A stretch of 40,118 nt of DNA from Acidobacteriota bacterium (GTDB lineage: Bacteria > Acidobacteriota > Vicinamibacteria > Vicinamibacterales > SCN-69-37): contig SCUN01000192.1 of the NCBI GenBank assembly GCA_004297655.1, forward strand, positions 1-40,118. The letters are read 5' to 3'. Numbering within the stretch: position 1 is the first letter of the stretch; each line of letters opens with the position of its first letter. Positions 1-40,118 of the stretch are shown in pieces. The notes beneath the pieces are model-generated. The model had not been told where the DNA came from, searched no databases, and saw only the letters and a list, made by a program, of their open reading frames with translations. A program made the translations under genes and the position numbers.

Positions 1-462
1 TCGATCCAGGAGCGGTACGCGAAGTACAAGGTCACCGATCCCGAGCGCCAGAAGATGAACCAGGAAATGATGGCGCTCTACAAGGAAAACGGCGTGAACC
101 CGGCCAGCGGCTGTGTGCCGATGCTGCTGACGCTGCCGATCCTGTTCGCGTTCTACTCGCTGCTCGCGATGTCGATCGAGCTCCGCCATGCCCCGTTCGT
201 GGGGTACATCGCGGACCTGTCGCGCCCGGACGTCTACTACGTCACGCCGATCCTGATGGGCTTGTCGATGTTCTGGCAGCAGAAGATGATGCCGACGACG
301 GCCGATCCGCTGCAGCAGAAGATGTTCCTGTTTATGCCGCTGATCTTCACGTTCAGCTTCCTCTGGGCGCCGAGCGGGCTTGTGTTGTATTGGCTTTCAA
401 GTAACCTGCTCGCCATCGGCCAGCAGTATGTGACCAACCGTCTTACCGGAGATGCTCGATGA
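1..462 (+). CDS. yidC: Membrane protein insertase YidC, C-terminal part (5' truncated by window)
   Basis: Frame 1 is open from base 1; protein contains [37 protein letters not shown], typical of the YidC/Oxa1 C-terminal domain; adjacent to jag and mnmE. Confidence 0.95.
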
Positions 463-914
463 GCGAATTCGACGATCGTGTCATTAACTTTCTTCAGGAC
501 GTGACGGGCGCCATGGGCCTGACCCTGGACGTCGCGACCGAAGAGACGCCGGATCATGTTCGGCTCAATCTCACCGGCGAAGGCGCCGATGTGTTTCTCC
601 GCCGCAAGGGCGAGCCGCTCGATGCGCTCCAAGTCATCGTGAACACGGCGTTTCGCCGCGAAGACCGCGGGGAGCGCCACTACGTCGTCGACGTGCAGGG
701 CTTCCGCAAGGAGCAGGACGAGGAGCTTCGCACGAAGGCCCGCGAACTCGCCGCCAAGGTTCAGGCCTCAGGGGAAGAGGAAGAACTGGGCCCGCTCAAT
801 CCGTACGCGCGCCGCATCGTCCACCTCGCCGTGGCCGAGAATCCGGCCGTCACGACCGAGAGCTTCGGCGAAGACCTGCTGAAGACAATTGTCATCTCGC
901 TAAAACGGGCCTAG
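459..914 (+). CDS. jag: Jag/KhpB-like KH-R3H RNA-binding protein
   Basis: ATGA overlap with yid[19 protein letters not shown]-like motif and [27 protein letters not shown]3H-like C-terminus; conserved position after yidC. Confidence 0.88.
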
Positions 915-924
915 AGACTTCCGA

Positions 925-979
925 GCCGGAGCCAAGCTCCGGCCTACTTCGGATGTAGGCCGGGACTTCGGTCCCGGCC
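925..979. repeat. REP-like inverted pair (GTAG-headed palindromes) between jag and mnmE
   Basis: GCCGGAGC-caa-GCTCCGGC (925-943), GGCCTAC-ttcggat-GTAGGCC (941-961) and GGCCGGGAC-TTCG-GTCCCGGCC (958-979); perfect arms. Confidence 0.85.
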
Positions 980-990
980 GAAAGCATCCG

Positions 991-2364
991 ATGTTTGCCA
1001 CCGACGACACGATCGTTGCGATTGCCACCCCGCCCGGCCGCGGCGGATTGGGCGTCGTGCGCGTGTCCGGGCCCCGCGCCCTTGAAATCGCCCAGTCGCT
1101 GATCTCTCGCCAGGCGCCGCTCGAGCCCCGCGTCGCGACCCACACCTACATTCGAGAAAAAACGACATCGGGTGTCGTTTTTTTGGAAACTCCGGTTGAC
1201 GAGGTGGTGGCGACGTATTTCGCCAACCCCCACTCCTACACGGGGGAAGACGTCATCGAGATCAGCGGGCATGGCAGCCCCGTTCTGCTCGAGCGCATCG
1301 TCCAACTCGCCCTCGCGGCCGGCGCGCGATTGGCGGAACCCGGCGAATTTACGCTCCGGGCGTATTTGAACGGCCGAATGGACCTGGTCCAGGCGGAGGC
1401 CGTCGCCGACCTGATCGACGCGGTCACGCCGCAACAGGCGCGCGCCGCGATGGATCAGCTCGACGGGACGGTGACCGGCGCGATCAAAAAGATCGACGCC
1501 GCGCTCTTCAGCCTGATCGCCCGCTGCGAAGCGTCGCTGGATTTCCCCGACGAGGGATTTCATTTCATTCAGCAAGCCGAAGTGCGATCCACGCTGTCGT
1601 CAATTGCCGACGACCTGCGCGCGCTCATTGCGACGGCGTCGCGCGGGCGATTGCTCCGCGAAGGCAGAACGGTCGTCATCGTAGGCCGGCCAAATACCGG
1701 AAAGTCGAGCCTGTTCAATGCGCTGCTCGGCAGAAACCGCGCGATCGTGACGCCGATTCCCGGGACCACGCGCGACGTGCTGTCGGAGCAAATCGACGTA
1801 CTCGGCGTGCCGGTCACGTTGATCGACACCGCGGGCCTTCGCGAAAGCCACGATCCAATCGAACGGGAAGGTGTGGCACGGGCCGGCGAAGCGCGGGCCG
1901 CCGCAGCGATGACCCTGCTCGTTCTTGATGGATCGAGCGAACTCACTGCCGACGACGACTTCCTTCTCAATGAGCCAACAAAGGGGCGCCGCGTGATCGC
2001 GATCAGCAAAGCCGATCTCCCGCCCGGCATGGTCCCCCAGTTCGTCGCTCCAGAGGGCATCACCGTCTCGGCGACGACGGGGTTTGGATTGGACGAACTT
2101 CGTGAAGCGATTGTCCGGGAGGTCTCGAGTCAGGACGACCGGCGCGACACCCCGATGCTGACCAATATTCGCCACATCGCATTGGCGCAGTCGGCGCTCG
2201 ACGCGGCGGCGCGCGCGCTCGCGGCGCTCGATCGCGGCGCCACCGAAGAACTGCTGCTCGTCGACCTGCACGATGCCCGTCATTCCCTCGAGGACATCAC
2301 GGGAACACGGACGATCGATGACGTGCTGTTGCACATCTTCACGAGGTTCTGCGTCGGGAAATGA
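991..2364 (+). CDS. mnmE: tRNA modification GTPase MnmE
   Basis: N-term DDTIVAIATPPGRGGLGVVRVSG, G1 GRPNTGKSSLFN, C-terminal FTRFCVGK. Confidence 0.97.
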   Translation: MFATDDTIVAIATPPGRGGLGVVRVSGPRALEIAQSLISRQAPLEPRVATHTYIREKTTSGVVFLETPVDEVVATYFANPHSYTGEDVIEISGHGSPVLLERIVQLALAAGARLAEPGEFTLRAYLNGRMDLVQAEAVADLIDAVTPQQARAAMDQLDGTVTGAIKKIDAALFSLIARCEASLDFPDEGFHFIQQAEVRSTLSSIADDLRALIATASRGRLLREGRTVVIVGRPNTGKSSLFNALLGRNRAIVTPIPGTTRDVLSEQIDVLGVPVTLIDTAGLRESHDPIEREGVARAGEARAAAAMTLLVLDGSSELTADDDFLLNEPTKGRRVIAISKADLPPGMVPQFVAPEGITVSATTGFGLDELREAIVREVSSQDDRRDTPMLTNIRHIALAQSALDAAARALAALDRGATEELLLVDLHDARHSLEDITGTRTIDDVLLHIFTRFCVGK

Positions 2365-4202
2365 GCGCGACTGATTTCGACGTCGTCGTGATCGGCGCCG
2401 GCCACGCAGGATGCGAGGCCGCCTGGGCGGCCGCGCGTATGGGCGCGCGGGTCGGGTTGTGCACGCTGTCGCCGGAGACGGTGGCGTTGATGCCATGCAA
2501 CCCGGCGATCGGCGGCACCGCAAAGGGCCATCTTGTTCGGGAGATTGATGCCCTCGGCGGGCTGATGGGCCTGGCGATTGACGCGACCGGCATTCAATTC
2601 AAATTGCTCAATCGCAGCCGCGGGCCCGCGGTGTGGTCGCCGCGCGCGCAGGCCGACAAGCGGCGATACGGCTCGTGGGTGCGCGACGCGCTCTGCGCGC
2701 AACCCAACATCACGTGGCTCTTTCGGCGCGCCGGCGCGGTGTTGATGTCGGGCGGCACGGTCACAGGCCTTGCGTTTGAGGAAGGCGATCGGGTCAGCTG
2801 TCGTTCGCTTGTGGTGACCACCGGTACGTTTCTGAACGGCCTGGTGCACATTGGCGACGAACAACATCCGGCCGGTCGCGCCGGCGAGCCGCCAACGCGA
2901 GCGCTCGCGGATTCGTTGCATGCACTCGGTCTCGCGATGGGCCGGCTCAAGACCGGAACGCCGCCTCGACTGTCTCGCGCGACGATTGATTTCTCGAAGT
3001 TCCCCGAGGAACTGGGCGACGTTCCGATTGTGCCGTTCTCGTTCACAACGCCGCGTGACGTTCTCGACGGCCGCGACCAGATTGCGTGCCATCTGCTCCA
3101 CACGACCGAGGCGACGCATGAGCTGGTACGTCAGTCCATCGATCGATCGCCGCTCTACAACGGCCAGATTCAGGGGATTGGGCCGCGCTATTGCCCGTCA
3201 TTCGAAGACAAGGTGATGCGCTTTCCCGATAAGTCGCGTCACCAGATCTTCCTCGAACCGGAGGGCCTCGACGTCGACGAGATCTACGTCAACGGGATGT
3301 CCATGTGTCTGCCGCGCGCGATCCAGGAGTCGATCGTTCGTGCGCTGCCTGGCCTCGAAACGGCGCGCGTGTTGAGGCACGCGTATGCCGTTGAGTACGA
3401 CTTCGTCCAGCCGACGTCGCTGCTGTCGTCGCTGGCCGCAAAGGACTATCCCGGGCTGTATTTCGCAGGGCAGATCAACGGCACCTCAGGGTACGAAGAA
3501 GCCGCGGCTCAGGGCTTGATGGCCGGCATCAACGCCGCGCGCTCGGCGCGGGATCTTCCCGCGGTGTCGATTCGGCGCGATCAGGGGTACATCGGCATTC
3601 TCATCGACGACCTGATCACACAGGGCTGTCTCGAGCCTTACCGGATGTTCACGTCGCGCGCCGAGCATCGGCTTGTGTTGCGCATCGACAACGCTGATCT
3701 TCGATTGACGCCGCTCGGCCGCGAGATCGGACTCGTCGATGACGAGCGTTGGCGCGTCTTCGAATCGCGCGAGAAACGTCTCGAGCGAAATCGGGCGCAC
3801 GCCGCCGGCACGCGCGTGAAGGTGCGCGGCGCCACGACCACTGTGGCGCAGGCGATCGCGCGACCGGATGTACCGATGGCCGAGATCGTCGAGGCTGGCG
3901 CGTCTTTCGAAACAGACGCGCAATTCGCGTCATTCGATCTGGCGACAGTCGAAGCCGAATTTCGCTACGCGGGCTATCTCAAACGCCACGATGCAGAGCT
4001 GGCACGCGTGCGCTCGCAGTCCGACCGCGCAATTCCGCCGGCGTTTTCGTACGAGGGTGTGCCGGGGCTTTCACGCGAGGTCGTCGAGCGGCTCGAGCAA
4101 GTGCGACCCACGACGATCGGCCAGGCCGGTCGCGTTCCGGGAGTTACTCCTGCTGCCCTGGCTATCGTAGCTCTACGGGTTGCCAGACCGTCAAAATATT
4201 GA
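2361..4202 (+). CDS. mnmG: tRNA uridine 5-carboxymethylaminomethyl modification enzyme MnmG
   Basis: FDVVVIGAGHAGCEAAWAAARMGA FAD motif, PCNPAIGGTAKGHLVREIDALGG, GQINGTSGYEEAAAQGL; ATGA overlap with mnmE. Confidence 0.97.
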   Translation: MSATDFDVVVIGAGHAGCEAAWAAARMGARVGLCTLSPETVALMPCNPAIGGTAKGHLVREIDALGGLMGLAIDATGIQFKLLNRSRGPAVWSPRAQADKRRYGSWVRDALCAQPNITWLFRRAGAVLMSGGTVTGLAFEEGDRVSCRSLVVTTGTFLNGLVHIGDEQHPAGRAGEPPTRALADSLHALGLAMGRLKTGTPPRLSRATIDFSKFPEELGDVPIVPFSFTTPRDVLDGRDQIACHLLHTTEATHELVRQSIDRSPLYNGQIQGIGPRYCPSFEDKVMRFPDKSRHQIFLEPEGLDVDEIYVNGMSMCLPRAIQESIVRALPGLETARVLRHAYAVEYDFVQPTSLLSSLAAKDYPGLYFAGQINGTSGYEEAAAQGLMAGINAARSARDLPAVSIRRDQGYIGILIDDLITQGCLEPYRMFTSRAEHRLVLRIDNADLRLTPLGREIGLVDDERWRVFESREKRLERNRAHAAGTRVKVRGATTTVAQAIARPDVPMAEIVEAGASFETDAQFASFDLATVEAEFRYAGYLKRHDAELARVRSQSDRAIPPAFSYEGVPGLSREVVERLEQVRPTTIGQAGRVPGVTPAALAIVALRVARPSKY

Positions 4203-4230
4203 CACTACCAGAAGGCCTTAGAATCAGCTC

Positions 4231-4806
4231 GTGAGGATCGCTGAGAGGCTGGTTCAACGGCTCGCGGCCGCCGGCATGTCAGCGCCCGATCCTCAAGCGA
4301 TCGGCCTTCACGAGCGGTACTTGTCGCTCCTTGCAAAGTGGAACCGTACGATCAACCTCACATCCCTGCCGCTCGATCCGCCGAGCGACGAGGCCATCGA
4401 TCGGCTGCTGGTGGAGCCCATCCTTGCGAGCCAGTTTGCCGACGCGCCTAGGACGATCATCGACATTGGCAGCGGCGGAGGGTCGCCGGCGATCCCCTTC
4501 TGGATCCAGTGCCCTGGCGCCTCCCTGACCATGGTTGAATCCCGCTCCAGGAAGTGCGCTTTCCTGGCGGAGGCGGTTCGACAGATCAAAGCAGGCAAGG
4601 GCCAGGCTCTGCCGGTTCGCTTCGAGCAACTGCTAGAGAAGCACCCGGACTTGGCGGGCTCCGCAGATATCGTGACGCTGAGAGCCGTTCGCCTGGATCA
4701 CCAGGTTCACAGGCTCGTCGGAGCCCTACTGAAGCCGACAGGGCGGGTCTATCATTTCGCCGACGCCCTGAAGATTGTCGATTGTTCCACGTGGAACAAG
4801 GGGTGA
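4231..4806 (+). CDS. rsmG: 16S rRNA (guanine-N7) methyltransferase RsmG (GidB), GTG start
   Basis: LHERYLSLLAKWNRTINLTS and IDIGSGGGSPAIPF SAM motif; position between mnmG and parA. Confidence 0.88.
   Translation: MRIAERLVQRLAAAGMSAPDPQAIGLHERYLSLLAKWNRTINLTSLPLDPPSDEAIDRLLVEPILASQFADAPRTIIDIGSGGGSPAIPFWIQCPGASLTMVESRSRKCAFLAEAVRQIKAGKGQALPVRFEQLLEKHPDLAGSADIVTLRAVRLDHQVHRLVGALLKPTGRVYHFADALKIVDCSTWNKG
4782..4799. promoter_or_regulatory. parS: parS centromere-like site
   Basis: Perfect 18-bp palindrome TTGTTCCACGTGGAACAA containing TGTTCCACGTGGAACA, a canonical parS form; lies 80 bp upstream of parA inside the 3' end of rsmG. Confidence 0.92.
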
Positions 4807-4819
4807 GAAAAGCGCGGTT

Positions 4820-4851
4820 CAAGTTAGAATTCACAGGTCACAAGTCACAGG
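4820..4851. repeat. Intergenic heptamer tandem (TCACARG) tract, copy 1
   Basis: CAAGTTAGAATTCACAGGTCACAAGTCACAGG; aligns over 32 nt with 10582-10613. Confidence 0.75.
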
Positions 4852-4878
4852 AAGTTTGTGATTTGGTCATAAAACCTA

Positions 4879-5658
4879 ATGTCTAAAGTCATCAGCATCG
4901 CGAATCAGAAGGGCGGCGTCGCCAAGACGACCACCGCGATCAACCTCGCGGCATCGCTGGCGCTCGCCGAACAGCGCGTGCTGCTGGTCGACATGGATCC
5001 GCAGGCGAATCTCACGAGCGGCGTCGGTCTGAAGGGGCAGTCGGCGCCCGGCGGCACGATCTACGACGCGTTGACCGGCAACGGCACCAACGCCGAGTCG
5101 TTCGTGCTGCCCACCGGCATCGATCATCTGTCGATCATTCCCGCCGACCGGCAGCTCACCGGCGCGGAAATCGAACTCGTCAATCTCCCGGATCGCGAAT
5201 ATCGTCTGCGCGGCGTGCTGAATTTCCTGCGCGGGCGCTATGACTTCGTGTTCATCGACACGCCGCCGTCGCTAGGCCTTCTGACGCTCAATGCGCTCGT
5301 CGCCGCGGACCAGGTGCTCGTGCCGCTCAACTGCGAGTACTTCGCGCTCGAAGGCATCGCTGAGCTGATGGCGACGCTCGAACGCGTTCGCGCGTCGCTC
5401 AATCCGGATCTCTCTCTCGAGGGCGTGTTGCTCACGATGTATGACGAGCGGACGAATCTGGGCCAGCAGGTCAGCGCGAACATCCGTGAATTCTTCGGGG
5501 AGAAAGTCTTCTCCACGGTCATCCCGCGCAATATTCGTCTCGGCGAAGCGCCGAGTCATGGCGTGCCGGTGATCCTGTACGACGCGCGCTCGCGCGGCGC
5601 GGAAGCGTACATCGCCCTGGCGAAAGAATTTCTCGCGCGCGAGCATGGGAGTCATTAG
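4879..5658 (+). CDS. parA: Chromosome partitioning ATPase ParA/Soj
   Basis: ANQKGGVAKTTTAINLAASLA deviant Walker A, FIDTPPSLGLLTLNAL. Confidence 0.96.
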   Translation: MSKVISIANQKGGVAKTTTAINLAASLALAEQRVLLVDMDPQANLTSGVGLKGQSAPGGTIYDALTGNGTNAESFVLPTGIDHLSIIPADRQLTGAEIELVNLPDREYRLRGVLNFLRGRYDFVFIDTPPSLGLLTLNALVAADQVLVPLNCEYFALEGIAELMATLERVRASLNPDLSLEGVLLTMYDERTNLGQQVSANIREFFGEKVFSTVIPRNIRLGEAPSHGVPVILYDARSRGAEAYIALAKEFLAREHGSH

Positions 5659-5660
5659 CG

Positions 5661-6563
5661 ATGGCTGAAAAACGTCCAGCACTCGGCCGCGGATTGAGCG
5701 CGTTGATTCCGGACGCCGCGCCGCCCGCGCCTCGTCCGGCCGCTCCGTCGCCCGATCGGCCGACGGAACTCGACATCGATTTGCTGGTGCCGAATTCGGA
5801 GCAACCGCGCGCGGCGATCGACGATTTGAAGCTCGAAGAACTCGCGCAGTCGATTCGCGCCAACGGCGTCATTCAACCGGTCATCGTGCGAAAGGCGCAC
5901 ACGTCGATCGGCGCGGCCGGCCCAACGCGCTACGAGATCATCGCGGGTGAACGCCGGTGGCGGGCCGCCCAGCGTGCGGGTTTGCTGAAAGTGCCCGTGG
6001 TCGTCAGCGACGTGCCGGACGACAAGTTGCTCGAAGTCGCGCTGATCGAGAACATCCAGCGCGAGAACCTCAATCCGATTGAAGAAGCTCAGGCCTATCG
6101 GCGCCTCGCCGACCATCACCGGCTGTCACAGGATGAGATCGCGACGGCCGTCGGGAAGGACCGGGCGACAGTCGCTAACTATATGAGGCTATTGAAGTTA
6201 CCTGATGAGGTCCGTAACGACCTTGTCAGCGGAAGCCTCACGATGGGGCATGCCCGGGCCATCCTGGGCCTGACAAACGAGGCCGCCCAGCGGAGGGTCG
6301 CCCGGGAAACTGTTGCCAAAGGACTGTCGGTCCGCGAGACCGAGGCTATGGTTCGCAAGGAAGCCGACCCCAAACCGGCGGCCCCCGAGCCGCCGAGGGT
6401 GGACCCGAACACTCGTGCGGCAGAAGAGCAGCTTCGGCTGACGCTCGGCACCCGGGTGCGCATCGTTCGCAAGGGGAAGAGCGGGCGAATCGAGATCGAT
6501 TTCGTCAGCGAAGACGAGCTGCAGCGGCTCTATGAACAACTGACGTCGCGTGGTATAAATTAA
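5661..6563 (+). CDS. parB: Chromosome partitioning protein ParB
   Basis: [12 protein letters not shown]-terminus, [36 protein letters not shown] and C-terminal dimerisation region. Confidence 0.96.
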
Positions 6564-6594
6564 TGTTTCTGTAATCGCGCGGAGGCGCTTTCTT

Positions 6595-7020
6595 TTGCTG
6601 CCGGATCTCTCGGTCCTTTGGGTCGTCTTTTTCGTTCTGCTGCTGGCGCTCATTCTTGACCGTCTGTTCTTCCGGCCGTTGCTTGGCGCGATCAGGCAGC
6701 GAGAAGGAGCGGCGGCCTCAGCCAAAGCGCTCGCCGATCAGGCCGCGGCCGAAGCCCGCCGCGCCACCGAAGAATTCGACCGCCAGACGTCTGCCGCCCG
6801 CGCCGATGTCTACCGGCAGATGGACGACATGCGCCGCGCGGCCATGGAAGACCGCGCCGCGCTCGTCGATGTGGCTCGCAAGGAAGCCGACGCCGCGCTC
6901 ACGCAGGCGCGCGCGGATCTGGCCCGCGATGTCGAGACCGCCCGGGCGCGGCTGGATAAAGACGCCGAGACGCTGGCCGCCGAAGCCGCCTCGCGCATTC
7001 TTGGTCGCCGCGTCTCGTAG
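6595..7020 (+). CDS. atpF: ATP synthase Fo b-type subunit (b/b' copy 1), TTG start
   Basis: N-terminal TM LSVLWVVFFVLLLALILDRLFFRPL followed by long Ala/Glu/Arg helix; GGAGG SD at 6581; precedes atpH/atpA. Confidence 0.8.
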   Translation: MLPDLSVLWVVFFVLLLALILDRLFFRPLLGAIRQREGAAASAKALADQAAAEARRATEEFDRQTSAARADVYRQMDDMRRAAMEDRAALVDVARKEADAALTQARADLARDVETARARLDKDAETLAAEAASRILGRRVS

Positions 7021-7051
7021 CGGCCGCCCCCAACACTTTGTGACCGACGCG

Positions 7052-7624
7052 ATGACCCACCGCTCCCGCCTCCGCTCCGCCCTCACGACGATGTTCGTGC
7101 TCGTCGCGTTTGCGGCGCCGCTTCTGGCGTCGGAGGACGCCGCGGCCGCCGACAGCTGGAAGCCGACGATCGCGCGCATCGTGAACTTCGCGATTCTCGC
7201 CGGCGCGATCTACTACTTCGCCGCCGGCATGGTTCGCGAGTACCTGCGCACGCGGTCCGAGACGATCCGACGGGATCTGACCGACGCGAAGAATCTGCGC
7301 GCCGCGGCGGAAGAGCAATTGGCGGCCGTCCGGTCGCGCCTGTCGCTGTTGCCGGGCGAGCTTCGCGAGATGAAGCAGCGCGGCGAGGACGAACTGGCGG
7401 CCGAGAAAGTTCGGCTGGCGGCCGCGACTGCGTCGGAGCGCACCCGCATCCAGGAACAAACCCGCCGCGAAATCGAGCTGGCGTCGCGACTCGCGCGCCG
7501 CGACCTGATGAACCACGGCGTCGAGCTCTCCATGAAGCTCGCGCGCGCGCGCATCGAGAGCAGCATCACGCCCGACGACCAGGCTCGGCTCATCGACGGC
7601 TACAAACCGGAGGTGCGGCAGTGA
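7052..7624 (+). CDS. atpF: ATP synthase Fo b-type subunit (copy 2)
   Basis: TM RIVNFAILAGAIYYFAAGMVREYL then coiled-coil helix; overlaps atpH start; start codon 7052 inferred (GTG 7040 possible). Confidence 0.8.
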   Translation: MTHRSRLRSALTTMFVLVAFAAPLLASEDAAAADSWKPTIARIVNFAILAGAIYYFAAGMVREYLRTRSETIRRDLTDAKNLRAAAEEQLAAVRSRLSLLPGELREMKQRGEDELAAEKVRLAAATASERTRIQEQTRREIELASRLARRDLMNHGVELSMKLARARIESSITPDDQARLIDGYKPEVRQ

Positions 7625-8166
7625 CGCTCCAGGCGATCGCTCGCCGCTACGCGGCGGCGCTGTTCGATGTCGTGAAGAAGAACAACACCATTGACGCCGC
7701 GCAAAGCGGGCTGACCTCGGTCGCCGCGCTCGTCGCCGGGTCGCCGGAGTTGGAGTCGGTCTTCGCATCGCCCGGCGTGCCCGCGGCGAAGAAGCTCTCG
7801 GTGGCGCAGACGCTGGTCGCCCAGCTCGGCGTGCCCCAGGAAATCCAGCGCCTGATCAACGTCCTCGGCGAGCGGGATCGCCTCGGCCTCATCGGCGACG
7901 TCGCGTCGGCATTCGACGCGCGCGTGCGGCAGGAGCGCCACGTGCTCCGCGCGGACGTGACCACGGCCGTGCCGCTGTCGCCCGAGAAGAGCGCCGCGCT
8001 CGCTGCATCACTGGGCAAGGCGCTGGGCGGCACGATCACCATCGACGCGCGCGTGGATCCGTCGATCGTCGGCGGCGTGGTCGCCAAGGTTGGCAGTTGG
8101 GTGTTCGACGGCAGCGTCACGCGCCAGCTCGAACGCATGAAGACAGAGCTCATCAAGGAAAACTAG
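7621..8166 (+). CDS. atpH: ATP synthase F1 delta subunit
   Basis: [18 protein letters not shown]-terminus, C-terminal [24 protein letters not shown]. Confidence 0.93.
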
Positions 8167-8173
8167 GAAAACA

Positions 8174-9697
<1,524 letters not shown>

Positions 9698-9699
9698 CC

Positions 9700-10581
9700 A
9701 TGCCGTCACTGATTGACATGCGCCGGCGCCTCCGCGCCGTCAAATCGACGCAGCAGATCACCAAGGCGTTGAAGATGGTGGCGGCGTCGAAGCTGCGCCG
9801 CGCGCAGGAGAAAGTCGTCGCCACGCGGCCGTTCGCCATACAGGCGAAGCGCGTGCTGGCGAGCATCGCGTCGCGCGTGGACTCGGCGGCGCATCCGCTG
9901 CTCGAGCGGCGCGCCGGCGCGGCCACCGGCAACACGCTCATCATCGTCGTGGCGTCGGATCGCGGATTGTGCGGCAGCTTCAACACCAACATCGCCAAAG
10001 CCGTCGCGGGTTTCCTCCGCGAGAACAAGGGCCGGACGATGGCGCTGGGACTGGTTGGGCGAAAGAGCCGGGATCTGCTCGGCCGCCGCGGGTTCCCGGT
10101 GCGGTTCGAGTACGTGAATCTGCCGAAGGCGATCGGCGTGGCGGACGCGGAAGCGATCGTGGCGCCGGCGATCGAGGATTTTCTGGCCGGCAAGATCGAC
10201 AGCGTGCATCTCGTCTACAACGAGTTCAAGTCGGTCATCTCGCAGAAGGTCGTCATGGAGCAGCTGCTCCCGATGGCCCCAATCGAGACGCCATCGGACG
10301 CCGCGCAACCGGCGGCCGGCGAAGCGACTGAGTATTTGTACGAGCCGTCGGCGGAGCGGATCTTCGACATTCTGTTGAAGCGTCTGGTCGAGGCGCAGGT
10401 GTTGCGCGCGCTCGTCGAGTCGAACGCGGCGTTCTATGCGGCGCAGATGACGGCCATGGACGCGGCGACGCGCAACTCGGCCGAGATGCTGAGCAGCCTG
10501 ACCCTGCAGATGAACAAGATCCGCCAGGCGGCGATTACGCGGGAAATTATCGAAGTGGTTTCGGGCGCCCAGGCGCTGTAG
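9700..10581 (+). CDS. atpG: ATP synthase F1 gamma subunit
   Basis: PSLIDMRRRLRAVKSTQQITKALKMVAASKLRRAQ; SDRGLCGSFNTNI. Confidence 0.97.
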   Translation: MPSLIDMRRRLRAVKSTQQITKALKMVAASKLRRAQEKVVATRPFAIQAKRVLASIASRVDSAAHPLLERRAGAATGNTLIIVVASDRGLCGSFNTNIAKAVAGFLRENKGRTMALGLVGRKSRDLLGRRGFPVRFEYVNLPKAIGVADAEAIVAPAIEDFLAGKIDSVHLVYNEFKSVISQKVVMEQLLPMAPIETPSDAAQPAAGEATEYLYEPSAERIFDILLKRLVEAQVLRALVESNAAFYAAQMTAMDAATRNSAEMLSSLTLQMNKIRQAAITREIIEVVSGAQAL

Positions 10582-12069
<1,488 letters not shown>

Positions 12070-12495
12070 ATGGCGATCCCGAAGAGCCTTCGGCTGGAAT
12101 TCGTCACCCCCGAGCGGGCGATCGCCCACGAGGACGTGGACGAAGTGGAACTGCCGGGCGAGCAGGGCTTCTTCGCCGTGCTGCCGGGGCACGCGCCGCT
12201 CCTGGCCGCGCTCAAGACGGGACCGATCTGGTACCGCAAGGGGAACGACAAGCACTTCGCGTTCATCTCCGGCGGATTCACCGAGGTGACCGCGGATCGC
12301 GTCAGCGTGCTGGCGCAGGTGGCCGAGCGCGCGGAAGACATCGACATCGCCCGCGCGGAAGCGTCCAAGCGGCGTGCCGAAGAACGTTTGAGTAAACCCA
12401 CACTGGCCGACTTCGATGCGGAGCGAGCCCGGATTGCGATGTTGCGCGCTTTGACCCGGTTGCAGGTCGCGCGGCATTCGCGAACGCGCGGGTGA
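12070..12495 (+). CDS. atpC: ATP synthase F1 epsilon subunit
   Basis: LRLEFVTPERAIAHEDVDEVELPGEQGFFAVLPGHAPLLAALKTG. Confidence 0.95.
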   Translation: MAIPKSLRLEFVTPERAIAHEDVDEVELPGEQGFFAVLPGHAPLLAALKTGPIWYRKGNDKHFAFISGGFTEVTADRVSVLAQVAERAEDIDIARAEASKRRAEERLSKPTLADFDAERARIAMLRALTRLQVARHSRTRG

Positions 12496-12505
12496 CGCGC
12501 AGACT

Positions 12506-13279
12506 TTGATCACAATCCTGACAGCCGTTGCCACCCATCCGGGCATGCGCCGGGAGGGCAACGAGGACGCGTATTGCGTTCGCGCCGATCTCGGCTTGTA
12601 CCTCGTCGCCGACGGCATGGGCGGCCACGCCGCCGGCGAAGTGGCGTCGCGGCTGGCGACCGAGACGATCGAGGGCGTGATTCGCGACACGCGTAACGCC
12701 GACGTCAACAGCACGTGGCCGATGCCGTTCGACACATCGCTCAGCATCAACGGCAATCGCCTCAAGACGGCGTTTCACATGGCGAACCGCCGTCTCACGT
12801 CGGCCATGGAAGGCGACGAACACCTGCGGGGCATGGCGACGACGGTGGCCGCCATGCTGATTGCGGGCGCGAAGGGCACGATCGCGCACGTCGGGGACAG
12901 CCGCGTGTACCGCCTTCGCGGCGGCGAGCTGTCCGTGCTGACCGAAGATCATTCGTGGGTGAACGAACAGGTGCGCGCCGGCCGGCTGACCGACAACGAC
13001 GCCCGCCGCCACCCCTGGCGCAACGTCGTCACGCGCGCCATCACCGGCGGTGACGATCCGGCGCCTGACGTGCAGGAAGTGCAACTGGCCGCCGGCGATC
13101 GTCTGCTGATCTGTTCCGACGGGCTTTCCTCCGTTGTTTCTCCCGACGAGATCCAGCTGTTACTGGCCGACGGCGCGCCGCCCGAGGCCACGGCGGCGGC
13201 GCTCATTGACGCCGCCAACGAGGCCGGCGGACCGGATAACATCACGGTCGTGATCATCGACGTGGAGTCCGCTGCCTGA
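12506..13279 (+). CDS. PP2C-family Ser/Thr protein phosphatase (Stp1/PrpC-like), TTG start
   Basis: THPGMRREGNEDAYCV, VADGMGGHAAGEVAS, GTIAHVGDSRVYRLR, GGPDNITVVIIDVE. Confidence 0.92.
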   Translation: MITILTAVATHPGMRREGNEDAYCVRADLGLYLVADGMGGHAAGEVASRLATETIEGVIRDTRNADVNSTWPMPFDTSLSINGNRLKTAFHMANRRLTSAMEGDEHLRGMATTVAAMLIAGAKGTIAHVGDSRVYRLRGGELSVLTEDHSWVNEQVRAGRLTDNDARRHPWRNVVTRAITGGDDPAPDVQEVQLAAGDRLLICSDGLSSVVSPDEIQLLLADGAPPEATAAALIDAANEAGGPDNITVVIIDVESAA

Positions 13280-14073
13280 TGTGGCAGAACCTCGCTCGGC
13301 TCTTGCGGTACCGAGGGCTGATCCAGAGCCTGGTCTCGCGTGAACTGAAAGCCCGCTACCGCGGATCGGTGCTTGGGTTCTTCTGGTCGTTCGTCAACCC
13401 GCTGCTGCTCATCGGTATCTACTCGTTTGTCTTCGCGACGATCATGAAGACCGACGAAAAGGAAACGAAGCCGTTTGCCGTCTTCATGTTTTGCGGCATC
13501 CTGCCGTGGACGTGGTTCTCGGCATCGCTGCTTGAGGGCTCGGCCTCGCTGATTGCCGGGGGCAACCTCATCAAGAAGGTGTTGTTTCCCGCGGAAGTCC
13601 TCCCGATCGTGGCGGTCTTCTCGAACATGATCCATTTTCTTCTGGGCCTGCCAATCCTGGCGGGGTTCATGATCTACAACTCGCACATGCCCGTGGGCGC
13701 AAACCTCGCGTGGTTTCCGGTGATCGTGCTTGTGCAGCTCGTCTTCACGCTGGGCTGCGTGCTGGTGCTGTCGGCGCTGACGGTGCACTTTCGGGATCTC
13801 CGGGACTTGCTGGCGAATCTGTTGACGCTGTGGTTCTTCGCCACGCCCATCATCTATCCGTACTTCCGCGAGGGCGTGAAGGAGTACTCGGCGATCTTCA
13901 AGCCGAATCCGTTCTTCCATCTCGTGGTGTCCTACCAGGAGAGCCTTTTCTTTCAGGGGCCGCTGGGCCACTGGCCGTCGCTGCTGTTGCTGGGCGGCCT
14001 CTCGATTCTCTTCTTCCTCGCGGCTTACTGGCTGTTTGACCGGCTCCGCGATTCGTTCGCCGAGGTCGTGTAA
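13279..14073 (+). CDS. ABC-2 type polysaccharide export permease (Wzm-like)
   Basis: LIQSLVSRELKARYRGSVLGFFWSFVNPLLLIGIYSFVF; six TM-like segments; coupled to Wzt-like ATPase. Confidence 0.9.
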   Translation: MWQNLARLLRYRGLIQSLVSRELKARYRGSVLGFFWSFVNPLLLIGIYSFVFATIMKTDEKETKPFAVFMFCGILPWTWFSASLLEGSASLIAGGNLIKKVLFPAEVLPIVAVFSNMIHFLLGLPILAGFMIYNSHMPVGANLAWFPVIVLVQLVFTLGCVLVLSALTVHFRDLRDLLANLLTLWFFATPIIYPYFREGVKEYSAIFKPNPFFHLVVSYQESLFFQGPLGHWPSLLLLGGLSILFFLAAYWLFDRLRDSFAEVV

Positions 14074-15407
14074 TGAAGACCGCGCCGGCGATCGAGCTCG
14101 TTGACGTCACCAAGATCTACCGGCGTTACGGCGGAAAACAGTACGCGACGCTGAAGAGCGCGCTCCTCCAGCGTTCCATCCTTCGGGAAATGAACCCGAA
14201 GGACACGTTCCAGGCGCTGAAGAACGTCTCGTTCAACGTGCCGGCCGGTTCAACGTTCGCGGTGGTCGGCCGAAACGGTTCCGGCAAGAGCACCGCGCTC
14301 AAGCTCGTCGCCGGCATCACGAAGCCGACGAGCGGCACCGTCAGCGTCACCGGCCGGATCTCGGCGCTGATCGAGCTCGGCGCGGGATTTCACCCGGAGA
14401 TTTCCGGCCGAGAGAATGTTTTCATCAACGGCATCATGCTCGGTCTCTCGAAGCGCGAAGTCGCGGAACGCTTCGACGAGATCGTGGAGTTCGCCGAGCT
14501 GAAGGACTTCATCGACGCGCCGGTCAAGACCTACTCGTCCGGCATGTACATGCGGTTGGGCTTTGCCGTGGCGATCCATGTCGACCCCGACGTGCTGCTG
14601 GTCGATGAAGTGCTTGCGGTTGGCGACGAGGGCTTCACGCACAAGTGCCTCGACAAGTTTTCTGAATTCAAGCGACGCGGCAAGACGATCCTGCTCGTCA
14701 CGCACTCGCTCGGTTTGGTCGAGCGGTTCTGCGACGAGGCCATCTGGCTCGATCATGGCGAGAAGCTGGCTGAGGGCGATCCCAAGCGCGTGATCGGCGC
14801 GTACCTGATGGACGTCGAGTCGGCCGAAGAGGGCTATCTCGCGCAGGAAGACGCGAAGGCCAAAGAAGAGGTCGCGGAGGATAAGGGGTCAGTCCCTGAA
14901 GTTCAGGGACAGACCCCATCCGAACCCCAGAACATGTTTCAGGCGAACGAGGGCCGCTGGGGATCCGGGGGCGTGACGATCACCGGCGTGACGCTTCGCG
15001 ACCAGACCGGCGAGGCCGGCCACGTGTTTCACAGCGGCGAGCCAATGTCGATCGAACTGGCCGTGAAGGCCGACAAGCCATGCGACGACTTTGTGTTCGG
15101 CATTGCGATGTTCAACACGGACGGCACCTGCGTGTACGGCACCAATACGGACATCGAGGGGTATGCCGCCGAGTCATTGATCAGCGAGGCGACCGTCAAT
15201 TTCGGGATTGAGGCGCTCGATTTGGTCGAAGGCACTTACAAGCTGGACGTCGCCGTGCATCGCAAGGACGGCGCGCCGTATGACTACCATCGGCTGCTTT
15301 ACACCTTCCGCGTCAAGTCGCGAACGAAGGACGCCGGCATCTACCGGCCGCGCCACCACTGGTCGTTCTCGGAGTCGGCAAGACTCAAGCGCACGACCGA
15401 GAACTAG
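14073..15407 (+). CDS. ABC polysaccharide export ATP-binding protein with Wzt-type C-terminal domain
   Basis: VVGRNGSGKSTALKLVAGITKPTSG Walker A, YSSGMYMRLGFAVA signature, LVDEVLAVGD; C-terminal beta-rich domain. Confidence 0.92.
   Translation: MKTAPAIELVDVTKIYRRYGGKQYATLKSALLQRSILREMNPKDTFQALKNVSFNVPAGSTFAVVGRNGSGKSTALKLVAGITKPTSGTVSVTGRISALIELGAGFHPEISGRENVFINGIMLGLSKREVAERFDEIVEFAELKDFIDAPVKTYSSGMYMRLGFAVAIHVDPDVLLVDEVLAVGDEGFTHKCLDKFSEFKRRGKTILLVTHSLGLVERFCDEAIWLDHGEKLAEGDPKRVIGAYLMDVESAEEGYLAQEDAKAKEEVAEDKGSVPEVQGQTPSEPQNMFQANEGRWGSGGVTITGVTLRDQTGEAGHVFHSGEPMSIELAVKADKPCDDFVFGIAMFNTDGTCVYGTNTDIEGYAAESLISEATVNFGIEALDLVEGTYKLDVAVHRKDGAPYDYHRLLYTFRVKSRTKDAGIYRPRHHWSFSESARLKRTTEN
14885..14917. 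repeat. 33-nt near-perfect palindrome inside the wzt-like ORF
   Basis: GGGGTCAGTCCCTGAA-g-TTCAGGGACAGACCCC; 16-nt arms with one mismatch. Confidence 0.9.
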
Positions 15408-15416
15408 CGCCTATCC

Positions 15417-15878
15417 ATGACCCTCGACGCCGCCGTTCGCTATGTGAATGACATTCGCCGGCACGGCAAGATCGTCGTGTTCACGAATGGCGTGTTCGAC
15501 TTGCTGCATCCGGGACACGTGCGCTATCTCCAGGCCGCGCGCGCGCTGGGCGACGCGCTCGTCGTCGGCGTGAACTCGGACCGATCGGTGCGCGCCATCA
15601 AAGGACCGAGCCGGCCGATCACGCCCGAGGCCGAGCGCGTCGAGATTCTCTCCGCGCTCGCCTGTGTCGATGCCGCGGCGGTTTTCGATGAGGAGACGCC
15701 GGCGGACATCATCAAGGCCATTCAGCCGGACATTCTCGTGAAGGGCGCCGACTGGGCTGAGGACGCGATTGTGGGTCGAGACACCGTCGAAGCCAGGGGC
15801 GGACGCGTCGTGCGCATGCCGGTTGAAGAAGGCTGGTCGACGTCCAGCATCGTCAAGAGAATCGCCGGTCTAGAATAG
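15417..15878 (+). CDS. D-glycero-beta-D-manno-heptose 1-phosphate adenylyltransferase (RfaE domain II-like)
   Basis: [39 protein letters not shown]; nucleotidyltransferase HxGH motif (HPGH). Confidence 0.9.
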
Positions 15879-15882
15879 AAGT

Positions 15883-18800
15883 TTGCTCCACCCGTCCGGA
15901 TCGCTCGCCTTCAGATCGCTGCTGAAATCGTCGGCGGCAGGGAGCGGTCTGTCCCGATCCGCCAATTCGATATCCGGCCTGACGCCGCCGGCCGCCGCAT
16001 ATTTCACGGCGATCGCATCGCTCGACGGGCCGGTGTTTCTGGTCGTGCCCGCCGACGTCGACGTCGAGCAGTTTGTCGCCGATACACGGTTCTTCGTCAG
16101 TGCACTTCAAGGACTCAGCGACGCGGCGGCGAGCGAGCAGGTGCGGCCGTTTCCGTCGCAGGAAGTCGATCCCTATCGCGGCCTGACGCCGCATCTCGAA
16201 GTCGCGTCGGCCCGTGCGCGCGCGCTCTTCGCGCTCGCCGCCCGAACCGCGAAGGTCGTGATCGCCTCGTCGAGGGCGCTCATCCCGACGCTCAGCGCGC
16301 CGGAACGATTTGCCTCGGCCGGCGGCTTCCTCCGGCCCGGCGATGAGATCGCGCCCGGCGATCTCGGCGGGCGACTGGCCCGCGCAGGCTTCACGCCCCA
16401 GGATCCAGTGGACGAGCACGGCGAATTCTTCGTGCGCGGCGGCGTTGTCGATATCTATCCAACGTCGGAAGCACAGCCCGTTCGGCTCGAGTTCATCGGC
16501 GACACCATCGAATCGCTTCGACGCTACGACGCGGCGACGCAACGCTCGCTCGTCTCGCTCGATCAGATTCAGATCATCCCGCAGCGCGAACTCGTCGAGG
16601 ACCCGTCGGCTCCCGACGATCCGACCCGGGCGGATCGCAGTTCGCACGTCATCGACTACGTGCGCCTCGCGGGCGCGCAAGTGCTGACGTTCGAACTCGA
16701 CGACATCGACGCGCGCGGCCGCGAGCTGGAAGAGCAGTGGCGGAAGAGCGCAGACGAAGCGATCGGACGCGGCCGCAATGCGCCTCCGCTCGAGCAATTG
16801 GCGCTTCCCTGGGCCACGATCGCTCCCTGGCTTAAGTCCGGTCGCCACATCACGCAATTGGCGCTGGACGACGCCGGCGGCGTGGCGCATGTGTCGTGTC
16901 AGCCGTCGCCCGAATTCAAGGGCCGGATTGCCGAATGGGTCGATGAGATTCGGTCCGCGCGAAGCCGCAACGAGACGGTCGTGTTCGTCGCCGCGTCCAC
17001 CGGCCGCGCCGAGCGCACCATCGAAGTCCTGGCGGACTACGAAATCCGCGCACGCGCAGTCGGGGAGTCGGACGATCTCTTCGCGACGGCCGTGCTCGTC
17101 ACGACGGGGCAGCTCTCGAAGGGGTTCAGGCTTCCGGGTTCAGGGTTCCAGATCTACAGCGAGTCCGATCTCTTCGAAGAAGATCGCCGGGTTCACGAGC
17201 GGCGCAAGTCCGCGACGAGCACCTTCCTCTCCGACTTCCGCGATCTCAAGGTCGGCGATCTGGTCGTTCACGTAGACAACGGCATCGGCCGGTTTGTCGG
17301 ATTGAAGCAGATCGGCGTCGGCGGTCCCGGCTCCGAAGCGCACGAGTTCATGGAGCTGCGCTACGCCGGCGAGGACAAGCTCTTCGTGCCCGTCGAGCGC
17401 CTCGATCTCGTGCAGAAATACACCGGCGGCTCGGCGCCGGCGCTCGACCGTCTGGGCGGCACGACCTGGGAGAAGGCAAAGACGCGCGTCAAGAAAGCGA
17501 TGCGCGACATGGCGGAGGAGCTGCTCAAGCTCTACGCCGCGCGAAAAGCCGCCGGCGGCTACGCCTTCAGCGTTGACACCCACTGGCAGCAGGAGTTCAA
17601 CGACGCGTTCGAGTACGACCTGACGCCCGACCAACAATCGGCGATCGCCGACATCACCCGGGACATGGAATCCGGCATCGCGATGGACCGGCTCCTCTGC
17701 GGCGATGTCGGCTATGGCAAGACGGAGGTGGCGATGCGCGCCGCTTTCAAAGCGGTGATGGACGGCAAGCAAGTCGCGTTTCTGGCGCCGACGACCGTCC
17801 TCGCGTTTCAGCACGAGCGCACGCTGCGAGAGCGATTCGCCGGGTTCCCGGTTCGCATCGACATGGTCAGCCGGTTCCGCTCCAAACAGGAACAAAAGGA
17901 GATCCTCGCCAAACTCGCCGCCGGCCAGCTCGATATCATCGTCGGCACCCACCGGATTCTCTCGAAGGACGTGATCTTCAAGGATCTCGGCCTGCTCGTC
18001 GTCGACGAGGAACAACGATTCGGCGTGACGCACAAGGAGCGCATCAAGCAGATGCGCAAGCGTGTCGATGTGTTGACGATGACCGCGACGCCGATTCCGA
18101 GAACGCTGAATATGTCGTTGGCCGGTATTCGCGACATGTCGGTCATCGAGACGCCGCCGCGGGATCGGCTGTCCATTCAGACGCACGTGGTTCGGTTCGA
18201 TCAGGATGTGATCCAAAAGGCCATTGGCAACGAGCTCGAGCGTGGCGGGCAGGTCTTCTTCGTTCACAACCGAGTCGAGTCGATCTTCTCGATCGCCAAT
18301 CTCATCACGCGCCTGGTGCCGAATGCCCGGGTGGTCGTGGGCCACGGACAGATGGGCGACGATGAGCTGGAACGGGTGATGGTCGATTTCGTCGCGAAGA
18401 AGTTCGACATTCTCGTGGCGACGACGATCATCGAGAACGGCCTCGATATTCCCAACGCGAACACAATCATCGTGAATCGCGCGGATCGATACGGGCTAGC
18501 GCAGCTCTACCAGCTGCGCGGACGCGTCGGCCGGGCCGATCGCCGGGCGTACGCCTACTTGCTCGTGCCGCCCGACGAGGCGCTCTCCCCGGTCGCGCGG
18601 CGCCGCCTGGCCGCGATTCGTGAGTTCAGCGATCTCGGCAGCGGGTTCCGCATTGCCGCGCTCGACCTGGAGATCCGCGGCGCCGGGAATCTCCTGGGTG
18701 GCGAGCAGAGCGGCCACATCGAAGCCGTCGGCTTCGACATGTACATGAAGCTGCTCGAAGACACGATCAAGCAGCTCAAGGGCGAAGACCTCGACGATGA

Positions 18801-19404
18801 GCGCCGCGCGACGGTGAATCTGCGGCTCGACTTCAAGATCGACGACAGCGTGATCAAGGACATGAACCAGCGGTTGTCGGTCTACCGGCGCATGGCCGCG
18901 GTCCGGTCGCTCGAGGAGCTGGATCGCCTGCTGGACGAGCTGCGCGACCGCTATGGCGCGCCATCCGAATCGATTCTGAATCTCGCCGAGTTCGCGCGCG
19001 TGCGCGTCATGGCGGACACCATCGGGCTCGAGAGCATCGAGCGCGAAGGCCAGATCGTGATGCTCAAGTTCCGGCCTGACGCCAAGCTCGATCCGGTCTG
19101 GCTGCTGAACGTCGTGAAGGCGCGCGGCGACCTGCTGCTGCTCCCGCCGGCGATCCTCAAACTCGACCTGGCCCGCCCCTCCGATCCGCCGGAGACGGCC
19201 CCCAGGGCCGTTTCGAGGTCTAAGAAGAGACCGGTGTCGACCACGACGTCCTGGTGGACCGCTCGGGCCAAGGCCGGGGAAGTAACCCCGGGCTTCAGCC
19301 GCGAGGCCATCCTGGCGCCGGGGGCCCTGGATCCACGGGCGGGAGACGGCCTTTTCGAGCGATTGGGCGACATTCTGGACGAGCTGACCCGCGGGGTCCG
19401 CTGA
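15883..19404 (+). CDS. mfd: Transcription-repair coupling factor Mfd, TTG start
   Basis: GDLVVHVDNGIGRFVGLKQI RID-like, DRLLCGDVGYGKTEVAMRAAFKAV, TATPIPRTLNMSLAGIRDMSVIETPP. Confidence 0.97.
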   Translation: MLHPSGSLAFRSLLKSSAAGSGLSRSANSISGLTPPAAAYFTAIASLDGPVFLVVPADVDVEQFVADTRFFVSALQGLSDAAASEQVRPFPSQEVDPYRGLTPHLEVASARARALFALAARTAKVVIASSRALIPTLSAPERFASAGGFLRPGDEIAPGDLGGRLARAGFTPQDPVDEHGEFFVRGGVVDIYPTSEAQPVRLEFIGDTIESLRRYDAATQRSLVSLDQIQIIPQRELVEDPSAPDDPTRADRSSHVIDYVRLAGAQVLTFELDDIDARGRELEEQWRKSADEAIGRGRNAPPLEQLALPWATIAPWLKSGRHITQLALDDAGGVAHVSCQPSPEFKGRIAEWVDEIRSARSRNETVVFVAASTGRAERTIEVLADYEIRARAVGESDDLFATAVLVTTGQLSKGFRLPGSGFQIYSESDLFEEDRRVHERRKSATSTFLSDFRDLKVGDLVVHVDNGIGRFVGLKQIGVGGPGSEAHEFMELRYAGEDKLFVPVERLDLVQKYTGGSAPALDRLGGTTWEKAKTRVKKAMRDMAEELLKLYAARKAAGGYAFSVDTHWQQEFNDAFEYDLTPDQQSAIADITRDMESGIAMDRLLCGDVGYGKTEVAMRAAFKAVMDGKQVAFLAPTTVLAFQHERTLRERFAGFPVRIDMVSRFRSKQEQKEILAKLAAGQLDIIVGTHRILSKDVIFKDLGLLVVDEEQRFGVTHKERIKQMRKRVDVLTMTATPIPRTLNMSLAGIRDMSVIETPPRDRLSIQTHVVRFDQDVIQKAIGNELERGGQVFFVHNRVESIFSIANLITRLVPNARVVVGHGQMGDDELERVMVDFVAKKFDILVATTIIENGLDIPNANTIIVNRADRYGLAQLYQLRGRVGRADRRAYAYLLVPPDEALSPVARRRLAAIREFSDLGSGFRIAALDLEIRGAGNLLGGEQSGHIEAVGFDMYMKLLEDTIKQLKGEDLDDERRATVNLRLDFKIDDSVIKDMNQRLSVYRRMAAVRSLEELDRLLDELRDRYGAPSESILNLAEFARVRVMADTIGLESIEREGQIVMLKFRPDAKLDPVWLLNVVKARGDLLLLPPAILKLDLARPSDPPETAPRAVSRSKKRPVSTTTSWWTARAKAGEVTPGFSREAILAPGALDPRAGDGLFERLGDILDELTRGVR

Positions 19405-19457
19405 GTGGCGCCGGGTCGCCTTGGCAAGCTAACATATTGACCAGTAGGAACTTACCC

Positions 19458-20558
19458 ATGAAGAGAGCCATGACATTCGCCGCGGCCGTCGCATTGGTCG
19501 CCACCGCGAAGCCCTTCGCACAGACGCAGACACCGGCGCCGGCCCAGACGACCGGCATGATCCTCGAACAGGTTCTGGTGAAGGTGAACGGCGAGATCTT
19601 CACGAAGACCGAACTCGAGTCGCGCCAAATCCAGGCGCTGCGCGAGCAGAACCGGCAGGTGAACAACCCGGCCGACCTCAGGAATGACGAGACGCTCAAG
19701 GCCGCGCTGATCGAAATCACGCCGGCCGTGCTCGTGGATGCCATCGACGAGCTGCTGATCATCCAGCGCGGACGCGAACTCGGACTCACGCCGACGCAGG
19801 CGCAGCTGACCGACGCGGCCGATCGCATCAAGAAGCAGAACAACATCACGACCGACCAGGAATTCCGGGCGGCGCTCGTGCAGTCCGGCATGACCTACGA
19901 AGAATTCGAGAAGAATCTCGAAAAGCAGTACGTCGTGGCGCGCGTGCAGCAGCAGGAAATCATGCCGCGCGTGCAGCTGACCGACGAAGAATCCAAAGAG
20001 TATTACCGCACGCACACCAAGGAATTCGAGAAGCCGGCGACGATCACGATTCGCGACATCTTCATTTCTGTGCCGACGACCACGCAGGGCGGACAACCGG
20101 TGATGAACGTGGCGGCCGACGATGAGATTGCGAAGAAGATTGCTGACGTTCGCGCGCGCGCGCTCAAGGGCGAGGACTTCGCGAAGCTGGTGGCGGAAGT
20201 CTCCGAATCGCCGTCGAAAGCCAATGGCGGGCTGATCGGGCCGATCAATGTCTCGGAGCTGGCGCCGCAAGTGCGCGAGCTCATTGACAAGCTGAAGCCG
20301 GGCGAGATGTCGGAACCGATTCGTACGCCCAACGGGTACCAGTTGATCAAGCTCGAGACGCGCCTGGACGCCGCGCCGGAGCCGTTCGAAGCGGTGCGCG
20401 ACCAGATTGCCGAGAAGGTCGGATCCACCCGCATGGAAGGCGAGCAGAAGAAGTACATTGAGAAGCTGCGCGCGCAGGCGATCATCGAATGGAAGAACGA
20501 CGAACTCAAGAAGCTGTACGAACAGAAGATGGCGGCAAAGTCGCCCGAGCTTCGGTGA
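19458..20558 (+). CDS. SurA/PpiC-like periplasmic peptidyl-prolyl isomerase
   Basis: Signal peptide MKRAMTFAAAVALVATAKPFAQ; VNGEIFTKTELE; PpiC-like GEDFAKLVAEVSESPSKANGGLIGPI. Confidence 0.87.
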   Translation: MKRAMTFAAAVALVATAKPFAQTQTPAPAQTTGMILEQVLVKVNGEIFTKTELESRQIQALREQNRQVNNPADLRNDETLKAALIEITPAVLVDAIDELLIIQRGRELGLTPTQAQLTDAADRIKKQNNITTDQEFRAALVQSGMTYEEFEKNLEKQYVVARVQQQEIMPRVQLTDEESKEYYRTHTKEFEKPATITIRDIFISVPTTTQGGQPVMNVAADDEIAKKIADVRARALKGEDFAKLVAEVSESPSKANGGLIGPINVSELAPQVRELIDKLKPGEMSEPIRTPNGYQLIKLETRLDAAPEPFEAVRDQIAEKVGSTRMEGEQKKYIEKLRAQAIIEWKNDELKKLYEQKMAAKSPELR

Positions 20559-21043
20559 ACCAGTGGTACGCCGTGTGGACCCGCTCGCGCCACGAGCAGG
20601 TCGTGCGCGAGCAACTGGAACGCAAGGGGATGGATGCGTTCCTGCCCACCGTGACACGGTGGAGCCGATGGAAGGACCGTAAGAAGCAGATCGACTGGCC
20701 GCTCTTCCCCGGCTACTGCTTCGCGAAGTTCTCGCTCGACGATCGCCTGGCGGTGCTGAAGTCGTCCGGAGTGGTCAGCATCGTGTCGTTCAACGGGGAG
20801 CTCGCGCCAATTCCCGAACGTGAGATCGACAGCATCCGCACGCTGATCGAGACGGACCTGCAGTTCGATCCCTGCCCAATGATCAAGGAGGGCATGATGG
20901 TCGAGGTCACGCACGGACCCCTGCGCGGCGTCGTCGGGCGCCTGGTTCGAAAAGGCGCGCACGCCCGGTTGGTACTGGCTGTCGAACTCATCGGGCAGGG
21001 CGTCTCGGTGGAAGTGGACGCGGCGGACGTCAAGCCATACTAG
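20555..21043 (+). CDS. NusG-family transcription antiterminator (specialised paralog), GTG start
   Basis: NQWYAVWTRSRHEQVVREQLERKGMDAFLPTVTRWSRWKDRKKQIDWPLFPGYCFAKF NGN domain; KOW-like MVEVTHGPLRGVVGRLVRK; GTGA overlap with the SurA-like gene. Confidence 0.88.
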   Translation: MNQWYAVWTRSRHEQVVREQLERKGMDAFLPTVTRWSRWKDRKKQIDWPLFPGYCFAKFSLDDRLAVLKSSGVVSIVSFNGELAPIPEREIDSIRTLIETDLQFDPCPMIKEGMMVEVTHGPLRGVVGRLVRKGAHARLVLAVELIGQGVSVEVDAADVKPY

Positions 21044-21053
21044 GGTGCCAAGG

Positions 21054-21077
21054 TTCCAGAGTTCCAGAGTTCCGGAG
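21054..21077. repeat. 8-bp tandem tract (TTCCAGAG x3) upstream of dusB
   Basis: TTCCAGAG TTCCAGAG TTCCGGAG, further related octamers to 21108. Confidence 0.75.
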
Positions 21078-21114
21078 TAAGAGTGCCGACGTTCCAGAGG
21101 GCCAGAGTGCGGCG

Positions 21115-22197
21115 ATGAAGATCGGGAAGATCACACTTGAACATCCGGTTGCGCTCGCGCCAATGGCGGGCATGACAGACACCGCGTTTCGCCGGCTGGT
21201 GAAGCGCCGGGGCGGGTGTGGGCTGGTCGTCACCGAGATGGTGAGCTCTGAAGGACTCGTGCGCGGCATCGATCGCACGCTCGAGTACGCCGAGTACACC
21301 GAGGAAGAACGGCCCGTGTCGATTCAGATTTTCGGCGGCGATCCCATCAAGATGGCGGACGCCGCGCAGATCGTCGAAGGCATGGGCGCCGACATCGTCG
21401 ACATCAACATGGGATGCCCGGTGCCGAAGATCGCGAAACACAATGCCGGCTGCAGCCTGATGCGCGAGCCGTCGCATGCCGCTGACGTCGTTCGCGCGAT
21501 GGCGAAGGCCGTGCGGATTCCGGTGACGGTGAAGATGCGCGCCGGCTGGAACGAGCGCGAAGTCAATGCGCCGCTGCTCGCCAGGATGGTGGAGGACGCG
21601 GGCGCCGCGGCGATCGCGGTGCACGGCCGCACGGCGGCGCAGTCGTACTCGGGAGAATCGGATTGGAGCCTGATCTCGCGCGTGGCGGGCGGCGTCTCGA
21701 TTCCCGTGTTTGGCTCGGGTGACTGTGTCGAGCCGGACCAGATCGTCGACCGGCTTGGGCATCACAACGTGGGCGGCGTGCTGGTCGGGCGCGGCGCGCT
21801 CAGAAACCCGTGGATCTTCCGGCAGGCCGCGGATCTGGCGGCTGGACGAACGGCGGAAGCCGTCACGCTCGAAGAACGCGGCCGGTTCCTCCTCGACTAT
21901 CTCGACCTGCTTCTTAATGAACGCGTCAACGAGGCGGACGGCTTCAGGCACGCCGCGCCGGGATTCACAGGAAGCCAGGAGCCGGCAAAAGGCCGGGCCA
22001 AGTGGGTCATCAATAAGCTCCGGGCGCTGAACTCCTGGTACACGAAGGGCCTTGTCGGCGGCTCGCACCTGCGAGTCGCAATCAACAGTTGCGAGACGAT
22101 CGATAATCTAAGACTGACGATCACTGACTTTTTTGGCATCCAGCCAAAAACAGTCGGCGTCGACGATCATCGTCCTGTCGCAGTTCTCCCAGAATAG
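21115..22197 (+). CDS. dusB: tRNA dihydrouridine synthase DusB-like
   Basis: ALAPMAGMTDTAFRRLVKRRGGCGLVVTEMVSSEGL, DINMGCPVPKIAKHNAGC, RGALRNPWIF. Confidence 0.95.
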   Translation: MKIGKITLEHPVALAPMAGMTDTAFRRLVKRRGGCGLVVTEMVSSEGLVRGIDRTLEYAEYTEEERPVSIQIFGGDPIKMADAAQIVEGMGADIVDINMGCPVPKIAKHNAGCSLMREPSHAADVVRAMAKAVRIPVTVKMRAGWNEREVNAPLLARMVEDAGAAAIAVHGRTAAQSYSGESDWSLISRVAGGVSIPVFGSGDCVEPDQIVDRLGHHNVGGVLVGRGALRNPWIFRQAADLAAGRTAEAVTLEERGRFLLDYLDLLLNERVNEADGFRHAAPGFTGSQEPAKGRAKWVINKLRALNSWYTKGLVGGSHLRVAINSCETIDNLRLTITDFFGIQPKTVGVDDHRPVAVLPE

Positions 22198-22461
22198 CTG
22201 CCCAAGTCGCTGGTGCAGTGGGTGCTCGAGGTAGGACTTGAGCCCGCCAAGGTCGTCAAATTCAACGACACTGACGTAGGAATAGGTCTGATCACCAACC
22301 TTGGCCTCATAGCCGGCGCCGATCAGTTGCCGGCGGCCGACCATGGACCTGGCGACCGAAGGGATCTGCCTGAACGCCACTTTCATTGCATCCAGGAACG
22401 CCTCACGATCCGCGTCAGTGGTGGTCGCCTTGGGTTCGAACAAGACGACGTGCGCGATCAT
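22108..22461 (-). CDS. Dabb-type stress-responsive alpha/beta barrel protein
   Basis: MIAHVVLFEPKATTTDADREAFLDAMKVAFRQIPSV..VVEFDDLGGLKSYLEHPLHQRL resembles Dabb (Stress responsive A/B barrel) proteins. Confidence 0.8.
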   Translation of the reverse strand: MIAHVVLFEPKATTTDADREAFLDAMKVAFRQIPSVARSMVGRRQLIGAGYEAKVGDQTYSYVSVVEFDDLGGLKSYLEHPLHQRLGQLFWENCDRTMIVDADCFWLDAKKVSDRQS

Positions 22462-23294
22462 TGCTTGGGACCTCGGGGACCCCGAGGCCCGCGGGGACCA
22501 CGTGGCGGACCGCCGTAGCCCTTCGGTCCGCCGAACTTCTTGGGTCCTGTGCCGAACGACTTGCCGCCGCCGAACTTCTTCGGTCCGCCAAACGACTTCC
22601 GTTCGCCAAACGGCTTTGCGGCGCCAAAGGGCTTGCGCTCACCGAACTTCTTCGGCCCGTCGAAGGGCTTCCGGGCGCCGAACGGTTTGCGATCGCCAAA
22701 CGGTTTTCGGTCGCCGAAGGGCTTGCGCTCGCCGTCGAAGGGCTTGCGCTCGCCATCAAACGGCTTTCGTGCCCCAAACGGCTTTCGCTCACCGAACGGC
22801 TTGCGGTCCCCAAAGGGTTTTCGCTCGCCGAATGATTTCCGCTCGCCGAACGGTTTGCGATCACCAAACGGCTTTCGCTCGCCAAAGGGTTTGCGCGCGC
22901 GGAAGTCGCCCTCCGGCCTCGGCGGACGCGGTGGCCTCGGGATGGCGTCCCCCGCCGGCTCGACATCGCGCGGCCGGCCGAAATTTCGCTCCTTGAACCG
23001 CGCGCGTCTTACGTCGCGCGGGATGTCGTACTTGGCGCGAGGATCCTTGTGTTCGCCGCCAGGACGCCAATCGGGCTTTCGCTCTTTGCGGAACTCTTCG
23101 CGCTTCAGGCCTTCGGCGAGGGCTTCGTCGCGCGAGTTGAAGAACTTCGCGCCGTCAAACCACTTGATCTCGGCATCCGGCTGCGTCCGCTGCAGTTGAT
23201 GCAGCGTCGTTTCCAGCATCGATCGGTCGCTCGAACGAAATGACGTCGGCACGTCGCCCGACACGATCACCCAGTATTTTCCTGCTCTCGCCAT
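22458..23294 (-). CDS. Basic repeat protein: short N-terminal domain plus about 20 RKPFG-like hexapeptide repeats and GPR tail
   Basis: Repeat block maps to about 22461-22900 with units ERKPFG/DRKPFG/ARKPFDG/PKKFG; ATGA overlap with downstream Dabb gene at 22458-22461 supports this frame. Confidence 0.85.
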   Translation of the reverse strand: MARAGKYWVIVSGDVPTSFRSSDRSMLETTLHQLQRTQPDAEIKWFDGAKFFNSRDEALAEGLKREEFRKERKPDWRPGGEHKDPRAKYDIPRDVRRARFKERNFGRPRDVEPAGDAIPRPPRPPRPEGDFRARKPFGERKPFGDRKPFGERKSFGERKPFGDRKPFGERKPFGARKPFDGERKPFDGERKPFGDRKPFGDRKPFGARKPFDGPKKFGERKPFGAAKPFGERKSFGGPKKFGGGKSFGTGPKKFGGPKGYGGPPRGPRGPRGPRGPKQ

Positions 23295-23309
23295 AGTTGT
23301 CTCGTGCTT

Positions 23310-24710
23310 CTAGTGCCCGGTTCGTTCCAGGCGCTTCAATTTCTCGATCAGCGTCGTGCGTTTCAGGCCGAGGAGTTCGGCCGCCTGCCGTTTGTTGCCG
23401 TTCGTCTTCGCGAGAGCCTGCCGAATGCGCGTGTGCTCGTACCGTGAGACTTCGTCATCGAGCAGGATGCCTGAGTCCGGCAGCTCCAGGTCATCGGCCG
23501 GACGAACTGCGGTGGTCTGCCGCACATCTTCGGAGAGGTCGGACGCCTCGATCTGCGACCGGCCCGGCGACAGCGCGAAGGCGCGTTCGATGACGTTCTC
23601 GAGCTGGCGCACATTGCCCGGCCAGTCGAACGACATGAGCGCCTGCTGCGCTTCCTGCGACAGCGTCACGCGGCCCCGCGGGGGCGACGCGTCTTTCGAG
23701 AAGCGTTCGAGGAAGTGCTGCGCCAGAAGCGGCACGTCCGCGCGGCGCTCGCGCAGGGCCGGCACGTGCACAGGAATGACGTTCAACCGATAGTACAAAT
23801 CCTCGCGGAACGTCCCGGCTTCGACCATCTTCTTCAAGTCGGAATTCGTAGCCGCAATCACGCGCACGTCGACTTTCACGGTTTGCGAGTCGCCGACGCG
23901 CTCGAACTCGCGCGATTGAAGAACCCGCAAGAGCTTCGATTGCAGCGCGGGGCTCATCGTGCCCACTTCGTCCAGAAACAGCGTGCCGCGATGGGCCTGC
24001 TCGAGCCGCCCCTGACGGTTGGCGACGGCGCCAGTGAATGCGCCGCGCACGTGCCCGAAGAGCTCGGCTTCGAGCAGCGTCTCCGGGATCGCGCTGCAGT
24101 TGATCGCGACAAACCGCTGGCTGCGCCGCGGGCTCGCGTCGTGAAGTCCACGCGCGGCCAGTTCCTTGCCCGTGCCGGTCTCGCCCGTGATCAGCACAGT
24201 GCTGGAGGTCGCCGCGACCGTCTCGAGCAGTTCGAATAACCGCATCATGATCGGCGTCCGGCCGATCATGCCGTCGATGCGATATCGATCGCGCAACTGC
24301 GCGCGCAGATAGGCGTTCTCGGAACGCAAGCGTCGGCGCTCAATCGCGACGCTCAACTCGTGCCGGAGCTCCTCGAACTGGAAGGGCTTGGTGATGAACC
24401 CTTCCGCGCCGATGCGCGTGACCTCGACCGCTTCCCTCACGGTCGCGTACCCGGTGATGACGATGGCGATGATGTCGGGATAGCGGGCGAGGGCCTCATC
24501 GAGGAGCTGCCGGCCGTCGACGCCCGGCATGCGCAAGTCAGTGATGAGGACGTCGAAGGCGAATTCGGCCAGCCGCTCGAGGGCGGCTTCGCCGGTGCCG
24601 GCTTGTTCGACGCGGAAGCCCTGTTCGCCGAGTTGCTCGGCAATCGCCGAACGAAACCCCTCCTCGTCGTCAACAAGCAGCAGGTGAGTGGGGTTCTCGG
24701 CTGCCGGCAT
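23310..24710 (-). CDS. Sigma-54-dependent response regulator (NtrC family: REC-AAA+-Fis HTH)
   Basis: LLLVDDEEGFRSAI..VLITDLRMPGVDG REC; GETGTGKELAARGLH Walker A; GAFTGA; C-terminal TRIRQALAKTNGNKRQAAELLGLKRTTLIEKLKRL. Confidence 0.95.
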   Translation of the reverse strand: MPAAENPTHLLLVDDEEGFRSAIAEQLGEQGFRVEQAGTGEAALERLAEFAFDVLITDLRMPGVDGRQLLDEALARYPDIIAIVITGYATVREAVEVTRIGAEGFITKPFQFEELRHELSVAIERRRLRSENAYLRAQLRDRYRIDGMIGRTPIMMRLFELLETVAATSSTVLITGETGTGKELAARGLHDASPRRSQRFVAINCSAIPETLLEAELFGHVRGAFTGAVANRQGRLEQAHRGTLFLDEVGTMSPALQSKLLRVLQSREFERVGDSQTVKVDVRVIAATNSDLKKMVEAGTFREDLYYRLNVIPVHVPALRERRADVPLLAQHFLERFSKDASPPRGRVTLSQEAQQALMSFDWPGNVRQLENVIERAFALSPGRSQIEASDLSEDVRQTTAVRPADDLELPDSGILLDDEVSRYEHTRIRQALAKTNGNKRQAAELLGLKRTTLIEKLKRLERTGH

Positions 24711-24783
24711 TGGGCTGACGGCATTTTGACACACCGGTGCGGTCTACAGGCGGTTCCGACGCGGGCCGATAGTTTCAGCGAAT

Positions 24784-25056
24784 ATGAACCTGGTCGACCG
24801 CGAAACAGTCTCCATCCCCAGAGCCTGTGAATTGGTGAGCGTCAGCCGCCGAACCATCTACAACTGGATTTCAAGCGGGAAGGTCCAGTACGTGCGGACC
24901 GCCGGCGGGTCGGTCCGCATCTTCGCCGACACGCTGTGGCGGGATCCCGCCGCCGTTTCTCCCAAGGGAGAGGAACTTGACCGACGACCTAGCCCGGCAG
25001 TTTCACCAGCTGAACAACCAACTCGGGGTGATTCTCGCGAACGCCGAATTGCTTGA
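24784..25056 (+). CDS. Excisionase/BldC-like helix-turn-helix DNA-binding protein
   Basis: SIPRACELVSVSRRTIYNWISSGKVQYVRTAGGSVRIFADTLWR matches the winged-HTH excisionase family pattern. Confidence 0.8.
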   Translation: MNLVDRETVSIPRACELVSVSRRTIYNWISSGKVQYVRTAGGSVRIFADTLWRDPAAVSPKGEELDRRPSPAVSPAEQPTRGDSRERRIA

Positions 25057-25168
25057 GCAGCGGGCGACCGATCCTGCCCACAAAGCGCGTGCGGGCCAGG
25101 TCGTCGCCGGGGCGCTCGAGGCCATCACGATCGCCAAACGCATCCGACAATTGACGTCAGCTCAATGA
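24977..25168 (+). CDS. 63-aa stand-alone DHp/H-box-like protein, TTG start
   Basis: FHQLNNQLGVILANAELLEQR resembles histidine-kinase H-box; GGGAGAGG SD-like sequence 5' of TTG; overlaps the HTH ORF by 80 bp in another frame. Confidence 0.6.
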   Translation: MTDDLARQFHQLNNQLGVILANAELLEQRATDPAHKARAGQVVAGALEAITIAKRIRQLTSAQ

Positions 25169-25344
25169 CGGCAGGGTGTTCGGACGTCAGTCCGTTGACG
25201 CCTTCGGCACACTTCGGCGCACCGTTGCACACGGCTGCACGGTTCCTCTCAAGTCATCTAAGTCGTTAACAGCCAGTGCTTTAGTCGTGGTTCTGCTTCC
25301 CAGGACCGGCCTCCTGTGCTTTCGCCTTGCTTTCGTTTTTCCGC

Positions 25345-25360
25345 TTGGCACTGGCGTTGC
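25345..25360 (+). promoter_or_regulatory. Candidate sigma-54 (-24/-12) promoter upstream of sigma factor gene
   Basis: TTGGCACTGGCGTTGC: GG-N10-GC spacing with TGGCAC and TTGC elements. Confidence 0.5.
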
Positions 25361-25373
25361 CATTACAGGGGGC

Positions 25374-26198
25374 ATGCAGACCACTCCGCTTGCCGCTGCC
25401 CAGTACGACCGCGTCGTCGCCACTCTGCCGTTTGTGGAGTCGCTGGCGCGACGGATGGCCTCGACGATGCCGCACTCGATCGACCTCGGCGATCTCGTGC
25501 AGGACGGCGTGCTCGGTCTGATCGACGCCGCGAATCGCTTCGATGAAGCGCGCGGGATCAAGTTTGAGACGTTCGCGGAGCGCCGCGTACGCGGCGCGAT
25601 GATCGACGCGCTGCGTCGCGATGCCTGGCCGCGGGGCGTGCGCCGGGTGCGTCGCGAACTCGAAGCGGCGCGCGAACAACTGCGGCGCGAACTGGGCGGC
25701 GAGCCAACGATGGCCGATCTGGCGAAGCGCGTCGGCGTCGAGGAAAGCCGGCTCGAGCGCACGATCGTGCGGATCAACACCATTGAGTCGACGTCGGCGA
25801 TGGCCAACGCCGAGACCATCGACCAGTCCACGCTGCCGGCGGTGCTCGTGCCGAGCGAGCCGCCGTCGCCGCATCAGTCCTACGTGCAGACGGAGCTTCG
25901 CGAGCGCATGCGCGCCGCCATGCGCGCGTTGCCGTCGCGCGAACGCCGCATCATCGCGATGTACTACTTCGAGGAAGCGACGATGAAGCAGATCGGCGAC
26001 GAGATCGGCGTGAACGAGTCGCGCGTCTCGCAGCTGCATGCGCGGGCGATCACCCGATTGCGGAAGGCGGTCGGCGTTGGCGCCGACGCGTTCTTCGAGC
26101 CGTCGCGGACGGCGGCGGCCTCCGCGGCCCGGAAAGACAAACCGGCGAAGTCTAGCCGACTGTCTCTCGTGCGACGCGAACGAGATCGCGCAGCCTAA
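25374..26198 (+). CDS. FliA/WhiG-type (sigma-28 family) RNA polymerase sigma factor
   Basis: DLGDLVQDGVLGLIDAANRFDEARGIKFETFAERRVRGAMIDALRRDAWPRGVRR (regions 2.x), IAMYYFEEATMKQIGDEIGVNESRVSQLHARAITRLR (region 4). Confidence 0.92.
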   Translation: MQTTPLAAAQYDRVVATLPFVESLARRMASTMPHSIDLGDLVQDGVLGLIDAANRFDEARGIKFETFAERRVRGAMIDALRRDAWPRGVRRVRRELEAAREQLRRELGGEPTMADLAKRVGVEESRLERTIVRINTIESTSAMANAETIDQSTLPAVLVPSEPPSPHQSYVQTELRERMRAAMRALPSRERRIIAMYYFEEATMKQIGDEIGVNESRVSQLHARAITRLRKAVGVGADAFFEPSRTAAASAARKDKPAKSSRLSLVRRERDRAA

Positions 26199-27693
26199 AG
26201 GGCTTCGCGAGCCAGCGGCATCCGCTCTCCTCGAGGAATCGCTCGGCTTCCGTGCCGGCGACGTCGCCGGTGACGAAGACCATTCGCTTCGACAACGCCG
26301 GCCGCGTCACCGCGAGCCGGCGATAGAGCGACGGGCCGTCGAGTTTCGGCATCTTCAAATCACAGACCACCAGGTCATAAGACTGGCGATCGATCAGCGC
26401 GAGCGCGTCTTCGCCGTTGGTCGCGCGATCGACGACAAACCCGGCGTCGCCGAGCGCATCGGCCACGGCGGTACCCAGTGCCGCCTCGTCTTCCACCACG
26501 AGCGCGCGGGTGCCTTTGGGCACTTCCGGCGCCGGCCGCGCCGGGATCGGCGCGCTCATCCGCAGACTGTTGCCGCCGACCGGCAGTTCGAGCGTGAACG
26601 CCGCGCCGCGGCCGCCGGCGCTGCCGGGAATGGACGCGACGCTCAGGGTGCCGCCGTGTTCCTGGGCGATCGCGTAGGCCACGGTCAGGCCGAGGCCGGT
26701 GCCTTTGCCGACTTCCTTCGTCGTGAAGAACGGGTCGAAGATCTTCGCCTGCACATCCGCCGGAATCCCGGGGCCATCGTCGCTCACTTCGAGCTTGACG
26801 CAGTCGTGCTCGGGCTCGTGCCACGAGCGGAGGATCAGCGTGCCTCGGCCGTGCGCGCCGATCATGGCCTGTTCGGCGTTGATGATGAGGTTGAGCAGCA
26901 CCTGTTGGATCTGATGCGGGTCCGCGAACACCTGAGGCAACCCTGACGCCAGCGCTTCGAGGATGACGACATTGGCGACGCGCTGCTCGTAGGCGCGCAG
27001 CGCGAGCGTGTCGCGGACGACGTGATTGAGGTCCACCATCGTGCGCGTGGTGTGGCGCTTGCGCGCGAACGTCTGGAGATTGCGCACGATGCGCGCGGCA
27101 CGTTCGGCCGCGTTGTGGATGGCGTCGAGGTCGCGCCGCGTGGTCTCGTCGAGCGGCTTGCCGGTCAGGCGTTCGGCGCAGGCCAGCACGGTCGCCAGCG
27201 GGTTGTTGAGTTCGTGCGCGACGCCGCTCATGGTCTGTCCCAGCGCCGCAAGTTTCTCCGCCTGCAGGAGCTGGTGGTACAGATCGCGCGCCTGGTCCTC
27301 GAGCTTCTTGCGTTCGGTGACGTCGCGCATGACGGCTTCGATGCGCAGCGTGCCGTCACGCGGCATCGTGTCGGCGCGGGCGGTGACCTCGACCCACATC
27401 GCCGAGCCGTCGGCGCGGCGGAGACGCAACAGGTAGTCCTGCGTCGAGCCGTCGCGCGCCAATTGCTGAAGGAAGGAGGCTCGCGCCTGGGTATCGACGA
27501 AGCGGGCGGGCTCGAACGGCCGCACATCGCCGGCGGGGACGTCGTCGGCCCACCCGAACATGAGGCGGAGGTGCGGATTGGCGGCGAGCGTGGCGGTGGA
27601 TTCGGCCGTTGCGCCCACGAGGCCGATGAACACGCCCTCGTGGACGGCTTGGAACAGGCGCGCGAACGCGTCGCTTGAAAGGGACGCGGGCAC
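26152..27693 (-). CDS. Hybrid histidine kinase (PAS-HisKA-HATPase-REC)
   Basis: PAS region; [22 protein letters not shown]-box; [65 protein letters not shown]. Confidence 0.95.
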
Positions 27694-27700
27694 GATTCTC

Positions 27701-28219
27701 CTAGTCGCCCTTACCGCGCGTTGGCGGCATCGGCGTGGGCGTGTGGCCCGGGTACGACGATGCGTATTTGGCTTCGATCAGCTTGCGGATATCGGCGGTG
27801 CTGGCGCCGGCGTTGCTCATCTGCATCGTCTCGAGCGCGACGCGGAGGCAGATCTCGCAGTTGATCCCGTGATTGTCCCAGGTGATGCCGTTCTTGCGGC
27901 TGGCGACGAAGCACGACTCGTTGCTCTTGTGGCCGCCGCGCTCGCAGCCGCAGAAGCAGGGGATGTAGCTGATGACTTCCGGGTGGCGGGCGGCGAATTC
28001 GTACGCCATCTTCACTTCGGCCAGCGACAAGGGGGCGTTGTCGGCGCCGGGCGGCAGCGGCGGGAGATCGGGCGCGATCGACAAGCGGTTCGCCGCAGGT
28101 GTGACCGCGGATGTCAGCGGCACGGGTTGTGATGAATCCGGAGGCGGCGTGGCGTTTTTGGAGCACGCGGCCCCGGAAAAAATGATGAGAAGCACGGCGA
28201 TCAGCAGTCGTGAGCGCAT
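27701..28219 (-). CDS. PCYCGC-motif lipoprotein
   Basis: Lipobox-like LLIIFSGAAC; SYIPCFCGCERGGHKSNESCFV and NHGINCEICL match the PCYCGC-motif family pattern. Confidence 0.85.
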   Translation of the reverse strand: MRSRLLIAVLLIIFSGAACSKNATPPPDSSQPVPLTSAVTPAANRLSIAPDLPPLPPGADNAPLSLAEVKMAYEFAARHPEVISYIPCFCGCERGGHKSNESCFVASRKNGITWDNHGINCEICLRVALETMQMSNAGASTADIRKLIEAKYASSYPGHTPTPMPPTRGKGD

Positions 28220-28256
28220 GCGAAATCTTAGCATCTCGCAGTACACTGACTGCTTC

Positions 28257-29054
28257 ATGTTCACGGCGGACTTGCTCGCGGGGAAGACCGCGATCGTCAC
28301 CGGCGGCGGCACCGGCCTGGGCCTGGCGACGGCGCAGCGGTTTGCGTCGCTCGGCGCGAACGTGGTGCTGGCGAGCCGCAACACGGAGCATCTCGAAACC
28401 GGCGCCGCGGCGGTGCGCGCGACGGCGCCGTCTGCCGGCGTGTTGACCGTCGTGACCGACGTCCGAAAACCGGAAGACGTCGATCGAATGGTGGCCGAGA
28501 CCGTGTCGAGGTTTGGCACGGTCGACATCCTGGTCAACAACGCTGCCGGGAACTTCATCTGCAAGGCCGAGGATCTCTCGCCCAACGGCTGGAACTCGGT
28601 GATCAACATCGTGCTCAACGGCAGCTTCTATTGCTCGCGCGCGGTTGGCCGGCACATGATCGCCGCCGGGCATGGCGGCTCGATTGTGTCGATCGTCGCG
28701 ACCTACGCGTGGACGGGCAGCGCCGGCACGATTCATTCGGCGGCCGCCAAAGCCGGGGTGATGGCCATGACCCAGACGCTCGCGGTGGAGTGGGCGCGCC
28801 ACAAGATTCGCGTGAACGCCGTGGCGCCGGGTCCGATCGAATCGCCGGGCGCGGCGAAGCAGTTGTGGGCGTCGGAAGCCGATGTCGCGAAGATCACCGA
28901 GATGGTGCCCCTCAAACGGTGGGGCAAGCCTGAGGAAATCGCCGACGCGGTGACGTTTCTCGTCTCGCCGCAATCCGGGTACATCACCGGCGATGTGCTC
29001 GTGGTGGACGGCGGCAATTGGCTCGGTCGCGGACCGTTCGGGTTCATCTCATGA
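28257..29054 (+). CDS. SDR family oxidoreductase (2,4-dienoyl-CoA reductase-like)
   Basis: GKTAIVTGGGTGLGLATAQRFASLGANVVLASRN, NNAAGNFICKAEDLSPNGWNSVI, ITGDVLVVDGGNWLG. Confidence 0.9.
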   Translation: MFTADLLAGKTAIVTGGGTGLGLATAQRFASLGANVVLASRNTEHLETGAAAVRATAPSAGVLTVVTDVRKPEDVDRMVAETVSRFGTVDILVNNAAGNFICKAEDLSPNGWNSVINIVLNGSFYCSRAVGRHMIAAGHGGSIVSIVATYAWTGSAGTIHSAAAKAGVMAMTQTLAVEWARHKIRVNAVAPGPIESPGAAKQLWASEADVAKITEMVPLKRWGKPEEIADAVTFLVSPQSGYITGDVLVVDGGNWLGRGPFGFIS

Positions 29055-30019
29055 TGGCGCTCTTCAAACTGCCTCGCATCGCTGAAATCGACGGCAGCAC
29101 CACGGGGTGGGGATTCTTTCTTTGCGCGCAGAAGGACCTGCGACCGACCAAAGCGGGCGGCAGCTATCTCGCCCTGGTGTTGCAGGATGTCAGCGGCGAG
29201 ATCGCCGCGAAGATCTTCGACGGCGCGGAGCAACTCGACAAACAGTTCAACAAGGGCGACTTCGTCAAGGTGTCGGGACGAGGCAACCTCTACAAGAACC
29301 AGCTCGAGCTGGTGCTCGAGAACATCCGCAAGGTGAACCCGGCGAAGGACGCCGCCGACGGTTTCCGCGAAGAGGATTGCATTCCGAGCGCGCCGCGGCC
29401 GATCGACGAGATGTGGCAGGAACTCCTCGGGCACGTCGAACGCGTGCGGCGGCCGGAACTGCGCGCGTTGCTCGACCGCATCCTCGCGAAGCACGGTCCC
29501 AAGCTGAAGATCTGGCCGGCCGCCGTGACCGTGCATCACGCCTATCGAGGCGGGCTGCTCGAGCACGTGCTGAAGATCATTCAGGTCGGCACGGCGCTGG
29601 CGGATGCCTACGAGGTGGATCGCGACCTCATCATCGCCGGCGGCATCCTCCACGACCTCGGCAAGATCGAAGAACTCACGTATGAGGGCGCCATCGGCTA
29701 TTCGGTCGAAGGCAACCTCGTCGGGCATATCGCCATCGGGCTCGGCATGCTGCAGGAAGCCGCGCGCGAAGACGCGTCGTTTCCCGATCAGCTCCGCCTC
29801 GAACTCGAGCACATCGTGCTGTCGCATCACGGTGCGCGTGACAAAGGATCGCCCGTCGTGCCGATGACATTGGAGGCCTTTGTCTTTGCGGCGACCGACG
29901 ACCTCGACGCGAAGATGTTCCAAATGAGAAAACACATCGCCGACGACTCGGGCGACGGCGCCTTCACGCAGTTCAGCAAGCGGCTCGATCGCGTGCTGTT
30001 CAAGCCGCCACAGGCCTGA
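29051..30019 (+). CDS. OB-fold/HD-domain 3'-5' exoribonuclease (YhaM-like)
   Basis: GGSYLALVLQDVSGEIAAKIFDGAEQLDKQFNKGDFVKVSGR OB fold; HHAYRGGLLEHVL, GGILHDLGKIEEL HD motif; ATGA overlap with SDR. Confidence 0.9.
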   Translation: MMALFKLPRIAEIDGSTTGWGFFLCAQKDLRPTKAGGSYLALVLQDVSGEIAAKIFDGAEQLDKQFNKGDFVKVSGRGNLYKNQLELVLENIRKVNPAKDAADGFREEDCIPSAPRPIDEMWQELLGHVERVRRPELRALLDRILAKHGPKLKIWPAAVTVHHAYRGGLLEHVLKIIQVGTALADAYEVDRDLIIAGGILHDLGKIEELTYEGAIGYSVEGNLVGHIAIGLGMLQEAAREDASFPDQLRLELEHIVLSHHGARDKGSPVVPMTLEAFVFAATDDLDAKMFQMRKHIADDSGDGAFTQFSKRLDRVLFKPPQA

Positions 30020-30026
30020 TATCGCG

Positions 30027-30935
30027 GTGACCTCGAGCCACGAAACGCGTCGGGCCTGGCTGGCCTGGTTCGCGATCTGCCTGATCTGGGGCACGACCTA
30101 TCTCGCGATCAAGATCGCGCTCGGCACCATCCCGCCGCTGCTGGTCGGCGGCCTTCGCTACATCATCGGCGGCCTCGTGATGGTGGCCGTTCTCAAACAA
30201 CAGCGCCGACGGCTGCCGCCCATTTCCGCGTGGCCGACGCAGGCCGTCATCGGCTTCACCATGCTGAGCCTGGGCAACGGCGGCGTCGTGATCGCCGAAC
30301 AGTATTTGACGAGCGGCCTGACGGCGGTGCTGGTCGGCACGAGCCCGTTCTGGATGGTCGGCATCGACGCGGCGTTCCCCGGCGGCAAGCGCCTGCGGCT
30401 GCAGCAGGTGATCGGCATGACCGTGGGCTTTCTGGGCATCGTCCTGCTCGTGTGGCCGGACCTCGAGGCGTCGAGTTTCGGCGCCGGGACGCTGATCGGC
30501 GTGGTGGCGGTGCAGATCGCCTGCATCGGGTGGTCGATTGCCTCGTCGTACAGCAAACGGCACGTGCAGTCGGCCGATGTGCTCGGCACGGCGACCCTCC
30601 AGATGATCTTCGGCGGCGTCTTCATGGCGCTCGGCGCCACGCTCCGCGGCGAATGGCCGCACCTCTCGTTCACGCTCTCGACGACCGCCGCGCTCGCGTA
30701 CCTGGCGATTCTCGGATCGGTCGTCGCGTTCGTCTCGTACTCCTACGCGCTGAAACACCTGCCGATCTCGGTGGTGTCGCTGTATACCTACGTGAATCCG
30801 GTCATCGCCGTCGCGCTCGGCGCCCTGTTGCTGCACGAGCCCTTCGGGGGGCGGCAGTTCGCGGCCGCCGGCGTCATCGCGCTCGGCATGGTGATCATTC
30901 GCAACGACAAGAAGCCCGAAGGCGAGGTGTCATGA
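30027..30935 (+). CDS. EamA/DMT-family transporter, GTG start
   Basis: LIWGTTYLAIKIALGTIPPLLVGGLRYIIGG and duplicated 5-TM pattern; AYLAILGSVVAFVSYSYALKHLPISVVSLYTYVNPVIAVALG. Confidence 0.94.
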   Translation: MTSSHETRRAWLAWFAICLIWGTTYLAIKIALGTIPPLLVGGLRYIIGGLVMVAVLKQQRRRLPPISAWPTQAVIGFTMLSLGNGGVVIAEQYLTSGLTAVLVGTSPFWMVGIDAAFPGGKRLRLQQVIGMTVGFLGIVLLVWPDLEASSFGAGTLIGVVAVQIACIGWSIASSYSKRHVQSADVLGTATLQMIFGGVFMALGATLRGEWPHLSFTLSTTAALAYLAILGSVVAFVSYSYALKHLPISVVSLYTYVNPVIAVALGALLLHEPFGGRQFAAAGVIALGMVIIRNDKKPEGEVS

Positions 30936-31498
30936 ACGCCGCCGCCGCGCTGCTCGTGGTGAGATTCCTGGCCGGCGGCGTGACCGGTCTGACCGTTCAC
31001 GAATCCGGCCACGTGCTGACGAGCGCGATGTTCAGCGCGCATCCAGGCACGCGGCCGATCAACTACGCGGGCATCCCGTTCTTCACCGTGACGCACAACC
31101 AGGTGTCGCGAAAGAAGGAATTCGTCATCTCGTCGGCCGGGTTATGGATGCAACACGCCGGATCCGAGTGGCTGCTGACCGCGCGGCCGAACCTGCGGCA
31201 CGAGTCCGCGCCGTTTCTGAAAGGGATGTTCGTCTTCAACACCGCGACGTCCGCGGTCTACACGGCCGCGGCGCTGGGCCGGCTCGGGCCGCTCGAACGC
31301 GACACGTTGGGCATGGCCACGTCGCTCGGACGCGCCGGCTGGCGCGAGCCCGTCGTCGGCATCTTCGTGGCGGCTCCGGCCGCGCTGGATGTGTATCGGT
31401 ACTTTCGGCCCGATCAGAAGTGGGCCGCGTGGGCATCGCGCGGCACCAAGGCCGCGTTCATGGCGCTCGTGCTATTCGCTGGCCGGCCGGTCCCCTAA
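30932..31498 (+). CDS. Small membrane protein with HExxH (HESGH) motif
   Basis: ATGA overlap with EamA gene; FLAGGVTGLTVHESGHVLTSAMF; hydrophobic segments. Confidence 0.65.
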   Translation: MNAAAALLVVRFLAGGVTGLTVHESGHVLTSAMFSAHPGTRPINYAGIPFFTVTHNQVSRKKEFVISSAGLWMQHAGSEWLLTARPNLRHESAPFLKGMFVFNTATSAVYTAAALGRLGPLERDTLGMATSLGRAGWREPVVGIFVAAPAALDVYRYFRPDQKWAAWASRGTKAAFMALVLFAGRPVP

Positions 31499-31924
31499 CG
31501 CGAACGTCATCGTCCCGTGACAGACGAGCTTGCCGTTCACGCGGGCGCGTCCGCTCAACACGCCCATGCGGCTGCGCAGGCGGCGGACGACCGCTTCAAT
31601 CACGACGACATCACCGGGGTGGACGGGCTGATGAAACCGCACGCGCTCGATGCCCGTAAAGAAGATCAGCTTCTCGAGATTCTCCGGCTTCGACAGGATC
31701 AGGATCGCGCCGACCTGCGCGACCGCTTCCGTCAGGATGGTCGGCGGCATCGACGGCTTCTCACCAGACATGCGCGAGAGATACCACTCACTGTGCGTCA
31801 CATTCTTGATACCGACGATGCGCTTGTCGGTTTCGAGTTCGGTGACGCGATCGACCAGCAGGAACGGATACCGGTGGGGCAGAATCCGTTCAATCGCCGA
31901 GTAGTCGAGCGGCAGAGTGAGCAT
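31472..31924 (-). CDS. fabZ: 3-hydroxyacyl-ACP dehydratase FabZ-like
   Basis: ILPHRYPFLLVDRVTELE, MPPTILTEAVAQVGAILIL, RVRFHQPVHPGDVVVIEAVV. Confidence 0.94.
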   Translation of the reverse strand: MLTLPLDYSAIERILPHRYPFLLVDRVTELETDKRIVGIKNVTHSEWYLSRMSGEKPSMPPTILTEAVAQVGAILILSKPENLEKLIFFTGIERVRFHQPVHPGDVVVIEAVVRRLRSRMGVLSGRARVNGKLVCHGTMTFALGDRPASE

Positions 31925-31946
31925 CACTCCAAGTATAGTTAATGAG

Positions 31947-33680
31947 ATGAGTGAGCGGGACATTCTCCTGACGATGTTCGACTTAGGTCGTCAGGTCACG
32001 GCGGTGCTCGACATCAACGAGCTCCTCGAGAAGACCCCGGAGCTGATCCGCCGGCTCATCCCGTTTGACGCCTTCGCGGTCTACCTGTTCGACGAACGCC
32101 GCAACGATCTGTCGATCGCCTACTCGGTCGGCTACCCCGACACCGCCCGCATCCGCATCCGCCTCTCCGAGGGTATCGTCGGCCGGGTCGTCGAGTCCCA
32201 GCAGGCGCTGGTCGTCGGCGACGTGTCATCCGACCCGCACTACATCGAAGTCGTGCCGGGCATGGCGTCGACGCTCGCGGTGCCGCTGATCTACAAAAAG
32301 AAAGCCGTCGGCGCGCTCAACATCCTGAGCCGCACGCGCGATCAGTACTCGGATCAGGACGCCGCGATTCTCCGGCAGTTTGCCGCGGCGGTCGCGGTGG
32401 CCCTGGTCAATGCCCGCATGTTCGAGCGCGAGCGTGCCGACGCGGCCGCGTTCGAAATGCTCGCCGAGATCGGCAAGGAAGTCGCGGCCGTACTCGATCT
32501 CGATCAGCTGTTGTCGAACATCGCGCAACTGACGCGTCGCGTGGTCGACTACCGCACCTTCGGCATCCTGTTGTACGACGATGTGCGCCAGGAGCTCGAG
32601 ATGAAGGTCGCCGTGCAGTACGGCGAAAAGAAAGTGCTGCCGAAGGTGAAGCTCGGCGAGGGCCTGGTCGGATACGCCGCCCTGCATCGCGAAGCCGTGC
32701 TCGTGCCAGACGTCTCGAAAGACCCGCGATACATCAAGGCCGTCGAGGATGTGCGATCCGAACTCGCCGTGCCGATGCTGCTCAAAGATCGATGTATCGG
32801 CGTCTTCGACCTCGAGAGCCCGGAACTTGACGCGTTCACCAAGCGGGACGTCGAGATTCTCACGCTGCTCGCCAGCCAGGCGGCGGTGGCGATCGAGAAT
32901 GCGCGGCTGTACGAAGCCGTTTCACACTCCGAAGCGCGGATGGAAAAGGAACTGCATTTCGCCAAGCGCGTGCAGGCCGCGCTGCTGCCGCTGCAACTGC
33001 CGAAGAAGATCAAGGGCGTCGACGTTGCCGCGTCGTTCGCGTCGGCCCGGGAACTGGGCGGCGATTTCTACGATTTCATCGTGCCGGATTCCAATACGCT
33101 CATCGTCGCCCTGGGCGACGTCTCCGGCAAGGGCGTACCGGCCGCGCTCTACAGCGTATTTGCCGGCGAGTTGGTTCGCGGCCGCACGTTCCGCCGGCGT
33201 TTCATGCCGGACCAATCCACGCCGTCGCACGTGCTCGGGTCGATCAACACGATCCTGCACGAGCGCCAGCTCGAGGAGTACTACTGCACGCTCTGTTACG
33301 CCGTGTTCGACCTGAAGCGGCGAACCGTCACGCTGGCCAATTCCGGCGTGCCGTATCCCGTCCGCGCCGCCGGCGATGCGGTCGCGCAGATTGAATCACC
33401 CGGCGTGCCGCTTGGATCGTTCTATGGAACGACCTACGACGAAATCACGCTGCCGATCGGCAAGGACGACGTGTTTGTGTTTTGTTCGGACGGCGTGTCG
33501 GAAGCGATGAACTCGAAGGGCGAGGAATTCACGTCGGAGGGCGTTATCAAAGTCGTGGAGCAGTCGCGGATACTCCCCGCCCGCGAGATCGTGACGAATA
33601 TCGTCCAGGCTGTCGAAGACCACCGCGCGGGCTTTGCGCCCAACGACGACACGACGGTGGTGGCGGTGAGGATTGGCTGA
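31947..33680 (+). CDS. GAF-GAF-SpoIIE (RsbU-type PP2C) phosphatase
   Basis: Two GAF domains (VGRVVESQQALVVGDVSSDPHY; VGYAALHREAVLVPDVSKDPRY); GGDFYDFIVPDSNTLIVALGDVSGKGVPAALY; CSDGVSEAMNSKGEEF. Confidence 0.94.
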   Translation: MSERDILLTMFDLGRQVTAVLDINELLEKTPELIRRLIPFDAFAVYLFDERRNDLSIAYSVGYPDTARIRIRLSEGIVGRVVESQQALVVGDVSSDPHYIEVVPGMASTLAVPLIYKKKAVGALNILSRTRDQYSDQDAAILRQFAAAVAVALVNARMFERERADAAAFEMLAEIGKEVAAVLDLDQLLSNIAQLTRRVVDYRTFGILLYDDVRQELEMKVAVQYGEKKVLPKVKLGEGLVGYAALHREAVLVPDVSKDPRYIKAVEDVRSELAVPMLLKDRCIGVFDLESPELDAFTKRDVEILTLLASQAAVAIENARLYEAVSHSEARMEKELHFAKRVQAALLPLQLPKKIKGVDVAASFASARELGGDFYDFIVPDSNTLIVALGDVSGKGVPAALYSVFAGELVRGRTFRRRFMPDQSTPSHVLGSINTILHERQLEEYYCTLCYAVFDLKRRTVTLANSGVPYPVRAAGDAVAQIESPGVPLGSFYGTTYDEITLPIGKDDVFVFCSDGVSEAMNSKGEEFTSEGVIKVVEQSRILPAREIVTNIVQAVEDHRAGFAPNDDTTVVAVRIG

Positions 33681-33714
33681 TCAAGTTTCACGTCACACGT
33701 CACAAAACTTGATC
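33679..33714. repeat. Perfect inverted repeat enclosing two CGTCACA heptamers
   Basis: GATCAAGTTT-(cacgtcacacgtcaca)-AAACTTGATC, 10-bp arms; overlaps the TGA stop of the SpoIIE gene. Confidence 0.85.
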
Positions 33715-33878
33715 TAAATAGAACCGCCCAGCTCCCCTGGAGCGGAATGCGGCGATGCCAGCGCCTGCCTGTCGGTTGTTGACGCATCCCGATGGCCGAG
33801 CGGTTCCAAAGAGGTGTTAATCAAGACTCGTGCCGGGCGTTTTGTACGTACCGCCGGACGGTTTCTGTCGCCGGGCGG

Positions 33879-35093
33879 CTACGATTGCGCGGCCGCGCGC
33901 GGCGTTTCGGAGGACGCGGACGGGGCTACGAGCGTTGATAGTTGGGCGGCGATGATCCTGGCGACGGCGAACCGGGCGTCGCCGGGCTTGGCGCCCTGTA
34001 CTTCGGCCGCCAACACGCCGACGCAGCCCGAGGCAGCGATCAGCGGCACGGCGAGGGCGCCCTGGCCGTCGACCGATCCGCGAACGACCTGGGGCTGCCG
34101 GGTGCGAAACGCGAGGGACGTGACGTTGTCGCCGTCGACCGACAACGTGCCCATTCGCTGCAGCACTCGCTCCGAGTAACCGTGGGCCATTGACGGACGG
34201 AGCGTGGTCCCGCCGTGTTCGCTGATCCAGAGGACCAGGCCTTTCGCTTCGAGGACCGCGGCCGCACGCGACATCAGCGCGGCGAGGGCGCCACCGTCCT
34301 GGACGGAGGCGAGGTCGACACAGAGATCCGCGGCGCCTGTCAGATCCGGCGTCGGCGTAAACCACGGATCGGGTGCGCTGGTGCTCACGTGCTCGGGTGC
34401 GCTGGTGCTCGGGTGCTCAGGTGCGGGGTGAGTGGGTGCGGCGTCTGGTGAATTGAGCGAGAGTCCGGCTGCTGCCGGTACGTTGTTTCGGCGAGCGGCG
34501 ACGATGAGCAACAGCAGGCCAATCACCATCACGAGCGCGTTCGTGCCGAGGCCGACCCAGCCGAGCAATGTGGCTTTCGCTTCGAACGCCGCCATTTCCG
34601 CGTCGCGCGCCGCGGCCAGTTCGGCCTTGAGTTGCTTGACCGTGTCCGCGCCTTCGATCAGAACGACATCCGCGGCGACAAGGATCTGGCCGGTGCCGAC
34701 AAGGCCGCGCGCTTTGCGGTCGTTCGCGGCGACGGCGTTCACGAGCGGCGTGGCGGCCGTGTAGTGTGCGCGCGCCTCAGCCGACGTCGTCGTCGCGTTG
34801 AGATTGGCGACCGCGCTCTCGAGCTGGACGGCCAGCGCCGTCGCCGTGTTCATCCAGGTGTTGGCGGATTCGATGTTCTGCCCGGCGGCGATGTACGCGG
34901 CTTCAGCCGCGCCAAGATCGGCGAGACCTTCTTCAGCCGACCGAAGATCGGCATTGACGCGTGCCGCGGCTGCGCGGCCGTCATGCCGGTACATGTCGAG
35001 CGCGTAGTTTCCGGCAAGACCCGCGAGCGCGATGAGGATGAAGGCGACGATCAGTCCCGTCATTCCCTGAGACGCGCGCGCCTGCTCTGACAT
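33879..35093 (-). CDS. Membrane receptor: two TM helices flanking a helical extracytoplasmic region plus cytoplasmic GAF domain, no output domain
   Basis: GLIVAFILIALAGLAGNYALDMY and LGWVGLGTNALVMVIGLLLLIVAARR TMs; GAF-like C-terminal region; ORF ends without kinase/GGDEF/MCP domain. Confidence 0.7.
   Translation of the reverse strand: MSEQARASQGMTGLIVAFILIALAGLAGNYALDMYRHDGRAAAARVNADLRSAEEGLADLGAAEAAYIAAGQNIESANTWMNTATALAVQLESAVANLNATTTSAEARAHYTAATPLVNAVAANDRKARGLVGTGQILVAADVVLIEGADTVKQLKAELAAARDAEMAAFEAKATLLGWVGLGTNALVMVIGLLLLIVAARRNNVPAAAGLSLNSPDAAPTHPAPEHPSTSAPEHVSTSAPDPWFTPTPDLTGAADLCVDLASVQDGGALAALMSRAAAVLEAKGLVLWISEHGGTTLRPSMAHGYSERVLQRMGTLSVDGDNVTSLAFRTRQPQVVRGSVDGQGALAVPLIAASGCVGVLAAEVQGAKPGDARFAVARIIAAQLSTLVAPSASSETPRAAAQS
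34371..34436. repeat. Octanucleotide tandem tract inside the GAF receptor gene
   Basis: GGTGCGCT GGTGCTCA CGTGCTCG GGTGCGCT GGTGCTCG GGTGCTCA GGTGCGGG. Confidence 0.8.
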
Positions 35094-35138
35094 TCGTCGA
35101 TAACTATAACGCAGCTTTCCGCGGGCTTGCGCCGGCGG

Positions 35139-36878
35139 CTACCGGGATTTGACGATGGCGTACGCCGGCAGACCCACGGCGTTGAAGCGCTGCATCACGG
35201 CCTTGACCTCAGGCGCGTCCAGATCTTCGGCCTGGAACTTGATCTTCACGTAATTAGCCAGCGCCGCCTTCACTTGCGGATCGGCGAGCGTGGTCTTGTC
35301 CATCGTGAGGCAGTTCTTGCACCACGTGGCCCACATGTCGATGAGGACGGGCTGGCCCGTGGCGACCGCCGTCCGGAGTCCCTCGTCCAACGTTGAGTAC
35401 CAGCCCTCTTTCAGTTTCTCGGCGGCGCTGGCCTGCACATCCGCCGTGTTGACCCAGCGGTTCGACAGGATCTCGTAGGTCAGGTAGCCGTAATACGCGG
35501 CCGTGGCGAGGATGAAAACCCCGAACGCGTACTTCACGCGATTCATCCAGGCGCCCGGCTTCGGGAGCCGCGAGAGGCCCGCGCCGGCGATCGGCCACGG
35601 TAGCGCCATCCCCAGTCCCAACACGAAGGGCAGCGCCAGCGCGATCGACGACCCCTTCGCATAGAGATCGCTCGCGAAGATCACGACCTGGATCACGACC
35701 GGCGCGACACAGGCGCCAGCGAGCAGCGCCGCAATCGCGCCCATGCCGAACGCCAGCGCGAACGATCCGCGACTCACGCCGCTGAACTGGAATCGGCTCG
35801 ACCACTTCGAGAAGTCGATCACGCCGATGTCGAACATCGCGAGACCCAGCACGACAAACAGCACGGCGATGGCGGCATTGAACCAGGGCGACGAGTTGAT
35901 CGCGCCGAACGTGCCGGCAGTGAGAATGACGATGAGCCCGATGACGCCGTAGACGAGCGCCATCGCCGCGCCGTAGGCGGAGCCCAGCAGAAAGCCGCGG
36001 CGCTTTGCGCCGGGACTGAAGTCCCGGCCTACATTCGCGCCGGCCCCGATGATTGCGAGGTTGATCGGAATCATCGGCAACACGCATGGGGTGAGGTTCA
36101 GCGCGAGGCCGCCGAGGAACACCAGCAGCAGGATCGCGATCGGGCCCTGGCCTTGAAACGGGCCCGAGGCTTTGACGCCGGCCTCCGCATCGCGGATAAA
36201 CGCGAGGAAGGTCCCAGCATTCATGTAGCCGCCGGCCACGCCTCGGGTTTCGAAGCCTTCGAGGCTGGTAAGCGGGTTCGCGGGTGAGGGGGTGAGTTGG
36301 TGATCAGGTGAGCTTGGTGCGGCGACCACGGCCTTGTCGCCGTTGCCAAACGTGATTGCCCGGAACACTTCGGCGTTCGATGCCGTTTCAACGGCGCCGA
36401 TCGGAATCGCCCATGTGACCGGCACCGTGACCGGCCGGAAACACAGGAGGTTGTTGCAGGGCTGATAGCGCAGGCGCGCGTTGAGTGTGACCGAACCGGC
36501 AGCCGATGCGCTGACATTGGCCGTGACGCCGACGATGAACTCGCGCTCGAAGACGAGCAGCATGTCGCCGGATTCGAGCTTGAAGTCCTTGGCCGGTGGG
36601 AAAACGACTTCCGACGGCGTGATCGCGGGATTCGGTTCGAATGTCAGCGACGTCGGGATGAGCGATTCGTCTTTCGGTTTGTTCGACTGCGCGTGCAGGC
36701 CTTCCGGTAGCACGACTCGAAGCGCGAGTCTGACCGTGGAGCCCGGCCGCGCCGCCGAGACCGACGACAGCGGCTCGATCGTGGCCGAGGCGGGCGATTG
36801 CGCGAAGGCCGGGACAGACAGAAGCAGCGCCGCGGCCGCGCCGAGAACGATTCGCATATGTGTGACTACGCGGCTCAT
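35139..36878 (-). CDS. DsbD-like thiol:disulfide interchange protein (TlpA/DsbD with C-terminal thioredoxin)
   Basis: LGGLALNLTPCVLPMIPINLAIIG and IAALLAGACVAPVVIQVVIF TM cysteines; MWATWCKNCLTMDKTTLADPQVKAAL thioredoxin motif. Confidence 0.9.
   Translation of the reverse strand: MSRVVTHMRIVLGAAAALLLSVPAFAQSPASATIEPLSSVSAARPGSTVRLALRVVLPEGLHAQSNKPKDESLIPTSLTFEPNPAITPSEVVFPPAKDFKLESGDMLLVFEREFIVGVTANVSASAAGSVTLNARLRYQPCNNLLCFRPVTVPVTWAIPIGAVETASNAEVFRAITFGNGDKAVVAAPSSPDHQLTPSPANPLTSLEGFETRGVAGGYMNAGTFLAFIRDAEAGVKASGPFQGQGPIAILLLVFLGGLALNLTPCVLPMIPINLAIIGAGANVGRDFSPGAKRRGFLLGSAYGAAMALVYGVIGLIVILTAGTFGAINSSPWFNAAIAVLFVVLGLAMFDIGVIDFSKWSSRFQFSGVSRGSFALAFGMGAIAALLAGACVAPVVIQVVIFASDLYAKGSSIALALPFVLGLGMALPWPIAGAGLSRLPKPGAWMNRVKYAFGVFILATAAYYGYLTYEILSNRWVNTADVQASAAEKLKEGWYSTLDEGLRTAVATGQPVLIDMWATWCKNCLTMDKTTLADPQVKAALANYVKIKFQAEDLDAPEVKAVMQRFNAVGLPAYAIVKSR
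36009..36032. repeat. GTAG-headed REP-like palindrome inside dsbD
   Basis: Minus strand GTAGGCCGGGACTTCAGTCCCGGC; 9-bp arms; 23/25 identical to 955-979. Confidence 0.85.
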
Positions 36879-36897
36879 GAACAGCGGGTTACTTTGC

Positions 36898-36925
36898 GGC
36901 GGCCTTCGAGATCAGGCCGCCCTAC
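36898..36925. repeat. GTAG-headed palindrome at nuoG 3' end
   Basis: Minus strand GTAGGGCGGCCT-gatctcga-AGGCCGCC; TAG of the head is the nuoG stop codon. Confidence 0.8.
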
Positions 36926-38682
36926 TTCACTTCTTTGATCGGAATCACATCCGCCCGCGGCATCGGACCGAAATCCTCGCCGAACTTGATGGGCGGCAGG
37001 TCCTGGAACATGAAGTCCCACTTCCAGCGCTCGGATGGATTCGAGGCCTGCAGCCAGCTCTTCGCCGACACCGGTCGCGAGAACGTCATCGTTGCCAGCG
37101 CCGCGTAACCGGGCGTGGACGCGAGGGCGTCGGCGATCGCCTGACGCACGGCGGCCGACGATGTGAAGGCGACGTTGCCGCCGAACACGACCGACAACTT
37201 CGCGAGGATCTGCCAGTCTTCGACCGCATCGCCCGGAGGCGTGATGGCGCGGGCGGCGCCCTGCACGTGCCCCGTCATGTTGGTGTAGGCCGCGTCCTTT
37301 TCAATGAACGCGCAGCCCGGAAGCAGAATGTCCGCGGCGGCCGAGAGCGGCGAGTGGAGCACGCCCTGCACGATCAGCGTCTGGATCTTTCCCGACTTGC
37401 GGGCGGCAATCACCCAATCGACGTCGCCGAGCGTGCCGTCCGGGCCGGGGTCGAGCACGTAGAGCAGTTTCACGAGGCCGGCATCGACCGCGCCTTTGAG
37501 CGACGACACGTTGGCCGGGCCTTCGGTCGCCGTGGTGAAGCCCAGGTCCTTCGCGCCGCGCAGGTTCGGCGCGTCCACGGCCGGAATGCGAAACTTCGTC
37601 GCCATCGGCTGCGGCTTCTCGCGATGCCGCCAGCTGAACGTCACGCCGCCGGTGTTGCCGGCAAACTGCTTGAGCACGAACAGCTCTTCGAGCGATGCAT
37701 GGCCCGACACGAGGAACTGCGCGTGCTTCGCGCCGCCCACGGCGCCGACGGCGTCATTGACCGCCACGAGCGCGTTCTCCCACGTCGTCACTTCCGCATT
37801 CATGTGCGGCTGATTCACGCGGCGGTCGCTCTCGATCCAGTGATAGTCGAAGCGGCCGATGTCGCACATCCAGTAGCTGTTGATCTCTTCGTTCAGCCGC
37901 GGCGTCGTGCGGATGAGCTGCGAGCCCTTCGCCCATTCCGGCTTCGCCTTGATCCAGGCGGTCGTGTTGCAGCCCTTCTCGCAGAGCGTGCAGATCGTGT
38001 CCACCGCCTGGGGGTTGTCCCACGGCCGCGACTTGAACCGGTAGTCGCGCGTGGTGAGCGCGCCCACCGGGCACACGTCCATCAGGTTTCCGGAGAGGAG
38101 GGAGACGACGCCTTTTTCTTCGAAGGTGGAGATTTCGCTGTGAACGCCGCGATGCGTGATGCCGATCTGCGCGTCGCCGTCCACCTCCTTCATGAACCGG
38201 ACGCACCGCGTGCAGAGAATGCAGCGGTTGCGATTGAGCATCAGCGTCGGCCCGAAGTCGATGTCGGCCTTCACGCCCTCGCCGTCGAACGTTCGCCGCT
38301 CGAATTCCATGCGGCTGCGCTCGGGGCCGTAGCTGTACGAAAAATCCTGCAACGGGCATTCGCCGCCCTTGTCGCAGACCGGGCAATCGAGCGGGTGGTT
38401 GACGAGCAGAAACTCGAACACGCTGGCCCGCGCCGCTTCGACGTCGGGCGAATTGGTCGTGACGACCATGCCTTCGCCGCACGGCGTCGAGCACGACGTC
38501 TGGAGCTTCGGCATCTTCTCGATCTTCACGATGCAGACGCGGCAAGAGCCGTCGACGCCGAGACCCGGGTGATAGCAGTAGTAAGGAACGTGGCCGCCGG
38601 ACTGAATGACTGCCTCGAGCACCGACTTGCCCTTTTCAACCGTGACGGGCTTGCCGTCAATCGTCAGCGTGACCGTTTCCAT
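36922..38682 (-). CDS. nuoG: NADH-quinone oxidoreductase subunit NuoG-like (2Fe-2S/4Fe-4S, molybdopterin-fold)
   Basis: HVPYYCYHPGLGVDGSCRVCIVKI, CPVCDKGGECPLQD, RCILCTRCVRFMKEV, DTICTLCEKGCNT. Confidence 0.92.
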   Translation of the reverse strand: METVTLTIDGKPVTVEKGKSVLEAVIQSGGHVPYYCYHPGLGVDGSCRVCIVKIEKMPKLQTSCSTPCGEGMVVTTNSPDVEAARASVFEFLLVNHPLDCPVCDKGGECPLQDFSYSYGPERSRMEFERRTFDGEGVKADIDFGPTLMLNRNRCILCTRCVRFMKEVDGDAQIGITHRGVHSEISTFEEKGVVSLLSGNLMDVCPVGALTTRDYRFKSRPWDNPQAVDTICTLCEKGCNTTAWIKAKPEWAKGSQLIRTTPRLNEEINSYWMCDIGRFDYHWIESDRRVNQPHMNAEVTTWENALVAVNDAVGAVGGAKHAQFLVSGHASLEELFVLKQFAGNTGGVTFSWRHREKPQPMATKFRIPAVDAPNLRGAKDLGFTTATEGPANVSSLKGAVDAGLVKLLYVLDPGPDGTLGDVDWVIAARKSGKIQTLIVQGVLHSPLSAAADILLPGCAFIEKDAAYTNMTGHVQGAARAITPPGDAVEDWQILAKLSVVFGGNVAFTSSAAVRQAIADALASTPGYAALATMTFSRPVSAKSWLQASNPSERWKWDFMFQDLPPIKFGEDFGPMPRADVIPIKEVK

Positions 38683-38698
38683 AACCCTTGAATGATAT

Positions 38699-40118
38699 CT
38701 ACAAAACCGGCTGCAGCCGAATGCCGTCCTTCCGGACGCGCCCGTGGAGCGGGATGCGCGCCTCAGTGAGGGCGCCGGTGACCTTGACCGTCACGTATTC
38801 GGTGGGCTGGTCCTCGTAGGCAATGGCAATAGTCGCGGGCACGTCGAAGATGGTCCCCGTCTGTTCGATCCGCACCTGCGCGGCCTGGCCGCCCGTCTCC
38901 ACAACGGCCGTGAGCTTCAGGACCGGCGCGCCCGAGTCGAGCACCCACCGGTCGAAGAAGCGCGTGAGCGGCACCTTCGCTTCGGCCTCGAATGCGGCCC
39001 TGAGGTCGTCGGTGCCGGCCTTCGCGTTCCGGTTCTCGCGATAAAAGCGCCGGAGCCCGGCCGCGAACGCTTCGTCACCGATGAACTGCCGCAACATGTC
39101 GAGCACGACGACCGACTTGTTGTACACGATCGCGCGGTAGTTCGTGCCGTCGCCGACGACGTGGCCGAGGCGGTAGCCGAGCGAGATCGGGCCGCTGTCG
39201 TCGAAGCGTCGCACCGACTGGCGCATGCGCTCGAGGATGCTGCGTTGGATGTTGGTGCCGCGATCCTTGGCGGCGTAGAGGTACGCGAAATACTGCGCGA
39301 GTCCCTCGCTGAGCCACTGCTCGTGATAGTTCTTGGCGCCGACCGATTGGCCCCACCACTGATGGGCGATTTCGTGCGCCATGAAGAAGTCCGGGAACTG
39401 ATCGTCGAACGCAATGGGGTCGTTGCGCCAGGTGAAGATCGACGCCGGCGTCGGCTGGTTGATCGCGGCGAAGTACGCGGGGCTGTGGCCGCCGGGCAGA
39501 TCCGATTCGAGCGCGAGCAGCGTGAAACTCGGATACGGCACGCCGCCGGCGACCGACGCGTAGAACTTCATGATCTCCGCCGCGCGCTGCGTGAGCGTTC
39601 TCGTCGCGCCCACCTGCCGCGGGTTCGCCCGCGCGTCAATCGTCAGCGTCCCGCCATCCGGCGTCGTGATGGTAGTGCGCGGCAACGGCGCCATCTTTGA
39701 CACGACGACGGACAAGTAGCGGGCGGGCACGTCGGCGAGAAATGTCGCCAGCCGGTCGGCGCCCGCCACCGATTCGCCCATGAAGGTGCCCGTCGCCACG
39801 GCCTGGTAGTCCTGCGGCACGGTGACGACGAGCCGCGCCGTGGCGTAGTCGGTCACCAGCGCCTGCGGATACCAGTACGAATTCACGCTGTAGGCGTAGT
39901 TCGGCTCCGCCTGGATGCTGTTCTCCGGCGTGTTGGTGGACGTCTGATCTCCGGCGTCCGCGCCGACCGTTGTCATTTCGCGCGACAGCGACTGCGGCGG
40001 CAATCGCCCGGAGTACGCGATCGTCAGCGTGATCACCGTCCCCGCCGGCTGCGGCTCCGGCAGGCTGATCAGCACGCTGTCCTGGCCGACGATGCGGAGC
40101 TGGAGGAGCCGGCCGAAG
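38699..40118 (-). CDS. M1-family aminopeptidase-like metallopeptidase (N-terminal part beyond window)
   Basis: HEIAHQWWGQSVGAKNYHEQWLSEGLAQYFA (HExxH-x18-E); frame open to window edge. Confidence 0.9.
   Translation of the reverse strand, partial: FGRLLQLRIVGQDSVLISLPEPQPAGTVITLTIAYSGRLPPQSLSREMTTVGADAGDQTSTNTPENSIQAEPNYAYSVNSYWYPQALVTDYATARLVVTVPQDYQAVATGTFMGESVAGADRLATFLADVPARYLSVVVSKMAPLPRTTITTPDGGTLTIDARANPRQVGATRTLTQRAAEIMKFYASVAGGVPYPSFTLLALESDLPGGHSPAYFAAINQPTPASIFTWRNDPIAFDDQFPDFFMAHEIAHQWWGQSVGAKNYHEQWLSEGLAQYFAYLYAAKDRGTNIQRSILERMRQSVRRFDDSGPISLGYRLGHVVGDGTNYRAIVYNKSVVVLDMLRQFIGDEAFAAGLRRFYRENRNAKAGTDDLRAAFEAEAKVPLTRFFDRWVLDSGAPVLKLTAVVETGGQAAQVRIEQTGTIFDVPATIAIAYEDQPTEYVTVKVTGALTEARIPLHGRVRKDGIRLQPVL

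Follow-up and report, generated by a model that had tools for sequence, protein, structure and literature searches.

The window, a 40,118-nucleotide stretch of an Acidobacteriota genome of the order Vicinamibacterales, contains a 63-residue open reading frame (24977-25168, +) whose product is assigned by homology, predicted structure and conservation as a stand-alone DHp (HisKA-like) hairpin, here called mini-DHp, with a candidate phospho-histidine at position 10 and an asparagine, Asn14, at H+4. Translation starts at a TTG codon, 3 nt downstream of a Shine-Dalgarno-like sequence read at 24966-24973 (+), GGGAGAGG. The upstream partner gene (24784-25056, +) encodes a small, BldC-like DNA-binding protein of the HTH_17/excisionase type (Pfam HTH_17, 1e-7; NCBIfam excise, 8.5e-9), whose match to the NCBIfam BldC model (1.5e-5) is below the cut-off. 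Divergently encoded is an NtrC-type response regulator with matches to REC, sigma-54 activation and Fis-type HTH domains (23310-24734, −). Downstream of mini-DHp, a sigma-54 promoter, TGGCAC-N5-TTGC (25346-25360, +, 10/10 consensus positions), precedes the gene for a FliA/WhiG-family RNA polymerase sigma factor with its ATG at 25374 (25374-26198, +; NCBIfam FliA_WhiG, 195.9 bits against a cut-off of 189.6). The block closes with a hybrid histidine kinase (26152-27693, −) that, by domain matches, has a PAS-HisKA-HATPase-REC architecture, conserved catalytic and REC residues and no HPt domain.

The short reading frame, singled out in an earlier note from the sequence alone, is a real gene on the evidence of its conserved homologues and its dN/dS values. 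Of 60 genomes searched at the protein level, the window's own among them, 53 encode a strong homologue (E 1e-10 to 1e-20, 44-68% identity), and a search with a family profile (A1, built from 56 sequences) finds exactly one copy in each of 95 of the 107 near-complete Vicinamibacterales genomes. Mini-DHp is under purifying selection: dN/dS lies between 0.06 and 0.32 across six species pairs, with most changes at third positions, and together with the order-wide conservation this rules out a chance or spurious ORF. The protein is short and stand-alone in all relatives examined, with no CA domain, and the 63-residue product itself is devoid of an ATPase domain, as the note had claimed. In the window's genome the upstream HTH frame overlaps mini-DHp by 80 nt in a different frame; in nearly all relatives it ends before mini-DHp, with two overlapping by a few nucleotides. 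The 80-nt overlap is either local or the product of an indel in an incomplete assembly, and an HTH-DHp fusion or a single frameshifted gene is ruled out, as no relative joins the two in frame.

Homology, predicted structure, conservation and synteny all speak for mini-DHp being a stand-alone DHp (HisKA-type) helical hairpin, and the assignment is well supported. Its AlphaFold (AF2) model is a two-helix hairpin (pLDDT 94.4), and the best PDB fold matches include the isolated DHp domains of GacS and ERS1 (TM 0.81-0.85, rmsd 1.1-1.6), although E-values are weak for a hairpin of this length and unrelated ones, EncB for instance, reach comparable scores. Aligned to the DHp of the neighboring kinase, the mini-DHp profile reaches 96% probability in hhalign (E 2e-9) over 48 gapless columns, with histidine on histidine, and a direct count upholds the 10 of 17 identities reported between the H-box HQLNNQLGVILANAELL and that of the window's hybrid kinase. 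Mini-DHp is apparently derived from HisKA kinases. The Pfam HisKA match is nevertheless weak, at 14 bits under a gathering score of 26.9, and no more than 20 of the 56 members give a hit even at E 0.1. Pfam SPOB_a yields one weak match among the 56 members, and a PDB sequence search with the family profile yields none. The HPt profile (PF01627) matches neither mini-DHp at E up to 10 nor any of the 56 members at E 0.1; by profile, mini-DHp is not an HPt-domain protein. The hairpin is expected to dimerize into a four-helix bundle.

The most conserved part of mini-DHp is the face around His10, which carries the phospho-acceptor motif. His10 was kept in 56 of 56 sequences, in line with the conservation anticipated in the note, as were Leu12, Asn14 (the H+4 residue), Leu16, Gly17, Leu20, Ala23, Glu24, Arg38 and Ala49. 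Compared with the window's hybrid kinase, whose HisKA/DHp domain is homologous in fold and H-box, mini-DHp has neither a sensor nor an ATPase domain, has lost the acid at H+1 (acidic in 1/56, Arg in 36) and carries Gln, His or Glu in place of the kinase Pro at H+5. A histidine kinase would have both a HATPase (CA) domain and the H+1 acid. In HisKA kinases, that acid is required for kinase but not phosphatase activity, while the reverse holds for Thr/Asn at H+4 (PMC3510030). Since the H+1 acid is lost and the H+4 Asn is invariant, mini-DHp retains the phospho-acceptor and the phosphatase residue while having lost the autokinase residue along with the ATPase domain.

Genomic neighborhood analysis across 56 loci reveals a constant order of regulator (−), HTH (+), mini-DHp (+), FliA/WhiG sigma gene (+) and hybrid kinase (−), with the regulator present in 53, the HTH gene upstream in 48, the sigma gene downstream in 55 and the kinase in 53, a few of these counts being domain matches to a neighbor at contig ends. 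The co-occurrence of the HTH and mini-DHp pair with the sigma-54 regulator is an order-wide synteny, and the view that a stand-alone DHp protein belongs with this regulator and the hybrid kinase is well supported. The REC Asp and Thr of the regulator are retained in all 42 readable orthologues. Relocation of the kinase and regulator genes in family f5 has left the HTH, mini-DHp and sigma genes together. A low-complexity protein with many RKPFG-type repeats is encoded at 22458-23294 (−), and similar sequence lies near the block in 48 of the 56 loci.

The sigma-54 promoter ahead of the sigma gene matches at least 8 of 10 consensus positions in 55/55 loci and at least 9 in 49, a level of 9/10 that shuffled sequence reaches at 0.7%; it is also kept in genomes without mini-DHp. 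All 21 genomes tested for it, the window's and 20/20 relatives, encode sigma-54. Because the promoter is conserved and sigma-54 is encoded, the output of the block probably runs from the regulator through sigma-54 RNA polymerase to the FliA-like sigma gene. Only 17 of 60 genomes yielded a flagellin, and the window's (82% complete) did not, so a flagellar function for the whole module is unsupported and a regulon confined to flagella is unlikely. A few kilobases downstream of the block, and also downstream of it in several relatives, lies a gene for a GAF and SpoIIE-phosphatase-like protein (31917-33680, +; judged from the translation), which could be another sigma-related regulator.

A hybrid kinase with a C-terminal REC domain and no HPt domain needs a separate histidine carrier, and the block kinase has precisely this architecture. 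The reading that we favor, with some confidence, is that mini-DHp is a minimal DHp-type phosphotransfer protein acting between the kinase REC and the regulator. Phosphate would pass from the kinase His to the kinase REC Asp, on to mini-DHp His10 and finally to the regulator REC Asp, as a His-Asp-His-Asp relay, and the phosphorylated regulator would then fire the sigma-54 promoter before the FliA/WhiG-type sigma gene. Phosphotransfer, its direction and the sigma gene as target are what we infer from several features that appear to favor such a relay: the His-on-His profile homology to the kinase DHp combined with invariance of His10 and loss of the H+1 acid in 55/56 sequences; the modeled hairpin with DHp structures among its closest folds; and the order-wide synteny with its conserved promoter and with sigma-54 in every genome tested.

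The best functional clue comes from lineages that lost mini-DHp. Three of them still have the regulator, the sigma gene and the kinase. In G032, the kinase ends right after the ATPase domain and the REC is gone. In genus g191, the four genomes lacking mini-DHp carry Glu, His, Asn and His in place of the Mg-binding REC Asp, whereas the REC of G387 is apparently intact. Genus g191 (L193-L196) lost the HTH and mini-DHp together and G387 (L202) lost mini-DHp only; both kept the sigma-54 promoter and the sigma gene. Against these stand 70 loci with mini-DHp and a readable REC, in which no REC is lost and 68 keep the full quintet; the 70 include G356, whose REC is partly unreadable through a frameshift, and G040, in which the REC Lys is changed to Glu and mini-DHp is retained. 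A REC loss in G356 is ruled out, the frameshift being one of assembly, and kinase truncations in G009, G050, G023 and G348 are apparently contig-end run-offs. At the lineage level, a Fisher test of REC decay against mini-DHp loss gives p ~0.005, a rough value based on three losses among what we count as ~60 independent lineages. Because the REC is lost or decayed in two of the three lineages without mini-DHp and kept where mini-DHp is present, the two tend to be retained together, as expected if one passes phosphate to the other; this favors the relay. Were both intermediates lost, the kinase could be left to signal to the regulator directly, which seems to be the case in G032, a pairing that is conceivable because mini-DHp and the kinase DHp are homologous.

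Other observations run against the relay. G387 has an apparently intact REC without mini-DHp, G029 keeps mini-DHp without a recognizable orthologue of the block kinase (many other hybrid kinases are present), and the REC Lys to Glu change in G040 leaves mini-DHp in place. ChpT and Spo0B have Asp at H+1, whereas mini-DHp mostly has Arg. The mini phosphotransferase suggested in the earlier note is the best-supported inference on account of REC loss or decay, but a phosphatase role is compatible with the H+4 Asn.

That role is the chief rival, unlikely though it seems to us overall: a stand-alone phosphatase would use the invariant Asn to remove phosphate from the NtrC-type regulator, or else from the kinase REC, and so set the threshold of the sigma-54 switch. 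The isolated DHp of EnvZ is a phosphatase, and the Thr or Asn expected at H+4 is there in every member. Loss of the H+1 acid with Asn kept at H+4 (56/56) is the kinase-off, phosphatase-kept pattern of CrdS, HK853 and others (PMC3510030). His10, however, is equally invariant; for phosphatase activity, this histidine is nearly dispensable in CrdS and needed in PleC (PMC3510030). Nor would a phosphatase acting on the regulator alone lead one to expect the kinase REC to decay where mini-DHp is lost. Relay and phosphatase activities could also be combined in mini-DHp.

It is improbable that mini-DHp is a kinase inhibitor or modulator forming mixed dimers with the homologous hybrid-kinase DHp in the style of RetS-GacS. 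That homology, the GacS DHp in RetS complex among the nearest folds and a weak excess distance correlation between mini-DHp and the kinase DHp (partial r 0.22) all point that way, but conservation peaks on the face around His10, an invariant histidine is superfluous for an inhibitor, and REC decay is left unexplained. The inhibitor alternative raised in the note therefore found no specific support. Least credible of all, and very improbable, is an anti-sigma-like or co-regulator hairpin that partners either the sigma factor or the HTH protein and has given up phosphotransfer: no feature is more constant than adjacency to the sigma gene (55/56), which holds with the HTH gene in f5 even where kinase and regulator lie elsewhere, but conservation is highest in the phospho-acceptor motif, several lineages keep mini-DHp without the HTH, the sigma gene persists where mini-DHp is lost, and the sigma factor gives a negative partial correlation, in a mirror-tree (distance-matrix) comparison too weak for naming a partner.

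Among known systems, mini-DHp would work most like ChpT, Spo0B and PhyT. Like the ChpT/Spo0B type, it is a DHp hairpin without autokinase that is encoded with a hybrid kinase and a regulator; unlike them, it has no C-terminal ATPase-like domain. HPt proteins (PF01627) share its expected role as a histidine carrier between two REC domains, but their bundles are monomeric and unrelated in sequence to DHp. Spo0B carries an extra C-terminal domain, unlike mini-DHp. In Bacillus sporulation, two Spo0B hairpins form the four-helix bundle by which phosphate is relayed from one REC protein to another (PMC3433190, PMC5231405). ChpT, of the Caulobacter CckA-ChpT-CtrA pathway, is likewise a DHp-hairpin histidine carrier without autokinase and serves a PAS-type hybrid kinase with a C-terminal REC, as proposed for mini-DHp (PMC3433190, PMC9981736). 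It retains a degenerate Bergerat ATPase-like domain (PMC3433190), whereas mini-DHp is a bare hairpin, and its output is an OmpR-type rather than an NtrC-type regulator. PhyT, from the Sphingomonas general stress response, is a kinase-like protein once deemed a phosphatase and then shown to be a relay histidine carrier for an alternative sigma factor; unlike mini-DHp, it is membrane-bound and acts via the single-domain regulator SdrG and PhyR (PMC5898713). A literature search of limited coverage, with few subscription journals, turned up no earlier account of a stand-alone DHp family.

The fuller proposal, to which we give even weight for and against, is a lineage-wide phosphorelay in mostly flagellin-less bacteria, in which a bare DHp hairpin would be the second histidine carrier between a hybrid kinase and an NtrC-type regulator that acts on a sigma-54 promoter and a FliA/WhiG-like sigma factor; this would represent a minimal kinase-to-phosphotransferase step, with no CA remnant. 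If this is true, DHp domains can shrink to ~60 residues without ceasing to serve as dedicated relay carriers, and an orphan hybrid kinase of a poorly cultured order would have gained its missing partner. In that case, counts of phosphotransferases may be too low, since such proteins fall under Pfam thresholds, and the losses with and without REC decay would offer a natural test bed for the collapse of relays into two-component systems.

Beyond the class, a related 80-residue protein with an H-K-L-R-N motif (profile E ~1e-7) occurs in two Acidobacteriota genomes of family f21. This relative lies in a flagellar cluster, and bare DHp proteins may thus be older and more varied than the Vicinamibacterales module. 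The two f21 copies (L117:5954-6196, −, and L118:5884-6150, +) share 66% identity and the HKLRN motif, and are encoded between flgE-like and fliL-like genes (names read from translations).
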